This document shows positions 1 to 64,000 of a DNA stretch of 64,000 bases, one piece after another. The notes beneath the pieces were generated by a model. It saw only the letters and a list, made by a program, of their open reading frames with translations, was not told the origin of the DNA and made no database searches. A program made the position numbers and the translations under genes. Positions within the stretch are counted from its first letter, which is position 1; each line of letters opens with the position of its first letter. This stretch comes from Clostridium sp. 'deep sea'. GTDB lineage: Bacteria > Bacillota > UBA994 > PWPR01. The stretch covers positions 1,922,001-1,986,000 of the forward strand of contig NZ_CP063353.1 in the NCBI RefSeq assembly GCF_014931565.1. The letters run 5' to 3'.

Positions 1-400
1 GCCCTTCGTCGGTATGTACAAAAGCTAAGGTTTTGCCTTCTTTTAAGGCTGCCTCATATTTGCGACCTTGATTGCTGGTAACACCCCAGCTACCTAAGCC
101 ACCTATTAATCCACCAGCAGATGCACCTGTAAGCAATGCTGTTATAGGTCCAGCTGCTAACAAGGGTCCTATACCAGGTACAGCAATGGCACTTGCTCCT
201 AACGCCAAACCTGCTAAACCGCCAACTATTCCCCCAGTAGCCGCACCAGATGCCATTGATGATCCTTGCTCTAGTCGAGCGCTATGTCCTTCGGGGTTAG
301 ATATGATGGATATTTCTTGATCATATCCTGCTTCTCTTAAACGGTTAACTGCCATTTCTGCTTCTTCTCTACTATTAAAAGTTCCTACTACGGTTCTCAT
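1..400 (-). CDS. General-stress-type protein, cut by the left window edge
   Basis: The coding strand runs leftwards from an ATG at 398-400, behind a strong AAGGAGG about 7 bases upstream, and leaves the window still open. The first 133 residues are visible. They begin MRTVVGTFNSREEAEMAV, a beta-alpha start typical of the small ferredoxin-like domain of Bacillus YflT/GS17M-type stress proteins. A Gly/Ala-rich hydrophobic stretch follows at about residues 45-110, with repeated GG and AG pairs like a glycine-zipper membrane segment, and then a polar region. The C-terminus lies outside the window. The family has no firm biochemical role, so the call rests on the N-terminal pattern plus the glycine-rich middle. 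Confidence 0.7.
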   Translation of the reverse strand, partial: MRTVVGTFNSREEAEMAVNRLREAGYDQEISIISNPEGHSARLEQGSSMASGAATGGIVGGLAGLALGASAIAVPGIGPLLAAGPITALLTGASAGGLIGGLGSWGVTSNQGRKYEAALKEGKTLAFVHTDEG

Positions 401-495
401 ATTTTAACCTCCTTTTTTGGCTCGTTTTAGTGTACCCCAAAGGTATTGTTAAAATACTAATTGTTATTTTATCTACTACCCCTACCCTCTACTTT

Positions 496-1428
496 TTATT
501 CTTTTACTATTTTATCTTTATCAATTTTATAATATGTTGGGTTTACAAGTTTTTGATACTTGTTACCATGTGAATCTAGTGCTTTAACAAGAAAGTAAAT
601 TTCAACATCTTTATAGTGTTTTTTCTTTATTTCACTTTGGTAATAATCATATTGTTTGAAGCTTATTTTGTACTCACCAGAAAACTCTTTATTGTAAATA
701 GCATTACTTGAATAAGAATAACCCATACTATTGATTTTTTTTGATATGTAACCAATATTATTATGTAAATCAATATCACCTATTTTTTGCAATCCCATGT
801 AAACCTCGGCTGTTATTTCTAAGATATTATTTTTATAATCCTCTTTTTTTGCTGTACCAATTAAAAGTTTAGGAGGTAATAAATTTACTGATATATAAAA
901 CTCTACAAAAGCATCTTCAGCTGTTTTATGAATACCGTATCTATCTCCTTCTATTAATATATTAGTATTCTTATTGGTATTTATATAACCAAGTTTTTCT
1001 TTTCGCTGTTTATCTCCACTTTTACTAATAATATAAGCCTCATAACTACTACAATTAACTTTAGTATTTATGTAGTAATTAAAAGAACTTAATTTTTGTA
1101 ATTTATACTCTTGTTCTTCACTTTGGCTATTAACTAAAACTAAATATAGTTGTTCATTTTTAGTTATCTCTTTAACAGCTATTTTAAAGTTAAGATTAGC
1201 TGATTTATCATTAATAGTTACTGAGTAAGTAGCTTTATTTATCCACTTGCTAATATCATTTATATTATTATTGTTTTCTTCATTTTCACTATATGTCACT
1301 ATTTGAACATGCTGTTTTAAAGATTGCTCTAAAGTATCTATTCGAATATGTAAAATAAGGTTATTATATAGATTTGTTAACGTGGTGAATAATAAAATAA
1401 CAAGCAGTACATTTGTAAATTTTTTCAT
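496..1428 (-). CDS. Membrane-anchored exported protein of unknown function
   Basis: The product has 310 residues. The start at 1428 follows a GAGAGG ribosome-binding site. One hydrophobic N-terminal segment (about residues 5-27) precedes a short possible coiled coil and a long polar, Lys/Asn-rich part, so the protein is probably held in the membrane with its bulk outside. The C-terminal half alternates short hydrophobic and polar stretches, as beta-sandwich domains do, but I recognise no named family and no catalytic motif. It is monocistronic and divergent from the transporter-like gene that starts at 1639; the shared upstream region holds nested inverted repeats (1502-1559). The function is unknown. 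Confidence 0.6.
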   Translation of the reverse strand: MKKFTNVLLVILLFTTLTNLYNNLILHIRIDTLEQSLKQHVQIVTYSENEENNNNINDISKWINKATYSVTINDKSANLNFKIAVKEITKNEQLYLVLVNSQSEEQEYKLQKLSSFNYYINTKVNCSSYEAYIISKSGDKQRKEKLGYINTNKNTNILIEGDRYGIHKTAEDAFVEFYISVNLLPPKLLIGTAKKEDYKNNILEITAEVYMGLQKIGDIDLHNNIGYISKKINSMGYSYSSNAIYNKEFSGEYKISFKQYDYYQSEIKKKHYKDVEIYFLVKALDSHGNKYQKLVNPTYYKIDKDKIVKE

Positions 1429-1501
1429 ATGTGTCCTCTCTATAATAAGTTATCTAGTACTCCTTTATAATAACATTTTCCATGTATTATATGACAGTTT
1501 T

Positions 1502-1559
1502 TCTTAATAATTTCTTAGTTGTAAATGCAATTAAGAAATACAATGTTAAATTATTAAGA
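1502..1559. repeat. Nested inverted repeats in a divergent intergenic region
   Basis: An inner pair (TTTCTTAGTTG at 1511-1521, CAATTAAGAAA at 1528-1538) lies inside an outer pair of 9-base arms (TCTTAATAA at 1502-1510, TTATTAAGA at 1551-1559). The outer arms are perfect and the inner pair has one G-T wobble. The structure sits between two divergent genes and ends 15 bases before a -35 box. It could be an operator for a dimeric regulator or a structured leader; the sequence does not decide between these. Confidence 0.4.
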
Positions 1560-1573
1560 TTAACATAAACATA

Positions 1574-1602
1574 TTGACTATTGTTTTAGCATATGGTCTA
1601 AT
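1574..1602 (+). promoter_or_regulatory. Predicted SigA-type promoter for the gene at 1639
   Basis: TTGACT (1574-1579) and TCTAAT (1597-1602) are separated by 17 bases, each one mismatch from consensus. The start codon at 1639 is about 37 bases past the -10 box. Confidence 0.6.
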
Positions 1603-1638
1603 TACCGTGATATTTTGAAAGGTGAAGGGTATAATCTT

Positions 1639-2973
1639 ATGAAAGATTTTGCTAACTCTCAACAAGCTGATAAATCCCTTACTTTTGCTGAGATTTTAAG
1701 GTTTTATTTACCATTGGCTACTGCCGCTGTTATTATGATTGGCAGTGTTAATGTAGTTAACTCAGCACTTAGTAAAACCCCTAACCCCCAGGCTGCATTG
1801 GCTGCTTTTGCTATTGCTTTTAGCTACGCCGAAATGGTTTCTGCTCCTTGTTTTTCTGGAATGAATATGATGATTACCTTGGGCAGAGATCGTAAGTATT
1901 TTATAAATACCTTTAAGTTTATGATAAAGGTAACTGCTGTAGCAATGTGTTTTATTGGAGTTTTGGCGTTTACCCCTGTAGGTAAATTTGTTGCTCTTAA
2001 TATTGGTGGAGCTTCTCTTAATTTATATAAAGATATAACAACTGTATGGAGATTTTCGCTAATATTGCCTTTTGTATATTTAATTATTTCTACAAGTAGA
2101 TCTGTTTTGCTTACCGAGCAAAAAACTATTTATGTAACTATTGCACGTGGTTTAAGACTTGTTGTTATGCTTACTTTGGCTGCCTTTTTACCTTTATTAA
2201 AGGGTTTATCTGGAGCGGCTATTGGAGTACTGATTATGTTGGCAGGTATGGGCACAGAGGGATTAGTAGCTCTGGTACCAGCGGCTATTTTGTTTAAAAA
2301 ATGGCATACAGAACCAAATGATGTGCCTGAAAAAAACTACCCTGCAACTCAAGCAGCTGTACTAAAGTTTATAACACCTTTAATGGTTACTTCTTTAATG
2401 TGGGGTATAAGTAGGCCTTTATTATATGCTGGCTTGGCGAGACTTAATTTAGGTGAGTTAAGCATTGCCACTTACAAAGTTGCCAATAACTTTACATGGC
2501 TGTTTATGGTTTTAGTACAAGACAACGTAAAACATATAACCGTTGCCTTTTTACGTAATAATCCTAATCACAAAAAACATATTATTAAGTTTTCAGCTAT
2601 TGCTAGCTTAGCAGTTACTGCTTTAATTTTAGTCTCTGTATTTACACCAATTGGTGAGTATTTATTAACCAATGTAATTGGGGTAGATAAAAGCATGGCA
2701 GTTGCTTGTACAGCTCCGATTTTAGTTTTTGCTTTTTATCCTATTCTGTTAACTCTAGAAGAGCATTATCAGGCAAGATTACTGCTTAAAGGTGAAACCA
2801 AACCTATTGGCTTTGCTAAAGTGTTAAATATTGTTGCTATAGGTATAACAGTATTTACAATTGCAGCTATTTATCCTAATATGGGAGCTGTAACAGGCTC
2901 AATTGCTTTAAGTGTAGGTATGTTAGTTGAGGCTTTAATTGTAAGGCATTATGCTGTAAAGTTTAGAGCTTAA
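1639..2973 (+). CDS. Polytopic membrane protein of the MOP flippase superfamily, ANKH-like
   Basis: I place the start at ATG 1639 (444 residues), behind AAGGTGAAGGG. An in-frame TTG at 1615 lies upstream of that site and is less likely. The protein is almost wholly hydrophobic, with about 12 predicted membrane segments and short charged loops. The opening (FYLPLATAAVIMIGSVNVV, then ALSKTPNPQAALAAFAIA) has the layout of progressive-ankylosis (ANKH) and related MATE/polysaccharide-flippase proteins: a polar residue in the first helix and a conserved Pro/Ala loop after it. These families move organic anions, drugs or lipid-linked sugars. The substrate here is unknown. The gene stands alone with its own promoter and a strong terminator. 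Confidence 0.6.
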   Translation: MKDFANSQQADKSLTFAEILRFYLPLATAAVIMIGSVNVVNSALSKTPNPQAALAAFAIAFSYAEMVSAPCFSGMNMMITLGRDRKYFINTFKFMIKVTAVAMCFIGVLAFTPVGKFVALNIGGASLNLYKDITTVWRFSLILPFVYLIISTSRSVLLTEQKTIYVTIARGLRLVVMLTLAAFLPLLKGLSGAAIGVLIMLAGMGTEGLVALVPAAILFKKWHTEPNDVPEKNYPATQAAVLKFITPLMVTSLMWGISRPLLYAGLARLNLGELSIATYKVANNFTWLFMVLVQDNVKHITVAFLRNNPNHKKHIIKFSAIASLAVTALILVSVFTPIGEYLLTNVIGVDKSMAVACTAPILVFAFYPILLTLEEHYQARLLLKGETKPIGFAKVLNIVAIGITVFTIAAIYPNMGAVTGSIALSVGMLVEALIVRHYAVKFRA

Positions 2974-3063
2974 AACAGCAATTAAACGATTGACTAAAGC
3001 AAACCATTTCATTATGAAATACAACAACACAAATGTTGATCACTATAGTTAAAAAAATAACAG

Positions 3064-3096
3064 AAGGGGTTTGGAGCTAATCTAAATCCCTTTTTT
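3064..3096 (+). terminator. Rho-independent terminator
   Basis: A 12-pair stem (3064-3075 with 3081-3092, including two G-T pairs) closes on loop GCTAA and runs into six T. It ends the transcript of the membrane protein gene that stops at 2973. Confidence 0.85.
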
Positions 3097-3369
3097 AGTT
3101 ACCTTATATATTTTTATAGCTGATAAACATAATAAATTAAAAAGTTTTCACTCACCGCCACAGAAAATTTTTTCTTTTCCTAACATATAGATTCTTTCCA
3201 ATATTTTTTAAATATTCAAACAACTTAGTCATACTGTGTTAAAAGACCCTCGTAATAGGGTAAAGTATGATAAGGCCTTTTATGCATGTGGTAGTAACAG
3301 TATAAAATAAGTTAAAGTAAAACTACCACTTGTTAGGAAAATTGGGGGAGGTATAAGGGGAGGTATAAT
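3097..3369 (+). other. Gene-free leader of the flavodoxin/ferredoxin gene
   Basis: There is no coding signal. Two small inverted repeats are visible: ACCCT/AGGGT near 3246-3261, and GTGGTAGT (3288-3295) paired with ACTACCAC (3322-3329). A duplicated GGGGAGGTATAA follows just before the start codon, giving two overlapping ribosome-binding sites. The longer stem could shape the 5' end of the mRNA. It matches no riboswitch class that I know. Confidence 0.3.
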
Positions 3370-4200
3370 ATGAAAGCAGTTATTTTTTACTTTAGTGGTA
3401 CAGGTAATACATGGTTTATCTCGCAAAAACTAAAAGAAGAACTTACCAAAAATAATTATAAGGTGAACTGGTACTCTATTGAAAACTCAACATTAACAAA
3501 TAAAGAAAGTCTTGTTAACTTAATTACAGAATCACATCTTATTATTATTGGGTATCCTACCTATTCCTCGAATTTACCTTTGCCCATGCAAAAGTTTATA
3601 AACAATTTGCCTCAACAGCATAACAAAAATACTGCTGTTTTTTGCACCCAATCTTTATCATCTAGTGATGGAGCAATATTTATAAAAAATCAATTAAAAA
3701 GTAAGGGTTACCTTTTACAACAAGCTATTCACTTTGTTATGACTAATAATTTTTACACACCTTTAGCTAAGTTATTGCCTGCTGGAGATTATGACAAAAT
3801 AGCGAAAAGAAATAAAAAGGCTAGTAAGAAGGTTAAGTATTTTGTTAGTAAAATTATTAAAAATGAAAAGCTAACTACAGGTGATAATTTTATTTGTCAT
3901 CTTATAGGTAACAGTCACCGTAAAAATTATAGCTCAACTATTAAAAAATTTAATGATGTTATGTATGTTAATAACAAGTGTACAAACTGTAATTTATGTG
4001 TAAACAGCTGCCCTGTTAATAATATTACAAATAAAAATAATAGTATTCAGATTAATGACAATTGTTGTTTATGTATGAGATGTTATAATTTTTGCCCAAC
4101 AGCGGCTATTAATATTACAAGTAAAAGTGAGGATATTGTTAAGTATCCTAGGTTTAAAGGTCCTATAAAGGGCTTTGAGATAAATTGTTTAAAAAAATGA
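3370..4200 (+). CDS. EFR1-type flavodoxin / 2[4Fe-4S] ferredoxin fusion protein
   Basis: The product has 276 residues. The N-terminal half is flavodoxin-like: the opening MKAVIFYFSGTGNTWFIS carries the SGTGNT phosphate-binding loop for FMN. The C-terminal quarter carries two four-cysteine clusters, CTNCNLCVNSCP and CCLCMRCYNFCP, the usual pattern for two [4Fe-4S] centres. The combination is characteristic of EFR1-type proteins, which probably pass electrons between a flavin and iron-sulfur partners in anaerobes. The partner is unknown. Two overlapping GGGGAGG sites precede the ATG, so translation should be strong. The gene stands alone and ends in a strong hairpin. Confidence 0.85.
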   Translation: MKAVIFYFSGTGNTWFISQKLKEELTKNNYKVNWYSIENSTLTNKESLVNLITESHLIIIGYPTYSSNLPLPMQKFINNLPQQHNKNTAVFCTQSLSSSDGAIFIKNQLKSKGYLLQQAIHFVMTNNFYTPLAKLLPAGDYDKIAKRNKKASKKVKYFVSKIIKNEKLTTGDNFICHLIGNSHRKNYSSTIKKFNDVMYVNNKCTNCNLCVNSCPVNNITNKNNSIQINDNCCLCMRCYNFCPTAAINITSKSEDIVKYPRFKGPIKGFEINCLKK

Positions 4201-4220
4201 TTTAATAAAGTATTTATAAA

Positions 4221-4254
4221 GTAACAAAGCAGGGCATCTGCCCTGCTTTGTTAC
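4221..4254. terminator. Perfect 16-bp hairpin between convergent genes
   Basis: GTAACAAAGCAGGGCA (4221-4236) is exactly complementary to 4239-4254. The following bases are T-rich on the plus strand only. It lies just after the flavodoxin/ferredoxin gene and faces the convergent MATE gene, so it probably ends the first and perhaps both. Confidence 0.75.
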
Positions 4255-4277
4255 TGTTGTTTGTTAGGCTGTTAAAT

Positions 4278-4364
4278 CACTTTAGTGCCGGAGTACGGGT
4301 AGCACTAAAAGTGTGAGAGAGAAATAAAATCTATCTTAAAAGGTTTGCAAAAATTGCAATCCTT
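4278..4364. other. Two consecutive hairpins of unknown role
   Basis: CACTTTAGTGC (4278-4288) pairs with GCACTAAAAGTG (4302-4313), with one bulged base and a GC-rich 13-base loop. AAGGTTTGCAA (4340-4350) pairs with TTGCAATCCTT (4354-4364), with one mismatch. Neither is followed by a T run. Standing beyond a terminator between convergent genes, they could be a small RNA, a mobile-element scar or a 3' end of the MATE transcript. Confidence 0.3.
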
Positions 4365-4488
4365 GAAAACTAGGTTTGAAAAGCGTAGCGTTTACTACAC
4401 CTTCATATTTATTGTAAATTAATTATTGTTCTTTACACTTATATTAAACTAAAAGATATAAGCAACATTGTGGCATGAATGTAATAAA

Positions 4489-5877
4489 TCATGCATTTAC
4501 TGGACTTAGTTGTAATTGTTTTTCATTATTTTGACTGTTTACTAGCTCTTTTAGTTCCTTTTGTATTCTACTTGCCATATAGGCTGTTAAACAAAAAGAT
4601 AACGCTGCTGCTACAGGCTGACTCATTAATACCCCTTCCAAATTGAATATCTTAGGTAATATTATAATTGCAGGTATTAAAAATATACCTTGTCGTGCTG
4701 TACTTAATATTAAAGCAGATTTAGCTCTACCGAAAGCCATAAACAAGGTGTTATACATTATTGTAAAACCAAAGGTTGGCAATACAACACTGTAGTATCT
4801 CAGCATTTTAACACCTGTATTAATTACCTCTGGTTTATTAGAAAATGCAGAAACAATAGCAGGTGCTGCTATAAAAATTAAACCAGATATTATAAGGCAG
4901 TAAATTGTGCTCCATTGAACTGCAATTTTAACTGTTTTTTGAACACGGTCATATTTTTTTGCTCCAAAGTTATAACCTGCAAGGGGTTGAAATCCCTGTG
5001 AAAAACCAAATAATACATAAAAAGCAACCATAATTACTCTATTTGTTACCCCTACTGCTGCAACTGCAGCATCTCCATATACAACAGCTGCTGAGTTCAT
5101 CATACCCATACTCAAACTAGCTAAGCCTTGCCTTAGTAGGGTTGGAATACCTATTTTAAATATCTCTGAGTATATCTCTCTTGAAAAAGTGAAATTCCCT
5201 AAACTTAATTTTAAGTAGCTTTTTTTGCTTAGATAGTAGTAAAGTAAAATAACGGTTGTAACGGCTTGTGAAATAACGGTAGCCAATGCCGCACCCCTTA
5301 CCCCCATATTAAACATAAAGATTAAGATTGGATCTAAGGCTATATTAAGTACTGCTCCCGAAACCATACCTATCATACTAATTTTAGCGCTACCTTCAGC
5401 TCTTAACATATTATTAAGAGCCATATTACTCATTGTAAAAATTGATCCACAAATAATAATTACTGCATAATCACGAGCAAAAGGCATTATTGTTTTTGAT
5501 GCCCCAAACATAGCTAATACTGGCTCTAAAAAAACTAGTCCTAAACAGGTAAAAATTATTGAACAAGCTATACTAGATACTAAGGTTACAATAACTGTTT
5601 GATTAGCTCTTTTAGTATTTTTTTGACCTAATAAACGGGAGATATAAGATGCTGATCCAGAACCAAACATCATTCCTATAGCCGAAACTAACATAAAGAA
5701 AGGAAATACAACTGTTACTGCTCCTAAGGCCTCTGTTCCTAAACTAGAAACAAAGAGTGTGTCTACTACATTATAAATAGCACTAACTAACATGCCTATT
5801 ATTGCAGGAATAGCAAGCTTAATTAAAACCCTAGATATTTTATCTTTTCCTAACATTTCTGCTCTTTTTTCTTGCAC
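4489..5877 (-). CDS. MATE-family multidrug/cation exporter
   Basis: The product has 462 residues and begins at a GTG (5875-5877) behind AAGGGG. Twelve membrane segments are predicted in two similar halves, as in MATE transporters. The N-terminal signature IKLAIPAIIGMLVSAIYNVVDTLFV, the motif GSGSASYISRLLG after helix 2, and ALNNMLRAEG are typical of the DinF/MepA branch, which exports cationic drugs in exchange for Na+ or H+. The mate to the first motif recurs in the second half (IGIPTLLRQGLASLSMG). The gene is monocistronic. Its promoter is close to perfect and carries an operator palindrome in the spacer, so it is probably repressed until a substrate or regulator signal appears. No regulator gene lies next to it. 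Confidence 0.9.
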   Translation of the reverse strand: MQEKRAEMLGKDKISRVLIKLAIPAIIGMLVSAIYNVVDTLFVSSLGTEALGAVTVVFPFFMLVSAIGMMFGSGSASYISRLLGQKNTKRANQTVIVTLVSSIACSIIFTCLGLVFLEPVLAMFGASKTIMPFARDYAVIIICGSIFTMSNMALNNMLRAEGSAKISMIGMVSGAVLNIALDPILIFMFNMGVRGAALATVISQAVTTVILLYYYLSKKSYLKLSLGNFTFSREIYSEIFKIGIPTLLRQGLASLSMGMMNSAAVVYGDAAVAAVGVTNRVIMVAFYVLFGFSQGFQPLAGYNFGAKKYDRVQKTVKIAVQWSTIYCLIISGLIFIAAPAIVSAFSNKPEVINTGVKMLRYYSVVLPTFGFTIMYNTLFMAFGRAKSALILSTARQGIFLIPAIIILPKIFNLEGVLMSQPVAAALSFCLTAYMASRIQKELKELVNSQNNEKQLQLSPVNA

Positions 5878-5912
5878 TATTGTGGCCCCTTTCTTTTTGA
5901 TGTATGGTGAAT

Positions 5913-5941
5913 ATTATATTGAACAATGTTCATAATGTCAA
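5913..5941 (-). promoter_or_regulatory. Consensus SigA promoter of the MATE gene
   Basis: On the minus strand TTGACA (5936-5941) and TATAAT (5913-5918) are both exact consensus boxes, separated by 17 bases. The start codon follows about 36 bases after the -10 box. Confidence 0.85.
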
Positions 5942-5961
5942 TGGTCTTTTGAACTATGTTC
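5921..5961. promoter_or_regulatory. Two operator-like palindromes at the MATE promoter
   Basis: GAACAATGTTC (5921-5931) and GAACTATGTTC (5951-5961) share the form TTGAACWATGTTCAT. Their centres are 30 bases apart, about three helical turns. The first fills the -35/-10 spacer and the second lies just upstream of the -35 box, a layout for cooperative repression. The three-base centre excludes a standard LexA box, which has four. A MarR- or TetR-type repressor is my guess. Confidence 0.6.
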
Positions 5962-6108
5962 ATTAATACCCCCTAAAATACAAGTTAATTTTTAAAAAAT
6001 GCTTATATCATTAAACAATCATGTAATAAATTTGGGTAAAATATAATACTATATTTGTTGTATTAATAAAGTTTTTTTTCTTATTAGGGTAATTTAGAGG
6101 AGAATTAT

Positions 6109-6171
6109 ATGAGAATTAAGTTAATACTGTGGAAATTGACTAAACACCTTAAACAAACAGTAAGTCTTTAG
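6109..6171 (+). CDS. Possible 20-residue basic peptide
   Basis: An ATG at 6109, 7 bases after an AGAGGAG site, opens a 20-codon frame (MRIKLILWKLTKHLKQTVSL) ending in TAG. The peptide is basic and amphipathic. A Shine-Dalgarno match this good is uncommon by chance, but short frames arise often in AT-rich DNA and I see no strong promoter. It may be a genuine small protein, a leader peptide or chance. Confidence 0.25.
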   Translation: MRIKLILWKLTKHLKQTVSL

Positions 6172-6257
6172 TCATTATACTTACTTATTGATGGAGCAAA
6201 TAGCTACAATGTAATTTCAATGTAAATGCTAAGTTATATGATTTAGCTTTAAAACAT

Positions 6258-6291
6258 AATATTCTTTTTACTCTCTGGTAAAAAGAATATT
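6258..6291. terminator. Hairpin terminator
   Basis: AATATTCTTTTTAC (6258-6271) is exactly complementary to 6278-6291, around loop TCTCTG. It lies just past the stop of the minus-strand ferritin-like gene, and a short T run follows on that strand. Confidence 0.65.
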
Positions 6292-6320
6292 AACTCTTTA
6301 TATAATTATTATTTTAATGT

Positions 6321-6815
6321 TTACTTACAGCAATTATCTAGCTTTGCGGCTTTAAACAATTCTATATGCTGTTTTTCATCTTCAATTATAGCTGTTAATA
6401 AGGCTGTAACTGGGGTTTTGTTTATTAGTTTTATATGTTTTTGGTACTGCGCAATAGCATCATACTCTGCTTTAATTGCGGTATTTAAGATTCTACATAT
6501 GCCTCTTTTATATGGAAAATAAGAGCCTTTCCAATAGGTAAATCCTTCTTTCTTTTTTGGCACCCCAATTTTAGGGTCTCCACCAAAGGCTATAATGGCT
6601 TTTCCTAATGCATGCATATGGTGCATTTCTTCAATAGCTACTCGCTCAAATATTTGTGCTGTTTTTTCATATTTTTTTGCCAATATAAAATGGTCATATA
6701 AGTATAAGTTAATGGCTGTTATCTCCGAAACTAAACCTGCATAATCTTTTTGTAATAGATAAGCATAGTATCGATTATGTTTAACGTTTTTTATTTCTGG
6801 ATATTTATGTTCCAT
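6321..6815 (-). CDS. Ferritin-like diiron protein (rubrerythrin-type four-helix fold)
   Basis: The product has 164 residues; the start is supported by AAGGAGGG. Two halves each carry a metal-ligand pattern of the ferritin-like superfamily: E...EEMHH in the first half (AIEEMHHMHALGKAI) and E...EDEKQH in the second (KAEYDA then IIEDEKQHIELF). These place Glu and His residues for a dinuclear iron or manganese site in a four-helix bundle. The short length and the absence of a rubredoxin-like C-terminal CxxC pair separate it from classic rubrerythrin. Peroxide removal or metal storage is the family-level inference. It is monocistronic, with a hairpin terminator downstream. Confidence 0.75.
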   Translation of the reverse strand: MEHKYPEIKNVKHNRYYAYLLQKDYAGLVSEITAINLYLYDHFILAKKYEKTAQIFERVAIEEMHHMHALGKAIIAFGGDPKIGVPKKKEGFTYWKGSYFPYKRGICRILNTAIKAEYDAIAQYQKHIKLINKTPVTALLTAIIEDEKQHIELFKAAKLDNCCK

Positions 6816-6900
6816 TTAAGCCCTCCTTTATTTTAGTATATTCTTTTATGTTTAAGAGGGTTAGTCTTATTTTATTGGTTAGCTATGAAAACCAAAAGCT

Positions 6901-6934
6901 ATAACGCAGAGTGGCACTTTTATGGAAATTTCAC
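6901..6934 (+). repeat. Direct repeat, copy 1 (34 bp)
   Basis: The copy begins ATAACGCAGAGTGG and ends TTTTATGGAAATTTCAC. It recurs almost exactly at 7127-7161, with one extra base and one substitution. The two copies occupy a 400-base gene-free interval and show no coding sense. Confidence 0.6.
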
Positions 6935-7126
6935 TTACCTATGCATATTTCTAATAATTTGATGATATTAAGGCATTAGTAAATTTTTTCATGTACTTTA
7001 TCCTTTTTTAATCATTACTTATTGTTAAACAATGATGATAATTTTCAGAATAGTTTTCAATCAAGGCGTAAACAAATTTTTAACTGAAGCTATACATGAG
7101 GTATGCTGAAGTTTACAAATTTGTTT

Positions 7127-7161
7127 ATAACGCAGAGTGGGAACTTTTATGGAAATTTCAC
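7127..7161 (+). repeat. Direct repeat, copy 2 (35 bp)
   Basis: This is the second copy of the element at 6901-6934, in the same orientation and 226 bases away. It ends 9 bases before the LexA box of the radical-SAM gene, so it could affect that promoter region. Its role is unknown. Confidence 0.6.
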
Positions 7162-7169
7162 ATTGTTTA

Positions 7170-7183
7170 CGAACATATGTTTG
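7170..7183 (+). promoter_or_regulatory. LexA (SOS) box
   Basis: CGAACATATGTTTG fits the Firmicutes LexA site CGAACRNRYGTTYG at every position. It lies 12 bases upstream of the -10 box of the radical-SAM gene, where bound LexA would cover the -35 region. Confidence 0.8.
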
Positions 7184-7191
7184 CGTAACTG

Positions 7192-7200
7192 TGGTATAAT
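7192..7200 (+). promoter_or_regulatory. Extended -10 promoter element
   Basis: TGGTATAAT (7192-7200) is a TGN-extended -10 element with a perfect TATAAT. No good -35 box lies at 17 bases, which fits extended -10 promoters. Transcription would start near 7207, about 11 bases before the start codon. Confidence 0.6.
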
Positions 7201-7217
7201 ACTCATAGGTGATAATT

Positions 7218-8444
7218 ATGGATATTAATAAAAAATTAAAGGTTTTAGCTGATGCAGCTAAGTATGATGTTTCTTGTGTATCTAGTGGTGTTGGTAGAAA
7301 CAATACTGCTGGTGGCATAGGTAGTTCAGCAGCATCTGGTATTTGTCACACTTGGGCAGCAGATGGCAGGTGTATATCATTACTTAAAATCTTACTAACC
7401 AATAAATGTGTTTATGATTGCAAATACTGTGTTAATAGGCTTAATTGTAATACTGCTAGAGCCTCTTTTACTCCTAGGCAAGTAGCAGATTTAACAATAC
7501 AATTTTATCGCAGAAACTACATAGAGGGTCTTTTTTTAAGTTCTGCTGTAGAAAAATCACCTAATTACACGATGGAGAATTTATACAGAGCAATATTTTT
7601 ACTAAGAACTGAGTATAGATTTAATGGGTACATACATGTTAAAGCTATTCCTGGAGCTGATCCCATGTTAGTATACAAGCTTGGCTTACTGGTAGATAGA
7701 ATGAGTGTAAATTTGGAGCTGCCTTCTGTAGCTAGCTTAAAACAGTTAGCACCGCAAAAAAAATATACAAATTTATTGCAACCTATGAATTTTATTGCTG
7801 AGCAAATACAGGCCTATCCCAAGCTAAAAAAATACACCAAAAAGCGTAGCTTTGTGCCAGGTGGACAATCTACTCAGTTTATTGTAGGTGCTTCAAATGA
7901 TACCGATTTAGCTTTGCTGACAGCTACCGAAAGGTTATATAACAAGTTTAGTTTACGTAGGGTATTTTATTCGGCTTATGTTGCAATTAATGAGGATAGT
8001 GATTTACCTGCTGTATCAAGCAAACCTCCATTAAAAAGAGAGCACAGATTGTACCAAGCAGACTGGCTTTTAAGGTTTTATAACTTTGAAGCCAATGAGC
8101 TATTAAATAGCAGTAATCCCTTTTTTGATGAAGATTTTGATCCAAAGATTGTATGGGCTTTTAGGCATCCTGAGATTTTTCCTATTGAAATAAATAAAGC
8201 CGACTACAAAATGTTATTAAGAATACCAGGAATAGGACCAACAACAGCCCAAAGAATTGTAAGGCAAAGACGGCTAGCCGCAGTTACTTATCATAATTTA
8301 AAAAAGATGAAAGTTGTTTTAAAGAGGGCACAATATTTTATTACTTGTAATGGCAGGTATTACGGTGATGTAGCTCCAGAACCACAGTATATAAAGGCTG
8401 CATTATTAAACCCAACCCGCCAAATGAGTATATGGGGTGGATAA
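7218..8444 (+). CDS. Putative DNA modification/repair radical SAM protein (TIGR03916-type)
   Basis: I place the start at ATG 7218 (408 residues), because AGGTGA sits 5 bases before it; an in-frame GTG at 7209 is part of that site. Residues 64-71 carry CVYDCKYC, the CxxxCxxC motif that holds a [4Fe-4S] cluster for radical SAM chemistry. A helix-hairpin-helix DNA-binding motif (LLRIPGIGPTTAQRIV) is near residues 335-355. This architecture and length match the family named putative DNA modification/repair radical SAM protein, related to spore photoproduct lyase. The next gene is its usual partner. A LexA box upstream ties the pair to the SOS response. The substrate lesion is not known. Confidence 0.88.
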   Translation: MDINKKLKVLADAAKYDVSCVSSGVGRNNTAGGIGSSAASGICHTWAADGRCISLLKILLTNKCVYDCKYCVNRLNCNTARASFTPRQVADLTIQFYRRNYIEGLFLSSAVEKSPNYTMENLYRAIFLLRTEYRFNGYIHVKAIPGADPMLVYKLGLLVDRMSVNLELPSVASLKQLAPQKKYTNLLQPMNFIAEQIQAYPKLKKYTKKRSFVPGGQSTQFIVGASNDTDLALLTATERLYNKFSLRRVFYSAYVAINEDSDLPAVSSKPPLKREHRLYQADWLLRFYNFEANELLNSSNPFFDEDFDPKIVWAFRHPEIFPIEINKADYKMLLRIPGIGPTTAQRIVRQRRLAAVTYHNLKKMKVVLKRAQYFITCNGRYYGDVAPEPQYIKAALLNPTRQMSIWGG

Positions 8445-8445
8445 A

Positions 8446-9255
8446 ATGATATACACATATGATGGCAGTTTTGATGGTTTTTTAACCTGTATATTTCAAA
8501 ACTATTACTTTAAAAAAGCAACTGCAATTTATAATAGTTCAGCGTGGCAAATGAATATTTTAGAAGAACACATGTATATAAAAACCGATGAAGAAAAGGC
8601 GCAAAGGGTTTACAAAGGAATGCATGAACATTTAAGTGAAAAGGCTGTGGAAGAAGTTTTTTATACGTTTTTAGCTAAAAGCCCTCAAAAAGAAAACTGT
8701 TTACTAAACTATTTAAGATTAGCATTTAAAATGGGTGTTAAAATAGATAATATGTATACCCATGCTTATGTTTTGCCAATTAGAGAAATTGTTAGAAAAG
8801 TATCTTTTGAAAAACATCGCATTTATGGTTTATTGAGATTTAAAGAAACAGGTAATTTTTTATATGCTGATTATGCACCAGATAATAATATAACAGGTTT
8901 AATTACACCTTTTTTTGCTGATCGTTTTTCAGGTGAAAAATTTATTATTCACGATATTGGCCGTAACATAGCCTCATTTTATGCCAAAGGAAATTGGTAT
9001 ATAACTGAATTTGAGCTACAGCAACCTCTTCAGGTTAGCAAAAGTGAAGAAACATACTCTCGGTTATGGCAACAATACTTTGAAACAGCTGCTATAGAAA
9101 GCCGTATTAATCCTAATTTACAACGAAAATGTATGCCCAGAAGGTATTGGAGATTTTTAACTGAAATGCAACGTAAACAAAAGCCATTTAAAGCTAATAT
9201 AACTAATAAGGTAGATGCGAATGACATAGCTACTTTAATCCCTTTACCTAATTAA
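8446..9255 (+). CDS. Putative DNA repair/metabolism partner protein (TIGR03915-type)
   Basis: I choose ATG 8446 (269 residues), because MIYTYDGSFDGFLTC is the standard opening of this family; a GTG at 8437 is the alternative. The first codons lie one base past the TAA of the radical-SAM gene, so translation is coupled. The C-terminal part contains RRYWRFLTEM, characteristic of the DUF4130 domain, which resembles a uracil-DNA-glycosylase-like fold in family descriptions. The gene is almost always found beside the TIGR03916 radical SAM enzyme, suggesting a two-protein repair or modification system. Catalytic residues are not established. The shared LexA box implies damage induction. Confidence 0.88.
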   Translation: MIYTYDGSFDGFLTCIFQNYYFKKATAIYNSSAWQMNILEEHMYIKTDEEKAQRVYKGMHEHLSEKAVEEVFYTFLAKSPQKENCLLNYLRLAFKMGVKIDNMYTHAYVLPIREIVRKVSFEKHRIYGLLRFKETGNFLYADYAPDNNITGLITPFFADRFSGEKFIIHDIGRNIASFYAKGNWYITEFELQQPLQVSKSEETYSRLWQQYFETAAIESRINPNLQRKCMPRRYWRFLTEMQRKQKPFKANITNKVDANDIATLIPLPN

Positions 9256-9262
9256 AATAAAG

Positions 9263-9298
9263 GCAGCTGTATTAACATTGTTAGTTTAATACAGCTGC
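9263..9298. terminator. Bidirectional hairpin terminator
   Basis: GCAGCTGTATTAA (9263-9275) is exactly complementary to 9286-9298, and sits between two convergent stop codons (9255 and 9306). A/T-rich flanks on both sides would serve termination either way. Confidence 0.75.
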
Positions 9299-9305
9299 TT
9301 ATTAA

Positions 9306-9560
9306 CTACTTGTCAGTTACGACTTCTCCTCGAACTAACACTCTTCCACCATCTGGACATCTTGCTTGAAACATTTTTACTCTAGTTTCACCAAAATCTA
9401 AGTCTCCATTGTTTAATAACGTATACACACTAGGATAAATATTTTGCCATAGTTCATGACATAGTGCAGGACACAAGTCTTCTACAATGTATTCTTGACC
9501 CTTCTTATGGTATCCACCGCGGCATTTGCTTTCTAATACTGTTATTTTTACCTTAGCCAT
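9306..9560 (-). CDS. TIGR04076 family small protein
   Basis: The product has 84 residues and starts behind TTAGGAG. The opening (MAKVKITVLESKC), the central YIVEDLCPALCHELWQNIYP and the conserved Cys residues match a widespread family of small anaerobe proteins known only as TIGR04076. The spacing of the four cysteines suggests metal or iron-sulfur binding, which is inference. It is monocistronic and convergent with the DNA-repair pair. No function is established for the family. Confidence 0.75.
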   Translation of the reverse strand: MAKVKITVLESKCRGGYHKKGQEYIVEDLCPALCHELWQNIYPSVYTLLNNGDLDFGETRVKMFQARCPDGGRVLVRGEVVTDK

Positions 9561-9676
9561 TTTTTTCTCCTAAATAAAACAAAATATCACACTATATTTT
9601 ACCTTATAATATTTCTTTATTCACCTTTTATTTATAAAAACCAAAATTAAAATATTAAACATTATTAATAACTATA

Positions 9677-10624
9677 CTACTCTCTTTTAAGTACTGCTGT
9701 TACACTATTAATACCACCTAAACCTTTAATCATTTCTGAATATTGAGCAGTAATAACCTCAATACCATTGTTTTCAAACAGCTCTTTACATCGTGGATTT
9801 CCCGATGGCTGAATAATTTTACCTGGTTCTAGGGTTACAAAATCTAAACCAAGGTTTTTTTGAATCTCCAACTGACATGGAGCCTCTAAAAGTTTATAAC
9901 CTTTGCTTTTAAGTGCTACTTCAACTTCAACAGGTATAGCTGGTTTAAATACCGCCACCATATCTTCGCTTATAAAGTTCATAATTTGATCTATATGACT
10001 TAATCCTTTATGTAGTTGCAGATTAATGAAATTTTTAACTCCTATTCTACGTAATTGATATTTAACCTGTTTTAATCCTTTTTCATTAGACCTTTCATTA
10101 GAGGCTATAATTACGGTATTTTTATTAACCCACATCGCATTTGAACCTTCGAAAAAACCATTTCCATTAATTGTGCATAATATGGGCACACCGAGTTTAG
10201 CTAATTGCTCAGCAATATACCTCTCTTCACCTCTGCGATCTGGCATAATTGATCTTCCTAATATGGCTCCCTCGGGGGTCATAAACATTAAATCTCTTAA
10301 GAAAACTGAGTTAGGTCTATCTCTACGCATATTTTCAACATAATGTACTTCTACTTCATTATTTCTATAAATATCTGCTAACACATCATGCTCAACTCTA
10401 AATAATTCAGGTATAATAGGAGATTTAAATCTTGCTTGTTCATGATTAAATTGCTCGAGTTCTTTGCCTGGTCTTCGTAATAGCACAGACTTAAGAGGAG
10501 ATACCTCGGAGTTAACACCCCAGTCTCCCCATAAATATTTCATATCGTCAACAAATGATGTATCATTGATAGGTAGTTTCTTTTTGTTTAAAAAAACGAT
10601 ATCAATATTGTTCAAAATAAACAC
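9677..10624 (-). CDS. Amidinotransferase/arginine-deiminase-fold protein lacking the catalytic Cys
   Basis: The product has 315 residues with the alpha/beta-propeller layout of the arginine deiminase, dimethylarginine hydrolase and amidinotransferase superfamily. Recognisable positions are FLRD (107-111), FFEGSN (157-162), where Glu159 matches the catalytic Glu, and SHID (209-212), matching the His-x-Asp pair. The last motif, normally GG-x-HC with the nucleophilic Cys, reads GGINS (303-307): Asn and Ser replace His and Cys. The protein may therefore not be a classical guanidine hydrolase or transferase; it could bind arginine-like ligands or use other chemistry. The ORF is intact and starts behind AGGGTGAGG. 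No partner gene is adjacent. Confidence 0.75.
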   Translation of the reverse strand: MFILNNIDIVFLNKKKLPINDTSFVDDMKYLWGDWGVNSEVSPLKSVLLRRPGKELEQFNHEQARFKSPIIPELFRVEHDVLADIYRNNEVEVHYVENMRRDRPNSVFLRDLMFMTPEGAILGRSIMPDRRGEERYIAEQLAKLGVPILCTINGNGFFEGSNAMWVNKNTVIIASNERSNEKGLKQVKYQLRRIGVKNFINLQLHKGLSHIDQIMNFISEDMVAVFKPAIPVEVEVALKSKGYKLLEAPCQLEIQKNLGLDFVTLEPGKIIQPSGNPRCKELFENNGIEVITAQYSEMIKGLGGINSVTAVLKRE

Positions 10625-10903
10625 CTCACCCTATTATTAATTTCGACAGGCATAATATTTTCTTTATAGTTTTTGTTTTATTTATATTTAAGATATCTCT
10701 AAACTAAAAATAGTTTGTAGAAATAACACGTTTAAATTAAGACAATCTAAAGCTTTTTTATTATATATACAATAAAAACTACAAACACCCTTAACTTTAA
10801 CAATATACTACATTTTTTCACTTTAAAATTATTATTATAATAATAATGTCGAAATATCTGTTTTCTAAGTTAAACTTAAAGCATAATAATACTAGTTACA
10901 CCA
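10625..10903. other. Gene-free AT-rich interval
   Basis: No gene, RNA motif or clear repeat is seen here. The interval must contain the promoter of the amidinotransferase-fold gene, but I find no consensus pair of boxes. Confidence 0.3.
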
Positions 10904-10936
10904 AAAAGAACCTATATAATTTATATAGGTTCTTTT
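10904..10936. terminator. Palindromic terminator of the surface-protein gene
   Basis: AAAAGAACCTATATAA (10904-10919) mirrors TTATATAGGTTCTTTT (10921-10936). It lies 60 bases past the stop of the minus-strand gene at 10997, with a T run at the far side on that strand. Confidence 0.75.
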
Positions 10937-10996
10937 ATATGTACCTGTTCAAGAGGTTTTATATGAAATAGGTATCTTATATTCAGTTGAATTATA

Positions 10997-12310
10997 TTAT
11001 TCTATAACAATTGGTTTAGTATTAGATATAAATTTAACACTATAACCTAGTTCTTCAGCAATCATTCTTATAGGTACCATCATTCTGTTTTCGCTATTTA
11101 TATAAGGGGTAACTTCAAGTTCTTTTACCTGACCATTTACTAAAGCCATATTATTACCTGACTTTATTTCAACAATCTTATTTTTGCATGTATACTTAAC
11201 GGTATTCGTTTTACCAAACCACTCTACACTTGCACCTAATAGCTCACCAAAACGTACAGGTACCATAGTTATACCATTTTTACTTTCTATTAATCCAAAC
11301 TCTGTCTTTTCATTAAGGCTAAAACTAACAGATAGTTTTGATTTTGGATTTATTGGCGCTGTATTATCTGTTGAATGCTCTTTACTTGAATCTTGTGTGT
11401 CTCCTACACTACTTCCTTTGGGGTCTGTTACAGTACCTACCTCATCTTCTTTTTCCGTTTCGTCTACAGGTTCTTCAATCTCTACGCGTATTTTCTTAGA
11501 GATACCCATAGCGTTTACATCACAAACTTCAATCTTTATATTATGAGAACCAGGTTTTAAATTACTAATCTTGTGTGTAAATACGTTATCTGATATATTA
11601 TTAAAAATTTCTGAATTTATCATTATTAAAGCTAATCCAATATTATCTGTTATTGTTATTATTACATCTTGACCACTTACTACGGAACTTACTTGAGGCT
11701 TTACAAGATCAATACAAACTCCATCGTTGTAATCAACACTATAGTTTTTTGTTAAACTTTTACCACTTGAATCTATAGCAACTACACTAATATCATTTTT
11801 ACCTTGCTGCAAAATATTAATATTATGAATAATTTTATTGCTTTTGGTAATATCAATCTCCTTATTATTTATAATAAGTTTTGCTATTTCTACGTCATCT
11901 GTAATAGTTACAATAGCTTTACCGGTAATTAACTTCAATTCTATTTTAGGATTTTCACTATCTATCTGTCCATTTTCACCTATCTCTATAGTATATTTTT
12001 TAATATCACATCTTTCGTTTAAATCTACACCAGTTATTTTAAACTGGTTTTTGCCTTTTTTTAAATTCTTGACTGTATGTGTAACTGTTGCTTTAGGCTC
12101 CTCTATATTAATTTCTTCTCCATTTATTACTATAAGACGTATTTTATCTTCATCGTAAACTGTAAAAGTTACCTCATTACCATTTAGTACATAGCTAATC
12201 TCTGGAAAATCCTTATCATTAGGGTCTACTTTGTGCTCTGCTGCTAAAGCAACTCCGCTAGCTAGTGCTGTTACTAATATTAGTAATACTAAAAGTGATA
12301 TTTTTTTCAT
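10997..12310 (-). CDS. Secreted surface protein with copper-amine-oxidase stalk domain
   Basis: The product has 437 residues. A classical signal peptide (KKISLLVLLILVTALASGVALA) ends near residue 23. Three to four repeats of about 80-90 residues follow, each built on a pattern of x-ITDD-x-I-x-L-I-x-INxxxI ending in ...NLKxGKNxIKI, which suggests repeated beta-sandwich domains. A linker rich in Glu, Asp, Ser and Thr leads to a C-terminal copper amine oxidase N-terminal-type domain (MVPVRFGELLGASVEW ... MVPIRMIAEELGYSVKF). That domain is a common cell-surface module in Clostridia and is not an oxidase. The role is probably structural or adhesive at the cell wall. It is monocistronic. Confidence 0.82.
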   Translation of the reverse strand: MKKISLLVLLILVTALASGVALAAEHKVDPNDKDFPEISYVLNGNEVTFTVYDEDKIRLIVINGEEINIEEPKATVTHTVKNLKKGKNQFKITGVDLNERCDIKKYTIEIGENGQIDSENPKIELKLITGKAIVTITDDVEIAKLIINNKEIDITKSNKIIHNINILQQGKNDISVVAIDSSGKSLTKNYSVDYNDGVCIDLVKPQVSSVVSGQDVIITITDNIGLALIMINSEIFNNISDNVFTHKISNLKPGSHNIKIEVCDVNAMGISKKIRVEIEEPVDETEKEDEVGTVTDPKGSSVGDTQDSSKEHSTDNTAPINPKSKLSVSFSLNEKTEFGLIESKNGITMVPVRFGELLGASVEWFGKTNTVKYTCKNKIVEIKSGNNMALVNGQVKELEVTPYINSENRMMVPIRMIAEELGYSVKFISNTKPIVIE

Positions 12311-12522
12311 AATAATCTCCCTATTTTTACTTTTTTTATTATATTATCTAAATAAACATATTATACATTAGACGTAATATATATGTAATTGTTTCATATA
12401 ATATAATGTTTTATTAATATAAAATATATTATACTATGAAAATCTAATATGTTAAAGAGAGTTTAATGTTTAATATCATAAACTAAACAATAAAAAAGCT
12501 AACTAATGGTTTATATCTAATC

Positions 12523-12570
12523 AAAGAAGGCTATCTCATTAGCTTTAATGCTAATGAAACAGCCTTCTTT
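12523..12570 (-). terminator. Terminator of nifJ
   Basis: A long hairpin (AAAGAAGGCT at 12523-12532 with AGCCTTCTTT at 12561-12570, continuing inwards as CATTAGC/GCTAATG) follows the nifJ stop by about 30 bases. The trailing T run is short. Confidence 0.65.
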
Positions 12571-12598
12571 ATAAATTAATTAGTTTGTTTAATTATAA

Positions 12599-15500
12599 TT
12601 ATTCGTATTTCATTTCTGATAAACGCTTGTATTTTGTATATCTGTCTTTTGCATCTTTCTCAGCTTGAGCAAATAGCTCATCAGCTATCTCTGGGAAAGT
12701 TGCTTTAAGTGATGTGTAACGAACCTCACCCATTAAGAACTCTTGGAAATCTGCCTTTGGCTCTTTAGAATCTAATACAAATGGATTCTTGCCTTCTTTA
12801 GAAAGCTCAGGGTTAAATCTCCACATATGCCAGTAACCAGCGTCAACAGCTTGTTTAATACGTAATTGAGACTTACCCATACCAACGCGTAAACCATGGT
12901 TAATACATGGTGAGTAAGCAATTATTAATGATGGACCTGGATAAGCTTCTGCTTCTTTAATTGCTTTCATAAACTGGTTTTTATCTGCGCCCATAGCAAC
13001 TTGAGCAACATATACATAACCGTAGTTTGTAGCGATTAAACCAAGGTCTTTTTTACGTATTTTTTTACCAGAAGCTGCAAACTTAGCAACTGCCGCTGTA
13101 GGTGTAGCTTTAGAAGCCTGACCACCAGTATTAGAGTAAACCTCAGTATCAAATACTAAGATATTAACATCATCGCCAGAAGCAATAACATGATCTAATC
13201 CACCGTAACCAATATCATAAGACCAGCCATCTCCACCAACAATCCATACAGACTTTTTAATTAATTGATCTTTACGATCATCAATGATAGAAAGTAGTTC
13301 TTTTGCTTTTTCATCAGTTACTTTATTATCATTTAATACTCTTAAAATATCTAAGGTAGCTGCTTTAGATGCTTTAGCATCGTTCTTATTTTCAATCCAA
13401 GCCTTAAATGGAGCCTTAACTTCTTCAGCAACATTTAACTCTAATAATGATTTAGCAGCAGTTTCAATTTGATTACGAATAGCATTAATACCTAAATACA
13501 TTCCATAACCATATTCAGCATTATCCTCAAATAAAGAGTTAGCCCATGCTGGACCTTTGCCTTCTGCATTCTTACAGTAAGGTGTAGAAGGTGCAGAGCC
13601 ACCCCAAATTGATGAACAACCTGTAGCATTAGCTATAAGCATACGGTCACCAAATAATTGAGTAATAACTTTAATATAAGGTGTTTCACCACAACCAGCA
13701 CAAGCGCCAGAGAACTCAAATAATGGCTGGGCAAATTGACTTCCTTTAACTGATCCAACATCCATTAAATCAGCTTTATAAGATACATTGTTAGCAGCAT
13801 ATTCCCAGTTAGGAACTTCTGTATTAACTTGGGTATCTAAAGGCTTCATAATTAATGCAGGTTTTTTAGCTGGGCAAATATCTGCGCAGTTTCCGCAACC
13901 TGTACAATCTAAAGTTGTAACTTGCATTCTGTATTCGTAACCAGCTAACTGTTTACCAGTAGCTTTTTTTGGTTTAAATGATTCAGGAGCATTCTTCTTT
14001 TCTTCTTCGTTTAATAAGAAAGGACGAATTGCTGAATGAGGACATACAAACGCACATTGGTTACACTGAATACAATTATCTATTTGCCACTCAGGAACAG
14101 TTACAGCAATACCACGTTTTTCATAAGCAGCTGTACCCTGTGGGAATGTACCATCTTCTCTACCTACAAAAGTACTTACAGGTAAAGTATCACCTTTTTG
14201 TTTATTAATAACGTCTACAACGTTTTTAATGAAATCAGGAGCAACTCTTTCTGCTTTTTCTCCATCTACAGCAGTAGCCCAATCTGCAGGTATTTCTACT
14301 TTAGTTAGACCCTCTGTTGCGGCATCAATACCACGGTGGTTCATATCTACTATTTTTTGTCCCTTGGTACCATAAGACTTAACTACAGCTTCTTTTAAGT
14401 AACTTACAGCTTTATTAAAATCAATAACGTTAGATACTTTAAAGAAAATTGTTTGCATTATCATGTTAATGCGGTTTCCAAGGCCTACACCATTGGCAAT
14501 TTTTGTAGCATCTACTGTGTAGAAGTTAATATTATTTTTCGCAATGTATTGTTTCATTGAAGCAGGTAAGTTTTCATTTAACTCTTCAATAGAATCCCAC
14601 TTACAGTTCAATACAAAGTTTCCATTTTGAACTAAGCCTTGTAGTAAGTCATATTGCTTTACATAAGATGGATTATGACAAGCAAGATAGTCAGCTTCAT
14701 TTATAAAGTATGTTGAGCGAATAGGATTTTTACCAAAACGCAAGTGAGAAACTGTTACACCACCAGATTTCTTTGAATCGTATGCAAAGTAACCTTGAGC
14801 GTACATATCTGTTTTATCACCAATAATTTTAATAGCGTTTTTATTAGCTCCAACAGTACCATCTGATCCTAAACCCCAGAACTTACAGCGTACTGTGTCT
14901 TTATCTTCTGTTACGATTGTTTCTTTAACATCTAAAGAAGTAAATGTAACATCATCCACAATACCAATTGTAAATTGGTCTTTAGGTGTATCTAATTTTA
15001 AATTCTCAAATACAGCTTTAATTTGAGAAGGTGTTGTATCTTTTGAACTTAAACCATAACGTCCACCTACAACAGTAGGAGCGTTTTCTTTACCGAAGTA
15101 TAAAGAACGAACGTCTAGGTATAATGGCTCACCAGGAGCACCTGGCTCTTTTGTTCTATCTAAAACAGCAATTTTCTTAACTGTTTTAGGCATAGCAGAC
15201 ATAAAGTGTTCAGCAGAGAAAGGACGATATAAACGTACTTTAACTAAACCAACTTTTTCGCCTTGAGAAACTAAGTATTCAACTGTTTCTTCAATTGTTT
15301 CAACTACAGAACCCATTGCAATTATAACTTTATCTGCATCTGGAGCACCTACATAGTTAAATGGCTTATATGTTCTACCTGTAATTCTGCTAATTTCTTT
15401 CATATAATCTTCTACAACAGCAGGAACTGCATCGTAGAATTTGTTGCAAGATTCACGTGCTTGGAAGAAAATATCTGGGTTTTCAGCAGTACCTCTTGTT

Positions 15501-16144
15501 ACTGGATGCTCTGGATTTAAAGCATTATGACGGAACTCTTTTACTTTGTCCCAATCAACTAGAGGTTTAAGGTCTTCGTAATCCATAACTTCAATCTTTT
15601 GAATTTCATGAGATGTTCTAAATCCATCAAAGAAATGTAAGAAAGGTACACGAGTTTTAATTGAACTTAAATGAGCAACGCCACCTAAATCCATAACTTC
15701 TTGTACACTACCTGAAGATAGAATAGCGTATCCAGTTTGGCGAGTAGCCATTACATCTGAATGATCGCCAAAGATTGATAGTGCTTGTGTAGCTACTGAA
15801 CGAGCACTTACATGGAATACACCTGGTAATAACTCACCAGCAATTTTATACATGTTAGGAATCATTAATAATAATCCCTGTGAAGCTGTATATGTTGTTG
15901 TTAATGCGCCTGCTTGCAGTGAACCATGAACAGCACCAGCTGCTCCCGCCTCTGACTGCATTTCTACTACCTTTACTGGCTCACCGAAAATATTTTTCTT
16001 GCCATGTGCTGCCCATGCATCAACATGCTGTGCCATATCTGATGATGGGGTTATTGGGAAAATTGCAGCAACATCTGTAAATGCGTATGAAATATAAGCC
16101 GCTGCACTATTACCATCCATTGTTTTCATGGTTCTTTTAGCCAT
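12599..16144 (-). CDS. nifJ: Pyruvate:ferredoxin (flavodoxin) oxidoreductase
   Basis: I place the start at ATG 16142-16144, giving 1181 residues, because AAGGAGG lies 9 bases upstream; longer frames would put that site inside the gene. The single chain carries all PFOR domains: the N-terminal pyruvate-binding region (FPITPSSDMAQ), the gamma and CoA-binding middle, two [4Fe-4S] motifs (CIQCNQCAFVCP and CTGCGNCADICP), then the thiamine-diphosphate domain with CAGCGETPY, NATGCSS and GDGWSYDIGYGGLDH...VYSNTGGQ. It oxidises pyruvate with CoA to acetyl-CoA and CO2 and reduces ferredoxin, the central carbon and electron step of anaerobes. It is monocistronic with a good promoter, and a short upstream frame overlaps its start. 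Confidence 0.97.
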   Translation of the reverse strand: MAKRTMKTMDGNSAAAYISYAFTDVAAIFPITPSSDMAQHVDAWAAHGKKNIFGEPVKVVEMQSEAGAAGAVHGSLQAGALTTTYTASQGLLLMIPNMYKIAGELLPGVFHVSARSVATQALSIFGDHSDVMATRQTGYAILSSGSVQEVMDLGGVAHLSSIKTRVPFLHFFDGFRTSHEIQKIEVMDYEDLKPLVDWDKVKEFRHNALNPEHPVTRGTAENPDIFFQARESCNKFYDAVPAVVEDYMKEISRITGRTYKPFNYVGAPDADKVIIAMGSVVETIEETVEYLVSQGEKVGLVKVRLYRPFSAEHFMSAMPKTVKKIAVLDRTKEPGAPGEPLYLDVRSLYFGKENAPTVVGGRYGLSSKDTTPSQIKAVFENLKLDTPKDQFTIGIVDDVTFTSLDVKETIVTEDKDTVRCKFWGLGSDGTVGANKNAIKIIGDKTDMYAQGYFAYDSKKSGGVTVSHLRFGKNPIRSTYFINEADYLACHNPSYVKQYDLLQGLVQNGNFVLNCKWDSIEELNENLPASMKQYIAKNNINFYTVDATKIANGVGLGNRINMIMQTIFFKVSNVIDFNKAVSYLKEAVVKSYGTKGQKIVDMNHRGIDAATEGLTKVEIPADWATAVDGEKAERVAPDFIKNVVDVINKQKGDTLPVSTFVGREDGTFPQGTAAYEKRGIAVTVPEWQIDNCIQCNQCAFVCPHSAIRPFLLNEEEKKNAPESFKPKKATGKQLAGYEYRMQVTTLDCTGCGNCADICPAKKPALIMKPLDTQVNTEVPNWEYAANNVSYKADLMDVGSVKGSQFAQPLFEFSGACAGCGETPYIKVITQLFGDRMLIANATGCSSIWGGSAPSTPYCKNAEGKGPAWANSLFEDNAEYGYGMYLGINAIRNQIETAAKSLLELNVAEEVKAPFKAWIENKNDAKASKAATLDILRVLNDNKVTDEKAKELLSIIDDRKDQLIKKSVWIVGGDGWSYDIGYGGLDHVIASGDDVNILVFDTEVYSNTGGQASKATPTAAVAKFAASGKKIRKKDLGLIATNYGYVYVAQVAMGADKNQFMKAIKEAEAYPGPSLIIAYSPCINHGLRVGMGKSQLRIKQAVDAGYWHMWRFNPELSKEGKNPFVLDSKEPKADFQEFLMGEVRYTSLKATFPEIADELFAQAEKDAKDRYTKYKRLSEMKYE

Positions 16145-16182
16145 TCGGAGATCCTCCTTCTTATATGCGAATATACACACAT
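16126..16182 (-). CDS. Possible 18-residue upstream frame overlapping the nifJ start
   Basis: An ATG at 16180-16182, 7 bases after AAGGAG, opens an 18-codon frame (MCVYSHIRRRISEWLKEP) in a different frame from nifJ. It runs through the nifJ ribosome-binding site and ends with TGA inside nifJ at 16126-16128. Ribosomes on it would pass over the nifJ start region and could couple or dampen nifJ translation. Whether it is translated cannot be told from sequence. Confidence 0.35.
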   Translation of the reverse strand: MCVYSHIRRRISEWLKEP

Positions 16183-16198
16183 ATTTTTTCTCCTTACT

Positions 16199-16227
16199 AT
16201 TATAATTCTCTCAGCATTAAAGGTCAA
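16199..16227 (-). promoter_or_regulatory. SigA-type promoter of nifJ
   Basis: On the minus strand TTGACC (16222-16227) and TATAAT (16199-16204) are separated by 17 bases; only the last base of the -35 box departs from consensus. Transcription would start near 16192. Confidence 0.8.
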
Positions 16228-16452
16228 TTGTATACTGTATTACATAGTGAAATATTTATGCTTTTTTAGTAAAAAAAATTATGTATTTATGCATTTTGCT
16301 TCACTAAGCTAACGTAAGAGCTATATTGGTAAAAATAGTGAGGTATTTACTATATATTATAGGTTTTTATGCTCTAGTTATACTTATACAGTATTAGAAC
16401 AATTAGATTTAATGGTTTATTTATTATCACAGTAGCTGCAAATTTAAAAATC
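16228..16452. other. Gene-free interval upstream of the nifJ promoter
   Basis: AT-rich sequence with no recognised gene, RNA or operator. The further interval 16491-16677, between the terminator and bofA, is likewise empty apart from a 19-codon frame without a ribosome-binding site. Confidence 0.3.
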
Positions 16453-16490
16453 TAAAAAAAGGCTGTTACCCTAGCTTAAAGTGTAACGCC
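16453..16490 (-). terminator. Terminator of the dnaX-bofA operon
   Basis: On the minus strand GGCGTTACAC pairs with GGGTAACAGCC (16461-16490, one bulge) and is followed by seven T (16454-16460). It lies about 190 bases past the bofA stop. Confidence 0.7.
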
Positions 16491-16677
16491 TCTTTTTAAT
16501 GTCTTTTTGATATATAGTGTATCATTCAATAAACTGTAATACTAAACGTTAGCTATGTATGCACAACGGAATTACACAGAGGTAAATCCTACTGACCCTT
16601 TTAAAAATTACTAGGAATGGTGTGATACATAAACATAAGAGATTTGCTTTAATTATGTTTAATAAAAATCTCCACTT

Positions 16678-16968
16678 TTATGCAAGCAAATGTTTTATGG
16701 CTATAACCGTTACTAAACCTGGCCAACCTAAGCTACCTGTAATTAAGATATTAGCAAGATTAAAAGGTATTATATAGTTAAAGAATTGTCCAACAACATT
16801 AACTACCAATACAGCAAGTACACCTTTAGATAAAATAATACCTGCTTTACTAAGTATTTTAAGCGGTAAAGATAAAAACCTTATAGCTAAGTAAACAACC
16901 ACTATTCCTCCAATAAATGCAATTATTAATTGTGGATTAACTGTGATTGAAGATAAGTTGTCTAACAT
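16678..16968 (-). CDS. bofA: Pro-sigmaK processing inhibitor, BofA family
   Basis: I choose ATG 16966-16968 (96 residues), because GGGGTG sits 6 bases upstream. Two hydrophobic segments frame the protein, and the C-terminal part (GWPGLVTVIAIKHLL) is the conserved BofA signature. In Bacillus, BofA holds the SpoIVFB protease inactive in the outer forespore membrane until a forespore signal arrives, delaying sigmaK activation. Its presence marks a spore-former, although SpoIVFA/FB and sigmaK genes are not in this window. It is last in dnaX-ybaB-recR-yaaL-bofA, the same order as in Bacillus. Confidence 0.88.
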   Translation of the reverse strand: MLDNLSSITVNPQLIIAFIGGIVVVYLAIRFLSLPLKILSKAGIILSKGVLAVLVVNVVGQFFNYIIPFNLANILITGSLGWPGLVTVIAIKHLLA

Positions 16969-17026
16969 AAAAATCACCCCGTTAATGGCTTTTACTTAAT
17001 AATACGCCTTAACAGGGTAAAACATG

Positions 17027-17290
17027 CTAACTTATACTAATATTATTGTTAACTACGCCCTCTTGTTTTGCTAAGCGTAGCAAATAAATATATTTTTGCT
17101 CTGCGGCTTGGCACATCATTATGGCGTGGTCTGTTAAACCATCTTCACTCACGCTATTAAAATATTTATGAGCCTGTTGCCATTCTTCACGTGCTTTTAT
17201 GACTTCATTCAATAATTCTTGATTTTTAGTATCGTGGCTATTTTGCTGATTTTTAACATATAATCTGTCAATAAATTTTTTCCAATCCAT
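17027..17290 (-). CDS. yaaL: YaaL-like DUF2508 protein
   Basis: I choose ATG 17288-17290 (87 residues, MDWKKFIDRLY), behind AAAGGGAG. The protein is small, soluble and mostly helical, with a coiled-coil-like core (NEVIKAREEWQQAHKYFN) that matches DUF2508/YaaL. The gene sits between recR and bofA exactly as yaaL does in Bacillus. No molecular function is known. The mRNA just before the start can form a 10-base-pair stem (17298-17307 with 17330-17339) that includes part of the ribosome-binding site. Confidence 0.8.
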   Translation of the reverse strand: MDWKKFIDRLYVKNQQNSHDTKNQELLNEVIKAREEWQQAHKYFNSVSEDGLTDHAIMMCQAAEQKYIYLLRLAKQEGVVNNNISIS

Positions 17291-17297
17291 AATAAAT

Positions 17298-17339
17298 AAT
17301 ACCACTCCCTTTGTTAATATTGTGTCCAAGAGTGGTATT
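17298..17339 (-). promoter_or_regulatory. Stem overlapping the yaaL ribosome-binding site
   Basis: On the minus strand AATACCACTC (17330-17339) is exactly complementary to GAGTGGTATT (17298-17307), with a 22-base loop. The stem takes in the end of the GGGAG site and closes 7 bases before the yaaL start, so it could limit yaaL translation or mark an RNA-processing point between recR and yaaL. Confidence 0.4.
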
Positions 17340-17399
17340 TTTAAACATCTTTAATTGAGTATTATGTTATAACTATATAACTAAAGCTATATAAATACA

Positions 17400-18005
17400 T
17401 TATAAAATTTCTCTTCTTCCTTGTAGTGCCTTACCTAATGTAATTTCATCCACTGCTTCTAAATCAGTGCCCATTGGTATACCATAAGCAATTCGGGTTA
17501 CCTTTATATCTAAAGGTTTTATTAAACGAGCCAAAAACATTGCTGTAGCTTCGCCCTCTACTGAAGGACTTGTAGCAATTATTACTTCATTAATAGACTC
17601 CTGATCTATTCTATCTAATAACTGATACACATGAAGTTCTTCGGGTCCTACATTTTCTAAAGGAGAAATTACACCATGTAACACATGGTAAAGTCCGTTA
17701 TATTCATGAGTAGCTTCAATTGCATTAACATCACGAGGTGACTCCACAACACAAATTGTATTTTTATTGCGATTGGGGTCACTACAAAGTGAGCAAATAT
17801 CTTGCTCAGATAAATTGGCACATTGTTTGCACATTTGAATATTATTACGGGCATTAACCATTACCTCTGCTAAATCTGCTACACTTTGCTCTGGCATATT
17901 TAAAATATGAAAAGCTATTCTTACTGCAGATTTGGGGCCAACACCCGGTAACTGCATTAGGTGATGAATTAATCTTGTTAAAGCTACTGGGTATTTAGCA
18001 GTCAT
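17400..18005 (-). CDS. recR: Recombination mediator RecR
   Basis: The product has 201 residues, the normal length for RecR. An N-terminal helix-hairpin-helix (LMQLPGVGPKSAVRIAFHIL) precedes a four-Cys zinc motif (CKQCANLSEQDICSLC) and a Toprim domain (CVVESPRDVNAIE ... ATSPSVEGEATAMFLA). RecR works with RecO and RecF to load RecA on single-stranded DNA at gaps. The start lies 2 bases past the ybaB stop, so the two are translated together. Confidence 0.97.
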   Translation of the reverse strand: MTAKYPVALTRLIHHLMQLPGVGPKSAVRIAFHILNMPEQSVADLAEVMVNARNNIQMCKQCANLSEQDICSLCSDPNRNKNTICVVESPRDVNAIEATHEYNGLYHVLHGVISPLENVGPEELHVYQLLDRIDQESINEVIIATSPSVEGEATAMFLARLIKPLDIKVTRIAYGIPMGTDLEAVDEITLGKALQGRREIL

Positions 18006-18007
18006 TA

Positions 18008-18337
18008 TTAAAATATACCTGGTAAACCACCTGTAATTTTACCCATAGTATCTTGAGCCATTTTTTCAGCTTTTTCTAGGGCTTCATTTACAGCTGCAAT
18101 TAGCATATCTTGCAACATCTCAACATCTTCTGGATCTACTACATCAGGTTGTATAACTAATTCTTGAAGCTGTTTATGGCCATTTACTACAGCTTTAATA
18201 GCACCACCACCAACAACTACTTCTATGGTTTTATTACCAAGCTCTTCTTGGGCTTTCGCCATATCTGCTTGCATTTTTTGAGCTTGCTTCATTAGCTTAC
18301 TCATACTTTTTCCTCCACCACCAAAGTTCTTACGCAT
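18008..18337 (-). CDS. ybaB: YbaB/EbfC nucleoid-associated protein
   Basis: The product has 109 residues; the ATG is preceded by GGAGGT. The N-terminal Gly/Lys-rich stretch leads into MSKLMKQAQKMQADMAKAQEELGNK, the long helix of the YbaB fold, then the conserved beta pair (IEVVVGGGAIKAVVNGHKQL). YbaB proteins form tweezer-like dimers on DNA. The position between dnaX and recR is conserved across bacteria. Confidence 0.95.
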   Translation of the reverse strand: MRKNFGGGGKSMSKLMKQAQKMQADMAKAQEELGNKTIEVVVGGGAIKAVVNGHKQLQELVIQPDVVDPEDVEMLQDMLIAAVNEALEKAEKMAQDTMGKITGGLPGIF

Positions 18338-18349
18338 AAAAAGTACCTC

Positions 18350-20023
18350 CTAATTTTCTTTTGAAACTATTTTACCACTAAAAATCTCTATTGCAGTTTG
18401 CACAATATCGACTTTAGGTTTTTCAACTACTTCATTCTTTTTTGGTTTTGAAGCCTTTTGCAAAACACCTTTAATATTTACTTTATCGCCTAAAACTGAT
18501 TCAAGAACAGTTTCTATTATGTTTTTCTTTAAACTGCTTGTGACCTGATCTTTATGAAAATCATCACTAAACTGCAATACTAAATTCATGTTCTCAAATT
18601 GTAATGGTTTTGCGTTTTTAAGTAAAGCATTTGTTATAACATCTTGCTCTTTAACCTTTGCTAAAATATCATTCCAATTGCGCTCAATTGAAGATAGTGA
18701 TATCTGTGACTTAGTTTGTTTAATTGGTTCATAACTCTTACTAACTAGTGGCTCAGCTATAACGGCTTGCTCATTTGCAGTTTCATTTTTTACTACCTGC
18801 TGTTCAATTTCTTTTTTAAAGTCACTATAACTAATATTATTAACTTGCTCTTCCTGTTTAGAAGTACTTACACTAACTATTTCACCATTTCGAGTTTGTT
18901 TTTCTAACACAGTAACACGAGCAGCTAACTCTGTAAGAGAAAATCCTGTTATATACTGGCTCTCTAAAATAGCTAATTCAACTACTAAACGCTGATTTTT
19001 GGCATACTTTATGTCATTCACAGCTTTTACTATTGAGTGTATGAGTACATACAAATGATCTCTTGAAATATCTTTAGCCTGTTTATTAACTAGTGAAATA
19101 TCCTCTAGAACTATTTCATTATTATTTATACCCACCTGTAGCTCTAATAAACTACGTAAGTAGTGTAAATAGTCTACTAAAAACTGCTCTAAGCTATGGC
19201 CTTGATCATAAACTTTAGCTACTTGCTCTAAAGCATTCACTACATTGTTGGAAATAATACTTTCTGTTATTAGATAAAAGGCTTTATCGTCTACTGCACC
19301 TAATAAATCCATAACTATTTTAAGGTTAATATTGTTTTCACTATATGCTAAACATTGATCTAAAATACTTATGGCATCACGCATAGCACCATCAGACGCA
19401 CGTGTTATTAAATCAAGGGCTTCTTTAGATATTGTAGCTCCTAAGTCAGTTGCTACTTGCTGTATATGGCTTTTGATAAAATCCTTATTTATTCTATGAA
19501 AATCAAAGCGTTGACAACGTGATTTTATGGTTGCAGGTATTTTATGAGCTTCGGTTGTAGCTAATATAAAAATAACATGAGCTGGTGGCTCTTCGAGGGT
19601 TTTAAGTAAAGCGTTAAAGGCGGCAGTAGATAACATATGTACCTCATCTATAATATAAACCTTGTATCTACAATTAGCTGGGGCATACTTAACCTTTTCA
19701 CGTAAATCCCTTATTTCGTCAACTCCATTATTGGAGGCAGCATCTATTTCTATTACATCGAGTGAGCGGCTTTCTAATATGTTTTTACAAACCAAACACT
19801 CATTGCAGGGTACTATAACTTCTTGATGCAAACAATTTATGGCCCTTGCTAAAATACGAGCAGTACTTGTTTTACCAACTCCACGAGGTCCAGCAAATAA
19901 ATAAGCATGAGCTATGAAGTTATTTTTTACAGCATTACTTAAGGTTTTAGTAATATGTGCTTGTCCTAACACATCTTCAAATTTTAATGGTCGTAATTGC
20001 CTATACAAGGCCTGATATCCCAT
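18350..20023 (-). CDS. dnaX: DNA polymerase III subunit gamma/tau
   Basis: The product has 557 residues; the start is supported by TAGGAGG. The N-terminal AAA+ domain contains Walker A (GPRGVGKTS), a zinc-type cluster ending CNECLVC, and Walker B with the DEVH box (VYIIDEVHML), followed by sensor 1 (ILATTEAHKIPATIKSRCQRFDF). A clamp-loader collar and a Lys/Glu-rich tau-like C-terminal part follow. The protein drives sliding-clamp loading and links the clamp loader to the polymerase. It heads the dnaX-ybaB-recR-yaaL-bofA operon. I saw no 4.5S RNA gene or tadA upstream, unlike Bacillus. Confidence 0.97.
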   Translation of the reverse strand: MGYQALYRQLRPLKFEDVLGQAHITKTLSNAVKNNFIAHAYLFAGPRGVGKTSTARILARAINCLHQEVIVPCNECLVCKNILESRSLDVIEIDAASNNGVDEIRDLREKVKYAPANCRYKVYIIDEVHMLSTAAFNALLKTLEEPPAHVIFILATTEAHKIPATIKSRCQRFDFHRINKDFIKSHIQQVATDLGATISKEALDLITRASDGAMRDAISILDQCLAYSENNINLKIVMDLLGAVDDKAFYLITESIISNNVVNALEQVAKVYDQGHSLEQFLVDYLHYLRSLLELQVGINNNEIVLEDISLVNKQAKDISRDHLYVLIHSIVKAVNDIKYAKNQRLVVELAILESQYITGFSLTELAARVTVLEKQTRNGEIVSVSTSKQEEQVNNISYSDFKKEIEQQVVKNETANEQAVIAEPLVSKSYEPIKQTKSQISLSSIERNWNDILAKVKEQDVITNALLKNAKPLQFENMNLVLQFSDDFHKDQVTSSLKKNIIETVLESVLGDKVNIKGVLQKASKPKKNEVVEKPKVDIVQTAIEIFSGKIVSKEN

Positions 20024-20310
20024 AGCTGTTCCTCCTATTAATATAACTTAAATAAGCCAAGATTTAATGTTACTACAGCTTAGCCTTATTTTAAACTAAT
20101 TATTTTGATTACTTTAATATTATAACAAAAAAACAGGTGTTTTGTTAGCTGTGTTAGAGAGTAGCTATTATTTAATGGAAGTGTTTTATTAATTTATATT
20201 TTATTAATTGATAAAAAATTTAATTATGCTAATAAATAAAATACTAATTAAGTAAAAAGCTAGGTATGCCTTGTTATGATAAGCAAATAGGAGCTATAGC
20301 ACTAAATCTA
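20024..20310. other. Gene-free interval upstream of dnaX
   Basis: AT-rich sequence with no recognised gene or RNA. It probably holds the dnaX promoter, but no convincing pair of boxes was found. Confidence 0.25.
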
Positions 20311-20882
20311 TAAAGAGAAGCCCTAATCAAACGAATATAAACATATATAAGACTAGAGATGAAGGTGCTGAGGCGTAAGAATTATCATAAACCTGCCACA
20401 CCTTCTTTTACCTTAGTGCACTTGGTGATTTCTAAAACAAAAATATTTGCCTTAAGCTTGATTTTAAATCCTCAAATATTTTTGATACATAAATTTTACT
20501 CTCCCTTAATTAAAATATTCTATACACTAAGTGCACAAAGGGGCACAAAGAGGTATCCTAATTTAACATAATTGGTGATTTAAGCATGAGACTATACAAT
20601 AATATTTAAAAATTTAATTAAATATAAAAAAAGCTTAGTTGTAAGGATTATTCTTATAACTGGATCATTAAAGTCTTTACTCATCTACAAAAAAATGTTT
20701 TGATGAAGCAATTAAGTTTAGTAAATTACGATTACTAGTTTATCGTTAAAGTTTAAGACTATTTTTGACTTTTAAAATTTTTTATCTATAAGTTATTAAT
20801 GTTTATAAGAAAACACAGTCATTTTTTATTGTAAATAGGCGCCTACATTAGTTTTTTTTATTTCTACTAATGCAACAGCCCC
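20311..20882 (-). repeat. Interspersed repeat, long copy A (about 570 bp)
   Basis: The reverse complement of this stretch matches 35218-35583 in several blocks in the same order. One end carries a hairpin starting GGGGCTGTTGCATTAG. Next come a block with TGACTGTGTTTTCTTATAA and one with ATTTGAGGATTTAAAATCAA. The other end carries a block with the 17-mer GATGAAGGTGCTGAGGC (20358-20374 on the plus strand) and a final AGGGCTTCTCTTTATA. Copy B lacks roughly 200 bases from the middle. No frame of useful length is conserved between copies, so it is probably a non-autonomous mobile element or a structured intergenic repeat. Confidence 0.7.
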
Positions 20883-20947
20883 ACTACGTTTATAATAAAA
20901 TACAATTTAAATTTTCTGTTTAATTATTTACCTTAAGTATAAATTTT

Positions 20948-21970
20948 TTATTTAGTTAAAGCATTTTTTATAGCTTTTACTACACTCCAAGCCCCATTAG
21001 TAGTATTACTAATTACCGAAAACTCTAAATCACGCTCCCTTATTACACCCGATTGAAAAGATACCCCTGCATCGCAACCCATTATATACTCTAGCTGACA
21101 ACTAGGGTAATTATAAAGCCACATACCATAACCATAGTAGCGGTTTTCAGTATCTTTAGCATGCTTTTTACAGTATTCGGCTGTTAGTTTAGGCGATAGT
21201 ATTTCATTATTAAAAAGGGCCTGCCAGAGCTTTGTGAGATCATTTACGCAGGTAAAAGCTCCCCCATCCCCTGCTCCTACTATCGGCAGATTGTATATAT
21301 TGGTATACCAGCCAGTATCCGTATCCACATAGCCATAGGCTGTGTTTTTTGGTAAACAGTTTAAGGGGTAAAAACCAGTTGAATTCATGTTATTTTTTTT
21401 AAACAATTGATTTGTTACAAACTCACTATAGCTTATTCCTGAGATTTTAGCTATTACAGCAGCTAATAACACATAACCGCCATTGTTATAAGAAAACTTT
21501 TCTCCAGGCTTAGACTTCATATCTCTATGTGGAAAAACCTCGAAATAATGATAAGGCTCTTTTAGTTCATGCCAAGGAATAGCTAGTTTAAAGTTATCAA
21601 AGTCTTCAATTAGCTCTTCATCAAAATAGTCTGGTAAACCAGATGTATGAGACAACAGTTGAGCTATTGTTACATTTTTATTATAATTGGGAAACTTATC
21701 TCTTATTTTTATAATATCAAAAACCTGAGAGTTTAAGTTTAACTTGCCCCTATCTATTAACAAACCGATAGCTAAAGCCGTAAATAATTTTGTACCCGAT
21801 GCAATACCAAAACGGGTATTAATATTAATGGGCAATTCGTTACTCCTATCAGCAAAACCCTTTACATGTGAATATATAATTTCTCCTTTATGTAATACTT
21901 GAGCCACCCCTGAAAAGTTTGTTTCTGTAATAATTTCATTTATTTCAGCTTTATTTAAATACCTAGTCAA
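20948..21970 (-). CDS. Serine hydrolase of the beta-lactamase / penicillin-binding-protein fold
   Basis: I place the start at TTG 21968-21970 (340 residues), 5 bases past AGAGGTGA; the GTG at 21977-21979 is part of that site. The SxxK motif (ASGTKLFTALAIG) and the YxN motif (YNNGGYVLLAAVI) are present, with the surrounding LLSHTSGLPDYF, which defines the class C beta-lactamase-related (AmpC/EstB/D-aminopeptidase) hydrolases. There is no signal peptide, so it acts in the cytoplasm or leaves by another route. The substrate is unknown; ester or D-amino-acid peptide cleavage is typical of the family. It is divergent from the sigY-like operon. Confidence 0.88.
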   Translation of the reverse strand: MTRYLNKAEINEIITETNFSGVAQVLHKGEIIYSHVKGFADRSNELPININTRFGIASGTKLFTALAIGLLIDRGKLNLNSQVFDIIKIRDKFPNYNKNVTIAQLLSHTSGLPDYFDEELIEDFDNFKLAIPWHELKEPYHYFEVFPHRDMKSKPGEKFSYNNGGYVLLAAVIAKISGISYSEFVTNQLFKKNNMNSTGFYPLNCLPKNTAYGYVDTDTGWYTNIYNLPIVGAGDGGAFTCVNDLTKLWQALFNNEILSPKLTAEYCKKHAKDTENRYYGYGMWLYNYPSCQLEYIMGCDAGVSFQSGVIRERDLEFSVISNTTNGAWSVVKAIKNALTK

Positions 21971-22065
21971 TATAATCACCTCTTATACTTAATTATAAAG
22001 AAGTTTTAAGTAGTTTACTAACTAATATATGTACAAAATTAATTAGGTAGTATTTTTGTTTTTAC

Positions 22066-22093
22066 TGAACTAATTTCTAATGTCATGCGTAAT
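22066..22093 (+). promoter_or_regulatory. ECF-sigma-type promoter of the sigY-like operon
   Basis: TGAACT (22066-22071) and CGTAAT (22088-22093) are separated by 16 bases. A -35 box with a GAAC or GAAAC core and a -10 box starting CGT are the hallmarks of promoters read by group IV (ECF) sigma factors. It lies 26 bases upstream of the first gene of an operon that encodes such a factor, which suggests autoregulation. Confidence 0.65.
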
Positions 22094-22118
22094 ACTTATA
22101 AAATAGGGAGGTAAAGAT

Positions 22119-22334
22119 ATGGGAAATACTATGGAGTTACTAAATTTATTATGGCCAATAATTGTTGTTCAATTAGCTATGCAGGTCTTTTGCTTAGTGA
22201 AATTGTTTAAAACTGGCAGTAGAAACCTCAGCAAATTATGGTGGACACTCATAATAATTATTTTAAGTATTTTAGGACCTGTTGTGTTTTTACTCTTTGG
22301 TATAAACAGAGGAGACAGCCATGATTTCAGTTAA
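22119..22334 (+). CDS. PLDc_N-domain membrane protein (YxlE-like)
   Basis: The product has 71 residues, starting behind GGGAGG. Two hydrophobic helices (LLWPIIVVQLAMQVFCLV and WWTLIIIILSILGPVVFLLFG) match the short phospholipase-D N-terminal membrane domain shared by Bacillus YxlD and YxlE. These small proteins act in the anti-sigma system of SigY, according to the Bacillus literature. It is the first gene of the operon and overlaps the ABC ATPase gene by 14 bases. Confidence 0.75.
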   Translation: MGNTMELLNLLWPIIVVQLAMQVFCLVKLFKTGSRNLSKLWWTLIIIILSILGPVVFLLFGINRGDSHDFS

Positions 22335-23244
22335 AAATTTATGTAAGTCTTATGGTCAACATCAAGTATTAAAGGGCTTAACTCTTAGCGTTAAAACCGA
22401 GCAGAATAAAGGAACTATTTATGGCTTTTTAGGGAAAAATGGCGCTGGCAAAACTACTACCATGAATATCTTAAATGGCTTAGCCAAATTCAATGCTGGT
22501 GAATGTTACGTACTAGGTACAAAGTTAACCGCCCACACTCGCCAACAGCTTAATAGTGTTGCTTATTTGCCTGAATCACCAGGATTATATCCTTACATGA
22601 CTGGTAAAGAGTACCTAGATTTTATAGGTTATTTAAAAACTAAAGATAAAACTGAGGTTAAAAAAAGAACCACTGAAATGTTAGAGCTTACATCTTTACA
22701 ACATGCTAAAAATAAACGTATTGGGGGTTATTCAAGAGGCATGAAGCAACGGATTGCTATGGCTGCAGCTATGTACCATAAACCTAAGCTTATATTTTTA
22801 GATGAACCGACATCGGCACTTGACCCTCAAGGAAGAAAAGATGTTTTAAAACTACTACAGCATTTAAGAGAAACAGGATGCTCAATATTTTTATCCACCC
22901 ATATCTTAAGTGATGTAGAAAAGGTCTGTGATACAATTGGCATTTTACACAATGGCAAGCTATTACTAGAAGAAAACATGCGTAGCCTAATGAAAAACCA
23001 AGTAAGTATAGCTTACACCATTACATTTAAAGATAAGATAACAAAAAACACTTTTAATACCATAAGTAACTACCCCTATGTTAAAGAGTTAAAAGTAACT
23101 GAAAATGAGCTAATTGTATGGCTAAAAGATAATGTAGCTAATATTTTATTAAAGAACTTAGGTAATATAGAACAAGAAATTGAGTCTTGTGCTAAAAGAA
23201 AGCCTAATCTGGAGGATATTTTTATTAACACCTTAAGTAAATAA
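22321..23244 (+). CDS. ABC transporter ATP-binding protein (YxlF-like)
   Basis: The product has 307 residues, starting behind GAGGAG. Walker A (GKNGAGKTT), Q-loop region (AYLPESPGLYPYMTG), ABC signature (YSRGMKQR) and Walker B (LIFLDEPTSALDP) are all present, followed by a C-terminal extension typical of ABC-2 drug and antibiotic exporters. It pairs with the permease gene 22 bases downstream. In Bacillus the sigY operon encodes the equivalent YxlF/YxlG pair, whose substrate is unknown; resistance to a toxic peptide or drug is a reasonable guess. Confidence 0.92.
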   Translation: MISVKNLCKSYGQHQVLKGLTLSVKTEQNKGTIYGFLGKNGAGKTTTMNILNGLAKFNAGECYVLGTKLTAHTRQQLNSVAYLPESPGLYPYMTGKEYLDFIGYLKTKDKTEVKKRTTEMLELTSLQHAKNKRIGGYSRGMKQRIAMAAAMYHKPKLIFLDEPTSALDPQGRKDVLKLLQHLRETGCSIFLSTHILSDVEKVCDTIGILHNGKLLLEENMRSLMKNQVSIAYTITFKDKITKNTFNTISNYPYVKELKVTENELIVWLKDNVANILLKNLGNIEQEIESCAKRKPNLEDIFINTLSK

Positions 23245-23266
23245 GGTATAGAGAAAGGACTTAACT

Positions 23267-24025
23267 ATGGTTAGCATATTTAAAAAGGAAATAATAGAGG
23301 CAATAAGAAGCTATCGGTTTTTAGTTATTTTATTTGGGATAGCGTTATTCGCCTTACTAGACCCCATAATGTTAAAGCTACTACCAAAAATAATGCAGAG
23401 TCAATTTGAGGGTTTAGATATAAGTCAATTAATAAGCTTAAATCAACCCAATGCTGCCTTAAATTATTATAAAAACTTACAGCAAATTGGCAGTATTATT
23501 ATTTGCTTTGCTTTAATGAAGATTATTGCAGGAGAACTAAAAGAGAAAACTGCTATTATTCCTTATTGTAATAGTTTGAGCTTCAGCAAAATGGTTTTTG
23601 CTAAGTTTACTGTTTACACCTTGTACTTATTATCAGCAGTTGTGCTTAGCTCTATTATTAATTACTTATATGCCAGTACTTTATTTAGTGGTGAACGTTT
23701 TTCTTTTATCGCCTCTGTAAAAAGTGGAGTGTTATTTGGCTTATATTTTTCATTTTTAGCAACCTGCTTAATGTTTTTTGGGGCTCTATTTAAAAAGCCC
23801 AATGTTGCTGCTTTATGTTCCGTTGTAATTGCTTTATTTACACCTGCCTTAGGTAGTTTGTTTAAGGTAGCTAGCTATTTACCAAGTGGACTTTTAGATG
23901 AGGCTCAGCTTTTAATACCTTATTTAACTACTAGCGGATTAAGCTCCTTAATAGTTACTATAGGGCTTAGTTTTAGCTTATTATTTTTAACTATTTTTAG
24001 ATTAAAAACTATAGATTTAAGTTAG
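23267..24025 (+). CDS. ABC-2 type permease (YxlG-like)
   Basis: The product has 252 residues, starting behind AAAGGAC. About six membrane segments are predicted, preceded by an amphipathic N-terminus (FKKEIIEAIRSYRFL) that matches the coupling helix of ABC-2 permeases. It should form a transporter with the preceding ATPase. Position and size match YxlG of the Bacillus sigY operon. The export substrate cannot be read from sequence. Confidence 0.87.
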   Translation: MVSIFKKEIIEAIRSYRFLVILFGIALFALLDPIMLKLLPKIMQSQFEGLDISQLISLNQPNAALNYYKNLQQIGSIIICFALMKIIAGELKEKTAIIPYCNSLSFSKMVFAKFTVYTLYLLSAVVLSSIINYLYASTLFSGERFSFIASVKSGVLFGLYFSFLATCLMFFGALFKKPNVAALCSVVIALFTPALGSLFKVASYLPSGLLDEAQLLIPYLTTSGLSSLIVTIGLSFSLLFLTIFRLKTIDLS

Positions 24026-24034
24026 GAGAAAGTC

Positions 24035-24961
24035 ATGAAACACATTTATCTTACTGTAATAATAGTTATTGTAACTATTATTGCAGTTATTAGCGTAAAT
24101 AACCTTGGGGATATTAAGGTAAAGGTTAACGATGGGGTACTAAAAGCAAGCCTTAATAGAGCAGGAAAAGACCACAAAACCATCGTAGTAATGATAGCAG
24201 GCTCTGGTCCTACTGATAGAAATGGTAACTCAAGCCTTATAAAAGGTAGGAACGATAGCCTATTGCAATTAGCTAAAGCCTTAAATAAACAAGGCATAGA
24301 CACCTTTAGATACGACAAACGTAGTGCTGGCAAAAGCTTTAAGAGCTTTAAAGATATTCAAAACACAAATTTTGACGATTTTGTAAACGATGCCATAGCT
24401 TGTATCAACTTATTAAAAAACAAAGGTTATAATAGAATATATGTAGCTGGTCATAGCCAAGGTAGCTTAATAGCAATGTTAACTACTAAAAGTGGCCTTG
24501 TAAATGGTGTAATATCTATTGCAGGACCTGCTCACAACGTATATTATGGCTTAAAAGAGCAACTTTCTGCTAATAATCAATATGAGAGTGTAAAGTATAT
24601 AATTGAAGAATTAAAACAAGGTAAGATAGTTAAAAACGTAAAAGAGCAAGATAAGCTTTCATTTTCTATTGCTAATCAAAAATTTTTAATAAGTTGGATG
24701 AAATATAACCCTCTTAGGATAGCTAAAGACTTAAAAGTGCCCATTATTTTTTTAAATGGAGATATGGATATCCAAGTTCCTATAGCTGATCTAAAGATTT
24801 TTCAACAAGCCCTGCCACAATCAAAATGTATAACGCTTAAAAATACAAACCATGTTTTAAAGGTTGTAACAAATGAAAAACAAAACGTAGAGTCTTATAG
24901 CAAGGCATATTATATGTTAAATGAAACACTAATTAAAGAGATAACCTCATTTGTAAAATAG
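24035..24961 (+). CDS. Membrane-anchored alpha/beta hydrolase
   Basis: The product has 308 residues, starting behind TTAGGAG. An N-terminal hydrophobic segment (about residues 4-22) anchors it outside the membrane. The hydrolase core has the oxyanion-side motif GSGPTDRNGN, the nucleophile elbow GHSQGS (Ser), an acid in NGDMDIQVP and the catalytic His in NTNHVLK. The pattern is that of the YqiA/dienelactone-like serine esterases. The gene lies inside a sigY-like operon that lacks it in Bacillus, so an esterase acting at the envelope may be part of the same response. The substrate is unknown. Confidence 0.85.
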   Translation: MKHIYLTVIIVIVTIIAVISVNNLGDIKVKVNDGVLKASLNRAGKDHKTIVVMIAGSGPTDRNGNSSLIKGRNDSLLQLAKALNKQGIDTFRYDKRSAGKSFKSFKDIQNTNFDDFVNDAIACINLLKNKGYNRIYVAGHSQGSLIAMLTTKSGLVNGVISIAGPAHNVYYGLKEQLSANNQYESVKYIIEELKQGKIVKNVKEQDKLSFSIANQKFLISWMKYNPLRIAKDLKVPIIFLNGDMDIQVPIADLKIFQQALPQSKCITLKNTNHVLKVVTNEKQNVESYSKAYYMLNETLIKEITSFVK

Positions 24962-24980
24962 GCTTAAAGGGGTGCAGTAA

Positions 24981-25541
24981 TTGCAAAATAGTTTAGCTGA
25001 AAAAAATTTAATTAATGAAGCATTAGCAGGTAATCTTGAGTCTTTAGCACAATTACTTCACCTTAATTATAATAAGGTATATGGCTATTTAGTTAAGCTT
25101 ACCTTAAATAAAGAGCTGGCTTTAGATTTAGCGCAGGAGTCTATGACTAAGGCTATTGAGAAACTTGAACAATATAATAACTGCAAAGCTTCGTTTTCTA
25201 CTTGGCTTATTCAAATTGCCATTAATACTAGTAGAGATTGGTATCGAAAAGAGAAACGAAAAAAAGAGTTTTATGATAACCTGCTAAATCAGAGTTTAAA
25301 TGGTCTACCATTATCTAGCTTGAACAATAACACTAATATTGGTTATGATAGAGAAGAGATTTTAGATACCTTAATGGTACTAAAAAACATTCCTGCCAAA
25401 ATTAGAATACCAGTTATTCTTAAGTATTATTACGGATATGAACAGAGTGAAATTGCTAAGTTTTTAAAGATACCTAAAGGCACAGTAAAATCAAGAATAA
25501 GTAATGGACTAAAACGAATTAGGAAGGAGTTGCAAAGATGA
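24981..25541 (+). CDS. ECF-type RNA polymerase sigma factor (SigY-like)
   Basis: The product has 186 residues from a TTG start behind AAAGGGG. Region 2 (NKELALDLAQESMTKAIEKLEQY ... FSTWLIQIAINTSRDWYRKEKR) and region 4 (YYGYEQSEIAKFLKIPKGTVKSRISNGLKRI) are typical of group IV sigma factors. The downstream genes match YxlC and YxlD, and the upstream genes match YxlE, YxlF and YxlG, so SigY is the best assignment. An ECF-type promoter before the operon suggests that it drives its own transcription. The trigger is unknown; SigY in Bacillus responds to nitrogen starvation and some stresses. Confidence 0.88.
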   Translation: MQNSLAEKNLINEALAGNLESLAQLLHLNYNKVYGYLVKLTLNKELALDLAQESMTKAIEKLEQYNNCKASFSTWLIQIAINTSRDWYRKEKRKKEFYDNLLNQSLNGLPLSSLNNNTNIGYDREEILDTLMVLKNIPAKIRIPVILKYYYGYEQSEIAKFLKIPKGTVKSRISNGLKRIRKELQR

Positions 25542-25855
25542 AAAAAGATATTGATAAAAAATACAAAGCTGAAATAGAGTCTGTAAAGAAAACTCTTAAC
25601 TCTGTAAATGAACAACCTGAAAATGCTCCTTCTTTAGCTGAAATACGTAAATTAGTTCGTTCTGAGGTAGCTAAAAAAGAGCAAAAACAGCAAAAGGCTT
25701 TTTACTGCTTTGCAACAGGAGCATTTGTTACAGTTTCTGTTTTAATTGCTTTTATTATAAAAGATCCTTCTTTGTTTATTAAAATTCAATTATGTTCTTT
25801 TATAGCCATACCAGTAGCAGTCTTTAAGTTTGGTAAAAAGGTAGGTACAAATTAA
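25538..25855 (+). CDS. YxlC-like DUF5345 membrane protein, likely anti-sigma factor
   Basis: The product has 105 residues and overlaps the sigma gene by 4 bases (ATGA type), starting behind AAGGAG. The N-terminal half is charged and helical (KKYKAEIESVKKTLNSV ... SLAEIRKLVRSEVAKKEQKQQKA), suited to binding a sigma factor. Two membrane helices follow. Size, topology and place directly behind the sigma gene match Bacillus YxlC, the negative regulator of SigY. The binding region should be the cytoplasmic N-terminus. Confidence 0.75.
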   Translation: MKKDIDKKYKAEIESVKKTLNSVNEQPENAPSLAEIRKLVRSEVAKKEQKQQKAFYCFATGAFVTVSVLIAFIIKDPSLFIKIQLCSFIAIPVAVFKFGKKVGTN

Positions 25856-26052
25856 TGCAAGAATTACGTGTTATACCTGTATGGGCCTGGTGTATAATTG
25901 CGGTTTTACTACTAACTCAAAGCATTTTACTGTTTAAAGATGCCCAAAAGGAGGGTGTTAATCCTTGGTTTTGGGGAATATGGGGATTAACAAATGTGCC
26001 TACGGTTGCAATTGTGTATTGGTTAGTAGTAAAAATGAAAAAAAAGAGATAG
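25855..26052 (+). CDS. YxlD-like small PLDc_N membrane protein
   Basis: The product has 65 residues; its ATG overlaps the previous stop codon by one base, so translation is coupled. It has two hydrophobic helices with a loop holding KDAQKEGVNPWFWGIWG, like the short YxlD/PLDc_N proteins. In Bacillus, YxlD works with YxlC to hold SigY in check. It is the last gene of the operon; its stop codon lies inside the terminator hairpin. Confidence 0.7.
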   Translation: MQELRVIPVWAWCIIAVLLLTQSILLFKDAQKEGVNPWFWGIWGLTNVPTVAIVYWLVVKMKKKR

Positions 26053-26069
26053 CCTAAGCTATCTTTTTT
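26041..26069. terminator. Bidirectional terminator of the sigY-like operon
   Basis: GATAGC and GCTATC close a short loop (CTAA), with A-runs on one side and six T on the other, so it can work in both directions. The stop codon of the last gene lies inside the stem. Confidence 0.8.
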
Positions 26070-26076
26070 GGTTTAG

Positions 26077-26155
26077 GTATGACTAGTAGTCATACGGTTT
26101 GGGCTACGCGGTGGGGGTTCGCTTAGCTCACGGAATGGGTATTCCCAAGGAATAC
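26077..26155. ncRNA. GC-rich three-hairpin element of unknown class
   Basis: Three hairpins stand in a row. The first is GTATGACT/AGTCATAC (26077-26095, 8 pairs). The second joins GGGCTACGCG (26101-26110) to CGCTTAGCTC (26120-26129), 10 positions with one mismatch around GTGGGGGTT. The third is GTATTCC/GGAATAC (26139-26155, loop CAA). The region is clearly richer in G and C than its neighbours and encodes no frame. It lies between two convergent genes just past a bidirectional terminator. It fits no riboswitch or RNA family that I can name. A minus-strand transcript reading out of the DUF421 gene would contain it. Confidence 0.4.
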
Positions 26156-26169
26156 GGAAAAAAATTTTA

Positions 26170-26880
26170 TTAAAACACAACGTATTCTTTTATGTTTTTA
26201 TTGTGGGAACTTATATATAAGTTCCCAGCTTTATCTACTGTGGCTAAAAATACGTCATCTATTGACTTTATATTACGCTTTTTCAGTTCATTAATTATCC
26301 ATTGCTCATTTATGTTGGCATTTTTTAAATGTTTATGCTGTAGTTTACCATCAATAATTAGGTTTACGCTTAAACCTCTATACTCAGGCTTGAGATTTAA
26401 ATCGCTATTGGTTACTATCTCTTTATGGGGTTTTAGCAAAAAACTAATATCTCCATTAGTCTCCACTACGGCATAGTCTATGTCATCAATATGAAACACG
26501 CCTTTAATTCGAAGTTGCTCTAATATTTCACTTACCATAAATTTAGATTTCCTAATATTCTTCTCTAGTAACTTACCATTTTGCACAACAACAATGGGGG
26601 AACCATCTAAAAAGGCTTTAATCTTTTCATTGGCCATGGCTAAATAGGCTAAAGACAAAGGAAATATAGACCAAATAACCAAACTGACTAATCCTGAGGC
26701 TAATTTAACATCTTTATTAATAGACATCTCTGAGGCAATAGAGCCTATAGAAATACCTATAACATAGTCAAAAAAGGTTATTTGAGATATTTGCTTTTTT
26801 CCATTTATCCGTGTAAGTATAAAAAGAACTGTAACAGAGAAAAAACTTCTCCATATTACTGTTAATAATTCTTTAGTCAT
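26170..26880 (-). CDS. DUF421 (YetF/YcaP-type) membrane protein
   Basis: The product has 236 residues, starting behind AAAGGGG. Three N-terminal membrane helices are followed by two small cytoplasmic domains. RINGKKQISQITFFDYVIGISIGSIAS is the signature of the DUF421 family (Bacillus YetF, YrbG, YkjA), as is the later GSPIVVVQNGKLLEKNIRKSKF. Members occur in spore-formers, and some are made during sporulation; the molecular role is not settled. It is monocistronic. Confidence 0.9.
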   Translation of the reverse strand: MTKELLTVIWRSFFSVTVLFILTRINGKKQISQITFFDYVIGISIGSIASEMSINKDVKLASGLVSLVIWSIFPLSLAYLAMANEKIKAFLDGSPIVVVQNGKLLEKNIRKSKFMVSEILEQLRIKGVFHIDDIDYAVVETNGDISFLLKPHKEIVTNSDLNLKPEYRGLSVNLIIDGKLQHKHLKNANINEQWIINELKKRNIKSIDDVFLATVDKAGNLYISSHNKNIKEYVVF

Positions 26881-26960
26881 AATTACCCCTTTAGTTGAAG
26901 CTTTAATACATTTGTTTATAATTATTGCTACATTATAATCAGCATAAGTTTAGTTATTAA

Positions 26961-27950
26961 CTACGATGCAGAGGAGTTTTTTGCATTTAAGTTAGACCAT
27001 TTACCACACTTGTCTCCCCAGCATGATATCTCTTGATTATCGGCATATATCCTTAGCAGTTCGCAGTTATTGGCACAATCATTACACTCAAAGCTAAGGG
27101 TTTTGTAACTCTTTTTGCTTATTTGAAAACCAGCAAATTTTGTTTTACCTTTTGTTTTAGTAATAAAGTCTTTTGCTAATAATGCTGCACCAAAAGCCCC
27201 CATTACGTCATAATAAAATGGTACTGTTATTTGCTCATTTAAGGCCTTCTCAAATGCCTTTATCATACCAACATTGGCCGCTACTCCACCCTGAAATAGT
27301 ATTGGCGGTTTTAATTCTTTTCCTTTACTTAGGTTATTAAGATAATTTCGAACCAAAGCCTCACAGAGTCCAGCAATAATATCCTCAACTCCATGCCCTG
27401 TTTGCTGTTTATGAATCATATCTGATTCCGCAAATACAGCACATCTACCAGCTATTCTTACAGGTGAGGTTGCCTTTAAAGCGTATTTGCCAAAGTTTTC
27501 AATTGCTATATTTAGTCGCTCTGCTTGGCGATCTAAAAAAGATCCTGTTCCTGCGGCACAAACAGTATTCATAGCAAAATCATAAACAATATTATCTCTT
27601 AAGATAATTAGCTTAGAATCCTGTCCACCAATTTCGATAATAGTGTTTACATTGGGTTTAAGAGCTTGAGCTGCAATAGCATGGGCAGTTATTTCATTTT
27701 TGATAATATCTGCACCTATTATGGTGCTAGCCAGTTTACGACCACTGCCTGTAGTGCCAGCGGCTTTTATAGTGTATTGCATCTCACTTGTTTCTTGTTC
27801 AACCTCTTGCAAACCCTTACATAAAGCTACAATAGGTTGTCCATTTGTTCTTATATATTTTTTTAATAAAACTTTATTGTCTTCATTTATTAATACAATG
27901 TTGGTGCTTACTGAGCCAACATCTATGCCTAAATACAGATTATTATTCAT
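26961..27950 (-). CDS. BcrAD/BadFG-type ATPase, acyl-CoA dehydratase activase
   Basis: The product has 329 residues, starting behind AAGGGAG. It is an ASKHA-fold ATPase: GIDVGSVSTNIVLIN (phosphate 1), IEIGGQDSKLI (phosphate 2) and QGGVAANVGMIKAF (adenosine). Cys131 (VCAAGTGSFLDRQAERL) and Cys170 (GRCAVFAES) are the ligands that let a dimer hold one [4Fe-4S] cluster. A C-terminal extension adds further cysteines (CNDCANNC, then CWGDKC). Activases use ATP hydrolysis to push one electron onto a dehydratase. It is the last of three overlapping or adjacent genes, and its two upstream partners carry related domains. Confidence 0.92.
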   Translation of the reverse strand: MNNNLYLGIDVGSVSTNIVLINEDNKVLLKKYIRTNGQPIVALCKGLQEVEQETSEMQYTIKAAGTTGSGRKLASTIIGADIIKNEITAHAIAAQALKPNVNTIIEIGGQDSKLIILRDNIVYDFAMNTVCAAGTGSFLDRQAERLNIAIENFGKYALKATSPVRIAGRCAVFAESDMIHKQQTGHGVEDIIAGLCEALVRNYLNNLSKGKELKPPILFQGGVAANVGMIKAFEKALNEQITVPFYYDVMGAFGAALLAKDFITKTKGKTKFAGFQISKKSYKTLSFECNDCANNCELLRIYADNQEISCWGDKCGKWSNLNAKNSSAS

Positions 27951-27965
27951 GTTAATCTCCCTTAT

Positions 27966-29066
27966 TTAACTTATTATGCTTAGCTGTTTATTAGCCCTTC
28001 TCTTTTCCAGTAAATCTAAAAAGGCCTCTACTCTAGTCATATAACCTGCTTCGCCCGTCATTTCATCGACTATTAGGGTTAACACAGGTATGTTTTCTTG
28101 TTGAGACACTGTTGGCAAGATACTTTGAGCAACAATCTCGGGCATACAGCCTAGTGGATAGATTTGAATAACCCCATCATAATTTTTATTGGCATACATA
28201 ACGGTATGTCCTATGGTCTCTAGGGCATGTCCACCAATCATGGCGTTTAAATAGGGTTTAGCTGCTTTGGCATACTGCTTATTTTGGGGCAAATGCAACT
28301 CTTTTTTTATTATTTTATCTACTATCCAGTCACTAATAGTTACATATCTATGAACCAATACCCCCATATCACCTAATTTTTTTTCTAAATTAAGCTTAGC
28401 AAAGGGGTCTATATTACCGTATATCTCACCTACTATTCCAATTTTAAGGGCTGTTTTATGGATGTTTAAGGGTATTAGTTTTAGCTTGTTTTTGGTATAT
28501 TTTATAAGCCTTTTATAGGCCTTAACTCCTTTAGTTGCAAAAGCCTGCTCTCTAAACTCCTGATAAATACTATTGGTTGTTCCCTGTAGCTGTTCATAGG
28601 CTCTATTATAAAAACACAATTGCTCAAGCTCATCAATTTGAATAGATAACGAGGTTACCTGACTAATAGTTTTTAAGAGCTTAGGCACCTTAAAACCCTT
28701 AGTTATTCGTTTTATTTTACTAATTAAATTGCTAACACATCCGTTAGTAGCCTCTAAGGCTATTACCTCCATTTTAACCCCTGCGTCCTGTAAGATTTCT
28801 TGCTGCATTACACTATAGTAGCCAAGTCTACATGGTCCAGAGCCACCAACCATAAGGGCTGTATCGGCTCCTAATTCATAGGCCTCAATTAAGCTACCTA
28901 TAGTTATTTTTAGGGGTAAACAGGCACCCTCCGGGCAATATTTTGTTCCTAACTCTAGGGTTCTTTTACTTTGCAGAGGCGGAACAACATAACTAAGGTT
29001 AAATTCATCTAATAAACACTTTGCAATCATAAATACATTACCCATGTGTGGAAACGTTAACTTCAT
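27966..29066 (-). CDS. Activase-associated protein (COG3581-type)
   Basis: I choose ATG 29064-29066 (366 residues), because GGAGGTG lies 6 bases upstream. The opening MKLTFPHMGNVFM, the C-x4-C motif in KYCPEGACLPLKI, and GGSGPCRLGYYS are typical of the domain that forms the last third of large clostridial CoA-activase fusion proteins. The conserved cysteines suggest an iron-sulfur cluster like that in the 2-hydroxyacyl-CoA dehydratase B/C subunits. Here it is a separate gene. It could be the electron acceptor served by the adjacent ATPase. Its start overlaps the preceding gene by 29 bases. Confidence 0.8.
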   Translation of the reverse strand: MKLTFPHMGNVFMIAKCLLDEFNLSYVVPPLQSKRTLELGTKYCPEGACLPLKITIGSLIEAYELGADTALMVGGSGPCRLGYYSVMQQEILQDAGVKMEVIALEATNGCVSNLISKIKRITKGFKVPKLLKTISQVTSLSIQIDELEQLCFYNRAYEQLQGTTNSIYQEFREQAFATKGVKAYKRLIKYTKNKLKLIPLNIHKTALKIGIVGEIYGNIDPFAKLNLEKKLGDMGVLVHRYVTISDWIVDKIIKKELHLPQNKQYAKAAKPYLNAMIGGHALETIGHTVMYANKNYDGVIQIYPLGCMPEIVAQSILPTVSQQENIPVLTLIVDEMTGEAGYMTRVEAFLDLLEKRRANKQLSIIS

Positions 29067-30024
29067 TATTACACCTCCATAAAAGCGTATCAATAAATGC
29101 ATCTAGTCTGGTATTTAAGCCAGCTTCACCAGAGTGTTCATCTAATATTATTGTGGTATAAGGAATACTGCTTAAATCTCTTACTCTACGTTCTGCCATG
29201 TAAGCAACAAATGAGTCTATGCCACAGCCAAAGCTACTTAAATAAATGATTCCATCAATTTTATTGCTTTTTAATACCTCGTAAATACAGCCTATAGTGT
29301 AAGAACCATACTGCCAAAAAAACTGCTTTTGCAACTGCTCTACATTAGTACGCAATACTCTACTATCAAACATCTCTAAACTAATTACCTCACAATTATG
29401 GCTCTCGAGTTTATTAATAATATTCATATTAGCGTAACTATCACAAACATTATAAACATGGCCTAAAAGTAAAATTTTGAGCTTCTTTTCATTAAAACTT
29501 ATTACTTTTTCTTTATTAATAAGCCTATGTGGAAATTTATATTGTTGTACTTTACTTCTAAAATCACGGTAAAATTCTACAGCCTTTTCGTAGGCCTTTG
29601 CTGACTTAAAAAAATCAAAGCCCAGTGACTGACCAATTTTAATGGCAGCCACAGCAGAGTTATCTTTATCTTTACGCATGTTAATTTCGGTATCAATAAT
29701 GGGAGGTAGGTTTTTAATACTGCTACGTACCATATCTGGTAAACCACCAAACTTAGGGCAGATATACTCTTTTTTCGATACACTTGTATAACGCGGAATA
29801 AATAAAACATCTACAGAATCCTTAAGATCCAAAACATGTCCCATAAATATTTTTACAGGCAAGCAGGCTTCATCAACGCAGTTATTAACTCCATCATTCA
29901 TTATTTGTTTATTGGTTTTTTGAGAAACCTTAGTTTCAACATTTAGGCTATCAAAAAAACCTTGCCATAACGGATAATACTTATAAAAAAATAATCCCCG
30001 TGGTATACCTATTACAGGTTTCAT
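29038..30024 (-). CDS. DUF2229 activase-associated protein (COG3580-type)
   Basis: I choose ATG 30022-30024 (328 residues), behind GAGGTGG. The family opening KPVIGIPRGLFFYKYYPLW, the C-x4-C motif (NNCVDEACLPVKIFMGH) and the later SSFGCGIDSF are typical of DUF2229. This domain usually lies in the middle of the same large fusion proteins. With the next two genes the set is split into three polypeptides. The two C-x4-C proteins may form a pair like dehydratase B/C subunits, fed by the ATPase. Confidence 0.82.
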   Translation of the reverse strand: MKPVIGIPRGLFFYKYYPLWQGFFDSLNVETKVSQKTNKQIMNDGVNNCVDEACLPVKIFMGHVLDLKDSVDVLFIPRYTSVSKKEYICPKFGGLPDMVRSSIKNLPPIIDTEINMRKDKDNSAVAAIKIGQSLGFDFFKSAKAYEKAVEFYRDFRSKVQQYKFPHRLINKEKVISFNEKKLKILLLGHVYNVCDSYANMNIINKLESHNCEVISLEMFDSRVLRTNVEQLQKQFFWQYGSYTIGCIYEVLKSNKIDGIIYLSSFGCGIDSFVAYMAERRVRDLSSIPYTTIILDEHSGEAGLNTRLDAFIDTLLWRCNNEVNVSTHG

Positions 30025-30150
30025 TATTACCACCTCACTATTTTTATTGGAATATTTACCCTTTAAGTATTGACTCTTTACTAATTTTTTATAAGTGTGA
30101 TTAATTGATGTGCTAAAACAAATTGTTACTTTATTATTTCACAATAAATA

Positions 30151-30199
30151 AAAAAGGCATTACTATCAATAAATTATTAGTTTATTGGTGGTAATGCCT
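30151..30199 (-). terminator. Terminator of the small membrane protein gene
   Basis: AGGCATTACTATCAATAAA (30155-30173) pairs over 19 positions with 30181-30199 (two G-T pairs), and five T follow on the minus strand. It lies about 130 bases past the stop of the gene at 30330. The rest of the interval 30025-30329 shows no gene or other signal. Confidence 0.75.
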
Positions 30200-30329
30200 G
30201 ATTATCTCTACTATTTTATTAACTTACTTTATATCTTTAATCTCAGATAAAGCCCTTCAATTAAATAAGCAATTATTTATTCATAAACTGATTTTTTCTA
30301 CATAACTGACCTTTACATAATAATATTAT

Positions 30330-30650
30330 TTATCTTATTTTCTTTATTTCAATTACTACCTTAATAACAAATAACAACAGTAAAGCTATAGTAAAGAACT
30401 TACCTATTTTAGATGATTCACAGAAATCTTTTACTAAATATACTACTAAACAATATAGTAATGTGAGTATTAATTCAATAATAACTGGTATGATTGCAAA
30501 AATAAGATCTGTCGCTTTAAAATTTTTAATTCCATTCAATTTATAAATAGAATATGGGAAAAATATTAGTAATGCTATTAACACTATACAAATCCAAAAT
30601 TTTGGTTTGAGGAATATATTAAATACCTCACTATTTTTATCTATATGCAT
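30330..30650 (-). CDS. Small membrane protein, paralogue of the gene at 30810
   Basis: I choose ATG 30648-30650 (106 residues), behind TAGGAG. Three hydrophobic segments are predicted. It shares the opening pattern D-K-x-x-(E/D)-VFNIF-x-KxKFW-x-x-IVLIA and the later VKDF-x-x-SSxIGK with the neighbouring 30810-31172 product, so the two arose by tandem duplication. The Lys-rich C-terminal tail is shared too. I recognise no family. The pair faces the divergent large LuxR-type regulator gene. Confidence 0.65.
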   Translation of the reverse strand: MHIDKNSEVFNIFLKPKFWICIVLIALLIFFPYSIYKLNGIKNFKATDLIFAIIPVIIELILTLLYCLVVYLVKDFCESSKIGKFFTIALLLLFVIKVVIEIKKIR

Positions 30651-30809
30651 ATTTTTTCTCCTATTTAATCTATAAATCATACTTAATTATATTTATAAAT
30701 AGAGATAGTATTTTATTATTTTTATAACTAATTATTTATTAATATTAATTTATGTAGCTATTCTTTAATATAAAATAGCTAAGTTATAATCTTCAATTAC
30801 TTTTAATAA

Positions 30810-31172
30810 CTACATTATACAATCAAACAATAATAAACCGCTCTTTAGTACTTTTTTTAGTTTAATAATTTCCAGTACAACTATTGTAACTAATAATAGA
30901 AATGAGGATATTATTGATATCTTACCAATAATAGATGATTGAAAGAAATCTTTTATTTGATCTACTACTGAGCAATAAATTACTGTAACTACTAACTCAG
31001 CAAAAATTAAGCTAAAGAAAAAAATAAAGTCTTCTAAAACAATGCTTTCGTTTACATATACTTTAAGTCCTAAATATAGTAACAATATTAATGAAGCTAT
31101 TAACACTATGTAAAACCAAAACTTGCGTTTTTTAAATATATTAAATACATCATTCTTTTTATCTCTATACAT
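30810..31172 (-). CDS. Small membrane protein, paralogue of the gene at 30330
   Basis: I choose ATG 31170-31172 (120 residues), behind TAGGAGAGG. Three hydrophobic segments are predicted and the opening MYRDKKNDVFNIFKKRKFW resembles that of the next gene downstream. The function is unknown. It is divergent from the LuxR-type regulator gene (31459), with 286 bases between the two starts, so both may be controlled together. Confidence 0.65.
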   Translation of the reverse strand: MYRDKKNDVFNIFKKRKFWFYIVLIASLILLLYLGLKVYVNESIVLEDFIFFFSLIFAELVVTVIYCSVVDQIKDFFQSSIIGKISIISSFLLLVTIVVLEIIKLKKVLKSGLLLFDCIM

Positions 31173-31374
31173 AACACTAACCTCTCCTACTTTACAAAAC
31201 AACTTCTTTATTATATACCCTTAGAGAGCTAATTTTAACAATTTTTTAAGTATTATAAATATATTATATAAATAAGTATATCAATTTGCACAGCAGTATT
31301 ACATAATAACAAATAGGTTTTAATTATTTATTTATGCAGATGCTTGTATTTAAAAAAACTAAAAAAACTTATAA

Positions 31375-31403
31375 TTGCATTGTTATGTAAGGTTTTTTAT
31401 AAT
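31375..31403 (+). promoter_or_regulatory. SigA-type promoter of the LuxR-type regulator gene
   Basis: TTGCAT (31375-31380) and TATAAT (31398-31403) are separated by 17 bases. The start codon is 56 bases past the -10 box. Confidence 0.6.
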
Positions 31404-31458
31404 AAGTGTAATAAGTTTATTATATTCAGTATTATAAGGATTATTATTGGGGTAAATT

Positions 31459-34400
31459 ATGAGTTTAAATAATGATTATTTATTAAAAGATGATTTAAAT
31501 ACTATTTTTGTAGCTAGAGAAAATGAAAAACTTAAAATCATTAATGAGTTTGATGCAGTTTTAAAAGCACAAAGTTCAGTGGTGTTTATTAGTGGTGTTG
31601 CTGGAATAGGCAAGACCTTTTTAGTGAACCAAGTGATAAAAGACCTAGATAAAAATAAAATCACCTATGTATCTGGCAAGTATAGACACTATGATACTAA
31701 ACCTTTAATAGCTATTGAAGAGATTATTACTGAAATAGTTAAACACTTATTAACATTACCTAGTAAATCCTTATACCAAGTAAAAGAAAAAATAAATAAA
31801 TTATTAGGTAGTAATATTAATATTATAACCTCAATTAGTGATTATTCTCAAAAACTTTTTGGCAATAAAAAACCTGTAAAAATAAATTCAAATGCCTTAA
31901 AGTATAAGGTTAAAAAGTCAATTATTCAATTTATAGATATAGCTAGCCAATGTCTATTTCCCTTAATTATTTTTATAGATGATTTGCAATGGGCTGATTC
32001 TTTTTCATTAGAGGTAAGCCAGTTTTTAATAAACAACATCAAAAAGTTGAATGTAATGTTAGTAGTATCGTATAGAAATAGTGAATTTGATATAAATAAA
32101 CTCAATATAAATAAAAACAAAAATCTTATTAGCTATATTGCCTTAAAAGAGATTCAGATAGAAAGTATAATAGAATATTACAGTAAAATTTGTGGCTACG
32201 AAATTAATTATATAGATTATTTATCACGATTTACCTATAGCTTAACTTTAGGAAACCCCTATTATATTAAAGAAATCACTAGCTTATTAATTAATGAAAA
32301 GATATTGTTATATGACAAAAAACAAAGTAAATGGGTAGTTGATATGAACAACCTTAGTGAGTTAACATTATCTTCTAATGCAAAAACAATTATAGAGAAT
32401 AGAATAGCAAAAATTAGTGATGAAGAAAAAAAGCTACTAAATATTATGGGATGTTTAGATGGGGTAGCTGACTTTAATTTGCTTAAATTGATAAGCCAAA
32501 ATAGTGATTATCAATTAAACACTACTCTTAACAAACTTAAAAATTGGGCTTTTTTATACTACAAAGATAACAAGTATTATTTAAGTCATGATATTTTACT
32601 AGACATTATCTACTCAAACCTCACAGAAGAACAAAGACACTCTTTACATTTTGATATTGCGGTGTCTATTAAAGATGAGAAATTAAACCAAAATAATATG
32701 CATATACAATTAGTTGTTTCTCAAATTTTGAGGTCTAAGCCAGTGCTTTTACAAAGTAAAGCAAATGAGTGGGTTGAGTTTTTATACAATGCCGAAAAAA
32801 ACTCAATGAGTGCCATATCTCTAGAGCAATACACTTCATTATTTAATTTTATTATCAAGCTCATATCATATTCAGCTAACCTAAATCCCAATCTATTATT
32901 GCATGTAAACTTAAATTATATTGAGTGTTTATTAGTTAATAATAAATATGAACTAACAGAGTTAAAGCTTGCAGAATTAATGAGTAGTTTTAGTAATATG
33001 AGTGATCAAATAAAAATCATGCAAAAATATATGATAATGTATGGCTATAAAGGCAGTTTTAAAAAGGAACTAAAAACTGGGCTAAAAATTCTTAAATTAC
33101 TTAATTATAAGCTTAATATACAAGATTATGAGAAAGACTTACTTTTAGCACGAGAGCTATTTACTACTAAAAAAATAGCTGATTTAATTAGCCAAAAAGA
33201 TGCAACAGATAAAAGAATACTTATAATAATTGAAACCTTAGCTAAAATGACCCCTTCTGCTAATTGTGTAAACAAAAAGCTTTTTGAGCTTATATTATTA
33301 AGAATAGGAATTTTATCAGTTCAATATGGCAAATCTCCATATTCAGTAATAGGTTATGGAGCATATAGCTTTATACTTTATAATAATTTAAAAGATTACC
33401 AAACTGGTGAAAAATTAATCCAAACCGTTCTGCAGCTATTAAATAAAAGCGATGACTCGGATATTAAATCTTTTGTTTATAGCTTTGTGGGAACATTTAT
33501 AAAACATTGGTCTGAACCCTTAACTAGCTCCATTTTTTATTTAGAGAAGGGCATTAATGAGAATATAAAGTCAGGAAAATTAATTTATGGGGGTTATTCA
33601 ATTGTTTCAATCTTATATGCTAAATATGCAATGGCAGTTCCATTTACAGAAATTAAGCAATACCTTAAGAACAAGCTGAATGATATTAGTATTTTTGGAG
33701 ATGGTAATAGTTTATTTGTAAATATTTTTTTCTTAAACTATTTAAATTATTTAGAATTAGGTGAATTAAAACCTGAATATTTAGAACTAAAACCAGTAAT
33801 CTGCAATGAGCTCGATGCTTTTAAGTTTGTTTATTACTTTTTTGAGATGCAAAGGTTTTACTTTAGTCAGGATATTAATGAAGCATATAATTTAGTTGTA
33901 ACAATTACAGCTTTAATAGATTCTTTAAAAGGGCATATTATTTATCCTCATGTGCTATTTATGTGTGCATTGGTACGCCTAAATTATCATCATCTTTTAC
34001 ATGAAGAAACAGCCATTACTAATAAACAACTTATTATAAGTTACAAAGCTGACTTAGAAGTTTTTACAAAGCTTAATAAAGTGGAGAATTATTCGAGATA
34101 TAAGCTGATTGAAGCAGAATATTGTCGACTATTCGAAAATAAAAAAAATATAGATAAAATTTACTATGAGGCAAATAATTTTGCTGAAAAAAATTCACAA
34201 TATCATATTGCTGCTATCGGAAATCTATTAACTGCAAACTACTATGATTATAATCCTAAACTTGTACAGTTTTATGTAAAAGAATCTATCAACAATTTTA
34301 AACTTTGGGGTGCTGATTATATTGCTAATGTTATTGCAGAGAAGTATGTTATTGAAAGTGCTTTAGAAGTTCAATATGGTAAAAAATCACCCATAATAAG

Positions 34401-35133
34401 TGATCAACAAGAAGTGAAATCTCAAAATCTCCTCAAGCTTAATAATATTGAAAAACTTAATGAGCAAGAGAGTATTTTTTATTTCATAGAAAATTTACCT
34501 AATAATAATAGTATTGATTATGTAGCAATACTATTTGAAAAAGAAGATGAAATGTATTTACACTACCACAAAGAAAAAAATAATAAAACGCTAAAGCTAA
34601 ATATAGCTCAAAGACTTAATCTTACCAGTAATATTTCTCATAAGGTTGTTAGATACGTAGCCAGAACTGCAGAAGATGTTTTAATAGGTGCTGATAATAA
34701 TAATTCCATTTTTGCTAATACCTTAGCTCACAAAGATGATGTTAATATATTAAGCATGCCTATAAAATATCTTGATGTTTTAGTAGGTGTAGTGTATATA
34801 GAAACAAAAGATAAAGCAGTATTTAATAGTGATTTTATTATGTACCTAAAAACAATATTACAAATAATCGTAACAAAATTAGATACCCTTAAAAACATTA
34901 ATATTAGAGACATGCTTAACTCTAAAAAAGCTGAATCAGAACTAACACAAAGAGAAATAGAGGTTTTACAACTTGTTGCAAATGGACTAACAAACTCTTT
35001 AATTAGCCAACAGCTTCATATATCTTTAGGCACTGTAAAAAATCACTTAAGTAATATTTATAGTAAGTTAGAAGTCGATAGCCGAATAAAAGCGGTTATA
35101 AAGGCAGCAGAAAATCAAGTGATAAAGATTTAG
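31459..35133 (+). CDS. Large LuxR-family regulator with N-terminal ATPase and GAF-like domain
   Basis: The product has 1224 residues, starting behind TTGGGG. An AAA-type ATPase domain comes first: Walker A (GVAGIGKTF, about 45-53) and Walker B (LIIFIDDLQWAD, about 171-182). A long helical, TPR-like part follows to about residue 980, then a GAF-like segment (about 1010-1140). The C-terminal 65 residues form the LuxR DNA-binding domain (LTQREIEVLQLVANGLTNS ... LGTVKNHLSNIYSKLEV). The protein matches the large LAL/MalT-type activators, which couple ATP and ligand binding to transcription. Its ligand is unknown. The divergent membrane-protein pair is the nearest candidate target. Confidence 0.88.
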   Translation: MSLNNDYLLKDDLNTIFVARENEKLKIINEFDAVLKAQSSVVFISGVAGIGKTFLVNQVIKDLDKNKITYVSGKYRHYDTKPLIAIEEIITEIVKHLLTLPSKSLYQVKEKINKLLGSNINIITSISDYSQKLFGNKKPVKINSNALKYKVKKSIIQFIDIASQCLFPLIIFIDDLQWADSFSLEVSQFLINNIKKLNVMLVVSYRNSEFDINKLNINKNKNLISYIALKEIQIESIIEYYSKICGYEINYIDYLSRFTYSLTLGNPYYIKEITSLLINEKILLYDKKQSKWVVDMNNLSELTLSSNAKTIIENRIAKISDEEKKLLNIMGCLDGVADFNLLKLISQNSDYQLNTTLNKLKNWAFLYYKDNKYYLSHDILLDIIYSNLTEEQRHSLHFDIAVSIKDEKLNQNNMHIQLVVSQILRSKPVLLQSKANEWVEFLYNAEKNSMSAISLEQYTSLFNFIIKLISYSANLNPNLLLHVNLNYIECLLVNNKYELTELKLAELMSSFSNMSDQIKIMQKYMIMYGYKGSFKKELKTGLKILKLLNYKLNIQDYEKDLLLARELFTTKKIADLISQKDATDKRILIIIETLAKMTPSANCVNKKLFELILLRIGILSVQYGKSPYSVIGYGAYSFILYNNLKDYQTGEKLIQTVLQLLNKSDDSDIKSFVYSFVGTFIKHWSEPLTSSIFYLEKGINENIKSGKLIYGGYSIVSILYAKYAMAVPFTEIKQYLKNKLNDISIFGDGNSLFVNIFFLNYLNYLELGELKPEYLELKPVICNELDAFKFVYYFFEMQRFYFSQDINEAYNLVVTITALIDSLKGHIIYPHVLFMCALVRLNYHHLLHEETAITNKQLIISYKADLEVFTKLNKVENYSRYKLIEAEYCRLFENKKNIDKIYYEANNFAEKNSQYHIAAIGNLLTANYYDYNPKLVQFYVKESINNFKLWGADYIANVIAEKYVIESALEVQYGKKSPIISDQQEVKSQNLLKLNNIEKLNEQESIFYFIENLPNNNSIDYVAILFEKEDEMYLHYHKEKNNKTLKLNIAQRLNLTSNISHKVVRYVARTAEDVLIGADNNNSIFANTLAHKDDVNILSMPIKYLDVLVGVVYIETKDKAVFNSDFIMYLKTILQIIVTKLDTLKNINIRDMLNSKKAESELTQREIEVLQLVANGLTNSLISQQLHISLGTVKNHLSNIYSKLEVDSRIKAVIKAAENQVIKI

Positions 35134-35217
35134 TTTTACTTCTACAAATTTTTTATCTCAATCACATTAATATTTTTTAGTTACATTATCTTGCGTAATT
35201 CTTTAAAACACAATAAA

Positions 35218-35583
35218 GGGGCTGTCACATTAGGATAAATAAAAAAAAGCTAATGTAGCAGCCTATTTATAATAAAAATGACTGTGTTTTCTTATAAATG
35301 TAGATAACTTATAGATGCAAAGTTTAAGAGTGCAAAAATTTATCTTAAACTTTATGCGATACTCGTTCTTAAACCACCAATTATATTAAATTCTATAATT
35401 TATGTATCAATAATATTTGAGGATTTAAAATCAAGCTTAAGGTAAATATATACGTTTTAGAAACCACCAAGTGCACAAAGGCAAAAGAAGGTGTGGCAGG
35501 TTTATGATAATCCTTACGCCTCAGCACCTTCATCTGTAGTATTTTATATGTTTATATTAGTTTGATTAGGTCTTCTTTTTGTA
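35218..35583 (+). repeat. Interspersed repeat, short copy B (366 bp)
   Basis: It begins with the hairpin GGGGCTGTCACATTAG...GCTAATGTAGCAGCC and ends at AGGTCTTCTTTTTGTA, in the orientation opposite to copy A (20311-20882). Shared blocks include TGACTGTGTTTTCTTATAA, ATTTGAGGATTTAAAATCAA and GGTGTGGCAGGTTTATGATA. The middle of copy A, around 200 bases, is missing here. It lies between the LuxR-type gene and feoB, about 70 bases from the feoB stop. Confidence 0.7.
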
Positions 35584-35653
35584 AAGTTAGTTAAACAAAC
35601 CCCTACCTGGGTGCAATTTTGTTCACCTCTAACTAAAGAGCAACTTACAACTA

Positions 35654-37804
35654 TTACATCAAGCCAAGAAGATATGCAGCTTGAGTAACTATAAAACATA
35701 CTATTATACCTGTAACAGTTGGTATTAAAAATGATAAAAAGGTCCATTTTCGGCTTTGGGTTTCTTTTTTTATGGTCCACAGCGTTGTTCCACATGGAAA
35801 ATGCATTAAGGAAAATAACATAACGTTAATTGCAGTTAATAAAGTCCAACCGTTGTTTATTAATAGTTGTTTTAATTCACCTAGGGTTTCAAACTCTAAC
35901 ATACTGCCGCTTGCCATATAGCTCATTATAATTATAGGAACAACTATTTCATTGGCAGGTAGACCTAAAATAAAAGCCATTAGTATATAACCATCCATAC
36001 CTATGAGTTTGGCAAAGGGCTCTAAGAATAAAGCTGAATGAGTTAATAAACTAGCACTACCAATATCTATGTTTGCCATAACCCATATAACAATACCAGC
36101 AGGTGCTGCAATTGCAATAGCCCGACCTAATACAAATAAAGTACGGTCTAATAATGATCTTACTAAAATTCGACCTACTTGTGGTTTGCGATATGGGGGT
36201 AGTTCTAAGGTAAAAGACGATGGCATACCTTTAAGTATTGTTTTTGATAACAGCTTAGAGATAAAAAGAGTCATAAAAATTCCTAAAAGTATTATTAATA
36301 CCATTGCTAGGGTAGCGGCTAAGGTCTGATATTTTCCACCCCACATTCCACCAATAAATATCATGGATATTGCTATTAAAGTAGGAAAACGACCATTACA
36401 AGGCACAAAGTTATTTGTTATTATAGCAATTAAGCGCTCACGCGGAGAATCTATTATTCTACACCCTATTACACCTGCTGCATTACAGCCAAATCCCATA
36501 CACATTGTTAAAGCCTGCTTACCATGAGCACATGCTTTTTTAAAGAATTTATCGAGATTAAATGCTATACGTGGCAAATAACCAAGGTCTTCTAAAAACG
36601 TAAACATTGGGAAGAAGATTGCCATAGGCGGTAACATTACTGATATAACCCATGCTAAGGTGCGATAAACACCTAAAACTAATATTCCGTGTAACCAGCT
36701 TGGGGCATTTAAACTATTAAATAAAACTGTAATTTTTGCTTCTATACCAAAAAGAAAGTTAGCTAACATTGCCGACGGATAATTGGCACCCGTTATTGTT
36801 AACCAAAATACTAAACCTAATAGGCCAATCATAATTGGTATGCCAAAAAATTTTGATGTTAATACTCTATCTATTTTGCGATCGGTTTTATTATACTCTT
36901 TATTAGTAAATGATACGTGTTCTTTACTTATTTGCTCTGCTGTTGTTACAATACTAGTTACTACTTTATCTCTAAACTTATCTGCATCTATATTTTTTGC
37001 TGTTAAACTTTGTTTAGCTTTTATTAACAAACTTTGCAATTCTTCATTACTTAAGAGCTTATTATTAAAGTATTCATTTATAGAATTTATAATGCTCTGT
37101 TCACCATCAAGCAACTTTAAAGCAATCCATCTACTATTCATTTTGTCTTTAACTATTTCTTTTACTTTAGGCTCTATAATGCCTATAGCTACTTCTATGC
37201 TTTGCTCATAGGTAACTCTATGTGGTTTTAATTCAATTAAATTATTAGCAACTTTATGTATTTGATACTCTAAATTTACTAAGCTTTTTTTATCTCTAGC
37301 ATTGGTAGCTACTACTGGTACGCCTAGTTTTTTTGAAAGTTGCTTTATCTTTATTTCAATACCTTTGCGCTTAGCTTCATCAATTAAATTAACACAGACA
37401 ACTACCTTATTAGTTATTTCAAGTACTTGAAGAGTTAGGTTTAAGTTACGCTCTAAACTTGTTGCATCAGCTACAATAACAGTTACATCTGGCTTTGCAA
37501 AACAAACAAAGTTACGGGCTATTTCTTCTTCTTCGGACGTAGACATAATTGAGTATGTGCCTGGTAAATCTACAAGCGTAAAGCTTTCATCTTTAAACTG
37601 ATATTTTCCTCGGGCATTCATAACCGTTTTGCCTGGCCAATTACCAGTATGTTGTTTTAAACCAGTTAAGCTATTAAAGACTGTACTTTTACCAACATTA
37701 GGGTTGCCAGCTAAGGCAATAATGTAGCTATTTGTACTGTCAATATTTAAAAGATTATTTTTACTGATTAATTTTGAACCAGTAGAATTTTTTGTTAGTC
37801 CCAT
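35654..37804 (-). CDS. feoB: Ferrous iron transport protein B
   Basis: The product has 716 residues, starting behind AAAGGAG. An N-terminal GTPase domain (GNPNVGKSTVFNSLTG for G1, DLPGTYS for G3, and NLIDEAKRKG for G4) precedes a membrane domain of several helices. The membrane part holds the conserved CMGFGCNAAGVIGCRII stretch, whose cysteines belong to the proposed iron path, and the later CGTTLWTIKKE. FeoB takes up Fe2+ across the cytoplasmic membrane under anaerobic conditions. It sits downstream of feoA, 18 bases apart. I see no feoC-like gene and no clear Fur box upstream. Confidence 0.96.
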   Translation of the reverse strand: MGLTKNSTGSKLISKNNLLNIDSTNSYIIALAGNPNVGKSTVFNSLTGLKQHTGNWPGKTVMNARGKYQFKDESFTLVDLPGTYSIMSTSEEEEIARNFVCFAKPDVTVIVADATSLERNLNLTLQVLEITNKVVVCVNLIDEAKRKGIEIKIKQLSKKLGVPVVATNARDKKSLVNLEYQIHKVANNLIELKPHRVTYEQSIEVAIGIIEPKVKEIVKDKMNSRWIALKLLDGEQSIINSINEYFNNKLLSNEELQSLLIKAKQSLTAKNIDADKFRDKVVTSIVTTAEQISKEHVSFTNKEYNKTDRKIDRVLTSKFFGIPIMIGLLGLVFWLTITGANYPSAMLANFLFGIEAKITVLFNSLNAPSWLHGILVLGVYRTLAWVISVMLPPMAIFFPMFTFLEDLGYLPRIAFNLDKFFKKACAHGKQALTMCMGFGCNAAGVIGCRIIDSPRERLIAIITNNFVPCNGRFPTLIAISMIFIGGMWGGKYQTLAATLAMVLIILLGIFMTLFISKLLSKTILKGMPSSFTLELPPYRKPQVGRILVRSLLDRTLFVLGRAIAIAAPAGIVIWVMANIDIGSASLLTHSALFLEPFAKLIGMDGYILMAFILGLPANEIVVPIIIMSYMASGSMLEFETLGELKQLLINNGWTLLTAINVMLFSLMHFPCGTTLWTIKKETQSRKWTFLSFLIPTVTGIIVCFIVTQAAYLLGLM

Positions 37805-37822
37805 GGTATCTCCTTTCTATAA

Positions 37823-38065
37823 TTAATTAAGTTGTTGAACAATAATTTTGCTTGATTCTTCTGCGCGAAGTGCTATTACTGCCCCCCTAATAAAGAAAGC
37901 TTTAGGGTCTCCTACAGGGCTAATTTGCACTGCCTCTACAATGGTATTAGGAATAAGACCTAAATCTAAAAATCTACGTCTTTTAGATCCAAAGGCTAAC
38001 AGCTTAACTACCTTTGCCTTTTTACCAATAGCTAAAATATTTAAAGGAATTTCATTAATTTTCAC
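37823..38065 (-). CDS. feoA: Ferrous iron transport protein A
   Basis: I choose GTG 38063-38065 (80 residues), because AAAGGTTGG lies 7 bases upstream; longer frames have no such site. The SH3-like FeoA fold is evident from ILAIGKKAKVVKLLAFGSK, LDLGLIPNTIVEAVQISPVGDP and FFIRGAVIALRAEESSKI. FeoA binds FeoB and supports Fe2+ uptake. It precedes feoB in the operon. Confidence 0.92.
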   Translation of the reverse strand: MKINEIPLNILAIGKKAKVVKLLAFGSKRRRFLDLGLIPNTIVEAVQISPVGDPKAFFIRGAVIALRAEESSKIIVQQLN

Positions 38066-38230
38066 ATAACCAACCTTTCTATAATTAATACTAAACGCAG
38101 TGATTCTCTTTACACTATGCTGAAATATTCGTGATGTGATAATTAAAATCCACATTTAAAATCCTAATTAACAGTATAGTGATAAAAATTTTGCTGTTTT
38201 TGTTTCTTAGCGAAGGTAATGTGTGATACA

Positions 38231-38261
38231 ATATAATATAATACTTTGATGTTCAAAGTAT
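38231..38261 (+). promoter_or_regulatory. -10 box and FabT-like operator before the FabK-like gene
   Basis: A perfect TATAAT (38231-38236) is followed by the inverted repeat AATACTTTGA-TGT-TCAAAGTATT (38239-38261). The core TTTGAnnnTCAAA resembles operators of FabT, a MarR-type regulator of fatty-acid synthesis genes. The palindrome would cover the transcription start. A good -35 box is not visible. Confidence 0.5.
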
Positions 38262-38290
38262 TTTGTTTAAATTTATTTAAGGAGCTTAAT

Positions 38291-39379
38291 ATGAAAATAC
38301 CTAAACTTAAAATTGGCGATATTCAAGTTAATATTCCAATTATTCAAGGAGCTATGGGGGTTGGGGTATCTGGTCCTAACTTAGCAGCTGCTGTGGCTAA
38401 CGCTGGTGGAATAGGAGTTTTATCTGGAGTGGGTATTGGATATACCGAGTCGGATTATAATAAAAATCCCAAAAAAGCTGATTTAAGAGCCTTAATAAAT
38501 AAAATTAGAACTACTAAGAAGTTAGCGCCTAAAGGGTTTATTGGTATTAATTTTTTGGTTGCCATGAATAACTATGCTGAAATGGTTAAAACAGCTGTTT
38601 CGGAGGGCATCGATTTAATAATAAGTGGTGCAGGACTACCAACTCAATTGCCAAAACTAACAAAAGGTACAAATATAAAACTTGCCCCTATTGTTTCTTC
38701 TGCCAAAGCAGCTAAGGTTATTACCCGCTATTGGGATAAAAACTATAATAAAATACCCGATATGGTTATTGTTGAAGGAACAGAGGCTGGCGGACACTTG
38801 GGATTTAAAGAGGATATCTTAAAAGCAGAAGTTAAACCTAATTTAACTGAAATTGTTAAGCAGGTAATAACTACCCTAAAACCCTTTGAGCAAAAATACA
38901 ATACTAAAATACCAGTTATTGCAGCTGGGGGGGTATTTACTGGTGAGGATATTGCTAAACAACTACAGGCTGGTGCAAGTGGAGTACAAATGGCTACTAG
39001 ATTTGTTGTAACAGAGGAATGTGATGCAGACCAAGCCTATAAAGATGCTTATTTATCTGCTAATAAAGAGGATATTAAAATTATAAAAAGCCCCGTTGGT
39101 TTGCCAGGTAGAGCCTTAAACAATAGCTTTATTAAAAAGATTGCTATAGAGGGAGACTTAATTTCGAAATGTAGCCAGTGTTTGCAAGGCTGTAACCCCT
39201 TAAAAGCTCCGTATTGTATCTCTAAAGCTTTAATTAATGCTGTTAAAGGTGATATAGACAAAGGTTTAATTTTTGTTGGCAGTAATGCTTACAAATTAAA
39301 AAAAATGACAACTGTACCCGAACTTTTAAAAGAATTAATGCAAGAGACTAGGCTTGCACTAAAGAATTTAAACTTGTAA
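38291..39379 (+). CDS. FMN-dependent nitronate monooxygenase / FabK-like enzyme
   Basis: I choose ATG 38291 (362 residues), behind AAGGAG; an upstream in-frame ATG would place the operator palindrome inside the gene. The TIM barrel carries IPIIQGAMGVGVSGPNLAAAV, the FMN-binding EGTEAGGHLG and AAGGVFTGEDIAKQLQAGASGVQMATRF. These are shared by nitronate monooxygenases and the enoyl-ACP reductase FabK. A Cys-rich motif (CSQCLQGCNPLKAPYC) near residue 295 occurs in a clostridial subgroup and is absent from ordinary FabK. The FabT-like palindrome upstream leans toward lipid metabolism, while the length leans toward the monooxygenase group. It is monocistronic. Confidence 0.8.
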   Translation: MKIPKLKIGDIQVNIPIIQGAMGVGVSGPNLAAAVANAGGIGVLSGVGIGYTESDYNKNPKKADLRALINKIRTTKKLAPKGFIGINFLVAMNNYAEMVKTAVSEGIDLIISGAGLPTQLPKLTKGTNIKLAPIVSSAKAAKVITRYWDKNYNKIPDMVIVEGTEAGGHLGFKEDILKAEVKPNLTEIVKQVITTLKPFEQKYNTKIPVIAAGGVFTGEDIAKQLQAGASGVQMATRFVVTEECDADQAYKDAYLSANKEDIKIIKSPVGLPGRALNNSFIKKIAIEGDLISKCSQCLQGCNPLKAPYCISKALINAVKGDIDKGLIFVGSNAYKLKKMTTVPELLKELMQETRLALKNLNL

Positions 39380-39698
39380 GCAAAAATAGTATGCTAATTA
39401 CTCCAAAATTAGTGCCATAGCATGATTTCTATTAATAATAGAGGTTATGCTTTTATTTTAGTTACAGGGTTACTTAATCTAACTATCTATTTACACCATT
39501 GCAATGTTATTGAGTAGCTATAATTTAATTATTAACTTACACTTATATACATATTGTCTCTAGTGAAAAATAAAATGTTTTTTATAATTTTGTTTAAAAC
39601 TTTAAGTTAAAATACTATAATAATAGAATCATATAAAAGGAAACAAATATCTATTGTTTCAGTCTAATATTTACAATACTAAAAAAGGAAGTTGATTT
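39380..39698. other. Gene-free interval upstream of the lipoprotein gene
   Basis: AT-rich sequence with no gene. It holds the ribosome-binding site AAGGAAG of the lipoprotein gene and a possible -10 box (TATAAT near 39615), but no matching -35 box at normal spacing. Confidence 0.25.
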
Positions 39699-41066
39699 AT
39701 GAAAAGAAATATTATACTATTATTTATCATGATAATGCTGGTATGCGTTGGTTGTACAGAACAAGAAAAAAATGTTTACAATATTACTAAAATTAACAAT
39801 GATGAATACATAGAAGCCAAAGAAATAGAACTAAAAAACACACTACTAAAAGATCTAATTAATAATGATTGGAGTAAAGAATATATAACTAGTACCTTTG
39901 GTAAAAGCACAGAAACTATTTTTGAGAATACCGATTTAGTAGCTGGAGGTTATGATAGTTATTATAATTATTATCTCTGCAAAAGCATAGGAATCATGTA
40001 TAAAGCTAATATTAAGCAAATTGATTGTATTTTAATTGATAAAAGCTTCACATTAAACAAATATAACTCACAGCTAATAGATAATATAGATATAGCTACT
40101 GCCATGAGTGAAGTTAAGAGTAGCTTAGGTGAGCCTCACTTTAATGATAATGAATTAAACATAATAGGATATAAGTTCACAGACTTTTATATTTTCTTTA
40201 GAGGCAGTGAAAAAGTTGAGCAAATGTCTATCTACCCAAAACAGGATTATGACAAAAACATCTTAATTAGTGCCTTAACAGCACTTAGTGAATCTAATAC
40301 ATTTAAGCTATGGCAAGATTATGACTATGCATCAGGTGAATCTAGCCTTGATTATATAGTATATAAAAGCAAAGGATTAAAAGTTGTAGAATATTTGTCT
40401 CCTGATGAAATGAATAATACAAAGTCGCTATATAAGTTGAATATATATGGAAACTTTTTTAATGAGTTAGATGAAAAATTATTAATTCCTAAAAACATAC
40501 CTATTATTAATGAAGAGGACTTATACAGCTGTGAAAAATGGGGAGTTTGTTTTAGCTTAAATAAAGACTTTGTTTTTGAGCATGAAAAGGCCAGAGTAAT
40601 TGGCTTAAATGATATAAAAGAGAGATTTTTAACTACAGAAGAAATTAGTAAAACTAATATTGAAAGCAATAATATTATATCAGGCTCTGAAAATAGTATG
40701 TCACCCAATGGTAATCATATTTACATTGCATTTACACCTGCATGTAGAATGAGATTATATAATAGTGATTTTTCGGAACTATATACAGAGCTATACGGTG
40801 TTAATAATTATAAATGGTTAAATGATCGGTATATTATATATAATAAAGATTGCTATTTTATGAGTCCAAGAACTGAAGCAATTGCAATATATGATTGTGT
40901 GGAAAAAAAGGAAATTATAGTAGCTAGTGAGCAATTGGTAGATTACAGCTTAAGCGAAGTGAATACTAGCAAGTTTGTTTATAAACATACTAAAGAAGGC
41001 ATTACTAAAAATATAACAGTAAAATATAGCTTTAAAGAAAATTCAGCTATATCCATAGAAAAATAA
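39699..41066 (+). CDS. Putative lipoprotein of unknown function
   Basis: The product has 455 residues. The N-terminus (MKRNIILLFIMIMLVCVGC) is a lipoprotein signal with a lipobox-like end, so the mature protein would start at Cys19 and be attached to the outer face of the membrane. The rest is rich in Asn, Tyr and Lys with no catalytic motif that I recognise. It is monocistronic and ends at a strong terminator. Confidence 0.65.
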   Translation: MKRNIILLFIMIMLVCVGCTEQEKNVYNITKINNDEYIEAKEIELKNTLLKDLINNDWSKEYITSTFGKSTETIFENTDLVAGGYDSYYNYYLCKSIGIMYKANIKQIDCILIDKSFTLNKYNSQLIDNIDIATAMSEVKSSLGEPHFNDNELNIIGYKFTDFYIFFRGSEKVEQMSIYPKQDYDKNILISALTALSESNTFKLWQDYDYASGESSLDYIVYKSKGLKVVEYLSPDEMNNTKSLYKLNIYGNFFNELDEKLLIPKNIPIINEEDLYSCEKWGVCFSLNKDFVFEHEKARVIGLNDIKERFLTTEEISKTNIESNNIISGSENSMSPNGNHIYIAFTPACRMRLYNSDFSELYTELYGVNNYKWLNDRYIIYNKDCYFMSPRTEAIAIYDCVEKKEIIVASEQLVDYSLSEVNTSKFVYKHTKEGITKNITVKYSFKENSAISIEK

Positions 41067-41068
41067 TC

Positions 41069-41116
41069 AAAAAAAGAGATAACACTATAAATTTTCATGG
41101 TGTTATTTCTTTTTTT
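41069..41116 (+). terminator. Rho-independent terminator
   Basis: AAAAAAAGAGATAACAC pairs with GTGTTATTTCTTTTTTT (one G-T wobble) around a 14-base loop, immediately after the lipoprotein stop codon. Confidence 0.85.
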
Positions 41117-41198
41117 AAGCTTCATCACTTACCCTTACTGTTTGTAAGATACTTTACTTGTATCCATTAATTTCATATACTATAGGTGAGGTGATTAT

Positions 41199-41513
41199 AT
41201 GTGGTTCCCAGAGAGTTACATACCATATTTAGGGTTATTAGGTGTTTTTATAGCGTTATCTGTTTACTATTTTCATAAAGCAATTACTAGTAATACTTTT
41301 AATAAAGAAAGAGTATCAATTTTATTAGTAGCCTTAGTACTGTATTTGGCTTTGGCAGTTGTTATTATTTTAGTAGGAGCATATGATTTAATTGATGGTC
41401 AACCAAATATTATTGCTTTTCCTATAATTTTAGCAGGAATTGTCACTTTTTCTCGCTTTTATAAGTTATATAATAAAGCAAAAACAAAAGGTGCTAATAA
41501 AAACTGCAATTAA
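41199..41513 (+). CDS. Small membrane protein of unknown function
   Basis: The product has 104 residues, starting behind GTGAGGTG. Three hydrophobic helices are predicted, with a Lys-rich C-terminal tail (KLYNKAKTKGANKNCN). I recognise no family. It stands alone between the terminator at 41116 and the inverted-repeat element that begins 16 bases past its stop. Confidence 0.55.
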   Translation: MWFPESYIPYLGLLGVFIALSVYYFHKAITSNTFNKERVSILLVALVLYLALAVVIILVGAYDLIDGQPNIIAFPIILAGIVTFSRFYKLYNKAKTKGANKNCN

Positions 41514-41528
41514 AGTTTTATTATAATC

Positions 41529-41924
41529 ATATGTTTTACGAAATAAAATGGAGTAAAAAATAAGGCTAACTAAAGACCATAATAACTAATAAAAACCACC
41601 TCAATGATGGTTTTTGTTTAGCCAGTCAAGCTTGAGAAACATGCAAAACGATAAACCACCCGCTATGCGGGTGCTGAAACGGAAGTTATACAAAAGTATA
41701 GAACTTACCCCTAATTGTGAAGGAAAAAATATAATATAAATAAACAGAGTAAACCTAAGGTAATATATCAGTAATCTATTTCCCTTATACACTTTTTAAA
41801 AACATGAATGGACTATTGATGAAGGTGCTGAGGCATGGAATTGACGGTCAGCAATAATACTTTCTTTTCATACAGTATATTTTTAAGGTAATGATTTTAC
41901 TCCATTTTATTTCGTAAAACATAT
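41529..41924. mobile_element. MITE-like element with perfect 30-bp inverted ends
   Basis: The first 30 bases (41529-41558, starting ATATGTTTTACG) are exactly the reverse complement of the last 30 (41895-41924). The inside, 336 bases, holds two smaller hairpins: AAAACCACCTCAATGATGGTTTT near 41595, and CACCCGCTATGCGGGTG near 41655, of the sort that sits before the transposase start in IS200-type elements. It also holds the 17-mer GATGAAGGTGCTGAGGC (41818-41834) shared with repeat copies A and B. No transposase frame and no clear target-site duplication are visible. It is probably a non-autonomous element or the remnant of one. Confidence 0.6.
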
Positions 41925-42093
41925 TTCTTCGTGTACTTGTATAATAAAAGAGTAGTTAAACAAAGAACGCAACAATTAAGAAAAGATATACTTAGCGATA
42001 GCAGCTGACAATATAGCCAACTGCTAAGCTATTGATAGAAGAATCTGTTACTACTACTTTATTGCAGTTACCCGTTTGACAGGTGGTCATTAT
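41925..42093. other. Gene-free tail of the methionine operon
   Basis: This stretch follows the metH stop on the minus strand. An imperfect hairpin near 41990-42034 (AGCTTAGCAG with CTGCTATCGCT) could end the operon, but no T run follows. Confidence 0.3.
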
Positions 42094-44463
42094 TTAGTTG
42101 TTTATAGTAAAAACCTTACGGGCAATCTCTACTCCCTCACGGGCATCTTTGGCATAAAAATCTGCTTTTATCATACTAGCATATTCACTATTAAGCACAG
42201 CGCCACCCACCATAACTTTACAGTAGGGTGCCTTTTCTTTTAGTAATTCTATTGTTTGTTTCATGCTTTTTACAGTAGTTGTCATTAAGGCACTTAAACC
42301 AACTAACTCTATCTTTTCATTTATCACAGTGTTTAGTATTGTATCAGGGGCTACATCTTTACCTAAATCTACTATTTTATAACCATAGTTTTCGAGTATA
42401 ACTTTAACTATGTTTTTACCGATATCATGAATATCTCCTTGAACAGTTGCCAAAACAATTTTATGTTGTTTTGTTGTGTTATCACTTTTTGGCAAATGTT
42501 TACGTAGCTCCGTAAATGCTTGTTTGGCAACCTCAGCTGATTGAATTAGTTGAGGTAAAAAAATCTCTGCTTTTTCATATAAAATGCCCACCTCATCTAA
42601 TGCTGGAATAAGAACTTCATTAATAATAGTCATAGCAGGTTTTGATTTTAAAGCCACTGTTGTTTTATTAACTATTTCATCTTTTAGACCTCTTTTAATA
42701 AGCTCAGCTAAGCTATAGTTATTGCTTTTATTAATTGTATTAACTTTAACACTAGCTAGTTTATTTATATATGTTTTTGCCTGTTTATCTTGATTATTTA
42801 ACACATTAAAGGCTGAAATAATGTTCATCATTTCTCTACTACCAGTATTTAAAATAGGGGCATCTAAGCCTGCCTGTAAAGCCATTGCTAAAAAGGTTTT
42901 ATTTAGTAAATCTCTATGAGGTAAACCGAAAGATACATTACTTACCCCTAAAACAGTTTTTACGCCTAACCTTTTTTTAACCATGGTTACCGCCTTAAGG
43001 GTTTCTAAAACCTCAGCTTGCTGGGCAGAGGCTGTTAATGTTAAACAATCAATTAGAATATTCTTCTTTGCTATTCCATAACTATGAGCAGTATCTATAA
43101 TTTTTTTAGCTATAAAAAACCGTTCTTCTGCCGTACTGGGTATTCCGGAGTCATCAAGGGTTAAACCCAATACACAGGCACCGTATTTTTTGGCTATTGG
43201 AAATATTTTATCCATGCTGCTCTGTTTACCACTAACCGAATTTATAAGGGGTTTACCATTATAAATTCGTACTGCTTGTTCAATTACCTTAGCACTTGTA
43301 CTATCTATTTGCAGTGGTATGCTCTGTATTGCCTGTATTTCAGTTATTACTTTTTTCATGTATTCAACTTGATTTATTTCCGGTAATCCCAGGTTAATAT
43401 CTAAAATATTTGCTCCCTCTTCTTGCTGGCTAATTGATTCTTTAATAACATAAGAGATATCCCCAGAACGCAAAGCCTGCTTAAGATACTTTTTACCTGT
43501 TGGATTAATCCTCTCACCAATTACAGTTACAGCATTCCCAATTGTGATAGTTTTAGCATAAGATGCTACTTTTGTTTCATTTTTTTTGGTTATGGGTAGT
43601 GCAGTAATATCTACTAAAGCTTTGTGACACTCTTTAAGATACTCTGGAGTTGTTCCACAACACCCGCCTATTAGGCTTGCTCCTGCTAAAACTAGTTGTT
43701 TTGCATACTGAGCAAATTGCTTTGCGGCAAGACTATATTCCGTTTTTCCATTATTTATGCAGGGTAAGCCAGCATTAGGCTGAACTAAAATTGGTATAGA
43801 ACTATACTGTCTTGCCTCTTTTACTAAGCTAAGCATTTGCTGAGGTCCAGTAGAGCAATTAAATCCTAAAATATCTACCCCTAAACCTTCTAATACTGTA
43901 ACCATTGTTTCTATATCTGTTCCTGAAAACGTTCTACTATTGCTAAAGGTCATGGTACAGATTATAGGCAAATCACTATGCTCTTTGGCGGCCAGTATTG
44001 CAGCTTTGGCTTCATATATATCACTTATGGTTTCAATTAAAATTAAATCGCAACCAGCATTTACGCCTACTATTACCTGCTCTTTAAATAACTCATAGGC
44101 CTTCTCAAAACTTAGCGTTCCTGATGGAGCAAGTAACGCTCCAAGTGGTCCGATATCTAACGCAACTAAGGCCTTTTTTTTACTATCTTTAACTGCCTTT
44201 TTAGCTAGCTTTACGGCTGCTGTTATAATTTGCTCACAGCTGTATTGGTAGTTTTTTAACTTTAAGCTATTTATACTAAACGTGTTAGCAGTAATAAAGT
44301 TCGCTCCATTATTTAAGTAAGCTAAATGTAAATCATAAATGGCTTGGGGGTTAGTTATATTAAGAAATGGTGGCAAACTAGTTAAAGCTAGGTTTTGCTG
44401 AACTAAGGCTGTGCCCATGGCTCCATCGAATAATAGTATTTTATCTTTAGGTAACTTTAGCAT
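42094..44463 (-). CDS. metH: Cobalamin-dependent methionine synthase lacking the reactivation domain
   Basis: The product has 789 residues, starting behind AAGGAG, two bases past the previous stop. The homocysteine-binding domain (about 1-290) has the three zinc cysteines in GFNCSTGP and GGCCGTTP. The pterin-binding barrel follows (about 300-570, VIGERINPTGKK). The cobalamin cap and binding domains come last, with DIHDIGK (677-683) and His679 for the lower cobalt ligand. The reactivation domain of the usual roughly 1200-residue enzyme is missing; the gene before it encodes it separately. The enzyme moves the methyl group from 5-methyltetrahydrofolate to homocysteine. It closes the S-box-controlled operon. 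Confidence 0.95.
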   Translation of the reverse strand: MLKLPKDKILLFDGAMGTALVQQNLALTSLPPFLNITNPQAIYDLHLAYLNNGANFITANTFSINSLKLKNYQYSCEQIITAAVKLAKKAVKDSKKKALVALDIGPLGALLAPSGTLSFEKAYELFKEQVIVGVNAGCDLILIETISDIYEAKAAILAAKEHSDLPIICTMTFSNSRTFSGTDIETMVTVLEGLGVDILGFNCSTGPQQMLSLVKEARQYSSIPILVQPNAGLPCINNGKTEYSLAAKQFAQYAKQLVLAGASLIGGCCGTTPEYLKECHKALVDITALPITKKNETKVASYAKTITIGNAVTVIGERINPTGKKYLKQALRSGDISYVIKESISQQEEGANILDINLGLPEINQVEYMKKVITEIQAIQSIPLQIDSTSAKVIEQAVRIYNGKPLINSVSGKQSSMDKIFPIAKKYGACVLGLTLDDSGIPSTAEERFFIAKKIIDTAHSYGIAKKNILIDCLTLTASAQQAEVLETLKAVTMVKKRLGVKTVLGVSNVSFGLPHRDLLNKTFLAMALQAGLDAPILNTGSREMMNIISAFNVLNNQDKQAKTYINKLASVKVNTINKSNNYSLAELIKRGLKDEIVNKTTVALKSKPAMTIINEVLIPALDEVGILYEKAEIFLPQLIQSAEVAKQAFTELRKHLPKSDNTTKQHKIVLATVQGDIHDIGKNIVKVILENYGYKIVDLGKDVAPDTILNTVINEKIELVGLSALMTTTVKSMKQTIELLKEKAPYCKVMVGGAVLNSEYASMIKADFYAKDAREGVEIARKVFTINN

Positions 44464-44464
44464 A

Positions 44465-45109
44465 CTAACACTCCTTACGATATTGGCAGTTAACTAAACT
44501 ACAATTTTTGCATTTTAAATTTTCATCATTTGAAGTAGTATTACTTACCCCAATAACTGCTGTAACAGATTTACGAGGGAAAAGCAGATTATAATTATTA
44601 ACAAATAATCCTATTTTAATATCTGCCTGTAAAAGATCTATTAAACTCTGTTGAATTGTTAGTGGTAAATCTCCATAACCAGGGCTAAATCTACTTGTTA
44701 TGAACTTATTTTTTTGGCACTGCTGTTGGGCTATTTCTTCGGTTATGTCATCACAAATTAGCTCTATATAGGCAGAGGCACAGGCATCTAAAACCGTTGC
44801 CTTAGTAAGGTTATGATACTGATAATAGGCTATTTTTTTGTTTAAACGTTCTCCTAAAGTTACAGCCATTACATAACACTCATCACAGTTTTTAAGGTGA
44901 TTATTTATAGAACTGCCACTTAGCTGCACTGTTTTATTTAGATAAACACAATTATTATGTTTGTGTAAGCAAAACTTGTCATAAATATGCCTAGGACTTG
45001 CTAATTCTTGGCACTCAAGCAAACACTCATCTATAATAAGGCTTAGTTGAGCACTAATTTTTTGTCCTTTGTAACCTAAGTAGTGAAGGCAATCACTTTT
45101 AAGAGACAT
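44465..45109 (-). CDS. Methionine synthase reactivation-domain protein
   Basis: The product has 214 residues; the start overlaps the metF end by 11 bases and lies behind AAGGAAG. It matches a free-standing MetH activation domain: ACASAYIELICDDITEEI and RFSPGYGDLPL, where the RxSPGYGD motif binds S-adenosylmethionine. The C-terminus carries a Cys cluster (CKNCSLVNCQYRKEC) that may hold a metal. It should remethylate the cobalamin of MetH after oxidation. Splitting MetH this way occurs in other anaerobic Firmicutes. Confidence 0.88.
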   Translation of the reverse strand: MSLKSDCLHYLGYKGQKISAQLSLIIDECLLECQELASPRHIYDKFCLHKHNNCVYLNKTVQLSGSSINNHLKNCDECYVMAVTLGERLNKKIAYYQYHNLTKATVLDACASAYIELICDDITEEIAQQQCQKNKFITSRFSPGYGDLPLTIQQSLIDLLQADIKIGLFVNNYNLLFPRKSVTAVIGVSNTTSNDENLKCKNCSLVNCQYRKEC

Positions 45110-46004
45110 GTTCTTCTTCCTTTGTATTTAGTACTTTAACAACTGAGCTAATATTATTTATTAGTCTTTTGGCTATATAGGGTCTATTCATAACATATAA
45201 GTGAACTCCATCTATGCCTGAAGATAATAAGTCAATGATTTGCTCGGAGGCGTAGGCTATTCCTGCATCAATTAGCGCCTCTTTATTATACTGATATTTT
45301 ACCATTATTTTTTTAAATTTTTGGGGTACATTTGCCCCACATAAACTAACAATTCGTTCTATTTGTTTAGTGTTCACTACTGGCATTATACCAGCAACTA
45401 CAGGTATATTTATACCTAATAACCTAACCTCATTAAGAAATGCGTAAAAATCTTGATTATTAAAAAAGAGTTGGCTAACTAAAAAATCTGCTCCACAATC
45501 TACTTTATTTTTAAGATTGATTAAATCTGTTATTTTACTTTTAGCCTCTATATGCCCTTCGGGGTGACAAGCAGCACCAATAGAGAATTGAAAATTATTT
45601 TTAATTTCAGTGATTAAATCACTTGCATAATTAAAGTAGCTACTATTATTTTGCAAATAATCAATAGGTTTATCTCCTCTTAAAGCCAATACATTATCTA
45701 TGCCTACTTGCTTCATAGTAGCTAGTTGCTGATAAACCTGTTGTTGAGTAGAGCCTATACAAGTTAAGTGTGCTAAAGGCTCTATATTAATTTCGTTTTT
45801 TATAAATGATGCCAGTTTAACAGTTAGGTCTTTGCCCTCACTTATACCTGTTGCTCCATAGGTTACACTCATATAATCGGGTTGAAGTACTGCAAGGTTT
45901 TCAATAGTATTATAAATTGTATTTATTTTAGATTGTTTGTTCGGTGGAAATATTTCAAAAGATACAACCGGCTTTTTTTGTGCAAACATATTTTTTATAA
46001 ACAT
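45099..46004 (-). CDS. metF: 5,10-methylenetetrahydrofolate reductase
   Basis: The product has 301 residues, starting behind AAGGAATG. The flavin-binding TIM barrel is marked by VSFEIFPPN (with the catalytic Glu), SVTYGATG, HLTCIGST, LALRGD and AACHPEGH, all typical of MetF. It reduces methylenetetrahydrofolate to methyltetrahydrofolate, the methyl donor for MetH. The gene overlaps the activation-domain gene by 11 bases and follows the UPF0280 gene by 4. Confidence 0.93.
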   Translation of the reverse strand: MFIKNMFAQKKPVVSFEIFPPNKQSKINTIYNTIENLAVLQPDYMSVTYGATGISEGKDLTVKLASFIKNEINIEPLAHLTCIGSTQQQVYQQLATMKQVGIDNVLALRGDKPIDYLQNNSSYFNYASDLITEIKNNFQFSIGAACHPEGHIEAKSKITDLINLKNKVDCGADFLVSQLFFNNQDFYAFLNEVRLLGINIPVVAGIMPVVNTKQIERIVSLCGANVPQKFKKIMVKYQYNKEALIDAGIAYASEQIIDLLSSGIDGVHLYVMNRPYIAKRLINNISSVVKVLNTKEEEHVS

Positions 46005-46008
46005 AATA

Positions 46009-46722
46009 TCATTCCTTAAACTTTATATTACCCCATGCTCCTAGGTGTTTATTTATAGTTATTAATATACCAGTTATTCCAGTAACCGACTTTGCATAAC
46101 TTAAAGCTAAATTTATATCCTTATGGGTTTTTACCATATTACCAATTGAGGTTGCTGTAGCATCCGCCAAAAGTGTGTCGTTGGCTCTTACTACCACAGC
46201 ATCGGCGTTACCATAACTTAGTGAATGGCCCAATGTGCCAGCAGATGTACAAATACCTTGTCCTCCGGTTACTGGCTCTATTTCTAAAACAGGATCTACT
46301 TGTTGGTTTTTAGAGTGCACAGCCATATAACGTGTTTTACTACTGTGCATAAAAATGTCGCCACCATTCTCAATTATTATTTCTGAAGAATACTTTAGTA
46401 AATCTTTACCCAAATACTGTGCTATGGCTCCTGCAACTGCTGCCATAGGCCCTACGTTTACTTTTTGAGTGACCTCTATCATATGTTGAACTATAACAGG
46501 AGCTGAAAAGTCTTGTTCCAAGGGTTTTAAGCTTTTTAAAAAACTTGGTCTTTTAGCTATATAATTTACTAGTTGTTGCCTATACTTTGTTACTGAAAAT
46601 AAAGCCTGATGCATTAATTCTTGTTCTGCAAATATCTTAAGATCGGTTTCTGCGGTACAAACTGAAAATGGCAGTAAATCGATTGCTTTCATTTTTTTAC
46701 GATAATAACGTGGCTCATACAT
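46009..46722 (-). CDS. UPF0280 (COG2122) protein of the homocysteine route
   Basis: The product has 237 residues. The signature GPMAAVAGAIAQYLGKDLL, then IIENGGDIFMHS and GICTSAGTLGHSLSYGNADAVVV, marks UPF0280, an ApbE-like fold family. Work on methanogens and sulfate reducers links COG2122 to homocysteine synthesis from aspartate semialdehyde together with the COG1900 protein, and it has been discussed in persulfide handling. It lies 8 bases from the COG1900 gene. The ribosome-binding site is weak, so coupling to the upstream gene is likely. Confidence 0.9.
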   Translation of the reverse strand: MYEPRYYRKKMKAIDLLPFSVCTAETDLKIFAEQELMHQALFSVTKYRQQLVNYIAKRPSFLKSLKPLEQDFSAPVIVQHMIEVTQKVNVGPMAAVAGAIAQYLGKDLLKYSSEIIIENGGDIFMHSSKTRYMAVHSKNQQVDPVLEIEPVTGGQGICTSAGTLGHSLSYGNADAVVVRANDTLLADATATSIGNMVKTHKDINLALSYAKSVTGITGILITINKHLGAWGNIKFKE

Positions 46723-46730
46723 TTTTTATA

Positions 46731-47888
46731 TTAACCTAACTTATAGTTAACCATAGGCTTAACTTTATTGTTTTTAGAAAACATTTTTATTGGCTGCTGT
46801 AAGAAAAACTGTTTATTTAGTATCCATTGTTTTAATAACTCTGATATCTCCTGTGACTTTTTAATATCTGTTAGTGAATGGGTTTTTATTTGCTTATTAT
46901 TTATCTCTACAAAACCCGATTTAAGTTGTTGATAACTAACTTTTTTTATTACAGGGTGACCACCTTTGCATACACTATAGTCAACAATTGAGGTATAAAT
47001 ATCGCTATCTTTTAAGGATAAATAGCTCATAATCTCTTCATTTAACACGGGTATAGGTATACCAATACCTACAAATAAAGATACTCCATAGTTTTTAAAA
47101 GATGCTGGTCGTATATATCGTGTGTTCATATCTTTTAAATTACCAATTGTAGCTAAAGTGGCAGCAGGACTTTTAGGAATACCGTTATCCTGACGCTGTG
47201 TATCTGAGTTAAATTGAGTGCCATGCCAAGCCACATAACCCTCTGCTCCAGCTAAAAATATACGCGTACCGACTCCTATTGTTTTATAATAAGGGTCATT
47301 CAATAGTGGACTTAATTGCCCCGAGGTACTGTAATTTATATTGTTCATATTGGCACCAAGTTTACCCATATAGGTATATAGATCTTTATTGCTAGTGTTG
47401 ATTGCTGCATTATAGTTCTGATAAGCATTTCTGGGGTTAAATAAATAAGCTTCGTTTAAATCATTTAATTTTATTGTGCTATTAAGCTTTTTAGTGGGGT
47501 AACAATCTGTTCCTGGTGAAGAGGCTTTTAAGTGAACCTCTTTGCCATCAATTAAATCACAAATAACATGTGCTCCCCCATAAGCAGAATTACTTTCACT
47601 AAGTTGAGTAGCTCCTATATAGCTATCTACAGCAGCTATGCCAGCATATGCCTCTACATTATTTAAAAATGTTTTTGTCATACGGATAGGAGGATCACTA
47701 TGCCCAAAGTTAAGAAACGCCCCACTCGAGCACATTGGGCCAAAGGTTGCAGTAGTTACCACATCAACAAGCTCAGTTGCTTTTTTAACGCCAACATTAT
47801 TAACTATATCTAGGACTTCATCTGCGGTTACTATAACTGCCTCTCCTGCAGCAATTTTAGAATTTATTTCAGCATAACTTTTTACCAT
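46731..47888 (-). CDS. Homocysteine biosynthesis protein (DUF39, COG1900)
   Basis: The product has 385 residues, starting behind AAAGGAG. It matches the DUF39/HcyBio family: KSYAEINSKIAAGEAVIVTA at the start, the conserved Cys in FGPMCSSGAFLNFGHSDPPIRM, and GAHVICDLIDGKEVHLKA. In methanogens and Desulfovibrio-type bacteria this family is needed to make homocysteine from aspartate semialdehyde and a sulfur donor, bypassing cystathionine. The usual third partner, a NIL-ferredoxin protein, is absent from this window; no CBS domain is attached here. It is the first gene of the S-box operon. Confidence 0.9.
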   Translation of the reverse strand: MVKSYAEINSKIAAGEAVIVTADEVLDIVNNVGVKKATELVDVVTTATFGPMCSSGAFLNFGHSDPPIRMTKTFLNNVEAYAGIAAVDSYIGATQLSESNSAYGGAHVICDLIDGKEVHLKASSPGTDCYPTKKLNSTIKLNDLNEAYLFNPRNAYQNYNAAINTSNKDLYTYMGKLGANMNNINYSTSGQLSPLLNDPYYKTIGVGTRIFLAGAEGYVAWHGTQFNSDTQRQDNGIPKSPAATLATIGNLKDMNTRYIRPASFKNYGVSLFVGIGIPIPVLNEEIMSYLSLKDSDIYTSIVDYSVCKGGHPVIKKVSYQQLKSGFVEINNKQIKTHSLTDIKKSQEISELLKQWILNKQFFLQQPIKMFSKNNKVKPMVNYKLG

Positions 47889-48454
47889 ATTAATTCTCCT
47901 TTTTCAATATTTTACTTATATAAATTAAAAAAAATAAATAAATCAAATAACTGTAGAATTATATAATTTTTTTTATAAGCATAATTTTAATGGTTTGAAC
48001 GAAATTTTTTAATTAAGCTAAGTGTTTTTAATTTTTTACCACATAGCATTAAATCACTCAGAGTATATCAAGCAAAAATAATTAAGGTGATTACTTAAGG
48101 TACATGTCTTCGTGTCATTGGTAACTAACCCACAGTAGTATTAATTTTAATTACCAGAGCTCATTAAGTTACTGTTGTTTTAATTTTAGGGAAATTGCAA
48201 AACAACAAATATTTTAAGAATTATTAGCTACTAAAATGCTAGCAATTATTTGTAGTAATAACTTTTTCATTAGCTAAGAAAATTAATGTTGAGAAGGTTT
48301 TCTCTTAACTTTAATAACTTAATGAGCTTTATGATAATAATTACTTAATATAATAAAATCCTAAGCAGTTGTTATGAGAATCGTCACTCTCATAAATAAC
48401 TATTTTTGTTTACCACTAAATAACAGTTGCAACCATTATCACTTTTAGTTCATT
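47889..48454 (-). other. Long untranslated stretch between the S-box terminator and the first gene
   Basis: After the terminator hairpin, about 560 bases pass before the COG1900 start. No frame with a ribosome-binding site, no second riboswitch and no strong promoter are visible. A small hairpin (ATGAGAG...TTCTCAT near 48374-48393) is the only structure noted. A leader this long after an S-box is unusual. Confidence 0.4.
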
Positions 48455-48497
48455 AAAAACAAAAAAACCACTTTCGTTTGCTGAAACGAAAGTGGTT
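48455..48497 (-). terminator. Intrinsic terminator of the S-box leader
   Basis: AACCACTTTCGTTT (48466-48479 on the plus strand) and its complement (48484-48497) form a 14-pair stem with a four-base loop. The minus strand then shows seven T, one G and five more T. It lies 15 bases past the aptamer, so SAM binding should decide between this hairpin and an antiterminator. Confidence 0.9.
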
Positions 48498-48511
48498 ATA
48501 ACCTGAAATAA

Positions 48512-48610
48512 CTTATCTTTCATTTCTAACGAAATGCAGGATTTAGCACCACACTCTAAATGTAGGTTGCCGGGTTTCACAGGGCCAGTCCCTCCACCAC
48601 TCTTGATAAG
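48512..48610 (-). promoter_or_regulatory. SAM-I riboswitch (S-box) aptamer
   Basis: Read on the minus strand, the element shows all S-box landmarks in order: CTTATCAAGAG opening P1, GGTGGAGGGACTGGCCC, GTGAAACCCGGCAACC, GGTGCTAAATCCTGCA, and GATAAG closing P1. The downstream terminator completes a transcription-attenuating switch. When SAM is plentiful the methionine operon should be shut off. Confidence 0.97.
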
Positions 48611-48636
48611 GAAGATATTAATATTAAGTTTTCTGC

Positions 48637-48665
48637 ATTATAGCACTATAAAAGAACTTACGCAA
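48637..48665 (-). promoter_or_regulatory. Promoter of the S-box operon
   Basis: On the minus strand TTGCGT (48660-48665) and TATAAT (48637-48642) are separated by 17 bases. The start would lie about 20 bases before the aptamer. The boxes sit 30 bases past the stop of the last Tad-locus gene, with no terminator between them. Confidence 0.6.
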
Positions 48666-48694
48666 GGGCTTTTCATATTTTTAATAAATTATGC

Positions 48695-49642
48695 TTATTT
48701 ATGCGTAAGATTATTACCCTCTAAACCTAAATATTTAAGTTTCTGCAAATTCCTTAGGCAATCTATATCACAAATATTGTTATTAATTAAGTTTAACCAT
48801 TCAAGATTACTTAAGTTTTTTATAGGGCTAATATTTTTAATACTGTTATAAGAAATATCAAGCTCTTTTAATTTAAGACAGTTATCTATATTAAGTGCTT
48901 TTACTTTGTTATTACTTAGGTTTAAGACCTCTAAATCTAGTAACTGATTTAAGGGTGTTGTGTTTGTTATTTGATTATTGGCTAGGTTTAATTGTTTTAA
49001 TTTTTTTAGTTTGCTAACAGATGTTATATCTATAATTTTATTATTGTAAAAACTAAGTTTGTTAAGCTTTGTTAGTTTTTTTATTTCATTAATCTCTACT
49101 AAATTATTATTATTAAGATATAGTTGCTCAATATTTTTAGACTTAATTATTGGCTTTAAGCAAGTTATATTGCAGTTTATTAAAGCTAACTTCTTTAACA
49201 TTGGCTTATTTATTTCACAGTTTATTGTAGAATCTGTTAGCTCTAAAAACTCTAAATACAAAAAACTATCTAAAAATTGCTGATAAATATCTAGCTCATT
49301 AACACGTAAGTGTTTTAGATAGATAAAGTTTTGAATATCTGTTAACTGTAGGTCTTTTATGGCAAATTGATTATTGTTAAGCGTTAAGCTATTTTTAGCT
49401 AAACTTAGTTTATTTATGGCTAATAAATCGCTTTGTAATAACAGTGTTTTTTCCTTACCGACTGTTTCTCTCACAACTTGCTCTAACAAAGCATTATTAA
49501 ACTTAACTACTTTGTTTTTTTCTATTGTAAATGGGATGTTGTTTATTTGGTATTTTGGTATAGCTAAGCTATTTACTTCAATGCAAGCTAAACCAGGTAT
49601 TAATAATATTAGCGTGATTAACATATTTCTTAATATTTTCAT
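48695..49642 (-). CDS. Exported leucine-rich-repeat protein
   Basis: The product has 315 residues, with an N-terminal export signal (MKILRNMLITLILLIPGLA, followed by Cys). The C-terminal two-thirds is a row of leucine-rich repeats of the internalin type: LKKLKQLNLANNQITNTTPL, LLDLEVLNLSNNKVKALN, and LSNLEWLNLINNNICDID. Such repeats usually bind other proteins outside the cell. It is the last gene of the Tad operon, 15 bases past the kinase-like gene. A cell-surface partner for the pilus is a guess. Confidence 0.85.
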   Translation of the reverse strand: MKILRNMLITLILLIPGLACIEVNSLAIPKYQINNIPFTIEKNKVVKFNNALLEQVVRETVGKEKTLLLQSDLLAINKLSLAKNSLTLNNNQFAIKDLQLTDIQNFIYLKHLRVNELDIYQQFLDSFLYLEFLELTDSTINCEINKPMLKKLALINCNITCLKPIIKSKNIEQLYLNNNNLVEINEIKKLTKLNKLSFYNNKIIDITSVSKLKKLKQLNLANNQITNTTPLNQLLDLEVLNLSNNKVKALNIDNCLKLKELDISYNSIKNISPIKNLSNLEWLNLINNNICDIDCLRNLQKLKYLGLEGNNLTHK

Positions 49643-49657
49643 TATAGGTTTAACCTC

Positions 49658-51556
49658 TTAGTCTGCTTTTAGATTTAAATTCAGTTCAGTAACTTTAATT
49701 TCAAGCAAAGCTATCTCTGAGTCAGTACTATAGTTTTTAAGTTTCTCTAACAGTTTATTTATTGTTTGCAAGTCAGTTAACTTATTTTTACTCTGCTTAA
49801 GTTCAGCTATTTTAATAAAACACTCACTCTTTGTAACTTGATAGCTATTATAGTATTTTTTCATTTGACCTAATGTTTTATTGGCTTTATTTAAGTCATT
49901 TAATTGTAGGTATAAAGCAATAAGGTTTTTGTAAATATGAATATCATTGATATTGCAAAAGAGTAACTGATGGTAACATTCAGCGGACTCTAACAAGTAT
50001 TCATCGCTTTGGCTTATTAGGGCTTTTCGATAATAACTATTTGCTAATTTTTCAATAATAAGCTGACTACTATAAATAGTGGCGTGTTGTTTAGCATTAT
50101 TCAGAGCCTGTATCTCTAAATCAATACTTAATTCATTACATTTATATATTTCTGCTAATAATACATTACACTTACATAATTTTTTACTGTCATGTAATAG
50201 ACTTGTAGCTTTAGTTAAATAGTCTTTTGCTATTTTATAGTTATTATTTAGGAACTCAACTTCACCCATTAACATGTAGCTAATAGCATTATCTTTAACT
50301 AACTTTAGCGCCTTATTTAAAGCCTCTTTAGCCTCACTATTTTTATTTATTTCGCAGGCAAGACCCGCAAATTTATGATAAAGATCTATATCTCTTTTGT
50401 TGTATTTAAGTGCTTGTTTGTAATAATTATACGCACTTTCTTTTTCTGTAAGCAGCTTATAACTATCTGCAATGAACTCTAAATATCTACTATAATTTAT
50501 ATCTTTATTAAGTTTTTGCTCACCTTTATTTAAACCAATACATTGCTGATATTTTTTTTGTTTAAAATATATCTCTGCTAAGTTTAAATATGCTATAGTT
50601 TTGCTTTTATTTAAGTCAATTGCTCTATAAAAGCTTTGCTCAGCTTGTTGTAGTTTGTTAGCTTGTAAATAATTTTCACCTTTTATAATATACTGTTGAT
50701 AATTATTGTTGTTTTTTTGCTTATTAATATGTAAACAAGCTAATAAAGTAAGAAAAACAGCTATACTAACCATTGTTATAATACTTTTTTTATTGACATG
50801 CTTTAGTTTAATTTTTTTAGCCTTACTTAGCTTGTTGAATTGCTCTTTTATTTCAAACATATTGTTATATCTTTTTGTGGGATTTAACTGTAGACACTTT
50901 TTTAATATACATGAAAACTGCTTAGGCAGTTCATTTAAACTTTTATTGTTTTGATATACTTTTTTAGTTAGTAAATAGTAGATTGTTGCCCCAAAGCTAT
51001 AGATATCTGTTTTATTATTTATAGTCTCACAATTACTTTGTTCAGGTGCTGAAAAGCCCTTAGTTTTACCAAGGGCTTTTGTTTTATTATTAATAGCAGA
51101 TATACCAAGGGCTTTGAGCTTTAGTTCTCCGTCTTTATTTATCATAATATTAGCTGGTTTTATATCACTATGAATAATATTGTTTTGATGAATATAGCCT
51201 AAAACATTTATCAAGTCTTTACTTATACGTAATACCTCTAGTTCTGTAAAGGCACCTTTATTTTCAATTATTTGTTGCAAATTTAATCCGTCGATATAAT
51301 CAATAACTATAAATGTTTCTTCACCATACTTAACTATGTCATATAATCTTGGTAACATTTTGTGCTGTAAATGTTTAAGTATATCTACCTCTCTACGATA
51401 GTTAGTATTATGTAGTGTTAAGCTATCAATTCTTTTTAAAGCAACAGTGATATTTAAGCTATTATGATAAGCTTTGTAAATAATGCTTGTGCCACCAGTA
51501 TTAATCATACCTTTAATTAAATATTTGTTTAAAAGCACAGTTCCTGTTTTAATCAT
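49658..51556 (-). CDS. Serine/threonine kinase-like protein with TPRs, probable pseudokinase
   Basis: The product has 632 residues. The N-terminal kinase fold (about 8-255) keeps Lys41 (VALKRI), Glu56, HSD (129-131) with Lys133 and Asn136, and APEQ (170-173). In place of the DFG motif it reads ALG (149-151), so the metal-binding Asp is gone. A membrane helix follows (about 263-282), then many TPR-like helices outside the membrane (about 290-625). The architecture resembles PASTA-less bacterial sensors. The missing Asp argues for reduced or absent catalysis; binding ATP as a switch is possible. It sits between the FHA and LRR genes of the Tad operon. Confidence 0.85.
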   Translation of the reverse strand: MIKTGTVLLNKYLIKGMINTGGTSIIYKAYHNSLNITVALKRIDSLTLHNTNYRREVDILKHLQHKMLPRLYDIVKYGEETFIVIDYIDGLNLQQIIENKGAFTELEVLRISKDLINVLGYIHQNNIIHSDIKPANIMINKDGELKLKALGISAINNKTKALGKTKGFSAPEQSNCETINNKTDIYSFGATIYYLLTKKVYQNNKSLNELPKQFSCILKKCLQLNPTKRYNNMFEIKEQFNKLSKAKKIKLKHVNKKSIITMVSIAVFLTLLACLHINKQKNNNNYQQYIIKGENYLQANKLQQAEQSFYRAIDLNKSKTIAYLNLAEIYFKQKKYQQCIGLNKGEQKLNKDINYSRYLEFIADSYKLLTEKESAYNYYKQALKYNKRDIDLYHKFAGLACEINKNSEAKEALNKALKLVKDNAISYMLMGEVEFLNNNYKIAKDYLTKATSLLHDSKKLCKCNVLLAEIYKCNELSIDLEIQALNNAKQHATIYSSQLIIEKLANSYYRKALISQSDEYLLESAECYHQLLFCNINDIHIYKNLIALYLQLNDLNKANKTLGQMKKYYNSYQVTKSECFIKIAELKQSKNKLTDLQTINKLLEKLKNYSTDSEIALLEIKVTELNLNLKAD

Positions 51557-51567
51557 GATTTACCCCA

Positions 51568-52839
51568 TTACTTTCGTAAACATACTCTATAAGCAATTTT
51601 ATTGGAGAACTTAATAATGTCATCTTTATTTATTTTATGCGGTATATTTGCAGTTATTTTAACGTTATTCACGTAAGTTCCATTTGCCGATTGTAAATCT
51701 ACTATTTGTAATTGTTTGTTTATCAGCTCAAATTGGGCATGAATACGACTAATACTTTTTATATCAGAACTAAACAAATAACCAGAAGCAATACTTTGAT
51801 TATCCTCTCTACCTATAGTAAATGCGTTAGCTGTGCTAATATTTATTTCATATGGTACATTATTTTCATGAAAACCTTCTAGTTTTAAAAAGTATTTTGT
51901 ACTATTGTGATCTTGATTAATAATTACAGTTTTATTGTTATTATTTATAAACTGTTCAGTCTCAATCATTGTATTTTTAAAGTTATTTATTTCTATTTGC
52001 TCTTGCCCTACATTAATCTCTTGTTTTTTTACTTTTTTATTTTTACTTATGTGAAAGAGACTTTTAAAAAAACCTTTTTTATGTTTTGCTTTAACTTTCT
52101 TATTGGTTATATCTTCACCGGTATTATTTTTAAGTACTTCGAATAAATTATCTGTATTAATAGTATTGTTTTGTGTAATTACTAATTCATCTTCTTGTTT
52201 AGCCACATCTATAATTATGTTTTGCTGTGTAGATGGTATTTCTTTTTTTGCTGGTTTTAAAATGGTCTCTTCATTCAAGGTGCTATTGTGTTTTTCTTGA
52301 TAGAAATTGCTAATAATTTCTGAAATATCATCTATTATAAAGCTGGGTTCAATAATTTTTCTCAGCAATTCATATTGTAATTTTTCACCGTTTTCTACTC
52401 TAAAGTCTTTAATAAAATGGGTTATTAAGTCTTTTAAAGAATCTACTTGCTCTTCAGCTTTTTTTATTGGCACATAGATATATTTAAGCTGAACATCTTC
52501 TTTACTATAAAAAATATAATTTACATTATAGTTAATTAGATTATTGTTTAAAAACCAATCAGCACATTCGTGTGAAAACAGTATTAGGTCTTTAAGAATT
52601 GTTATATATACATCTAAAGCTAGTTTTTTAGATAGATATTTAAAGTCTAGTAGATTTAAACAATCATACTCAATTATTATTTTATTATTTAATTCGTAAT
52701 AAGTTAGCGGAATTAATTGTTTAGGGCAATCATTTACTAACGTCTTTAAGGCTATAAAATCTACATTATCTATATTTAATGTTAATTTAATTGTTTTTTT
52801 ACCAGAAGAACTGTCGAGTGTTAAATCTATGTTATTCAT
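51568..52839 (-). CDS. FHA-domain protein of the Tad locus (DUF6382-like N-terminus)
   Basis: The product has 423 residues. The first 170 or so resemble the DUF6382 domain found beside FHA in clostridial Tad clusters. A basic, low-complexity linker (VKAKHKKGFFKSLFHISKN) follows. The C-terminal forkhead-associated domain has FTIGRED, SRIHAQFEL, and SANGTYVNN. FHA domains bind phosphothreonine, which makes the kinase-like neighbour its obvious partner, yet that kinase lacks its DFG Asp. It overlaps the upstream WG-repeat gene by 8 bases. Confidence 0.88.
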   Translation of the reverse strand: MNNIDLTLDSSSGKKTIKLTLNIDNVDFIALKTLVNDCPKQLIPLTYYELNNKIIIEYDCLNLLDFKYLSKKLALDVYITILKDLILFSHECADWFLNNNLINYNVNYIFYSKEDVQLKYIYVPIKKAEEQVDSLKDLITHFIKDFRVENGEKLQYELLRKIIEPSFIIDDISEIISNFYQEKHNSTLNEETILKPAKKEIPSTQQNIIIDVAKQEDELVITQNNTINTDNLFEVLKNNTGEDITNKKVKAKHKKGFFKSLFHISKNKKVKKQEINVGQEQIEINNFKNTMIETEQFINNNNKTVIINQDHNSTKYFLKLEGFHENNVPYEINISTANAFTIGREDNQSIASGYLFSSDIKSISRIHAQFELINKQLQIVDLQSANGTYVNNVKITANIPHKINKDDIIKFSNKIAYRVCLRK

Positions 52840-54184
52840 TTATTATTCCACCTAAGCTATCGCTTAATAAATTGCTTTTATATCTATATTGCTCTAAACC
52901 AATAAATCGCCAAACATTGTCTTTTTTGACCGCTGCTAAACCATTATAAAAGCTTTGCACATCATCATAAATGGCTCCAATAACTAGCCTTCCCGACTCA
53001 TTAATATAGCCCCATTTATTATTAATTTTTACCGCTGCTAAACCATTGCTAAAAGACTTAGCATTCTGCCAAGTATTAGCTAGTACTTCTTCTCCCAAAC
53101 TGTTAATAAATCCCCATTTATTATCTTTTTTTATCGCTGCATAACTATTTTTTTCATTAAATTCTTTAGCTTCTTGCCAGCCAGTTTTACTTATGATTGT
53201 TCCATTAAGGTCTATTAGCTGATATTTATTATTTATTAAGGCAAAACAAGTATTGTTTAAAAAGCATTTACGGTGTTCATTTAAACTAATGTTTTGGTAT
53301 TTATAATCTAAAAGCAACTTACCACCCTTTTGTCTTACTGCCCAAAGGTTATTATTTTTAACAGCTATAAATCCATTAAAATAAACTCCAATGTCTTGCC
53401 AAGTTTCTGTAGTTATGTCAAACTCGTCATTAATAATTTTCCATTTATTATTAGTTTTAATGGCAGCGCCATTTTCATTAAAGCCAGTAATATCTATTAC
53501 TTTAAAATCAGTTACTTTAGTATTAAAGCCATTTTTATCAATTATTGAGGTTATATTATTTTTAACTACTAACGCCATAGAATTATTAAAGCTCGTTGCT
53601 TTATCAAATTTATAGTCTATAACTAAGTTTCCTTTGTTGTCTATATAACCCCATTTATTGTTCTTTTTTACTGCAGCATAACCCTCACTGAACGGTAAAA
53701 CCTCATCTTCATAACAAAACAGGTAATAGGTTTTATATCTTATTTGTTCATAAAAGTCTTTAAGCTTTTGTGATTTTAAATTTGTTATACCTTTTTTAAG
53801 CGTATTTAATGAATCATGATACTTATAGTTATCATAATAGTAGGTTGCCAAGCTATAATAAACCTCTTCGTTTGTAGTGTTGAGTTCTATTACTTTGTTT
53901 AAGTTAGCGGCATATTGTCTCTCATAACCTATCTCTTTATAGGTGTTAGCTAACATCATGTATATCTCTTCATTTTTTTTAGTTTTATAGGTTAATGCTT
54001 CTTTTAAATTTGATATGCCTTTTTGATATATTTCTTGCTGAATTAAATCCTTAGCCTGTGTAATTAGTTTAGTTTGTTTTAAATTTGTTCTAAGATTACT
54101 TGTTAAAGCTATTGTCCAGCCAAAGCATATTAAGGCTATTAAAAAAGTACAAATAATTATTCTGTTTAAAGCAATTTTAGCCAT
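52832..54184 (-). CDS. Membrane-anchored TPR/WG-repeat protein
   Basis: The product has 450 residues. One membrane helix (about 8-28) is followed by a TPR-like part (about 45-150), then about six WG repeats from residue 165. Clear examples are EGYAAVKKNNKWGYIDNKGN and NSYAAIKKDNKWGFINSLGE, ending with NGLAAVKKDNVWRFIG. WG repeats form propeller-like surfaces of unclear function in Clostridia and Bacteroidetes. The position, between the prepilin peptidase and FHA genes, suggests a part in sensing or assembly. Confidence 0.88.
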   Translation of the reverse strand: MAKIALNRIIICTFLIALICFGWTIALTSNLRTNLKQTKLITQAKDLIQQEIYQKGISNLKEALTYKTKKNEEIYMMLANTYKEIGYERQYAANLNKVIELNTTNEEVYYSLATYYYDNYKYHDSLNTLKKGITNLKSQKLKDFYEQIRYKTYYLFCYEDEVLPFSEGYAAVKKNNKWGYIDNKGNLVIDYKFDKATSFNNSMALVVKNNITSIIDKNGFNTKVTDFKVIDITGFNENGAAIKTNNKWKIINDEFDITTETWQDIGVYFNGFIAVKNNNLWAVRQKGGKLLLDYKYQNISLNEHRKCFLNNTCFALINNKYQLIDLNGTIISKTGWQEAKEFNEKNSYAAIKKDNKWGFINSLGEEVLANTWQNAKSFSNGLAAVKINNKWGYINESGRLVIGAIYDDVQSFYNGLAAVKKDNVWRFIGLEQYRYKSNLLSDSLGGIINE

Positions 54185-54196
54185 ATTTTTGACCTC

Positions 54197-54832
54197 TTAT
54201 GTTAACTGTAATATTGATAAGATTGTACCCACTAAAATAAAAGGAGCAAAAGGTACATTGTCTTTTGAGTTAAGTTTTCTTAATATCATTAAAGCTATAC
54301 TAATTACAGCACAGCTAATTAAGGAATAAAATAGTGCAGCTAGAGCCACATTTTGATTAAAAGTTATCCCTAAAATTGTCATCAATCTCACATCACCTGC
54401 ACCAAGAGCACCTTTGGTAATTAAGTAAACTATAAAAAAGCTACCTCCAGTTAAAAGCAGGGTTATTAGTTTTGCTTTTAGAAATTGTGCAGAAAAATTA
54501 GCTTGGCTTAATATATCTAAACAAGTAAATAAAATCACCATAATAAGTTGGATCTTTAGTAATATGTTAGGAATAAGCTTAATATATAAATCAACTATTG
54601 CTATATAAGCTAATAAAACAACAAAAAAAACAGATGCCAGTAGTTGATAATTAAAAGGGTATAAAGTATTTTTTTTAAATACCACTATTATTAATAACGG
54701 AACTAACAAATACATAAGTGCAAAAATTTTTTTATTAATTTTGTGCTTTATATTTAAGTTATTAATTATTTGCGTTAAAAGAGCGTTCAAAACGTAGGTA
54801 ATAATAAGGCCTGATACAATTTTTAATATCAT
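54197..54832 (-). CDS. Prepilin peptidase, TadV/CpaA-type
   Basis: I choose ATG 54830-54832 (211 residues), 7 bases after AAGGAG; longer frames would overlap the upstream gene. Six to seven membrane helices hold the two catalytic Asp residues of A24 aspartic peptidases: the first in AIVDLYIKLIPN and the second in the GxGD motif GAGDVRLM. It should cleave the Flp prepilin, and perhaps the TadE-like proteins, at the conserved Gly. There is no methyltransferase domain, as usual for the Tad branch. Confidence 0.92.
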   Translation of the reverse strand: MILKIVSGLIITYVLNALLTQIINNLNIKHKINKKIFALMYLLVPLLIIVVFKKNTLYPFNYQLLASVFFVVLLAYIAIVDLYIKLIPNILLKIQLIMVILFTCLDILSQANFSAQFLKAKLITLLLTGGSFFIVYLITKGALGAGDVRLMTILGITFNQNVALAALFYSLISCAVISIALMILRKLNSKDNVPFAPFILVGTILSILQLT

Positions 54833-54836
54833 TAGT

Positions 54837-56051
54837 TTACTCCTTGATGTGTTTTGAGTTGCCATAACCCTTTTCAATAATTACCTTTATTGATTTAGTT
54901 TCAGCAGCTAATTCAGTGGCTTTTTTGGCCATTTCATTTAATTCATCTTGGTCTATATCTTCAGGAACAACAACATATACTATTTTTGTTATTTCATAAT
55001 TACTACCAATAGCTATAACTTTTCTTTTTTGAGTTTTTATGTTTTGAATACTAAGTTGATTTAAATTATTTACTTTATTTGATAAAGTGTTAATATGCTT
55101 TGTTAATAGCTTTTCAAACTGCTTTAATTTATTAGTTGGTTTGTTACTGTCGTAAGTTACAAACCGGTATATCTCTAGATTTTTACCATTTATTTTTACA
55201 GCATGAATACCAGAAACATTTATTACTTTATATTTTAACTTCTTTTGCTCGTTACTTATAATTTTTTTGCCTCTTACAAAGTTTGAGCTTTGCCATACAG
55301 AATTAAGCTCTTGATTACCACCTGGCTGATAATTTTTAGCAATATCAGCGTCACCTAAAAGCCAAACTCGTGCCTTTGCTGATTGGCATAAGTTGAATGT
55401 TATATCTCCAAATATAGGTAGGTTCTCATGGTATTGATATTTAACCTCTATGTATACACTCTCATCGTCTTCTAAAAACCTTGTTCCAGAAAAATCTAAA
55501 TTGCTCCTTAACATTTTAGGAGTATTTTGTCCTTTATTGTTTAGGTACTTTGGCAGTAATGACTCTGCTATAGAGGCAAATATTTGAGATTTAATTTGCA
55601 CAAGCTTATCTTCTAAACCTAAATAAATAAGGCTAGTAATTAGTTTTTGAGGTTCTCTAGCTAGCTGTTTAATGTTATCAAAAATTGTGCTGGCATCGGT
55701 GCCTATATTTTTAAGATCATTTACAACTTTTTTGGGGTCTTCTTTATGATTGTTATTTATTTCACTAAAATTATTATATATATTTAGCACAGCCTCAGCA
55801 GTATTATCTAAGGTTTCAGTTTGCTTAACAATTTGTGATTGTAAATCATCATTTAACTGCATAATTCCACTAGCAGCATATAAATAACTGTAACTAGCTA
55901 TTTCTTTTGTTACCTGATTCACACCATACTGCATACGTTGGTATACTATATTTATCTTTATAAATGTTGTTAAAACTAATAACATAGAGATAAAAATAAT
56001 GAATGACAAACAAACCTCTATTGATATGGAGCCTTTATTTTTAATATTCAT
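54837..56051 (-). CDS. TadE-like pseudopilin, long form
   Basis: The product has 404 residues, starting behind AGAGGC. The N-terminus NKGSISIEVCLSFIIFISMLLVLTTF is a prepilin-like segment: Gly, a Ser-Ile-Glu stretch and a single hydrophobic helix. A large extracytoplasmic part follows, about 350 residues, with a C-terminal segment about handling a conserved fold I cannot name. TadE-type minor pilins are needed for Flp assembly. The upstream TadG-like gene ends 1 base before its start. Confidence 0.78.
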   Translation of the reverse strand: MNIKNKGSISIEVCLSFIIFISMLLVLTTFIKINIVYQRMQYGVNQVTKEIASYSYLYAASGIMQLNDDLQSQIVKQTETLDNTAEAVLNIYNNFSEINNNHKEDPKKVVNDLKNIGTDASTIFDNIKQLAREPQKLITSLIYLGLEDKLVQIKSQIFASIAESLLPKYLNNKGQNTPKMLRSNLDFSGTRFLEDDESVYIEVKYQYHENLPIFGDITFNLCQSAKARVWLLGDADIAKNYQPGGNQELNSVWQSSNFVRGKKIISNEQKKLKYKVINVSGIHAVKINGKNLEIYRFVTYDSNKPTNKLKQFEKLLTKHINTLSNKVNNLNQLSIQNIKTQKRKVIAIGSNYEITKIVYVVVPEDIDQDELNEMAKKATELAAETKSIKVIIEKGYGNSKHIKE

Positions 56052-56052
56052 T

Positions 56053-58392
56053 TTAGTAGCCTCTATAGCTGTTATACTTTATTTTTAATCCCTTAATATT
56101 AGGGCTATTAACATAGTTTGAAACAAAAGGTATTGGTAAAAATATTAAGTTTAATATAACCTCAGCCTTTAGCTTTATGGCTGTTTTAGCGTTTATTGTT
56201 TTAAAGCTTAACTCTTTTAGGTCTTGTGGTTTTTGAGGTTTGCTTAAAATATTGCTTATATTAAGTTCTATTAAATTACTTATTCTAGTAACTTGTTTAT
56301 CACTGTGTGAAACTAGTAATAACAGGCTTAAATAATCTTGATAACTCATTTTTAAGTCTGATGTATTTATTTTTTTTCCATTTAACACTTTACTTTTTCC
56401 TTCAAAAAACCTTTTAATAGCATTAATGCTAAGTCTCCAAGTTTGATCAGTTTTAAATACAACTACCTCTTTTCCACTCATTAAATCTTCTAAATCTAAT
56501 GCTGTTTCGGTAGCTACAATAGCAGTTAAAATGGTAGTCTCTATTAAAGGCAAAGAAAATGGTATAAAGGCAGCAGAGACTGTAGCTATTTCTTTAACTA
56601 ATTTTAATAGATTGTTGTTAGAAAGAGCATATTTATAATTTAAAACAAATCTAAAGCTATAGATTAATGATTTACTTAATAATACATTGCTCATAGCATT
56701 TCGATTACCAAATAAAAGGTATTCTTGTTCACTGCCAAACAAATAGTTTGTTTTAGGCGATAAGCTATAGTTTAAACAACTTTCACCTATTTTACTTGTA
56801 GCACAGGTAAACATGGTTTTAATATAATTGTTAACATACAAATTATCTCTAAGGTTATAAGATATATCTTGAAACAAACTACTAATACTGCCAAAAATAC
56901 TTTTGCTAAAATCTATCTCGTTATTATACTTGGTTTGATAATTACTTATATTTGTATTAGAGCTAAAAGAGTTAAATATTCCCTGAGGTATTTCTTTGGC
57001 TCCTTTGGGGCTGTTACATAACTTTTCTTTAATGGCCTTTTTAAATAACTCTTGTGCCTTTTTAAGGGCTCTTTCTTCGTTTTTTTCTGCCACATCTTTA
57101 TACATAGAATGTAATTTATCATATAACTCTTTTACCTCTGTTTTGCTAGCTGAGTAATATTTATAGTATTGAGTTTTAGCTACTGTACTAATGCTGTTGT
57201 ATTTAGAATCACTGTAGATAGTTGTATTGGCATTTATACCTAGTTTTTTTAAATACTCTAAGCTATAAGTAAGCTGTTTATCATTATAAAAAGTATCAAA
57301 CCTTATTGCTTGCAGTTTAGATTTATAGGTAGTTAAAATTGTTTGATTAGGTTTTATATAATCGCTTACTATCTTAAAGTTAAACTGTTTATTAATTAGA
57401 GATCCAAAATTGCGGGTAACTCTTCGCTCAAGTTTATGCAGCTCTATTTTAGTTTGTTTTTCACAGTTTTGAGATAGCTGTTGAATCTCATTTTTTAGTA
57501 CCTCAACATATATCTTTATATTTTCATAATCCCTTGTTATTTGCTCACAAATAGTACTTATTTCATCTAAATATCGTTGGTAGTTTAAATAATATTCTTG
57601 TAGTTTTTCTCTTTTTGTTATAAGCTTAGAAGCCAAGCTTTTTATATCTATAAGATGTTCAGTTATTCTATTTTGATAAGTTTCTTGCAATTCTAAGGCA
57701 TTCTCTTGTTCAAAATCTATCTTTTTTAGTTTAGTTTGCAAATAATTAACTGTATTTATTTTAGCTGCAATAGTTTTGAACTCATCATTAATTTCATTAA
57801 TAAAATCATTAATGCTAGCTATTTTAAAAGAATCATTTACTTTCATGAGCGCATAGAGAGTTTGATACTTTAAACTTAAAGATGCTAGTTTCTCATTTAG
57901 CTCTAACTCATTATTATAAATAGTTACTTCAGTAGGTAAATCTTTAAGCGTATTTAGGGTGTTTAAAAAATCCTTACCATACTCTAAAGGGGCTTTGTAC
58001 TTACTATGCTCTACAATTTGTTTTTTTAGTGCTAATGGATTTGCTAAATTAGCATTATCAATATTTAAAATTTCATACGAGTATGGTGTTAAATTAAATG
58101 GACTATAAAACTCATTAGCTTTTACAGTTAGGTTTTCAATAAAATATTCATTTATAGTGCCTTCAAAATACTCTTTATTAGAAATAGCAAACAAACCATA
58201 GTACTTTTTTAACGTGCTATTATAGTTGGCAAGCACTGAGTCTAAAGCTAGCTCACCAGCCCCGTTTACTATCTGCTGGGCAGTATGGTATCTGCTAAAG
58301 TCTATAAATGCACCTACAATTACAATTGAGGGAACTAATAATAATACTAAAAAAACCGTGATGGCACCTTTATTATTGTAGAATATATTCAT
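56053..58392 (-). CDS. TadG-like large surface protein
   Basis: I choose ATG 58390-58392 (779 residues), behind GAGGGT; a GTG at 58405-58407 that overlaps the previous stop is the alternative. The opening FYNNKGAITVFLVLLLVPSIVIVGAFIDFSRY is the TadE/TadG N-terminal hydrophobic segment. An extended part rich in charged coiled coil follows (about 170-300), then a region with two Cys residues. The layout resembles DUF5702-type proteins of clostridial Tad clusters. It is presumably anchored outside the membrane as part of the pilus base. Confidence 0.78.
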   Translation of the reverse strand: MNIFYNNKGAITVFLVLLLVPSIVIVGAFIDFSRYHTAQQIVNGAGELALDSVLANYNSTLKKYYGLFAISNKEYFEGTINEYFIENLTVKANEFYSPFNLTPYSYEILNIDNANLANPLALKKQIVEHSKYKAPLEYGKDFLNTLNTLKDLPTEVTIYNNELELNEKLASLSLKYQTLYALMKVNDSFKIASINDFINEINDEFKTIAAKINTVNYLQTKLKKIDFEQENALELQETYQNRITEHLIDIKSLASKLITKREKLQEYYLNYQRYLDEISTICEQITRDYENIKIYVEVLKNEIQQLSQNCEKQTKIELHKLERRVTRNFGSLINKQFNFKIVSDYIKPNQTILTTYKSKLQAIRFDTFYNDKQLTYSLEYLKKLGINANTTIYSDSKYNSISTVAKTQYYKYYSASKTEVKELYDKLHSMYKDVAEKNEERALKKAQELFKKAIKEKLCNSPKGAKEIPQGIFNSFSSNTNISNYQTKYNNEIDFSKSIFGSISSLFQDISYNLRDNLYVNNYIKTMFTCATSKIGESCLNYSLSPKTNYLFGSEQEYLLFGNRNAMSNVLLSKSLIYSFRFVLNYKYALSNNNLLKLVKEIATVSAAFIPFSLPLIETTILTAIVATETALDLEDLMSGKEVVVFKTDQTWRLSINAIKRFFEGKSKVLNGKKINTSDLKMSYQDYLSLLLLVSHSDKQVTRISNLIELNISNILSKPQKPQDLKELSFKTINAKTAIKLKAEVILNLIFLPIPFVSNYVNSPNIKGLKIKYNSYRGY

Positions 58393-58403
58393 AAAAACTA
58401 CCC

Positions 58404-59039
58404 TCACTTTTCGTTAGCTAAAAAACCCTTTGCTGCTTTTATCATTTTATTTATTGTATCTGTTACTTTTAATTTATTATCTATTTTTTTAACAAGCTCA
58501 AAGGCTAAATCGGAGTTACGAATAAACTCAGCTTGGTCTACTACTCTTATTATTGTTTGCTCTTTTAATTCAAAATTTTTAGGCAAGCCTAATAAGCTTA
58601 AATCAATAGGAGAGTTAAACTGTTGGCTAATTAAAACTGAGTAACTATTAGTTATAAAACAATTACTTTGTTTTATTTTAATTTTTAAGTTGCTTGTGTT
58701 TCCTATAACAGATTTATCAACAAGCTGTTTTGCTATATTAACTAATGCTTTTTCGTTTAAATCATTTTTAAACAGATATCTATAGGGGTGGTTTCTACTG
58801 TAATCTAAAATAGTAATATCGCTGTATTCGTTATTCTCTAATAGACTTTTAAAGCCAGGATCTCTTAGTTGCATTGAGCAAAAATTAGCAACCTGCTGAG
58901 ATACACTTTGCAATACAACCTGTTGATATAACATACTTGCATACATAAAAATTACTAACATAGATATAAACACAAATGGTAAATAAATAGCAGACTCCAC
59001 TACAACAGATCCTTTGAAATGTTTTTTCTTAGAGCTCAT
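58404..59039 (-). CDS. TadE-like minor pilin
   Basis: The product has 211 residues. HFKGSVVVESAIYLPFVFISMLVIFMYASMLYQQ is the classic TadE segment: a Gly-Ser cleavage-like site, Glu, then one membrane helix. The ribosome-binding site is weak and the gene follows the Flp gene by 12 bases, so coupling is likely. Function as a minor pilin or assembly factor follows from the family. Confidence 0.88.
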   Translation of the reverse strand: MSSKKKHFKGSVVVESAIYLPFVFISMLVIFMYASMLYQQVVLQSVSQQVANFCSMQLRDPGFKSLLENNEYSDITILDYSRNHPYRYLFKNDLNEKALVNIAKQLVDKSVIGNTSNLKIKIKQSNCFITNSYSVLISQQFNSPIDLSLLGLPKNFELKEQTIIRVVDQAEFIRNSDLAFELVKKIDNKLKVTDTINKMIKAAKGFLANEK

Positions 59040-59051
59040 TATGACTTTGCA

Positions 59052-59270
59052 TTATAAGTTTTTTGTTCTGCTTGTAAATCTACCTATTAAGTCAGATATC
59101 CAATTTTGTAGCTCTTTAGAAAGAAATAATGCTAAAATTACTGTTATTAATATAATTAAAACAGTAGCTACAACAGGTGAAACCCCTCGTTCATCATTCA
59201 TAAATTTACTCTTTAAACTTCTAAGTTCTCTCTTTACATTTAAGCAAGTAAGGCTTAATTTTTTTAGCAT
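59052..59270 (-). CDS. Flp-type pilin (Flp1 family)
   Basis: I choose ATG 59268-59270 (72 residues), behind AAAGGAG. A basic leader (about 26-28 residues) ends at NDERG, followed by VSPVVATVLIILITVILAL, the hydrophobic stretch of type IVb pilins; cleavage should follow the Gly. The mature pilin would be about 42 residues. It is the only pilin of this type in the cluster and lies between tadC and the tadE-like gene. Confidence 0.9.
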   Translation of the reverse strand: MLKKLSLTCLNVKRELRSLKSKFMNDERGVSPVVATVLIILITVILALFLSKELQNWISDLIGRFTSRTKNL

Positions 59271-59283
59271 GATTGTTCTCCTT

Positions 59284-60294
59284 TTAAATTCCCAAATTTG
59301 ATATAATAGGTACAATAACCATCATCATAATTGCACAAAACACCATTATAATAGGCAACAACAGCTTACTATTTGCTAATTCACCAGCTCTTTTTGCCTT
59401 ATGTTTACGTTCTTCCCAAACCAAAACAGCTATATCTAGTAAGGCCTGGGCTATTTCACTATTGCCTTTAATATGAGCCTGCTCTATGGCTACCCCAAGC
59501 TTAGAGACTTCTTTAACATTACATCTATCAATAAACTCTTTATAGGCATGCTTTAGAGTAATACCATTATCTAGAGCTCTACAAACCCTCTGCATCTCTA
59601 GGTATAAATCCCCATAGCTACTGTAGGCAGTTTGTCGCCAAGCATCTGTAATCTCAATGCCAGCGTTAACTAGTAAAGCTAATTTGTTAATAACCTGAGG
59701 AAACTCATACAGAAGATTCTCTTTTCTTTTTTTTACCCTATATAAAATATCATCTAAAATAGTGTATACTGCCAAAAACACAACTGCTATACCTGCTACA
59801 GTTATTACAAATGCTTTAAGGGGAGTAAGTGTTTCCATAACTATTACCGATAAACTTAAAACTATACATAAGCCAACTATTAAATATGCTATAGACTGCG
59901 CTAAAATTGTTTGAGTAATCACTGTTGAATTTGCTTTGCCATAAAGCTCATTTACTGATCTATGTAGTTTTCGATAATACTTATTTGTTGTATTTATGTT
60001 AAAACGCTCTAATAGAGTAAACCCTGCTGGAATTATTGGATTTTTACTAGCGTATTTATTAAGCTTTATACTGCTATACGTTTTTTGTAGTTTAGTAAGT
60101 TTTCTCTTTAGCTTGTTAATTTTAGATTTATTTAAATAAGAGTTATTTTCTAATACTAATACTTTATTTTGGATATTATTGATTGTATCTTTTAACCTTA
60201 ATATTTTGGCGGCCGAAGCCATAATTATAAAATCTTGTTTTGATGATTTTAGCAAATAAATATACAGAGCTGCTAATATTGTTGATGATAACAT
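59284..60294 (-). CDS. tadC: Tad secretion system membrane protein TadC
   Basis: The product has 336 residues from the first ATG (60294). It is a type II secretion F-domain protein with three to four helices; the motif LALLVNAGIEITDAWRQTAYSS and the C-terminal GELANSKLLLPIIMVFCAIMMMVIVPII are typical. TadB and TadC form the inner-membrane platform on which TadA works. An AAAGGAG site lies 34 bases before that ATG, too far for it; the codons at normal spacing are ATA or ATT, so a non-standard start is possible and would add 8-9 residues. Confidence 0.9.
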   Translation of the reverse strand: MLSSTILAALYIYLLKSSKQDFIIMASAAKILRLKDTINNIQNKVLVLENNSYLNKSKINKLKRKLTKLQKTYSSIKLNKYASKNPIIPAGFTLLERFNINTTNKYYRKLHRSVNELYGKANSTVITQTILAQSIAYLIVGLCIVLSLSVIVMETLTPLKAFVITVAGIAVVFLAVYTILDDILYRVKKRKENLLYEFPQVINKLALLVNAGIEITDAWRQTAYSSYGDLYLEMQRVCRALDNGITLKHAYKEFIDRCNVKEVSKLGVAIEQAHIKGNSEIAQALLDIAVLVWEERKHKAKRAGELANSKLLLPIIMVFCAIMMMVIVPIISNLGI

Positions 60295-60334
60295 TAAACA
60301 TATGCTTGTTATAGTAATTATTTTTATCGCTCCT

Positions 60335-61159
60335 TTATACCCTTATATTTGTTATTTTTGTAGATATAATATAGGCACAGGCAAAAATAATTAAAGCTAA
60401 GGTAGCCACTACTCTACCAATAATTGTTGTATGCAAGGCATCCATAAAGCCATTGCCTAAAAAGTTCATGGTTGCTACAATTATTACAGGCAATATTAAC
60501 ATTATCGTTTGCTCATTTTTTTTATCAGAAATTATGGTATCAATTTCGAGCTCCACCTCTATGGTTTCCGAAATTAAGCGCTGTGTTTGCTTTATAACAT
60601 CTCCACTTTTATCACTTTTACCTTCTATTACATTTATTACAGCAGAAAAGTTTGTTATTTCAACAATATTACTTCTTTCTGCAAAGTTTGCTAAAGCATC
60701 TTTAAGCGGTATATTATTTGATAGCCAGCTTAATATTTGCTTTACTTCTATAATAATATCTGCTTTTTCATTATATATAAGTAACAAAGAATCTAAAGCT
60801 GATTTAAATGCTGTATTGATATTTTCTCCTGATCTCATTGCCACATCTAGGGCAGATAATAAGTCTTGAAATTGAACTCTTAGATTCTTTTTACGTTTAA
60901 GCAACTCATTTTTTTGTTTAAAAGGCATTAATAAAGAGGCTACTAACAATGACATTATTAAACTAAAGGCAAAGCTTTTATAGAATATGTATAAAATAAT
61001 AAAGCTAACAAAGTAATAAAAAACTAAGTAGAGTAGTTTTTCATATATAGTTAAAGAGCTAATCTCGTAATTAATAGCTTTATGTATGTTTGATTGCCTT
61101 TTAGTTAAGACTTTAGCTAGTCTTTTGGGGATATTCTTTATTTTATTAATTAACTTCAT
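60335..61159 (-). CDS. tadB: Tad secretion system membrane protein TadB
   Basis: The product has 274 residues and overlaps tadA by 14 bases. It has hydrophobic helices near residues 45-80 and 215-265, with the F-domain between them: RVQFQDLLSALDVAMRSGENINTAFKSAL and FAERSNIVEITNFSAVINVIEGKSDKSGDVIKQT. It should partner TadC in the inner-membrane platform. Confidence 0.9.
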   Translation of the reverse strand: MKLINKIKNIPKRLAKVLTKRQSNIHKAINYEISSLTIYEKLLYLVFYYFVSFIILYIFYKSFAFSLIMSLLVASLLMPFKQKNELLKRKKNLRVQFQDLLSALDVAMRSGENINTAFKSALDSLLLIYNEKADIIIEVKQILSWLSNNIPLKDALANFAERSNIVEITNFSAVINVIEGKSDKSGDVIKQTQRLISETIEVELEIDTIISDKKNEQTIMLILPVIIVATMNFLGNGFMDALHTTIIGRVVATLALIIFACAYIISTKITNIRV

Positions 61160-62417
61160 TATATAAACCTACTTTTTTTAGCTTGTTAGTGTGTACAAGC
61201 TTATTTTTAGTTTTACATAAACTACCTACTACTTTGTCATTACTAGAAAGTTCTATATTCTCTACATATCTATACAGAGGTAATAATTCTATATTGTTAT
61301 TTTTTAAACCAACCACTTCGCTTATTTCAACTACCTTTCGTGAGTGATCTCTAAAGCGAGACAAAAAAACAATAATATCAATAGCTGAAACCATTTGCTG
61401 TCTAATTGCAGTTAGAGGTAAATTGGCAGCGCCACTTAATACCATGGTTTCTAACCTGCTAAACATATCTATTGCTGAGTTTGAATGTCCTGTAGATAAT
61501 GAGCCATCATGGCCAGTGTTCATAGCCTGTAACATATCTAAGGCTTCTTCTCCCCTTACCTCACCTACAATTATTCTTTCGGGCCTCATCCTTAACGATG
61601 TTTTTATTAAGTCTTTAATAGATATTTGAGTTACATTACCGGCATTATTGCTCCTTACCTCGAGTTTAACAAGATTTTCAATAGACCTTATTTGTAATTC
61701 AGCAGAATCTTCTATGGTAATAATACGTTCGTTTGTAGGTATAAAATTAGATAAAGCGTTCAAAAAAGTAGTTTTACCACTGCCTGTACCACCACAAATA
61801 AAAATATTATATTTAGCCTTTACTAATAACTCTAAAAACTGAGCGGCTTGCTCTGTAATTGATCCATATTTTATTAATTGTTTAATAGCAATAGGTTTGT
61901 CCGGAAATTTTCTAATAGTGACTATAGGACCATTTATAGCTACTGGTGGTAAAACCACATTAACTCGCGATCCATCACTAAGCCTAGCATCTACTATAGG
62001 GTTACTAGTATTAACCGAGCGACCTGCCTTAGAAACAAATTTAGTTATAACATTTAAGAGTTTTTCAGTGCTTTCGAAGGTCTCTGGATACCTTGTTAAT
62101 ACTCCCTTTTTTTCAATAAAAATATTTTGATAACCGTTTATCATTATTTCTGTTATATCACTATCTGCAATTAGTTTATCTATTAAACTTAAACCTCTAA
62201 TTGAGTTATAAATGTCTGTTTCTATTGAACTTCTTTCTACAAAGTTTAATTTAGATAAATAGATAAATAGCTCTATGTTATTTGCTTTAGCTTGTTTTTT
62301 TTGGGCAATCATTTCAGTTATAATTTCGTGTTTAAGCTCTTCTTCACTCATGGCTAATACATAAGAACGATCCTGTAGTATCTTAGCTACTCTTGTAATA
62401 AATTTTGATTTAATCAT
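61146..62417 (-). CDS. tadA: Tad secretion ATPase TadA/CpaF
   Basis: The product has 423 residues. The N-terminal domain leads to an ATPase core with Walker A (GGTGSGKTTFLNAL), Asp box, Walker B (RIIVGEVRGEEALDMLQAM) and His box (GSLSTGHSNSAIDM). NPIVDARLSDGSRVNVVLPP is a further CpaF signature. The enzyme powers Flp pilus assembly. The start lies behind TAGGTT, 10 bases past the tadZ stop. Confidence 0.95.
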   Translation of the reverse strand: MIKSKFITRVAKILQDRSYVLAMSEEELKHEIITEMIAQKKQAKANNIELFIYLSKLNFVERSSIETDIYNSIRGLSLIDKLIADSDITEIMINGYQNIFIEKKGVLTRYPETFESTEKLLNVITKFVSKAGRSVNTSNPIVDARLSDGSRVNVVLPPVAINGPIVTIRKFPDKPIAIKQLIKYGSITEQAAQFLELLVKAKYNIFICGGTGSGKTTFLNALSNFIPTNERIITIEDSAELQIRSIENLVKLEVRSNNAGNVTQISIKDLIKTSLRMRPERIIVGEVRGEEALDMLQAMNTGHDGSLSTGHSNSAIDMFSRLETMVLSGAANLPLTAIRQQMVSAIDIIVFLSRFRDHSRKVVEISEVVGLKNNNIELLPLYRYVENIELSSNDKVVGSLCKTKNKLVHTNKLKKVGLYNEVN

Positions 62418-62426
62418 TTATTTAAC

Positions 62427-63464
62427 CTAGCTATTAATGTTAATTGTTATATTATTGGCAATATGTTCTATTAACTCTAAGGGGTTATTAAAATGCACTT
62501 TAGAAACAGTAGCTATAATAGGAATATCATAAAATTGCGGAATATTATCTTGTAAACTTTTGTTATAAACTAACCTAAGCTTGTGTTTATATTGCTCATA
62601 GATAAAGCCACTATTTTTAAATATTTTAAACTTGGTATCCGATACATGATTATTTTCATTAACAACTACAATTTGGTTAGCTATATCAAAAATACTAAGG
62701 TAGTTTTGATTTATATAACTAGAGCAATCAATAATTAGGTAGTCACAGACCATTGTAGTAGCTAATATGTTTATTAACTGTAGCAAGTCCTCTGTTGTTA
62801 AGGCCTCTAAATCGAGCAAGCTATCTACATCATTTATATAATAAATACCAGTATTAGGATCTTTTCTTTTTAAAGCCTCTGCTTTTAAAGCTGCATTTTT
62901 ATTGTTTTTTAAAACCATAAAAAGCTCACTTAAACCCCCACTTTGATTAGTATTTAAATAAACACCTGTAGATGGATAGTTTTCTAAGTTTAAATAAAAA
63001 GCTTTTTTGCCAAGTAAAGTAAACTTTCTTGCTAAAGAGATTGCTATTGTCGATTTTCCAACCCCTCCAGAGGCAGAGTAAACACAAATAATTTGGCTCT
63101 TGTTATTGTTTATATGTAGGTTATTTGGATTAACCTCCGAATAAAGGCTATATATTTGTTTAATTATATTTGAAACACGCTGATATTTATTAATTAAATT
63201 TATGTTTTGTGCTATTTCGGAATTTAATATCTCACTATTATGTGATAATAAAGCAACTAGTTTAATATTATTAATGTTTAGTTTTTCTGTATAAAATTCT
63301 TCACAAAGCAATAGTATATCTATATTATTTTCACTGAGATAGTTTACTAATAAATTAAGATCAGTAATTACTTTTATGGTAAATTTACTATTAGTACTTT
63401 GAACAATTTTTGAGCTTAATCTTGATGAATATTCAGCATCACAGTCTGCAATAACTAATTTCAC
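62427..63464 (-). CDS. tadZ: TadZ/CpaE-like localisation ATPase
   Basis: The product has 345 residues from a GTG (63462-63464) behind TAGGAG. A receiver-like N-terminal half (about 1-125) lacks clear phosphorylation residues. The C-terminal half is a MinD/ParA-type ATPase with the deviant Walker A CVYSASGGVGKSTIAIS and the later DYLIIDCSSYI. TadZ/CpaE proteins place the Tad machine in the cell. It is the first gene of the 13-gene operon that runs to 48695. Confidence 0.88.
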   Translation of the reverse strand: MKLVIADCDAEYSSRLSSKIVQSTNSKFTIKVITDLNLLVNYLSENNIDILLLCEEFYTEKLNINNIKLVALLSHNSEILNSEIAQNINLINKYQRVSNIIKQIYSLYSEVNPNNLHINNNKSQIICVYSASGGVGKSTIAISLARKFTLLGKKAFYLNLENYPSTGVYLNTNQSGGLSELFMVLKNNKNAALKAEALKRKDPNTGIYYINDVDSLLDLEALTTEDLLQLINILATTMVCDYLIIDCSSYINQNYLSIFDIANQIVVVNENNHVSDTKFKIFKNSGFIYEQYKHKLRLVYNKSLQDNIPQFYDIPIIATVSKVHFNNPLELIEHIANNITININS

Positions 63465-63920
63465 TAAACCATCTCCTAAAATTAAAATATACTAAAATAG
63501 ACATTATAAATTTATACATTTTTATTATTTTTACCTTTATACAATAAATAATATGTTAATTGTATATGAATTTTACTGAAAACTCAACCTTTTTTTTACA
63601 TAGAAATTTAATTTAGTAATTAAAGATTTCATTTATATTTTAAAGGCATTATTGCTTTACATAATTATTTATTATATTTACACCTTATATGACTTGTTTA
63701 TTGTAATTTTATTTATATTATATTATGTTTTAATTTTTACTATTATCTTACAAAAGAAACCCATTGTTATAACATAAATTTATTATTGCGAAAGGCACAG
63801 TGGAAAAATAAAAAAGTTATCAAAACCAAGTTAAGGCATTCATGATTTAAGCTAATAGAATGGTTAATTAACTGCACAAGGTATCTTGCCTTATGGTTAC
63901 AGTTTATTGTTAATGCACTA
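63465..63920. other. Gene-free region upstream of the Tad operon
   Basis: Very AT-rich sequence, with no gene and no riboswitch class that I recognise. A TATAAT on the minus strand near 63510 has no -35 partner at standard spacing, so the Tad promoter is not assigned. Confidence 0.3.
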
Positions 63921-63965
63921 TATAAAAAATAGCCAGCAAATAAAAAAAATTTATTTGCTGGCTAT
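63921..63965 (-). terminator. Terminator of a gene beyond the right edge
   Basis: ATAGCCAGCAAATAAA (63929-63944) is exactly complementary to 63950-63965, and six T follow on the minus strand. The gene it ends must lie at or beyond 63966. It also separates the Tad operon from upstream transcription. Confidence 0.85.
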
Positions 63966-64000
63966 ACCCTTACTGTGAATATATTATAGCTTATCTGCTG

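Follow-up and report, generated by a model that had tools for sequence, protein, structure and literature searches.

We have identified, in a 64,000-nucleotide stretch of the genome of Clostridium sp. 'deep sea' (hereafter the window), what is by its sequence a SigY-type operon, a self-switching stress operon of the kind known from Bacillus, with a membrane-anchored hydrolase added beside the exporter. The seven genes, yxlE-yxlF-yxlG-hydrolase-sigY-yxlC-yxlD, are plus-strand open reading frames spanning positions 22119-26052, separated in that order by gaps of -14, 22, 9, 19, -4 and -1 bases (Table 1). Pfam, NCBIfam and profile matches agree with the names given to them in an earlier note on this DNA, and its placing of the sigma factor fifth, behind the transporter, is confirmed by the gene order.

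We favor, with a probability of roughly 0.6, the reading that this is an envelope-stress operon of two modules, output and control. The output module would comprise the YxlE-YxlF-YxlG ABC-2 exporter with its small PLDc_N partner, and a serine hydrolase tethered by one N-terminal helix, its catalytic domain presumably outside the membrane. In the control module, the two-helix YxlC together with YxlD would keep SigY inactive at the membrane until a signal, probably an envelope-active compound, frees it. Once free, SigY would drive expression of all seven genes through the one ECF promoter ahead of yxlE and so increase the amounts of the exporter, the hydrolase and SigY itself; exporter and hydrolase may then act jointly, clearing and cutting either the compound or a lipid formed through the damage. 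This reading is supported by the gene identities, the constancy of the sigY-yxlC-yxlD trio and of the promoter position, the conserved catalytic triad, the operon of a sister genus, the existence of SigY-free cassettes, the grouping of YxlFG with these, and the profile link between YxlC and zinc-motif proteins; against it stand the sub-threshold SigY score, the lack of genome-wide enrichment of the promoter pattern, the absence of the hydrolase from nearly all SigY operons, and the modest quality of the hydrolase model.

Table 1. Features of the sigY-type operon (positions within the window).
Feature	Position	Strand	Evidence
SigY-type ECF promoter TGAACT-N16-CGTAAT	22066..22093	+	sequence; equivalent sites in SigY loci and sister genus (L280)
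yxlE-like PLDc_N small membrane protein, 71 aa, 2 TM	22119..22334	+	PF13396 32.2 bits (cut-off 23.3); alignment A5
yxlF-like ABC-2 exporter ATPase, 307 aa	22321..23244	+	PF00005 (ABC_tran) 91.3 bits
yxlG-like ABC-2 permease, 252 aa, 6 TM	23267..24025	+	PF12679 (ABC2_membrane_2) 25.4 bits, just under 27.2
Membrane-anchored alpha/beta hydrolase, 308 aa; GHSQG serine S141, D245, H273	24035..24961	+	PF12146 (Hydrolase_4) 50.1 bits
sigY-like ECF sigma factor, 186 aa, TTG start	24981..25541	+	NF007216 178.5 bits
yxlC-like (DUF5345) anti-sigma candidate, 105 aa, 2 TM, without zinc motif	25538..25855	+	PF17280 40.1 bits (cut-off 27)
yxlD-like small membrane protein, 65 aa	25855..26052	+	yxlD profile
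Likely bidirectional terminator: hairpin AGATAGC-CTAA-GCTATCT with T tract	26047..26069	+	sequence

The exporter and the anchored hydrolase

The best NCBIfam match of the YxlF-like ATPase, the DrrA subfamily (TIGR01188), scored 198.6 bits, below its cut-off of 312, which places the protein in the ABC exporter superfamily only. Its YxlG-like partner has six hydrophobic segments and shares 19-37% identity with the six other rows of alignment A3. The function of the YxlFG exporter is listed as unknown in one published account (PMC11466899). A literature search found no paper joining PLDc_N, an ABC transporter and a sigma factor, which does not prove that the combination is unpublished.

In the hydrolase, which also matches Abhydrolase_1 (38.1 bits), the S141/D245/H273 triad is invariant in alignments A2 and A4. 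The membrane anchor proposed earlier is borne out by a single N-terminal hydrophobic helix at residues 3-21, seen as helix 2-23 in a structure model; confidence in this model, built from a 3-row alignment, is modest (mean pLDDT 67.8). Fold searches placed the hydrolase closest to feruloyl esterases, lipases and monoglyceride lipases, generic esterase/lipase matches that give no finer clue to a substrate, and the protein falls outside the EstD esterases (NF041096; 122.4 bits against at least 600). From the topology, the catalytic domain is predicted to lie outside the membrane, and the operon may plausibly couple export to hydrolysis outside the cell. An exporter tied to a predicted exported hydrolase would offer a directly assayable enzyme for finding the class of compound involved.

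These folds also suit a different and rather doubtful explanation, namely that the operon maintains the cell's own envelope, with the hydrolase cleaving lipids or acyl groups and YxlEFG serving partly as a sensor rather than as a toxin exporter. The annotation of B. subtilis YxlE as a negative regulator of sigma-Y (PMC4326333) and the induction of the B. subtilis sigma-Y genes by ethanol stress (PMC3498285) point the same way, but drug and lantibiotic protection ATPases are among the subfamilies against which the exporter ATPase scores highest, although none of these subfamilies is matched above its cut-off.

The putative control module

The family closest to the sigma factor is by far SigY (178.5 bits, with SigW next at 85.7), yet the curated equivalog cut-off of 194 is not reached; the kinship proposed earlier stands with that reservation. 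The protein has sigma-70 region 2 and region 4 domains only (PF04542/PF08281), and is followed by YxlC and then YxlD, as in the SigY-YxlC-YxlD module. The first position of the sigma factor, typical of this module though not defining for it, is not found here. The trio was complete in all 91 SigY loci that we collected, 80 of which were retrieved with the sigma factor alone as the query. The relatedness of the YxlC-like and YxlD-like genes, on which the earlier note had staked its reading, held on profile search: PF17280 exceeded its cut-off, and YxlD-like proteins, for which no Pfam family was matched in the window, were found at 91/91 loci with a profile built in this analysis. In B. subtilis, YxlC and YxlD are annotated as an anti-sigma factor and an anti-sigma component, respectively (PMC4326333).

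YxlC of the window lacks the Hx3Cx2C zinc motif of class I anti-sigma factors (ASDIs), a motif described as present in only about half of the known ASDIs (PMC7406223). The motif occurs in 10 of 95 YxlC-position proteins; among 1811 other ORFs of comparable length, 11 have it. A profile trained on 86 YxlC-position proteins without the motif found nine of the ten that carry it (E 5e-12 to 6e-4), and eight of the ten after removal of 8 clostridial intermediates, while among control two-TM proteins 2 of 74 scored, more weakly. YxlC is thus homologous to zinc-motif members after the motif and across the two TM helices. We found no paper treating DUF5345 and none linking YxlC with zinc anti-sigma factors, although this does not prove that none exists. 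SigY itself counts among the more poorly understood ECF sigma factors. DUF5345 is labelled 'unknown function', and the link to class I anti-sigma factors would suggest how the anti-sigma step works, in a form open to test.

Origin of the exporter-hydrolase half

The four genes yxlE-yxlF-yxlG-hydrolase recur in the window's order in two unrelated genomes, G173 (locus L155) and G311 (L156), with hydrolases 43% and 40% identical to that of the window, respectively, and neither genome has a SigY-level sigma factor. Directly upstream of the G311 cassette lies a NarL-type two-component system composed of a HisKA_3 kinase and a LuxR-type response regulator; the G173 contig breaks off 191 bases ahead of yxlE, which leaves the regulator upstream of that cassette out of view. 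Judging from these relatives, exporter and hydrolase form a portable cassette that other bacteria wire to another switch, and the hydrolase, which the earlier note regarded as new to the module, is joined to the exporter there as well. Two of ten regions examined around hydrolase homologues contained yxlEFG, and two order/class surveys (5 and 10 genomes) yielded no cassettes beyond the query genomes.

We rejected the hydrolase as a general SigY partner, as its profile matched only L017/L028 (one contig found twice) and L052 among the 91 loci. The L052 protein, the only hydrolase seen in a SigY operon beyond the window's own family, is a different one: it is encoded downstream of yxlD, is 27% identical to that of the window and has no N-terminal anchor.

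In the YxlFG tree, the window is nested among clostridial exporters, in a clade with L155, L156, L200 and L201 (support 0.997), while in the sigma tree the window and L017 side with the Bacilli (UFBoot 100; FastTree 0.896). The operon looks like two joined modules, the yxlEFG-hydrolase cassette and sigY-yxlC-yxlD. Because two unrelated genomes carry the cassette but no SigY, and their exporters are the ones with which YxlFG of the window clusters, joining fits better than the rearrangement of a Bacillus operon. That a Bacillus-order operon was permuted within this lineage and received the hydrolase by insertion, as first proposed, seems unlikely to us: the gene content is indeed the Bacillus set plus one, and most exporter-bearing SigY loci are sigma-first, but the SigY-free cassettes and the grouping of YxlFG speak against permutation, as does the conflict between the two trees, which at this depth is moderate evidence and not proof. 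The description as a "rearranged" operon is borne out only in part; the transporter-first layout recurs elsewhere (see below).

A broader proposal is that the cassette has been rewired between SigY and a two-component switch and that YxlC is an amputated zinc anti-sigma factor, which has lost its sigma4-binding and zinc parts and, aided by YxlD, would hold SigY by the sigma2-binding helix that is left. We put this combination forward only tentatively, as the less probable course.

The promoter and comparison with known systems

The promoter hexamers lie at 22066-22071 and 22088-22093 with a spacer of 16 bases, as had been reported, and TGAAC-N15-18-CGT precedes the first gene in 84/87 SigY loci (shuffles: mean 0.95), so by this comparison the predicted promoter is real. 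Genome-wide, the motif is not enriched, with 17 exact matches compared to 25 for a reversed control and, in a stricter form, 5 compared to 18; the further sites that the earlier note had suggested seeking thus show no excess, and we dropped a genome-wide regulon as a statistical argument. When the 17 sites were inspected, only the operon site and G000:C1:157744 proved to be clear of long ORFs and to sit immediately ahead of the start of an ORF. The motif by itself is not rare; the conserved feature is its position before the first gene. It is highly improbable that the match arose by chance and a housekeeping promoter drives the operon, since, although the pattern lacks genome-wide over-representation and short motifs recur, the position is conserved far beyond the shuffles, a site of the same kind exists in the sister genus, and housekeeping-type matches in the region (16, shuffle mean 18.9) include none before yxlE. 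At the other end of the operon, a terminator scanner reported the hairpin for the minus strand alone, and shuffled sequences contain sites of this kind at least as often.

Five further distinct SigY loci are transporter-first (L018; L027/L074, Hydrogenispora sp.; L032; L055; L071), indicating that transporter-before-sigma is a recurring second layout and not a one-off. Like the window, they have exporter genes followed by sigY-yxlC-yxlD, and their sole ECF site within 2.6 kb before sigY lies about 1.8 kb upstream, ahead of the transporter; they differ in having neither yxlE nor the hydrolase, and their permease is not recognized by the YxlG profile. The promoter thus appears to travel with the operon and its exporter, making it a ready reporter. 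Together with the SigY kinship, the conserved site and the sister genus, these loci support the putative sigma autoregulation suggested earlier.

The sister genus, represented by the MAG Clostridia bacterium CSSed10_434R1 (G002, L028), has the same order including the hydrolase, an equivalent promoter ahead of yxlE (L280) and the same dnaX neighbor. The operon is split there over two contigs, with the promoter, yxlE and yxlF beside dnaX and yxlG-hydrolase-sigY-yxlC-yxlD on the second, and a 157-aa gene replaces the window's PF00144 gene between dnaX and yxlE. In a congener, the block is absent from the same chromosomal site. The same gene set, which the earlier note had suggested seeking in other genomes, is present in the sister genus; the hydrolase is missing from nearly all other SigY operons.

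The B. subtilis operon has the order sigY-yxlC-yxlD-yxlE-yxlF-yxlG, and the sigma-Y consensus is TGAACG-16-CGTC. The window shares with it all genes except the hydrolase, the TGAAC and CGT boxes, and YxlC and YxlD downstream of sigY. It differs in that the sigma factor is fifth and not first, the promoter precedes the exporter, the hydrolase is added, and the exporter lies on a different branch than those of Bacilli.

Operon layout and predicted promoter

The seven open reading frames lie in the order that the earlier note had stated, with intergenic gaps of -14, 22, 9, 19, -4 and -1 bases from 5′ to 3′. With gene families assigned by Pfam and NCBIfam, the top NCBIfam match of the sigma factor was SigY (178.5 bits, where the cut-off is 194). 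The window's genome, a single contig of 3.83 Mb, encodes only this SigY-level sigma factor (240.6 bits; the next of seven matches has 110.9); likewise, the operon's yxlC is its sole DUF5345 match above cut-off and yxlG its sole YxlG match at E 1e-12. The terminator scanner placed the final hairpin on the minus strand, and such sites were no more frequent than in shuffled sequence.

Features of the operon, its surroundings and the candidate second target
Feature	Position	Strand	Remark
dnaX (presumed from our reading of the ORF)	18350-20023		flanks the block
Block absent from G001	20024-26170		6.2 kb
PF00144 gene	20948-21979	-	beta-lactamase/serine hydrolase family; divergent, before the operon
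Predicted promoter	22066-22093	+	TGAACT-N16-CGTAAT, 25 bases 5′ of the yxlE start
yxlE-yxlF-yxlG-hydrolase-sigY-yxlC-yxlD	22119-26052	+	seven ORFs
Hairpin with T tracts	26047-26069		operon end, read from sequence
SAM riboswitch, elsewhere in the window	48510-48612	-	87.3 bits
212-aa gene	L139:1552-2190 (G000:C1:157744-158430)		no Pfam family above cut-off

One genome collection was scanned with a 12-row sigma alignment, and the best 80 of 371 confirmed loci were taken together with 11 more, 10 of which were picked via DUF5345, so that the independent count is the 80; to go by their lengths, four contigs are present twice (L017/L028, L020/L062, L022/L095 and L027/L074). By profiles built here, yxlC and yxlD adjoin sigY in all 91 of these loci, whereas yxlF lies nearby in 68, yxlG in 44 and yxlE in 43; sigY-yxlC-yxlD is therefore the fixed core and the exporter the variable part. 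Most SigY loci that have the exporter are sigma-first. Exporter genes precede the trio in five distinct loci (L018, L027/L074, L032, L055 and L071), and the layout in the window is therefore a second recurring design. At L052:7017-7964, in Tumebacillus avium, the trio is followed by an overlapping, different and unanchored alpha/beta hydrolase, and yxlEFG are absent from that SigY locus.

TGAAC-N15-18-CGT, sought up to 300 bases upstream of or 60 bases inside the first gene, was found in 84 of 87 loci. This set comprises the window and 86 others, without the four duplicated contigs and without L017 (contig beginning inside yxlG). When the searched stretches were resampled with a first-order Markov model, the count averaged 0.95 and never exceeded 4. 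As for the misses, the site falls inside an over-called start in L027, L040 has a CGAAC variant, and in L076 the motif was not found within these limits. In each of the five exporter-first loci, the 2.6 kb 5′ of sigY contain a single site, which precedes the exporter and lies at -1798 to -1830; the window's, at -2915, is also the only one in the scanned stretch, and the sister genus G002 keeps TGAACG-N16-CGTATA before yxlE. Because of this recurrence, these positions and the site in G002, autoregulation from the predicted promoter, the logic proposed in the earlier note, is well supported at the sequence level.

The suggested search for further sites yielded one other candidate, TGAACT-N16-CGTATA at G000:C1:157744, 26 bases 5′ of the 212-aa gene. 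In L071 a 47% identical homologue immediately precedes the SigY operon; in G001, a genome of the same genus without a SigY-level sigma factor, the homologue is in kept gene order and the site was not found there. These observations are suggestive only of a second SigY target. In published work, sigma-Y genes respond to ethanol stress (PMC3498285), nitrogen deficiency increases the activity of SigY (PMC7439481), and YxlF/YxlG function is given as unknown (PMC11466899).

Chromosomal place and the exporter-hydrolase cassette

The block is flanked by dnaX and a YetF-like gene, whose matches in G001 lie on one contig about 210 bases apart, versus about 6.2 kb in the window; this near-empty site (L281, on G001:C98) lacks the whole block, operon and PF00144 gene included. 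A scan of G001 with the sigma profile found no SigY-level match (best 101.2 bits), and in G002, of the same family, yxlE-yxlF adjoin dnaX (the assemblies of G001 and G002 are drafts with completeness of 94% and 72%). The simplest reading is that the operon stood here in the family ancestor and was lost as a block in G001.

The hydrolase has 308 residues and a single N-terminal hydrophobic helix (residues 3-21), probably giving an N-in/C-out topology; no lipobox was seen on inspection by eye. Its GHSQG, GDMD and NH motifs (S141, D245, H273) are invariant across aligned homologues. Profile relatives of solved structure are cinnamoyl/feruloyl esterases, lipases and monoglyceride lipases, with which a fold search agrees (model mean pLDDT 67.8).

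Homologues occur in 31 of 398 genomes at E 1e-15, and two of the 10 surrounding regions examined, both from outside the family of the window, share the gene order yxlE-yxlF-yxlG-hydrolase (L155 in G173 and L156 in G311; hydrolases 40-43% identical to the window's). The sigma profile has no hit in G173 at E 1e-10, and its best in G311 scores 94.9 bits versus 241-250 in G000 and G002. Immediately 5′ of the cassette in L156 lie genes for a HisKA_3 kinase and a response regulator of the LuxR type. The hydrolase gene of the cassette in G173 is followed directly by a PF00144 gene (L155:5373-6869, 204.8 bits); with the divergent PF00144 gene before the window's operon, this makes only two cases.

At E 1e-12, 65 of 398 genomes have a YxlG match. 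Among 42 exporter contexts (40 further regions plus L155 and L156), sigY is beside the exporter in eight (L196-L199, L205, L206, L212 and L233), a NarL-type pair is 5′ of it in three (L156, L200 and L201), and the hydrolase accompanies it in two. By eye, an XRE-type regulator whose C-terminal part is long precedes yxlE-yxlF-yxlG in seven others (L216, L217, L223, L226, L228, L230 and L231).

A FastTree phylogeny of concatenated YxlF and YxlG (84 loci, 557 columns) groups the window with L155, L156, L200 and L201 (support 0.997). The sigma tree (96 rows) places the window and L017 with 75 other rows, including the Bacilli, and separates them from 19 rows that are mostly clostridial (UFBoot 100; FastTree 0.896). 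The two trees conflict, for instance over the window, L026, L102 and L029, and because of this conflict we read the exporter-hydrolase and sigma modules as having had separate histories, though long branches could also produce it.

YxlC as a predicted anti-sigma factor

The protein encoded between sigY and yxlD has an Hx3Cx2C motif in the N-terminal region, ahead of two transmembrane helices, in 10 of the 95 SigY trios; among other ORFs of 90-220 aa, the motif turns up in 11 of 1811. A profile of 86 motif-less proteins, the window's YxlC included, recovers nine of the ten zinc-motif proteins, and eight when eight clostridial intermediates are removed; two of 74 two-helix control ORFs match, more weakly (the first profile gives them 13.7 and 12.1 bits). 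The hhalign probability was 97.4%, and in L085 zf-HC2 (5-36) and DUF5345 (45-118) match weakly side by side, both below cut-off. The window belongs to a sigma clade of 77 rows, and none of the ten is in it. At L199:2757-7712, a trio with a zinc-motif anti-sigma candidate and a YxlD with extra CxxC pairs lies beside two consecutive ABC exporters.

In class I anti-sigma domains, according to PMC7406223, the Hx3Cx2C motif extends over helices 2-3, sigma4 is bound by helix 1 and sigma2 by helix 4, and zinc and non-zinc forms are intermixed within groups. Given this helix layout and the profile link to the zinc-motif proteins, YxlC appears to be a class I anti-sigma factor in shortened form, which would presumably still bind one of the two sigma domains.

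Follow-up and report, generated by a model that had tools for sequence, protein, structure and literature searches.

A SAM riboswitch ahead of a DUF39–COG2122 methionine operon without a NIL-ferredoxin gene in Clostridium sp. 'deep sea'

Can DUF39 (COG1900) and COG2122 supply homocysteine in a genome that lacks the NIL-ferredoxin found beside them in relatives, and does SAM control the operon that carries them? The locus described here raises both questions. The L-aspartate semialdehyde sulfurtransferase of Methanosarcina acetivorans consists of MA1821 (DUF39-CBS) and MA1822 (NIL-ferredoxin), accompanied by the COG2122 protein MA1715. Cys54 is essential, and the NIL and CBS domains act as regulators (PMC12068725). 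DUF39, NIL/ferredoxin and COG2122 are all required in Desulfovibrio vulgaris, which depends on NIL/ferredoxin to grow when no methionine is supplied; what DUF39 and NIL/ferredoxin do at the molecular level was, in 2018, described as unknown (PMC5764234). We analysed a window of 64,000 nt, positions 1922001-1986000 of the single 3.83-Mb contig of the genome (code G000, completeness 97.6%). Genome-wide absences reported below rest on family searches of this genome. The wider sample comprised 398 genomes of the phylum, of which 133 carry DUF39.

The operon and its S-box leader

All elements of the operon lie on the minus strand, in the order S-box, terminator, DUF39, COG2122, metF, MetH-activation protein and MetH, and the intergenic gaps are short or overlapping across the whole operon:

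48637-48665 (-): promoter-like site TTGCGT-17-TATAAT, read directly from the sequence, just upstream of the aptamer
48510-48612 (-): SAM-I (S-box) riboswitch aptamer (RF00162)
48517-48526 (-): candidate antiterminator 5′ arm GAAAUGAAAG, within the aptamer 3′ end
48459-48497 (-): intrinsic terminator, 14-bp stem and T7
47889-48454 (-): non-coding leader insert, 566 nt, 23% GC, between terminator and DUF39
46731-47888 (-): DUF39 / COG1900a homocysteine-forming protein by family, 385 aa (PF01837 (HcyBio), 9.4e-150)
46009-46722 (-): COG2122 / UPF0280, 237 aa (NF003323, 9.3e-80; PDB 2o34, 3.7e-36)
45099-46004 (-): metF, methylenetetrahydrofolate reductase (PF02219, 2.9e-78; TIGR00676, 305 bits, over cut-off)
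44465-45109 (-): free-standing MetH-activation protein (PF02965 at cut-off; PDB 1j6r, 1.4e-12)
42094-44463 (-): MetH, 789 aa (PF02574, PF00809, PF02607, PF02310)
41591-41673 (-): two terminator-like hairpins 3′ of metH, probable operon end

The initial annotation had named a full S-box aptamer and a terminator ahead of DUF39/COG1900, COG2122, metF, a free-standing activator and a MetH without activation domain. Profile and PDB matches bear out this gene set, and RF00162 matches the leader at full length (48612-48510, positions 1-108 of 108) at 87.3 bits (gathering score 44.4, E 2.5e-19). It is the sole S-box that the RF00162 search found in the genome. The terminator has a perfect 14-bp stem (48497-48466) followed by T7; a count of terminator-like sites on both strands of 47600-48900 yielded this one against 0.4 expected. 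The promoter-like site has a perfect -10 and a poor -35 element and was not listed by the consensus scan. In the computed fold the candidate antiterminator arm (48526-48517) pairs over 10 bp with 48492-48483, which is the 5′ arm of the terminator. For the full leader the terminator form has -44.1 kcal/mol, and forcing the antiterminator gives -36.0 kcal/mol; as long as the terminator 3′ arm has yet to be transcribed, the two states are near equal (-29.8 versus -29.1 kcal/mol with the antiterminator). The anatomy of the leader is that of ordinary S-box attenuation, expression platform included, and hairpins equivalent to the terminator, of unrelated sequence, stand 3′ of the S-box in most relatives measured. 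Aptamer, terminator, plausible antiterminator and gene order support the attenuation of the whole operon that had been proposed. The aptamer is predicted from its sequence to bind SAM and to cause SAM-dependent termination, and SAM-switched regulation of the operon is likely.

One detail that the initial annotation did not contain is the 566-nt stretch of 23% GC between terminator and DUF39. The spacing from S-box to DUF39 in relatives is 59-105 nt in most cases measured and 345 nt in one. The insert folds strongly (z -3.67). A search of Rfam with E values up to 1 detected neither a second riboswitch nor a known RNA there, and the insert has no copy elsewhere in the window or in the loci compared and no open frame longer than 35 codons. 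A promoter scan of the insert gave matches at background level only. The insert could house an independent promoter, which counts against exclusive control by the S-box.

The DUF39 protein matches PF01837 with 498.8 bits (cut-off 26.2). Cys53 is present in 88/88 alignment rows and Cys129 in all rows but one; their equivalence to Cys54 and Cys131 of MA1821 rests on published numbering (PMC12068725). We found neither a CBS domain nor a ferredoxin insert in this protein. An identity as COG1900d / methanogenesis marker 16 (ComF) was rejected, as TIGR03287 reaches 139 bits against a cut-off of 364 and a Fer4 domain is missing. The AlphaFold2 model is confident (pLDDT 91.6); a search against PDB folds produced no meaningful match (best E 0.012, TM 0.08), and the sequence matched no PDB chain, so that a DUF39 structure would be new. 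COG2122 carries a conserved Cys158, and its NF003323 match falls just below the model cut-off. The protein pair resembles the M. acetivorans system in its COG1900a-type DUF39, the two conserved cysteines and the presence of COG2122. It differs from that system by the lack of CBS and of the NIL-ferredoxin subunit, and by putative SAM control at the RNA level via the S-box.

MetH contains the homocysteine-, pterin- and B12-binding domains and no activation domain (PF02965), which resides in the separate activation protein. This is a split MetH of the Thermotoga type (activation protein 1j6r). Unlike there, the activator of the window ends in a C-terminal CxxCx5C tail (within 44465-44530), and the methyl-branch genes share one probably SAM-switched operon with the homocysteine genes. 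A CxxCx4-5C tail, or nearly so, was seen in all distinct activator homologues (L033, L097, L098, L099, L105, L150/L151 and the window). Judged from sequence, the tail of this MetH reactivase may bind a metal or an Fe-S cluster. The region directly upstream of the operon (48695-51556) encodes a protein with leucine-rich repeats and a TPR-containing Ser/Thr kinase. In a congener (G001) the same S-box also has a Ser/Thr kinase upstream, and ahead of that kinase an ORF whose C-terminus is FHA-like.

The arrangement is less rare than the initial annotation implied. Among the relatives searched, 29 DUF39 genomes could be scored, and 24 of them have an S-box upstream of the DUF39 operon; three further genomes were undecidable and stand outside the 29. 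Position was judged by coordinate comparison, 'upstream' meaning on the same strand, either directly or at a distance of up to about 2.8 kb with other sequence, in several cases MetH, between. Coupling of anaerobic homocysteine genes to a SAM switch is therefore a standing arrangement in the phylum rather than a peculiarity of the window. In the open-access literature we found no paper on S-box control of COG1900 or on DUF39 without NIL-ferredoxin.

The missing NIL-ferredoxin and its loss

The operon had been called complete, with the NIL-ferredoxin partner noted as outside the window. It is outside the genome as well, and in terms of its known parts the pathway cannot be called complete: a family search found no NIL domain in the whole single-contig genome, and the matches of a NIL-ferredoxin profile were ferredoxin halves of other proteins. 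Of the parts of L-ASST, the NIL-ferredoxin partner subunit is thus absent from both operon and genome. In relatives the NIL-ferredoxin gene sits between DUF39 and COG2122, a slot that is only 8 nt long here. Across the phylum sample, a NIL-ferredoxin or short-ferredoxin match was found in 128/133 DUF39 genomes. The five without either (G000, G002, G004, G008 and G010) coincide with the full set of DUF39 carriers in the window's class; a Fisher test (p 3e-9) was set aside because these genomes are related.

A gene missed by the assembly, or too diverged for detection, would explain the gap trivially, and completeness is 97.6% rather than 100%. We regard this as very improbable, since the genome is a single contig with the usual slot empty, and the slot is likewise empty in G002, G004 and G008; in G010 a contig end truncates COG2122, which nonetheless comes immediately after DUF39. 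Against strong divergence, the best NIL-ferredoxin profile hits in the class span the ferredoxin half only, and the two that were inspected are 2-oxoacid:ferredoxin oxidoreductase subunits. These hits were also considered as a replacement ferredoxin elsewhere in the class and rejected on the same grounds; no substitute ferredoxin was found near DUF39. A replacement Fe-S site within DUF39 or COG2122 was rejected too, as the ferredoxin-less group is not set apart by any cysteine column or fixed difference.

Other variants occur in the phylum. In ten DUF39 genomes a gene next to DUF39 encodes a short ferredoxin that lacks NIL, and in one (G286, L158:3667-5169) DUF39 continues into a C-terminal 2[4Fe-4S] ferredoxin as a 501-aa fusion. 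That the ferredoxin half is kept or fused where NIL is lost points to electron delivery as the role of the retained half. Read as a series, NIL was lost first and ferredoxin second; the tree does not show both steps in every lineage.

The closest DUF39 to have a complete operon around it is that of Clostridiales bacterium AS09scLD_402, where the operon is split over two contigs (L034 and L033). It shares with the window S-box, DUF39, COG2122, metF, activator and MetH in the same order, and differs by a 132-aa NIL-ferredoxin between DUF39 and COG2122; its S-box lies 59 nt upstream of DUF39. This sister operon indicates that the lineage of the window lost NIL-ferredoxin. In the tree the window DUF39 groups with AS09scLD_402 (97/84); the two fall within a clade (99/92) that also holds short-ferredoxin families, and the other ferredoxin-less lineage (G004, G008, G010) branches elsewhere. 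A single origin of the ferredoxin-less group is rejected at a p-AU of 0.027 when long branches are left out, the value with all rows being 0.075, and the starred branches force two ferredoxin losses in both trees. Two separate losses rather than one are favoured by these sequences, though not proven; gene transfer of DUF39 is a possible origin of the pattern.

Loss of the subunit might mark the decay of the pathway. As D. vulgaris needs NIL/ferredoxin, the DUF39 route may yield no homocysteine in a genome that lacks this protein; methionine or homocysteine would then be taken up, and DUF39 would serve a side reaction or be recent dead weight. This is a real prospect, and the one that competes most strongly with a working minimal synthase, because the congener G001 has kept S-box, metF, activator and MetH in this order (L105:5232-9502) and lacks DUF39 and COG2122 there, with no DUF39 found in its genome. 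Also, DUF39 is missing from G006, a genome of the G008/G010 genus with 100% completeness. Yet DUF39 of the ferredoxin-less genomes retains both catalytic-type cysteines and the residues that are invariant in the alignment, and it is intact in four genomes of two families (the fifth is cut by a contig end). In the pair G008/G010 pN is 0.12 versus a saturated pS of 0.77. Conserved residues and low pN/pS indicate that ferredoxin-less DUF39 is still under purifying selection where this is measurable, and in the window it still stands behind the S-box, directly coupled to COG2122. We consider decay a minority prospect.

Proposed homocysteine formation without the dedicated subunit

The initial annotation had proposed that cystathionine and O-acetylhomoserine are bypassed and had suggested a genome scan for the classical genes. 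We found no match to MetA (PF04204) or MetX (TIGR01392) in the genome; both searches hit many control genomes. The bypass of acyl-homoserine is thereby supported, and the pair of DUF39 and COG2122 with no acyl-homoserine route found is also the situation in D. vulgaris (PMC5764234); the NIL-ferredoxin required there is missing here. The part of the claim that does not stand unqualified concerns the one true, full-length PF01053 (Cys/Met-metabolism PLP enzyme) gene of the genome (G000:C1:2508443-2509564). A classical or O-phosphohomoserine route through this sole enzyme, the latter dispensing with MetA and MetX, could make homocysteine, and DUF39 and COG2122 would then do other sulfur work. We think this rather unlikely: the best family of the enzyme is archaeal Ala/Glu racemase (463 bits, below the model cut-off of 629), followed by PRK05968 and methionine gamma-lyase, and its 4-kb locus has no S-box and no methionine gene among its few ORFs.

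PF01053 genes of another kind occur in relatives. G001 has a second, methionine-gamma-lyase-like PF01053 gene (L144), and such a gene is also present in DUF39-less relatives of class family f2 (L140, L142, L143, L145-L148). In several f2 loci an ORF that by eye resembles aspartate semialdehyde dehydrogenase lies just upstream of it.

We favour, with moderate confidence and as the explanation that best fits these observations, a transcription-attenuated methionine operon in which DUF39 and COG2122 still make homocysteine, with reduction by a general ferredoxin. At high SAM the aptamer and its P1 helix would form, leaving the terminator 5′ arm free, and RNA polymerase would stop before DUF39. 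At low SAM the aptamer 3′ end would pair with the terminator arm and allow read-through into DUF39, COG2122, metF, activator and MetH. By analogy with methanogens and Desulfovibrio, DUF39 and COG2122 would form homocysteine from aspartate semialdehyde and sulfide: a persulfide on Cys53 of DUF39, perhaps loaded with the help of COG2122, would give its sulfur to aspartate semialdehyde, reduction would yield homocysteine, and MetF and MetH would then methylate it. With the dedicated NIL-ferredoxin subunit lost, a general ferredoxin, or some donor equivalent to it, is the probable electron source. A stricter version, in which DUF39 and COG2122 alone are a homocysteine synthase without any ferredoxin, reduction being due, for example, to thiols or the persulfide itself and NIL-ferredoxin being an accessory outside the chemistry, appears improbable to us. 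The NIL and CBS domains that serve methionine/SAM sensing in Methanosarcina are absent from the operon, and of SAM-feedback elements only the riboswitch was seen there.

The role of NIL-ferredoxin in the anaerobic homocysteine pathway is the question on which these variants bear. They form a natural deletion series, with NIL lost and ferredoxin kept, ferredoxin fused to DUF39, or both lost and DUF39 and COG2122 kept, and they also set allosteric control by NIL and CBS apart from RNA control by the S-box. The series makes the minimal catalytic set of the pathway directly testable.
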